This document shows, in pieces, positions 1-13,004 of a stretch of 13,004 nt of DNA. A program made the position numbers and the translations under genes. How positions within the stretch are numbered: position 1 is the first letter of the stretch; every line of letters begins with the position of its first letter. Below the pieces are notes generated by a model, which did no database searches, was not told the origin of the DNA, and saw only the letters and a program-made list of their open reading frames with translations. Source of the stretch: Gammaproteobacteria bacterium (GTDB lineage: Bacteria; Pseudomonadota; Gammaproteobacteria; J044); assembly GCA_026995955.1 (NCBI GenBank), contig JALWNJ010000286.1:1-13004 (forward strand), read 5' to 3'.

Positions 1-141
1 GAGCAGTGCCGCGAAGGCCGGCTCCGCCCCGCCCTGCAGCACCATCGCCAGCACCGCGAACAGCAGCCAGTGCCAGTAGCGCCGGGTGTAGCCCAGCAGG
101 CGCCGGTAGACCTGCAAGCCCTGCCCTGCGGGCGCCGTCAT
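1..141 (-). CDS. msbA: Lipid A/LPS export ABC transporter MsbA, N-terminal fragment (runs off the left edge)
   Basis: Only the first 47 codons are present. The peptide begins MTAPAGQGLQVYRRLLGYTR and runs into a hydrophobic stretch (about residues 24-47, YWHWLLFAVLAMVLQGGAEP), which looks like the amphipathic elbow and first transmembrane helix of MsbA. MsbA is the inner-membrane half-transporter that flips lipid A-core to the periplasmic leaflet using ATP. The nucleotide-binding domain lies outside the window, so the call rests on this short N-terminus plus context: msbA commonly follows comEC-exbB-exbD in Gammaproteobacteria. The ATG at 141 overlaps the exbD stop as ATGA, and a GAGGG lies just upstream of the start, so it is probably translationally coupled to exbD. 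Another type-1 ABC exporter half is possible but less likely. Confidence 0.8.
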   Translation of the reverse strand, partial: MTAPAGQGLQVYRRLLGYTRRYWHWLLFAVLAMVLQGGAEPAFAALL

Positions 142-563
142 TGGCCCTCGGACAGCGAAGTGGCAATGGACAGGCGCGTGATGCCGAGTTTTGCCGCCGC
201 GTCCATGGCCGTGACCACGGCCTGGTGCGGCGTCTTGGCATCGGCCTGCAGGATCACCGGCTGCGCGGCGTCCTCGCCCACGGCCTCGCGCAGGGCGGCG
301 ATCAGGGTTTCGCCACGGGTGTTGACCACCTCGCGGCCGTTGATGAAGTAGTGGCCGTCGGCATCGATGACCAGCCGTACCGGCTGCTTCTCCTGCGGCT
401 CGGCCCGGGTCGATGCCTCGGGCAGGTCCACCTTGAGCTCGGACTGGCGGTTGAAGGTGGTGGTCACCATGAAGAACAGCAGCAGGATGAACACCACATC
501 GATCAGCGGTGTGAGATCGATGCGCGGCTCGTCACGCCGCTTGTCGTCGCCACGGAAGTTCAT
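138..563 (-). CDS. exbD: ExbD/TolR-family biopolymer transport protein
   Basis: This 141-residue protein has the standard ExbD layout. A short cytoplasmic N-terminus contains the family signature IDLTPLIDVVFILLLFFMV (about residues 15-33), followed by one transmembrane helix (about 19-38) and a periplasmic domain (about 45-141). Asp22 in the LIDVVF motif matches the proton-pathway aspartate known from ExbD and TolR. With ExbB it forms a proton-motive-force-driven motor in the inner membrane. No TonB or TolA gene is in the window, so the energised partner is unknown. Its ATG overlaps the exbB stop (ATGA), no clear ribosome-binding site precedes it, and its stop overlaps the msbA start, so translation probably depends on coupling. 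This comEC-linked copy is a conserved neighbour of lipid A export genes, though its role there is not settled as far as I know. Confidence 0.93.
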   Translation of the reverse strand: MNFRGDDKRRDEPRIDLTPLIDVVFILLLFFMVTTTFNRQSELKVDLPEASTRAEPQEKQPVRLVIDADGHYFINGREVVNTRGETLIAALREAVGEDAAQPVILQADAKTPHQAVVTAMDAAAKLGITRLSIATSLSEGQ

Positions 564-1189
564 TTGCGCTTGCGCCCGGCCTTCTTCTGGCCTTCCAGCA
601 CGTCGACCAGCTTCAGTGCCTCCTGCTCCATGTCCACCACCAGGCCCTCGACCTTGCCGCGGAAGTAGCGATGGAAGATGAGGCTGGGGATGGCCACCGT
701 GAGGCCGGCGGCGGTGGTGATGAGCGCCTGGGAGATGCCGTCGGCAAGCTGGCTCGGATCCCCTACTCCGACCGCGGTGATGACGCTGAACACCTTGATC
801 ATGCCGATGACGGTGCCCAGCAGGCCCAGCAGCGGCGAGATCATGGCGATGGTGCCCAGGGTGTTGAGATAGCGTTCCAGCTCGTGGGCCACATGGCGAC
901 CGGTATCGACGATGCTGTCCTTGATCAGCTCCCGGCTCTGGTTGGCGTTGAGCAGGCCGGCCGCCAGCACCCGACCCAGCGGCGAGCTGTCACGCAGCTC
1001 ACGGATGCGCTCGGCGGTGAGCTGATTGTCCTGGACCCATTTCCAGATCTGGGAGACGATCTGCGGATCGGGGATGATGCGGCGCTTCTGCAGGCTCCAG
1101 AAGCGTTCGATGACGATGGCCGTGGCGATGATCGAGCAGGCAATGATGGGGATCATCAGCCACCCGCCGGCCTTGACGAGTTCCAGCAA
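560..1189 (-). CDS. exbB: ExbB/TolQ/MotA-family proton channel protein
   Basis: The protein has 209 residues and three predicted transmembrane segments (about 9-29, 112-134 and 155-175), the normal ExbB topology, with a large cytoplasmic loop between the first and second. The stretch around residues 116-130 (MISPLLGLLGTVIGM) and the segment DGISQALITTAAGL (about 150-163) are the conserved MotA/TolQ/ExbB signature. ExbB forms the pentameric channel around ExbD and converts proton flow into mechanical work. The start is a TTG, chosen because it yields the usual ExbB N-terminus (MLELVKAGGW) and a good GGAGG lies six to seven bases upstream. It starts 15 bases after the comEC stop, and its stop overlaps the exbD start by four bases. 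The C-terminus is lysine- and arginine-rich (QKKAGRKRK). Confidence 0.93.
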   Translation of the reverse strand: MLELVKAGGWLMIPIIACSIIATAIVIERFWSLQKRRIIPDPQIVSQIWKWVQDNQLTAERIRELRDSSPLGRVLAAGLLNANQSRELIKDSIVDTGRHVAHELERYLNTLGTIAMISPLLGLLGTVIGMIKVFSVITAVGVGDPSQLADGISQALITTAAGLTVAIPSLIFHRYFRGKVEGLVVDMEQEALKLVDVLEGQKKAGRKRK

Positions 1190-1196
1190 CGGGCGT

Positions 1197-1201
1197 CCTC
1201 C
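1197..1201 (-). promoter_or_regulatory. Ribosome-binding site of exbB (GGAGG)
   Basis: On the minus strand GGAGG sits seven bases before the TTG at 1189, in the 15-base gap after comEC. It supports the non-ATG start of exbB. Confidence 0.7.
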
Positions 1202-1204
1202 GGT

Positions 1205-3610
1205 TCAGGGGTTGCGCGAAGCCCGAATCATACTGGATTTCGGCGTCCGGGGCATGTCCGTTTCGTGGCCGAAGGGCCAATTCGTGACCTGCATCGGATG
1301 ATGCCACCAGCGACGCAGCCGCGCCCGTGCACCCGGCAGGAGCTGCAGGCCGCCTTTCCCGTCCAGGCGCAGTGTCAGGGTCCCCTCGAGGGCCGTGTCG
1401 TGCAGGGGAATGTGGCGCTCGGCCAGCCGCCCGCGCACGGAGGGGTGAGGCATCCTGAAGGCATTGTGGTCGCCGCGCGAGACCAGCGCGAGCCCGGGCT
1501 TCAGGCTGTCGAGCAACAGGTCCGTGGTGGAAGTCCGGCTGCCGTGGTGGGCCAGCAGCAGGACATCGGCCTGCAGCTTCAGTTCGCGTGCGAGGCGAAA
1601 TTCGGCCAGATCCTCGATGTCGCCCGGCAGCAAGACCCGCCGACCGCCTGCCTCCACCAGCAGTACGCAGGAGCCCTCGTTGACCGGCAATGGCCAGTTT
1701 TCGGGCGGGTGCACGACCCTGAACCGCACGCCATCCCACTGCCAGCGCTGCCCGCTGCGGCAGCGTTCGGCACCAGGCTGCAGCGGCATGCGCGGGTCCG
1801 GCCCCTGAAGCATACGGCCGATGGACAGCGCCGCGCGCAGGCTGGCCAGGCCGCCGGCGTGATCGCTGTCGCCATGCGACAGGATCAGGGTGTCGATGCG
1901 GCGGATGTCCTGCCGCCACAGCCAGGGCAGGATCACGGCCCGTCCGGCATCGTACCCGGGGCCCAGCCGTGGCCCGGTGTCGAACAGCAGGGTGTGCGCG
2001 CGCGTGCGTATTGCCACCGCCAGCCCCTGCCCCACATCCAGTACATGGACTTCGGCCGTGCCCGACTCCGGTGCCCTGGCGGCCGGGACCAGCAGCAGGG
2101 GGACCAGGGCCAGCCCCAGGATGCGCAGTGGCCAGCCGCGTGGCATCAGCAGCCAGGCAATGCCCAGCAGCGAGAGTGCCAGGGCCCAGGCAGGCGGTTG
2201 TGCAAGCGTGATCCATGCCAGCGGCTGGTCGCCCAGCCACTCCAGCACCTGCCAGCAGACATGGAGCAGGAAAGAGGCGACGCCCGTGAGCCAGGCGGCC
2301 AGCGATGGCAGGAAACCGTGCAGCACGCTGGCGAGCAGCACCAGGGGCACGACCACGCTGCCCACCAGTGGCACGGCGATCAGGTTGGCCAGCGGGGCCA
2401 GTGGCGAGGCCCCCTGGAAGAACAGCACCTGCAGCGGCAGCATGCCAAGCGCAAGCAACCCTTGGGCCCGTGCCCAGTTCGCCACCATGCTGCGTTGCTC
2501 CCAGCCGCGCAGGGCCAGGATGAGCAGGCCCACGGCGGCGAACGAGAGCCAGAAGCCGGCGCTGGTGAGGGCGAAGGGGTCGATCGCCGCCAGCAGACCG
2601 AGGCTGATCGTGAGCACCCTGGCCGGCGACAGCGCGCGGCCCATGAAGCGGGCGCCGAGCCACAGGCCGAGCATCAGCAGGGCCCGTTGCGTGGGCAGCG
2701 AGAAGCCGGCCAGGGCGGCATAGCCGGCAGCGGCGCCAATACCGGCCAGGGCTGCAACGCGGGGCGCGGCCACACGCAGAGCAAGCCACAGCACCAGGGA
2801 CCAGAGCAGCCGCACCAGCAGCATGACGAGCCCGGCCACCAGGCCGATGTGCAGGCCGGAAATGGCCATCAGATGGACCGTGCCGGTGCGTCTCAGGGTC
2901 TGCCAGGTCTCGGCATCCAGTCCCTGCCGATCGCCGGTGACGAGGGCCGGTAGGATGGCGGCGGCTCTCGGGTCGAGGGCCGAATCGCGGAGGAAACGCG
3001 CCAGATGCTCCCGCAGGCCATCGAGCCCCGGTGCTGCCGGGGCCAGGAGTGTGCCGTCGCGGACACTGCCTCGGTAGCGTATGCCCTGCTCCAGCCGCAA
3101 GGCCTCCAGGTCGAAGGCGCCAGGCGTGTGAAAGTTGCGCACCGGTCGCAGCCGCAGCGTGAGACGCCAGCGTTGGCCCGGATGCAGTTCGGGCAGGGAT
3201 GCCCCGTTTCCACGCCGCCAGCCCAGGCGGAACTGTCCCCCGTGCGGGCGGCAGGCCGCGGGCATCACACGATGCGGCCGCAGCAGAAAGCCCCGATAGC
3301 CGGGCGCGTTCACGGGCAGGCCGGTGATCTCCCCCTCGACGACGAGCGGGCGATACAGGCAGGCATCCGGCAACCGCAGGGTCTCGTGCATGTGGTGTCC
3401 CTGCAGGCCGGACAGGCCAATGCCAAGGAGAAGGCCGGCACATCCGGCCACCAGCCCTGCCCGGGCACCACGCAGGCGCAATCCCGCCACCAGAGCGAGC
3501 ACGACGGCCAGGGCGAGGGCGAGAACGAACAGGGCGCGGCCCGGCAGCCAGGGCAGCAGCTGAATCGACAGGATGCCTGCAATGAGGCCGATGACGAGCG
3601 CGGTGAACAT
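1205..3610 (-). CDS. comEC: DNA internalization competence protein ComEC/Rec2
   Basis: This 801-residue polytopic membrane protein has the full three-part ComEC layout. The N-terminal DUF4131-type region has hydrophobic helices (about 1-70) and a soluble OB-like part (about 85-190). The central Competence domain (about 215-510) includes LMAISGLHIGL near 247-257 and many helices. The C-terminal metallo-beta-lactamase-like domain (about 518-760) contains HVLDVGQGLAVAI (522-534), the metal-site motif LSHGDSDHAGG (577-587), LPGDIE (661-666) and AHHGSRTS (687-694). ComEC forms the inner-membrane channel for single-stranded DNA during transformation, and the C-terminal domain is proposed to degrade the non-transported strand. 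All expected catalytic histidines and aspartates are visible and there is no frameshift. The ATG at 3610 gives a first helix directly at the N-terminus; a GGAGG is only one base from it, so AGGGA further back may be the working ribosome-binding site. Its presence does not prove natural competence. Confidence 0.95.
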   Translation of the reverse strand: MFTALVIGLIAGILSIQLLPWLPGRALFVLALALAVVLALVAGLRLRGARAGLVAGCAGLLLGIGLSGLQGHHMHETLRLPDACLYRPLVVEGEITGLPVNAPGYRGFLLRPHRVMPAACRPHGGQFRLGWRRGNGASLPELHPGQRWRLTLRLRPVRNFHTPGAFDLEALRLEQGIRYRGSVRDGTLLAPAAPGLDGLREHLARFLRDSALDPRAAAILPALVTGDRQGLDAETWQTLRRTGTVHLMAISGLHIGLVAGLVMLLVRLLWSLVLWLALRVAAPRVAALAGIGAAAGYAALAGFSLPTQRALLMLGLWLGARFMGRALSPARVLTISLGLLAAIDPFALTSAGFWLSFAAVGLLILALRGWEQRSMVANWARAQGLLALGMLPLQVLFFQGASPLAPLANLIAVPLVGSVVVPLVLLASVLHGFLPSLAAWLTGVASFLLHVCWQVLEWLGDQPLAWITLAQPPAWALALSLLGIAWLLMPRGWPLRILGLALVPLLLVPAARAPESGTAEVHVLDVGQGLAVAIRTRAHTLLFDTGPRLGPGYDAGRAVILPWLWRQDIRRIDTLILSHGDSDHAGGLASLRAALSIGRMLQGPDPRMPLQPGAERCRSGQRWQWDGVRFRVVHPPENWPLPVNEGSCVLLVEAGGRRVLLPGDIEDLAEFRLARELKLQADVLLLAHHGSRTSTTDLLLDSLKPGLALVSRGDHNAFRMPHPSVRGRLAERHIPLHDTALEGTLTLRLDGKGGLQLLPGARARLRRWWHHPMQVTNWPFGHETDMPRTPKSSMIRASRNP

Positions 3611-3632
3611 GCCTCCATCCCTGGAATTGCGG

Positions 3633-3638
3633 TAGAAT
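3633..3638 (+). promoter_or_regulatory. Candidate -10 box for the DUF2062 gene
   Basis: TAGAAT is a good match to the sigma-70 -10 consensus and reads toward the DUF2062 gene 88 bases downstream. No convincing -35 box is found 16-18 bases upstream, so this is weak. The sequence falls between comEC and the likely DUF2062 start, where a promoter is expected. Confidence 0.3.
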
Positions 3639-3705
3639 GAAACCGTTGCAGGACTGCCCGGCGTTCCGCATTGGGCAGCGTTCCCTTTCCCCCAGTTGCG
3701 GATGC

Positions 3706-3734
3706 ATTCTACGAGGCCCCGGGCGGATGGCCAA
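3706..3734 (-). promoter_or_regulatory. Candidate sigma-70 promoter for the comEC-exbB-exbD-msbA operon
   Basis: On the minus strand TTGGCC (3734-3729, four of six matches to TTGACA) is followed by a 17-base spacer and TAGAAT (3711-3706, five of six matches to TATAAT). Transcription would begin near 3700 and give comEC a leader of about 90 bases. The -35 element overlaps the DUF2062 start codon region. This is sequence matching only. Confidence 0.4.
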
Positions 3735-4266
3735 GAAGCTGATCAAGAAGTGGTTCCCCAACCAGGATCGCATCCGCCATCACCAGCATCTGCAATTCCT
3801 CGGCCGCCGCCTGCACGACCCCAACCTGTGGCACCTGAACCGGCGCTCGGTGGCCGGCGCCTTCGCCGTGGGGTTGTTCTGCGCCATGCTGCCGATCCCT
3901 TTCCAGATGGTGGTGGCGGCCGTGCTGGCCGTGTTGCTGCGGGTCAATCTGCCGATCTCGGTGATGCTGGTGTGGATCACCAACCCCCTCACCATGGGGC
4001 CGATCTTCTATTTTGCCTATCGTCTCGGGCTGCTTCTGCTGGGGCTGCCGGCCATGAGCGTGGAGGATGCCACCAGTTTCGACTGGCTGGTCGAGCACTG
4101 GGACGAGATCTGGGAACCCCTGCTGCTGGGCTCGCTGCTGATCGGGCTGGTCCTGGCCCTGCTGGGCTATGTCGGCATGCGTCTGTTCTGGCGCTGGCAT
4201 GTCCTGCAGCGCTGGCAGGAGCGCCGTCGCCGCCGTCTTGCCCGCCGGCGACAGCGGCGGGAGTGA
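3727..4266 (+). CDS. DUF2062 family inner-membrane protein
   Basis: The 179-residue protein matches the DUF2062 pattern. A basic N-terminus (MAKKLIKKWFPN) precedes LWHLNRRSVAGAFAVGLF, then the conserved MLPIPFQM (about 54-61) and WITNPLTMGPIFY (about 83-95). Transmembrane segments are likely near 41-72, 75-105 and 131-155. The C-terminal tail is extremely arginine-rich (RRRRRLARRRQRRE). Function is unknown; members often sit beside comEC in Gammaproteobacteria. The ATG at 3727 was preferred over an in-frame ATG at 3637 because it gives the usual family N-terminus and has GAGG ten bases upstream. The stop overlaps the next start by one base (TGATG), so the two genes are probably co-translated. 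Confidence 0.85.
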   Translation: MAKKLIKKWFPNQDRIRHHQHLQFLGRRLHDPNLWHLNRRSVAGAFAVGLFCAMLPIPFQMVVAAVLAVLLRVNLPISVMLVWITNPLTMGPIFYFAYRLGLLLLGLPAMSVEDATSFDWLVEHWDEIWEPLLLGSLLIGLVLALLGYVGMRLFWRWHVLQRWQERRRRRLARRRQRRE

Positions 4267-4919
4267 TGCTCGCGGCCCTGCTCGATCTGCTCTCCGACTG
4301 GCGCTTGCCGGTTGCCGTTGTCGGCTACGGACTGGGCACCCTGCTCGTCGCCGGCCTGCTGCGGCTGGCCGATCATTACCTGCAGGTGGCGCCGCTCAGT
4401 CACTGGATCTTCGAACACATGCTGGTGCCGGCCCTGCAGGCGCTGTTCCTGCTGCTGTTCCTGGTGTTGCTGCTGCGGCCCCTGTACGGACTCGGGGAGG
4501 CGCCTGGCTGGTCCAGCCTGTTCGATGGGCCGGGACGGTTGTCGAGCCTGGTCAACTGGCTGGTGGTGCTCTCCGTGCTGGCCGCCATGGTGCCGGCCAT
4601 TGGCCGCCGGCTGGAGTGGGTGATTCCGGTCCAGGGCATTCTGATGCTGGCCATGCTGTTCCATCGCCTGGCCCAGGCGCAGGGCGTGACGGCATATCGG
4701 CTGTGGCCGGGCTGGGCGGAGGCACTGGAGATCGTCGTGCTGACCTTCCTCGGGGCCTGGCTCGCCCGCCGGCTGACCGGGCTGGCCGATCTGGTGTTGC
4801 ACGATCGCTGGCGGATTGCCGACGGTGCTCGGCTCGCGGGCCCCCTGCTGACGGTGCTCTTTCAACTCCCTGCCCTGGCCGTGTACGGCCATGCGCTGAC
4901 CCGGCAGCTGTCGGCGTAG
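4266..4919 (+). CDS. Uncharacterised polytopic membrane protein, 217 residues
   Basis: I do not recognise a family. The protein is strongly hydrophobic, with about six likely transmembrane segments (near 13-33, 52-71, 95-113, 118-135, 152-170 and 190-208). Short polar loops include a conserved-looking ADHYLQVAPLSHWIFEH region (about 35-51) and LADLVLHDRWRIADGARL (about 173-190). There are no cysteines, no clear catalytic motif and no soluble domain. It starts at the ATG in TGATG, overlapping the DUF2062 stop by one base with GGGAG just upstream, so it is very likely the second gene of a two-gene operon with it. The 3' end is only three bases from the convergent nitrate-reductase operon. Its codon usage and G+C content look like those of its neighbours. 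Confidence 0.75.
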   Translation: MLAALLDLLSDWRLPVAVVGYGLGTLLVAGLLRLADHYLQVAPLSHWIFEHMLVPALQALFLLLFLVLLLRPLYGLGEAPGWSSLFDGPGRLSSLVNWLVVLSVLAAMVPAIGRRLEWVIPVQGILMLAMLFHRLAQAQGVTAYRLWPGWAEALEIVVLTFLGAWLARRLTGLADLVLHDRWRIADGARLAGPLLTVLFQLPALAVYGHALTRQLSA

Positions 4920-4922
4920 CCG

Positions 4923-5207
4923 TCAATCCCTGCTGGCGTCCGGTTTCTGTCCGTGTGCCGCCCGCCAGCGCGGCGAGAGGAGCTGGAACAGCAGACGCAC
5001 GCTGGCGCGCACCAGCCCGGTGAGGAACAGCATCAGCAGGAAGGCAAGCGCCATGCCGAGCAGCAGCAGCCCCAGCAGGCCCCACAGGGTTTCCACCTTG
5101 TCGTGCAGCAGCCAGGGCGTGAGGAGGGCGAGCAGCAGCCAGGTCAGCAGCAGGGCCAGGCTGGTGGCTCCCTCGAAGGCCCGCTGGAGCTGCTGGACGT
5201 CCTTCAT
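4923..5207 (-). CDS. Small two-helix membrane protein encoded after nasA, 94 residues
   Basis: This short gene begins MKDVQQLQRAFEGATS and has two predicted transmembrane helices (about 17-35 and 42-64). A short loop (HDKVETLWG) joins them, and the C-terminus is basic (LVRASVRLLFQLLSPRWRAA, about 65-84). I know no family for it. The start is the ATG at 5207, which overlaps the nasA stop as ATGA, a strong sign of translational coupling. A longer in-frame reading up to 5378 would lie inside nasA and is not credible. By the positive-inside rule the basic C-terminus should be cytoplasmic. As the last gene of the nitrate-reductase operon it may be a membrane accessory or anchor, but that is inference from position only. 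Confidence 0.75.
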   Translation of the reverse strand: MKDVQQLQRAFEGATSLALLLTWLLLALLTPWLLHDKVETLWGLLGLLLLGMALAFLLMLFLTGLVRASVRLLFQLLSPRWRAAHGQKPDASRD

Positions 5208-7876
5208 GCCTCGCTCTGTTCCGCCAGTGTCTGCTCGATGATGCTGCGCAGTTCCGGCACGCAGGAGCCGCAGTTGGTGCCGGCGCGCAGGCGCTCGCCG
5301 ATGGCCTCGGGTGTGGTCAGGCCCTGCTCGAGGATGGCCTTGCGAATGGTGTTCAGCCCGACGCCGAAACAGGAGCAAACGATGCGGCCGGCGTCTTCCT
5401 GCCCCGCCCCCGGCTTGCCCGTGAGCAGGCTGCGTCGGGTGGCCTCGTCGATCTCGTCCTGCTCGAAGATGGCGATGAGCCAGTCGCGTGGCGGCAGTTC
5501 GTGCGACGGACCGATGAAGATGCAGCTCTCCAGTCGTCCTTCCTCCAGCCGCGCGGCGCGGTAGGTACGCCTTCCGGCATCGTAGAACTCGATCCAGTTC
5601 ACCCCGCAGGATTCGGTGCAGAGGACTTCGCGTGCGCAGCGTGCCCAGTCCTTTACCGGCTCCGAGCCGGCGATCTCGTAGCGCCAGATGCCCTTGCCGC
5701 GTGACTTGGCCCAGTAGGTGGCATGGCTCAGGTCGACCTCGCGCCGGCTCAGCAGGAAGCCATACCAGCCGGCCTGCCAGGGCTCGACACGAACCGGGTT
5801 GTGCTTGAACTCGGGCTGGCCGGACACCGGGTCGGTGGCGACCGGGAACAGCCGGTTGACATAACTGCCGTGCGAGAACTGGTCGTTCCAGTGCATGGGC
5901 ACGAATACCGAGCCGGGTTGCTGGTTGTCGCTGAGGCGGGCACGGACGATGATGTGGCCGCGGGCTCCGGTGACGCGGACCAGCATGCCTTCCTCGATGC
6001 CTGCTGCTCTGGCATCGTCCGGATGCAGCTCGGCATAGGGCTCGACGACATGACCGGACAGACGCGGCGACTTGCCGGTGCGGGTCATGGTGTGCCAGTG
6101 GTCGCGCACGCGGCCGGTGTTGAGGACCAGCGGGTATTCCTCGCTGGTGGCCCGTGCCGGCCCGCGCGGCGTGATGGGCAGCATGCGGGCCTTGCCGCTG
6201 TCGGACCAGAACTGCCCGTCACCGAACAGGCGTGGGGTGCCTTCGGGCCTTTCCGCCGGCAGGGGCCACTGTTTCGGCGTCCAGTCTCGGTATTGCACGT
6301 CGCTGATTTCGGCCAGGGCGCCAAGGTCGAAATCCCGCTCCACTTCGGGCCGGAAGGCCGACAGCCGGGCATGCTCGCGAAAGACATCGGCTTCGCTCTG
6401 CCAGTCGAAGCCCTGCTCGAACCCCATGCGTTGGGCCACCTGGGCGATGATCCACCAGTCGGGGCGCGCCTCGCCCGGGGCCGCCATGAAGGCGCGCTGG
6501 CGCGAGATGCGCCGCTCCGAGTTGGTGACCATGCCGTCCTTCTCGCCCCAGGTCTGTGCCGCGAAGACGACATCGGCGAGCCGTGTGGTATCGGTGGGAT
6601 GGGTGCAGTCCGAGACCACCAGGAATTCGCACTCGGCCAGCGCCTGACGCACGGTGTCGGCATCCGGCAGGCTGACGGCGGGATTGGTGGCCATGATCCA
6701 CAGTGCCTTGATGCGCCCTTCACGCACGGCCTGGAACATCTCGGCGGCCTTGAGGCCGGGACGCTCGGCGATGCGTGGCGACTGCCAGAAGTCCTGCACC
6801 AGACGGCGATGCTCGGGGTTGTCGAGCTCGAGATGGGCCGCGAGCTGGTTGGCAAGCCCCCCTACCTCGCGCCCGCCCATGGCGTTGGGCTGGCCGGTGA
6901 AGGAGAAAGGGCCCATGCCGGGCCGGCCGATGCGACCGGTATAGAGATGGCAGTTGATCAGCGCATTGTCCTTGTCTGTGCCGCTGGTGGACTGGTTCAT
7001 GCCCTGAGAAAAGACGCTCACCACCCGCTCGGTGCGGCACCACAGATCGTAGAATTCGGCGACCCGTTCCGGTTCGAGGCCGCAGATGCGGGCCACGGTG
7101 TCGATGTTCGGGCTGCTCTCGCGGGCCGCGGCCAGTGCCTCCTCGCTGCCCTCGACGAACTGCAGGTACAGCGGATTCCCCTCGCCGCGTTCGGCGAGCT
7201 GCACCAGCAGCCCGTTCCACAGCCAGCCGTCGGTGCCGGGCCGGATCGGCAGATGCAGGTCGGCGATGTCGGCGCTGGCGGTACGCCGCGGGTCGATCAG
7301 TACCACCCGCAGATCGGGGTGCTCGCGCCGTGCCTTCACCAGGCGCTGGTAGAGCACCGGATGGCACCAGGCGGCATTGCTGCCGGCCAGTACCACCAGC
7401 TTGGCCCGTTCCAGGTCTTCGTAGCTGCAGGGCACGGTGTCGGTGCCGAAGGCCCGCTTGTAGGCGGCGACGGCCGAGGACATGCACAGCCGCGAGTTGG
7501 TGTCGATGTTGGCGGAACCGATCCAGCCCTTCATCAGCTTGTTGGCGGCGTAGTAATCCTCGGTGAGGAGCTGTCCCGAGACATAGAAGGCCACCGAGTC
7601 CGGGCCATGCCGCTCGATGGTCTCGCGAAGCTTCGTGGCGACCCGATCCAGCGCCTCGTCCCATCCGGCCGGCTGTCCGTCGATCAGGGGCTGGAACAGG
7701 CGCCCCTGAACGCCGACGGTTTCGGCCAGGGCGCTGCCCTTGGAACACAGCCGCCCCAGGTTGGCGGGGTGCTCGGGATCGGGGGCCACCTCGATGCCGT
7801 CGCCGGTTCGTACCAGCACACCGCAGCCGACCCCGCAGTAGGGACAGGTCGTTCGGATGGTCTGTTCATTCGTCAT
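5204..7876 (-). CDS. nasA: Assimilatory-type nitrate reductase catalytic subunit NasA (molybdenum bis-MGD enzyme)
   Basis: The 890-residue protein reduces nitrate to nitrite at a Mo-bis-MGD centre. The N-terminal [4Fe-4S] ligands are Cys11, Cys14, Cys18 and Cys44 (CPYCGVGC then LCSKG). The motif NSRLCMSSAVAAYK places the probable molybdenum-ligand Cys131. The molybdopterin oxidoreductase body covers about 55-480, with TGQPNAMGGREVGG near 327-340. The dinucleotide-binding domain covers about 580-700, including NTGRVRDHWHTMTRTG (586-601). A BFD-like [2Fe-2S] domain closes the protein with Cys834, Cys836, Cys869 and Cys872, as in Klebsiella-type NasA. There is no twin-arginine or other signal peptide, so it is cytoplasmic. 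The ATG at 7876 was chosen because the Cys motif follows at residue 11; a GAGGA lies 11 bases upstream. It overlaps viaA by 11 bases and the next gene by 4. Formate dehydrogenase was considered, but the BFD tail and Cys rather than selenocysteine favour NasA. Confidence 0.93.
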   Translation of the reverse strand: MTNEQTIRTTCPYCGVGCGVLVRTGDGIEVAPDPEHPANLGRLCSKGSALAETVGVQGRLFQPLIDGQPAGWDEALDRVATKLRETIERHGPDSVAFYVSGQLLTEDYYAANKLMKGWIGSANIDTNSRLCMSSAVAAYKRAFGTDTVPCSYEDLERAKLVVLAGSNAAWCHPVLYQRLVKARREHPDLRVVLIDPRRTASADIADLHLPIRPGTDGWLWNGLLVQLAERGEGNPLYLQFVEGSEEALAAARESSPNIDTVARICGLEPERVAEFYDLWCRTERVVSVFSQGMNQSTSGTDKDNALINCHLYTGRIGRPGMGPFSFTGQPNAMGGREVGGLANQLAAHLELDNPEHRRLVQDFWQSPRIAERPGLKAAEMFQAVREGRIKALWIMATNPAVSLPDADTVRQALAECEFLVVSDCTHPTDTTRLADVVFAAQTWGEKDGMVTNSERRISRQRAFMAAPGEARPDWWIIAQVAQRMGFEQGFDWQSEADVFREHARLSAFRPEVERDFDLGALAEISDVQYRDWTPKQWPLPAERPEGTPRLFGDGQFWSDSGKARMLPITPRGPARATSEEYPLVLNTGRVRDHWHTMTRTGKSPRLSGHVVEPYAELHPDDARAAGIEEGMLVRVTGARGHIIVRARLSDNQQPGSVFVPMHWNDQFSHGSYVNRLFPVATDPVSGQPEFKHNPVRVEPWQAGWYGFLLSRREVDLSHATYWAKSRGKGIWRYEIAGSEPVKDWARCAREVLCTESCGVNWIEFYDAGRRTYRAARLEEGRLESCIFIGPSHELPPRDWLIAIFEQDEIDEATRRSLLTGKPGAGQEDAGRIVCSCFGVGLNTIRKAILEQGLTTPEAIGERLRAGTNCGSCVPELRSIIEQTLAEQSEA

Positions 7877-9542
7877 CGCTTTCGTTTTCCTCGTGCGCGG
7901 CCTCAAGGCGGGTACGCCATTGCCGAAGGTCGCGGAAATGGTGAACGGCATCGCACAGGGGCGCAAGTGCGCGATCCGACCAGTTGCCCAGTTGCACGCC
8001 GATGACGCGCAGCCCCTGCTCTTTTCGGGCCTGTCTCAGCCGTGCCGAGAGGTCCGCATCGGGCGGGAAACGCCCGTCGGTGATCAGCAGCACATCGGCC
8101 CTGGCCCAGGCCGGATCCTGCAGGCGCTCCAGTACATCTTCCATGGCACTGCGCAGGTCGGTGCCACCCTGCTCGTCGGCGCGCAGGAAACGCAACAGGG
8201 CACGATAGCCCGTGGGGTCGAAACGCAGCGGCAGCCACTGCAACTCGCCGGGGCCCGAGAAGCGGGCCAGCAGGCAGGGACGGTCTTCGGCATTGGCGAG
8301 CCTCAGGGCCTCCAGCGCCATGGCCCGGGCAAGCTGGCCGGCGGTGCCCGCCATGCTGGCCGAGCTGTCGAGGCAAACCAGGACCGGGCCGTGTCCGGGG
8401 GCCGCCGGAACCGGTTTCGGCGGCGGGCTCACGGCCACTTCGCGCCATTGTGGTTCGTGTTCGGACTGCACGCCGCGCACGGCATAGACGGCGAGCGCGC
8501 GCTCGGCACGGCGGGCATGCCACAGCATGCGCAGCCGAGGATGGCCCAGCAGCTGGGCCTCGCCGGGCAGCATGCGGCCGATGTCGTCGCTGCGCGCCAG
8601 GCCCTCGTGTGACATGGGCACGGACGCCGGGCGTTCAACCGGTACCAGACCGGGCGCAGTCTCGGTGCCACTGTGCGGGTGGACGGTCGCAGGATCCGGG
8701 CCATTGCCCTTCAGCCCCCGCGCCCTGCCCAGTTCGGCAACGATGCGGGCCAGTTCGGGCGCTGCCCGGAGCAGACGACGGTAGCGCAGGATCAGTCGCA
8801 GATCCGCGCGTTGCAGTCCTCGGCCATGACCCAGATCCCAGCCCTGCCCGGGTCGGGCGGACAACTGGGCCGACATCTCCGCGATGCCCCGCCATTGTTC
8901 GGCAAATTCGGCCCAGCGTGTGCTCAGCGGGTCTTCGCTGCCGGTGATCGCGTCTTCCGTTCCGGGTTCGGCATCTGGGGGCGCTTCCGCCGCGGCGACC
9001 GTCGGGCCGGATGTGCCGCCGGAGGGGCCGGACGGTGCAACATCGCTGCTCCCGGTGTCCGGGACGGGCTGTGGCTGGGCTCGCGGGGTTTCTCCTGCAG
9101 CCTCCTGTCCCGATGCTTCGGCAGGCTTTTCATCCTCCGGCGCCAGCTCGCTGGTGCGTTCACGGCGACGCAGGGTCTGCTGCAGGACATCGTCGAAATG
9201 GCCTTCCAGACCGGCCTCGCGCCAGTCCTCCAGTGTCTCGATGGCGGTGCACACATCCTGCAGGATGTGGTCCACCAGATCGGGCGCGTTGCGGCACAAC
9301 GGCAGCAGGTCGAGGCCCTCGAGGCGACGCAGCAGGGGGCGTGCCACGGCGGGTTCGGGCCATCCGATGCGCGCGCAATCCGGTAGCTGGCCGCCAAGCA
9401 GGGCCGCCCGCCAGCCGAGGATGCCTTTCACTCGTAGTTCCAGGCTGCCGTGGGGCAGCGTGACGATGCGTCGATAGAGCGCCTCGGGCAGGCCGTCGAG
9501 AAAATCGAACAGGTTGTCCAGGCGGGCGGCTTGAGCGCGCAT
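7866..9542 (-). CDS. viaA: VWA-domain protein ViaA, partner of the RavA ATPase
   Basis: The 558-residue protein aligns by eye with E. coli ViaA (483 residues). WDLGHGRGLQRADLRLILRY (235-254) and APELARIVAELGRARG (261-276) match its central helical region, and RSDDIGRMLPGEAQLLG (317-333) matches its QSDDILRLLPPELATLG. The C-terminal von Willebrand A domain (about 386-545) has an intact metal-ion site: DSSAS at 392-396, Thr461 in GGTDL, and Asp489 in ITDG. ViaA binds RavA and stimulates its ATPase; in E. coli the pair associates with respiratory Fe-S enzymes such as complex I and fumarate reductase. An acidic, Pro/Ala/Gly-rich linker of about 75 residues (130-205) looks disordered and accounts for the extra length. 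The ATG at 9542 shares its A with the ravA stop (TGATG). The gene overlaps nasA by 11 bases, which suggests matched production. Confidence 0.88.
   Translation of the reverse strand: MRAQAARLDNLFDFLDGLPEALYRRIVTLPHGSLELRVKGILGWRAALLGGQLPDCARIGWPEPAVARPLLRRLEGLDLLPLCRNAPDLVDHILQDVCTAIETLEDWREAGLEGHFDDVLQQTLRRRERTSELAPEDEKPAEASGQEAAGETPRAQPQPVPDTGSSDVAPSGPSGGTSGPTVAAAEAPPDAEPGTEDAITGSEDPLSTRWAEFAEQWRGIAEMSAQLSARPGQGWDLGHGRGLQRADLRLILRYRRLLRAAPELARIVAELGRARGLKGNGPDPATVHPHSGTETAPGLVPVERPASVPMSHEGLARSDDIGRMLPGEAQLLGHPRLRMLWHARRAERALAVYAVRGVQSEHEPQWREVAVSPPPKPVPAAPGHGPVLVCLDSSASMAGTAGQLARAMALEALRLANAEDRPCLLARFSGPGELQWLPLRFDPTGYRALLRFLRADEQGGTDLRSAMEDVLERLQDPAWARADVLLITDGRFPPDADLSARLRQARKEQGLRVIGVQLGNWSDRALAPLCDAVHHFRDLRQWRTRLEAAHEENESDDE
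7888..7892 (-). promoter_or_regulatory. Candidate ribosome-binding site of nasA (GAGGA)
   Basis: GAGGA on the minus strand lies 11 bases before the nasA ATG, inside the last codons of viaA. The spacing is slightly long, but it supports the start at 7876. Confidence 0.45.
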
Positions 9543-11128
9543 CAGGCCGGCTCGTGCTCCTTGCGCGGAAGTCGGGCAAAGCCGTCGTGAATGTGCTCCA
9601 AATCGGCGATCAGCGTGTCGATCCGGGCCAGATCGGACTGCAGCCGGTGCGTGATGGCCTGCAACCATTCGGCATCGTGCCAGAGCGGGTCCCCTTGCTC
9701 GCGCAATTGTTTGAGCTGGGCTTCGATGCGCCCTTTCTGGCGGCCGATTTCCTGCTGCAGCTGGCGAATCTCTGCCTGCCGGCTTTCTATGTGGCGTTCG
9801 CTCCAGAGCCAGGGTTCGGTCAGGGGGGTATTGTCGCGAAATGCCTGCAGGCGATTGTCGGGGTCGGCCAGGTAGTCGTCCAGGCCGACCCAGTGGCCAT
9901 CGATGTGCGTCTGCCGGAAGTGGTCGTCGAAAAAGTCGTGCTGCAGCTCATCGCGGGTGTACCCGGCACCGGCGTTGGTGCGATCCGCCACGCCGGGCGG
10001 TGCCAGATACAGGGGCTCGCCGTCTCGGTCGCCGCTGACAAGCGTCCTGGCCTGGCGGGTCTGGCGGCCCTGGGCGTCGAGGTAAAGGGGATGGCCGTCT
10101 TCATCGGTCACCGGGCGGCTGCGTGCCCGGTCTTCCTCGAGGGTTTCGTGCCAGGCCGCAACGAGGCGTTGCAGGCGGCGGATGCCGCTGCCGGCGCTTT
10201 CCCCTGCCCCTGCGTCCGTGTCCATCCCCAGCAGTCGCTCCAGAAGGGCGCGTACCCGGGGTTGCTGCTCCGGCGTCTGCCACAGGCAATGCTCGAGCAG
10301 GCGACATTGCCAGGGCTGGACTTCCGTGGCGCCGTCGGTCCATGCCGCCACGCGCAACAGTCCCAGCGCCTGGCGCCAGCGGCGGTCGGAAACCCGGATG
10401 TCTTCCTGCAGCAGCGCCTCGCGCAGGTCTTCGAGCAGCAGCAGGGTGTCCTCCGTCAGGGGCAGGTCCGCGGCATTCTGCCGGATGGCGGACAGCAGGC
10501 CAGGATCGATACGGTCGGATGGGTCGATGTCCGTGCCGGATTGGGTCTCCAGCGCCAGCAGCCGGCGGAAGCCTGCCTGGCTGACCGGGCTGACCTGATG
10601 ACGCAGCAGGAAGCGGTCGTACAGCGCCTCCAGCTCTTCCTCGTCCGGCAACTCGTTGCTGGCCGCGATGACACAGACCAGCGGCGTATGGATGCGCTGG
10701 GTGCCGTTGTCGAAGGCCCGTTCGTTGAGCAGGGTGAGCAGCGCGTTGAGGATGGCGCTGTTGGCCTTGAAGATCTCGTCGATGAATGCGACCGTGGCCT
10801 GAGGCAGGTACCCATCGGTCAGCCGTTCGTAGCGGTCTGCCTCCAGCGCGCGGATGGAGAGTGGCCCGAACAGTTCTTCCGGGACCGAAAAGCGGGTGAG
10901 CAGCCGTTCGAAATAATGCCCACCCGCAAGGATCGATTGCAGACGGCGGGCCAGCTCGCTCTTGGCGGTACCCGGCGGGCCGAGCAACAGCAGGTGCTCG
11001 CCGGCCAGCGCCGCGAGGAGCGACAGCCGCACGGCCTCGGTACGCTCGATCAGCCCCTGGCCCAGGGCATCCAGCAGACGCCGCAGGCGGGCTCGCAGCG
11101 CTTCGTCGGCCACGAGGTGGCGGCTCAC
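9542..11128 (-). CDS. ravA: MoxR-family AAA+ ATPase RavA
   Basis: The 528-residue protein follows E. coli RavA (498 residues) closely through its N-terminal half: GQGLIERTEAVRLSLLAALAGE, Walker A GPPGTAKS (50-57), LTRFSVPEELFGPLSI (77-92), Walker B VAFIDEI (113-119), sensor 1 AASNE (155-159), arginine-finger region LYDRFLLR (169-176), and sensor 2 SDRRW (247-251). Residues after about 300 diverge: two DGxPLYL repeats (344-350 and 369-375), then a coiled-coil-like stretch (about 445-480). RavA forms hexamers that remodel client complexes with ViaA. The start is a GTG at 11128, 22 bases after the preceding gene, giving VSRHLVADEALRAR, which resembles the E. coli start; the ribosome-binding site is weak. 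An upstream in-frame ATG at 11185 would overlap the preceding gene by 35 bases and add an unrelated N-terminus. The stop overlaps viaA by one base. Confidence 0.9.
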   Translation of the reverse strand: MSRHLVADEALRARLRRLLDALGQGLIERTEAVRLSLLAALAGEHLLLLGPPGTAKSELARRLQSILAGGHYFERLLTRFSVPEELFGPLSIRALEADRYERLTDGYLPQATVAFIDEIFKANSAILNALLTLLNERAFDNGTQRIHTPLVCVIAASNELPDEEELEALYDRFLLRHQVSPVSQAGFRRLLALETQSGTDIDPSDRIDPGLLSAIRQNAADLPLTEDTLLLLEDLREALLQEDIRVSDRRWRQALGLLRVAAWTDGATEVQPWQCRLLEHCLWQTPEQQPRVRALLERLLGMDTDAGAGESAGSGIRRLQRLVAAWHETLEEDRARSRPVTDEDGHPLYLDAQGRQTRQARTLVSGDRDGEPLYLAPPGVADRTNAGAGYTRDELQHDFFDDHFRQTHIDGHWVGLDDYLADPDNRLQAFRDNTPLTEPWLWSERHIESRQAEIRQLQQEIGRQKGRIEAQLKQLREQGDPLWHDAEWLQAITHRLQSDLARIDTLIADLEHIHDGFARLPRKEHEPA

Positions 11129-11150
11129 TGCTCTGCCCCGGTCGCCATCG

Positions 11151-13004
11151 TCAGGGGTTCTTCCACACCAGGATGTCCCGCACATGGGCCATCATGTCGC
11201 GCAGGGAGGTCTCCCGGATGGTCTGCAGCAACTCGTCGACACGGAACGGATGATGCCGTTCGTGGACGACGCCCACCTGCTCGCGATCGGCAAGCCCGAT
11301 CTCGCGGGCATGCTCGATGAAGCCGCGGTTCTTCCAGAAGAAGGCCCCGGGCATGGTGGTCGGAATGACGAGGGCATAGAACAGGATGCGTCCGGTATAG
11401 GCCATTACCAGCATGGAGGCGGCAAAGACGGTGGCCAGGGTCACCCCGGCAGGTGTGCTGAGGCCGGTGAAGTAGAGTGCTGCGGCAAGCAGCAGATTGA
11501 ACACCAGTAGTGCGTTGCGCAGCATCCAGGTCTTGCCGTAACACGTGGTCTGTTCGTAGTAGGCAGCTTCACCCTCGCCGCCCCGGCGCTTCATGTCGCG
11601 GGCATGGAACAGAAGGCCGATGCCTTCCGCGGCGAGCCCGGCGATGGCGACGGGGGCCAGGATGCGGATCAGGGCATCCGGAGCGGGCACGAAGGGCAAG
11701 GCCAGCAGCCCGATCAGCGTGCTGCCCAGCGAGGCCATGGTGCCGTAGAAGCTGCTGGCGGTTTGCCAGTGATCCCAGAAGGGACGCGCCGGGATGCGGT
11801 ACAGGCGGTACATGTACCAGGAGCCGATGGCGAGCCCCGCGAGGGCCAGTGCGGCAAAGGCGTTCGCCAGCAGGCGCATGGGCGTCCAGTCGAACAGGTT
11901 GAAGAAGGCAAAGCCGGCAAGTCCCATGAAGAACAGGGATACGCCGGCGATTTCCCGGCTCACCGGCGACCAGCGCAGGTTGTTGAACCCGCGGTAGAAC
12001 CGGTGGGGCTTGCCCAGATGCATGTTGAGCTTGAACAGGCCGAATCCCAGCAGGGCAACCAGGATCCAGGGCAGCGGCTTGGCGACCGGCGCGGCGGGCA
12101 ACTGATCGAGCCCGGGCACAGCGGCCCAGAGGCCCAGCATCAGCAGCAGGAAGGCGCCCATCACGGCCTGTGCCGAGAGCGTGAAGACGACATGGGCGTT
12201 CTCGTGGGAGCGCAGCAGCCGACCCCAGTTCCAGGCACGCTCGTGGCCGTGCTTTTCGTCCACTTCCGGCCGATAGCGACCGCCTGCCCGGTCGTCGCGA
12301 TGGTATTTGATGGGCATGCTGTCGGTGCGCTTCATCTCCCGCGGCAGAGTCTTCTTCTGCTGGAAGCGGATGTTGGGATGCGTAATCGAAGGATCGGGGA
12401 AGCCGGGTATGTCGAGTTTGGCCTGATCACGGTTCTCGGGCGTATTCTCGATGACGCCGAACTCCAGCGCCCCGCCCAGGCAGGCGGCGACGCAGGCCGG
12501 CTTGAGGCCGGCCTCGAGCCGGTCCACACACATGTTGCACTTGCTGACCTGACCCTTGACGGGGTCGAGCTGGGGCGCATTGTAGGGGCAGACCCAGGTG
12601 CAGTAACCGCAACCGAAGCAGATGTCCGGGTCCTGCAGGACCGCGCCGTATTCGGCGAACTTGGTATAGGCGCGCGTGGGACAGCCCTTGAGGCAGACCG
12701 GATCCTCGCAGTGGTTGCAGGCCATGGAGATGTTGAGCCGGGTGAAGGCCGGCCAGGTGCCGCCCTCCACATAGCCCACGCTGCGGAACGCAATGTGCGG
12801 CGGATTGTTGTTCTTCTCGCTGCAGGCGGCCTCGCAGGCGTGGCAGCCGATGCAATTGTCGGCCGTGAAGTGGAAGCCATGCTGCTTGTAGCGGTTGGGA
12901 TTGTCCGACTTTACTTCCTCGCCGTTGATGCGCAGCGGTTGGCCGTACAGCGAACTGGTCTTGTCGACCAGCTCGATGAAGCGTCCCCACTGGCTGCGTT
13001 CCTT
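11151..13004 (-). CDS. Four-cluster [4Fe-4S] protein fused to a DmsC-type quinol-oxidising membrane anchor (5' end outside the window)
   Basis: The 617 visible residues stay open to the right edge without an N-terminal Met, so the start is missing. Residues are numbered from the edge. Sixteen cysteines form four cluster motifs as in DmsB/NarH-type subunits: Cys51/54/57/61, 96/99/104/108, 129/132/135/139 and 156/159/171/175. A charged linker (about 176-268) joins this to a DmsC-like domain with eight predicted helices (about 270-550) carrying LGKPHRFYRGFNNLRWSPVS. A 60-residue polar tail follows. DmsC-type anchors oxidise quinol, and the Fe-S part wires electrons to a molybdoenzyme, here most likely NasA. 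Basic residues before helix 1, in the loops after helices 2, 4 and 6, and after helix 8 put both ends in the cytoplasm, consistent with NasA lacking an export signal. An internal GTG at 12779 is not the start because it would drop the first cluster. It heads the visible part of the operon, 22 bases before ravA. Confidence 0.88.
   Translation of the reverse strand, partial: KERSQWGRFIELVDKTSSLYGQPLRINGEEVKSDNPNRYKQHGFHFTADNCIGCHACEAACSEKNNNPPHIAFRSVGYVEGGTWPAFTRLNISMACNHCEDPVCLKGCPTRAYTKFAEYGAVLQDPDICFGCGYCTWVCPYNAPQLDPVKGQVSKCNMCVDRLEAGLKPACVAACLGGALEFGVIENTPENRDQAKLDIPGFPDPSITHPNIRFQQKKTLPREMKRTDSMPIKYHRDDRAGGRYRPEVDEKHGHERAWNWGRLLRSHENAHVVFTLSAQAVMGAFLLLMLGLWAAVPGLDQLPAAPVAKPLPWILVALLGFGLFKLNMHLGKPHRFYRGFNNLRWSPVSREIAGVSLFFMGLAGFAFFNLFDWTPMRLLANAFAALALAGLAIGSWYMYRLYRIPARPFWDHWQTASSFYGTMASLGSTLIGLLALPFVPAPDALIRILAPVAIAGLAAEGIGLLFHARDMKRRGGEGEAAYYEQTTCYGKTWMLRNALLVFNLLLAAALYFTGLSTPAGVTLATVFAASMLVMAYTGRILFYALVIPTTMPGAFFWKNRGFIEHAREIGLADREQVGVVHERHHPFRVDELLQTIRETSLRDMMAHVRDILVWKNP

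Follow-up and report, generated by a model that had tools for sequence, protein, structure and literature searches.

Which enzyme does a RavA-ViaA-like pair serve when it is encoded within a nitrate reductase operon? The question is raised by the window, a stretch of 13,004 bases that is one entire contig of a 2.15 Mb, 86%-complete genome, and in which genes for a MoxR ATPase and a VWA protein stand between those for an FeS/DmsC fusion and a NasA-like molybdoenzyme. To our knowledge, the E. coli RavA-ViaA genes are not beside any client gene. The E. coli pair forms its own operon (available text of PMC3893208), whereas the window pair is part of a nitrate reductase operon. RavA-ViaA of E. coli has been linked to complex I, fumarate reductase and the nap genes; the VWA domain of ViaA contacts FrdA, and RavA-ViaA is synthetic lethal with nap-ccm genes (excerpts of PMC3893208 and PMC10585395), but its target is described as disputed in the portion available of PMC10585395. 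In the literature covered, which was mostly without subscription journals, no paper was recognised as describing a linkage of RavA-ViaA to a nitrate reductase operon, and none combined RavA with 'nitrate assimilation'; in their available parts, PMC11278965 has RavA-ViaA in its references only and PMC9973319 has E. coli aminoglycosides as its subject.

Gene content of the window

Read from the contig end, the minus strand carries FeS/DmsC, ravA-like, viaA-like and nasA-like genes followed by a hydrophobic ORF (Table 1). The coordinates bear out the arrangement in the preliminary description: the four genes run in one direction, with a 22-base gap between FeS/DmsC and the ravA-like gene, an overlap of 1 base (TGATG) between the ravA-like and viaA-like genes, and an overlap of 11 bases between the viaA-like and nasA-like genes. 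The nasA-like start was set at the ATG at 7876, directly before a CPYCGVGC motif, and the mechanical ORF start at 7966 was set aside. As the window is the whole contig, the gene neighbourhood 5' of FeS/DmsC is out of view; the gene runs into the contig end and is short by about 19 codons compared with its relative, the match starting at query residue 20.

Table 1. Minus-strand genes of the window, in order from the contig end
Feature	Coordinates	Strand	Remarks
FeS/DmsC fusion	11151..13004	-	5' end cut by contig end; Fer4_11 + DmsC (Pfam)
ravA-like MoxR AAA+ ATPase	9542..11128	-	GTG start, 528 aa; bpMoxR/AAA_5/AAA_lid_8 (Pfam)
viaA-like VWA protein	7866..9542	-	ATG start, 558 aa; VWA_2 (Pfam)
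nasA-like molybdoenzyme	5204..7876	-	ATG start, 890 aa; Molybdopterin + Molydop_binding + Fer2_BFD (Pfam)
94-aa hydrophobic ORF, possible fifth gene	4923..5207	-	start overlaps nasA stop by 4 bases

The FeS/DmsC fusion joins a four-cluster ferredoxin-type domain to a DmsC-type membrane anchor (Fer4_11, 6e-23; DmsC, 2e-18, both by Pfam). The hydrophobic ORF had no Pfam or NCBIfam match; small proteins of about 102-151 aa, which form one cluster of 11, occur downstream of FeS/DmsC in relatives.

Among solved structures, E. coli RavA matches the ATPase best (E 5e-64, residues 10-292), and Walker A, Walker B and AAA_lid_8 of the MoxR AAA+ core are all present (Pfam). The ATPase residues are intact, G50, K56, S57, D117 and E118 being invariant in an alignment of 33 rows. 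The protein does not reach the NCBIfam RavA equivalog cut-off (257.1 bits versus 681), and for this reason we call it RavA-like rather than a RavA equivalog; the match stops at residue 302, and the sequence likeness to E. coli RavA concerns the AAA part only. RavA continues beyond this part as a triple-helical bundle with an inserted beta-rich LARA domain; a predicted model of the window protein (pLDDT 86) continues with a helix at 314-335, a mixed beta-rich part at 337-440 and helices at 444-478 and 486-518, and aligns to 3nbx over 7..508 when taken as a whole.

ViaA is the best NCBIfam match of the VWA protein (E 8e-42, residues 229-536), again below the equivalog cut-off (144 bits versus 500). 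The metal-site residues of its VWA domain are intact, with D392, S394, S396 and D489 of the MIDAS invariant in 27 rows, and the gene adjoins that of RavA; the predicted structure had a mean pLDDT of 67 and was set aside. The NasA-like enzyme has an N-terminal 4Fe-4S motif, molybdopterin domains, an LCM motif and a C-terminal BFD [2Fe-2S] domain. The LCM motif, which separates nitrate reductases from formate dehydrogenases, is found in 10/10 NasA rows (9 distinct). Scores were under the NCBIfam equivalog cut-offs for NasC (449 versus 1100), NasA (396 versus 1000) and Fdh-alpha (479 versus 666); we use the name NasA-like because the NasC and NasA cut-offs were missed.

Linkage of RavA to the FeS/DmsC gene

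The tie between RavA and FeS/DmsC is more than chance and is conserved, but it holds in one direction only. Across 369 genomes drawn evenly from the class, FeS/DmsC was found in 59 (E<=1e-60) and RavA in 18 (E<=1e-30, with the best few candidates scored per genome). Nine RavA genes reach E<=1e-130, a cut chosen after inspection of the list, where the values jump from 1e-131 to about 1e-87; all nine share the strand of FeS/DmsC and lie downstream of it at no more than 0.5 kb. The genomes concerned (G000, G011, G065, G067, G138, G158, G268, G301 and G345) belong to six families. Gaps between the two genes range from 6 to 498 bases: they are 6-26 bases in six loci and 294 in G065, and the two widest, in G138 (449) and G345 (498), hold a single 123-aa gene. 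The 123-aa protein that separates FeS/DmsC from RavA in L189 and L191 looks TusE/DsrC-like, and its cluster holds 14 proteins encoded downstream of FeS/DmsC in the class. None of the remaining nine RavA genomes is in the FeS/DmsC list (0/9); eight have weaker partial matches, and the ninth, G273, has a fragment at a contig start that was left out of the counts.

A ViaA profile search of genome contigs, from which 80 of 115 relatives were kept, gave 80 loci, among which the order FeS/DmsC then RavA recurs in L037, L040, L041, L043 and L063, with L043 and L040 pointing to Methylococcaceae or Porticoccaceae. L035 and L053 show it too, but duplicate G065 and G011 and were kept out of the trees; the contigs of L036, L038, L042, L047 and L055 stop before the order can be read. 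The idea that a RavA-ViaA-like pair is genetically tied to a nitrate reductase operon thus holds in six families of the class draw and five further contigs. The viaA gene follows ravA in 7/9 loci with RavA. In G158 and G268 it has left the operon and lies at an unlinked place in the genome, and genes that by eye resemble cmoA and cmoB come after RavA instead; we count this retention of ViaA in favour of a bond between RavA-ViaA and the operon. In genus g158 the unlinked ViaA is followed in both genomes by a similar 188-aa protein (L225:8849-10588 and L226:9003-10850).

The reverse does not hold: 49/59 FeS/DmsC genomes have no RavA beside FeS/DmsC, and one more (G238) is cut by a contig end. 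In these 50 genomes no RavA was found anywhere at E<=1e-30 among the best few candidates per genome (a second FeS/DmsC copy in G089 stood outside the locus counts). RavA genes of Thiotrichaceae (L039, L042 and L044) are as similar to the window RavA as linked genes are (444-471 BLAST bits versus 397-494), and yet those of L039 and L044 are not beside FeS/DmsC. Two genomes from the same genus (G001) and the same family (G002) as the window had no FeS/DmsC, close RavA or ViaA. Across 398 genomes of a phylum draw, six had FeS/DmsC (E<=1e-150) and four had RavA (E<=1e-80 with G011 as query), both together only in the window; of the five FeS/DmsC loci besides the window, the two inspected, both from outside the class, read nirB-nirD-NarB-type-FeS/DmsC without RavA. 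Scanning genome and viral contigs with single sequences gave no matches.

The enzyme of the operon and the history of RavA

In 56/59 loci of the class draw a molybdoenzyme gene lies just upstream of FeS/DmsC. The three exceptions are the window and G187, where contigs end, and G017, where it is absent from 19.5 kb. nirB is near FeS/DmsC in 50/59 loci and nirD in 51/59. Among the best 120 of 2709 relatives, source names for the protein include nitrate reductase, assimilatory nitrate reductase and NarB, as well as YjgC-like and selenocysteine-type dehydrogenase. It falls under every NCBIfam cut-off (Fdh-alpha, 583 versus 666; NasC, 517 versus 1100), and we label it NarB-type on account of the source names, nirBD and the LCM motif. 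In relatives, 16 cysteines are conserved in FeS/DmsC and eight in the NarB-type protein. On the simplest view FeS/DmsC, as the membrane subunit, would pass electrons, probably drawn from quinol, to the NarB-type enzyme.

NasA, in contrast, is near FeS/DmsC in only 2/9 loci with RavA and 8/50 others (one of the eight a fragment), which argues that the presence of NasA does not depend on that of RavA, or the reverse. This bears directly on the preliminary description, which took the pair for a dedicated maturation machine of the downstream NasA, set between the electron-transfer and catalytic genes. That position is seen in the window; in relatives the NarB-type gene precedes FeS/DmsC and RavA follows it. 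The expected linkage of ravA-viaA to both nasA and FeS/DmsC accordingly divides, FeS/DmsC keeping its place beside RavA and nasA not. The general idea that RavA-ViaA gains a genetic client survives, without the particular client proposed and without the word 'dedicated'. NasA as sole client was rejected as the main reading, and we regard a dedicated NasA maturase as improbable, even though viaA and nasA overlap in the window, the G011 cluster also has NasA, and the 86%-complete genome of the window yielded no NarB-type gene (best match, NasA itself at 37%). Most simply, NasA would be an additional enzyme that occasionally joins the cluster, and the look of the window would come from where the contig ends; the NarB-type gene would presumably lie beyond that end. 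nirB was not found in the same assembly either, although an empty result of this search, run without a positive control, proves nothing; given both absences, this genome may pair NasA with FeS/DmsC.

The FeS/DmsC tree (60 rows, G238 scored as lacking RavA) requires five changes of the RavA label, four of them forced by starred branches. In the RavA tree (74 rows, without L067, L070 and L071) the linked genes form one side of one branch, with 15 rows, one of them unconfirmed (L055 was labelled as linked though its contig starts inside RavA); its SH-aLRT of 90 is below the starred level and comes with the warning that long branches (window, G138/G345) meet there. Both trees are compatible with RavA having been gained once and then lost, whether or not transfers also occurred.

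The NarJ/TorD family (PF02613) is unrelated to RavA and has no ATPase, but its role, the assembly of a cytoplasmic Mo nitrate reductase, is the one that the pair would fill. In 50 of the 59 FeS/DmsC genomes (nine were left out), it was not found in 8/9 genomes with RavA but also not in 32/41 without. RavA thus does not simply replace NarJ, and this candidate explanation was rejected for want of a correlation between RavA presence and NarJ-family absence. A RavA-specific mark in the client was likewise rejected: one column differed in FeS/DmsC (14 versus 45 rows, G238 left out) and none in the NarB-type protein (11 versus 47 rows).

Role of the pair and its relatives

We consider it slightly better than even (about 0.55) that, in one family branch, a RavA-ViaA-like machine is tied to an assimilatory nitrate reductase operon (NarB-type plus FeS/DmsC) as an accessory remodeller. 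By analogy with known pairs, ViaA would dock on the complex of FeS/DmsC and nitrate reductase from the cytoplasm through the metal site of its VWA domain, recognising there either FeS/DmsC or the molybdoenzyme. RavA would provide the force, spending ATP to remodel the complex and so helping with cofactor loading, with docking or with reactivation. Since the pair is missing from most genomes that carry this operon, its function would be accessory (efficiency, repair or a condition-specific need) and not an obligatory step; the same scarcity weakens the notion of a dedicated maturation machine. The NasA of the window would then be either a further client or uninvolved. Cofactor loading, docking aid, repair and restraint may each be what the pair does, all being compatible with the sequences. 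More tentatively, a RavA-branch MoxR/VWA machine driven by ATP might help to assemble or repair a quinol-linked assimilatory nitrate reductase (NarB-type plus FeS/DmsC) in bacteria mostly without NarJ-type chaperones, modules of this type having been put to new use now with respiratory-type enzymes, now in defence-like islands.

An unlikely alternative is a regulator that acts as a brake on the nitrate reductase complex instead of assembling it. E. coli fumarate reductase is inhibited through direct binding of ViaA to FrdA, according to the available part of PMC10585395, which also notes that other work disputes this modulation; an optional regulator would fit the patchy presence of RavA (9/59 loci) better than a required maturase, and the sequences do not tell the two roles apart. 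A little less probable still is a portable module, of general use at the membrane or under stress, that is parked at the end of the operon, the linkage being an inherited or transferred neighbourhood and not a sign of function. Related pairs do occupy unlike places, defence-like islands among them, the equally similar Thiotrichaceae pairs are not nitrate-linked, at least four to five RavA gains or losses are needed on the FeS/DmsC tree, and ViaA is gone from the operon in one genus; against this, such closeness in 9/9 cases over six families would be hard to keep without selection. Very improbable is an anti-phage or conflict system located here by chance: sister pairs adjoin HEPN, dynamin, helicase and PLD genes, and bpMoxR, the Pfam match of the AAA core, takes its name from a MoxR-VWA ternary conflict system (excerpt of PMC7159879), but the window pair has no PADLOC match, its operon no effector-like gene (Pfam), and no third conflict-type protein was seen in the window.

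Set against known systems, the accessory remodeller has partial parallels. The gene neighbourhood is like that of NorQ/NorD, likewise a MoxR ATPase with a VWA protein. These serve membrane-bound nitric oxide reductase (PMC13036017 and PMC9976466, in excerpt), and NorQ twists the NorD linker to insert metal (PMC13036017, same excerpt). NorQD is described as essential, whereas most genomes with the window-type operon lack the pair, and the best match of the window ATPase is RavA, not NorQ, which belongs to the CGN subfamily of MoxR; the patchiness of RavA among FeS/DmsC genomes argues against a strict need for it in the activity of the linked enzyme. CoxD is also a MoxR protein, needed for metal-site assembly of the Mo enzyme CO dehydrogenase (available parts of PMC3893208 and PMC11278965), but belongs to the APE2220 subfamily and serves another Mo enzyme family. 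In Paracoccus, NarJ matures NasC, and the excerpt of PMC6618116 leaves room for other chaperones; the pair could be the chaperone missing from assimilatory nitrate reductases. A branch in which RavA follows the membrane subunit of one enzyme, wherever the upstream side is visible, makes the client of RavA-ViaA directly testable by genetics and biochemistry.

Sister RavA-ViaA pairs have neighbours of their own. A gene of 177-178 aa follows the pair in 7/7 loci examined (L064, L065, L069, L076, L085, L232 and L233, from Oceanospirillaceae, Shewanella and two more genomes); in L064 it encodes a RiboL-PSP-HEPN protein and a dynamin-like gene is next, so that a RavA-ViaA-HEPN defence system is possible in these pairs. 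In Thiomargarita (L039:2183-10429) the pair lies near an MkoA-like helicase and a DrmC-like PLD protein. In L063:8996-18022 ViaA is followed by a chemotaxis-type set (receptor, CheW-, CheR-, CheA- and CheB-like by eye), and genes of similar lengths lie downstream of ViaA in L035. Two tandem RavA-ViaA pairs occupy one proteobacterial contig (L049:3108-9608).
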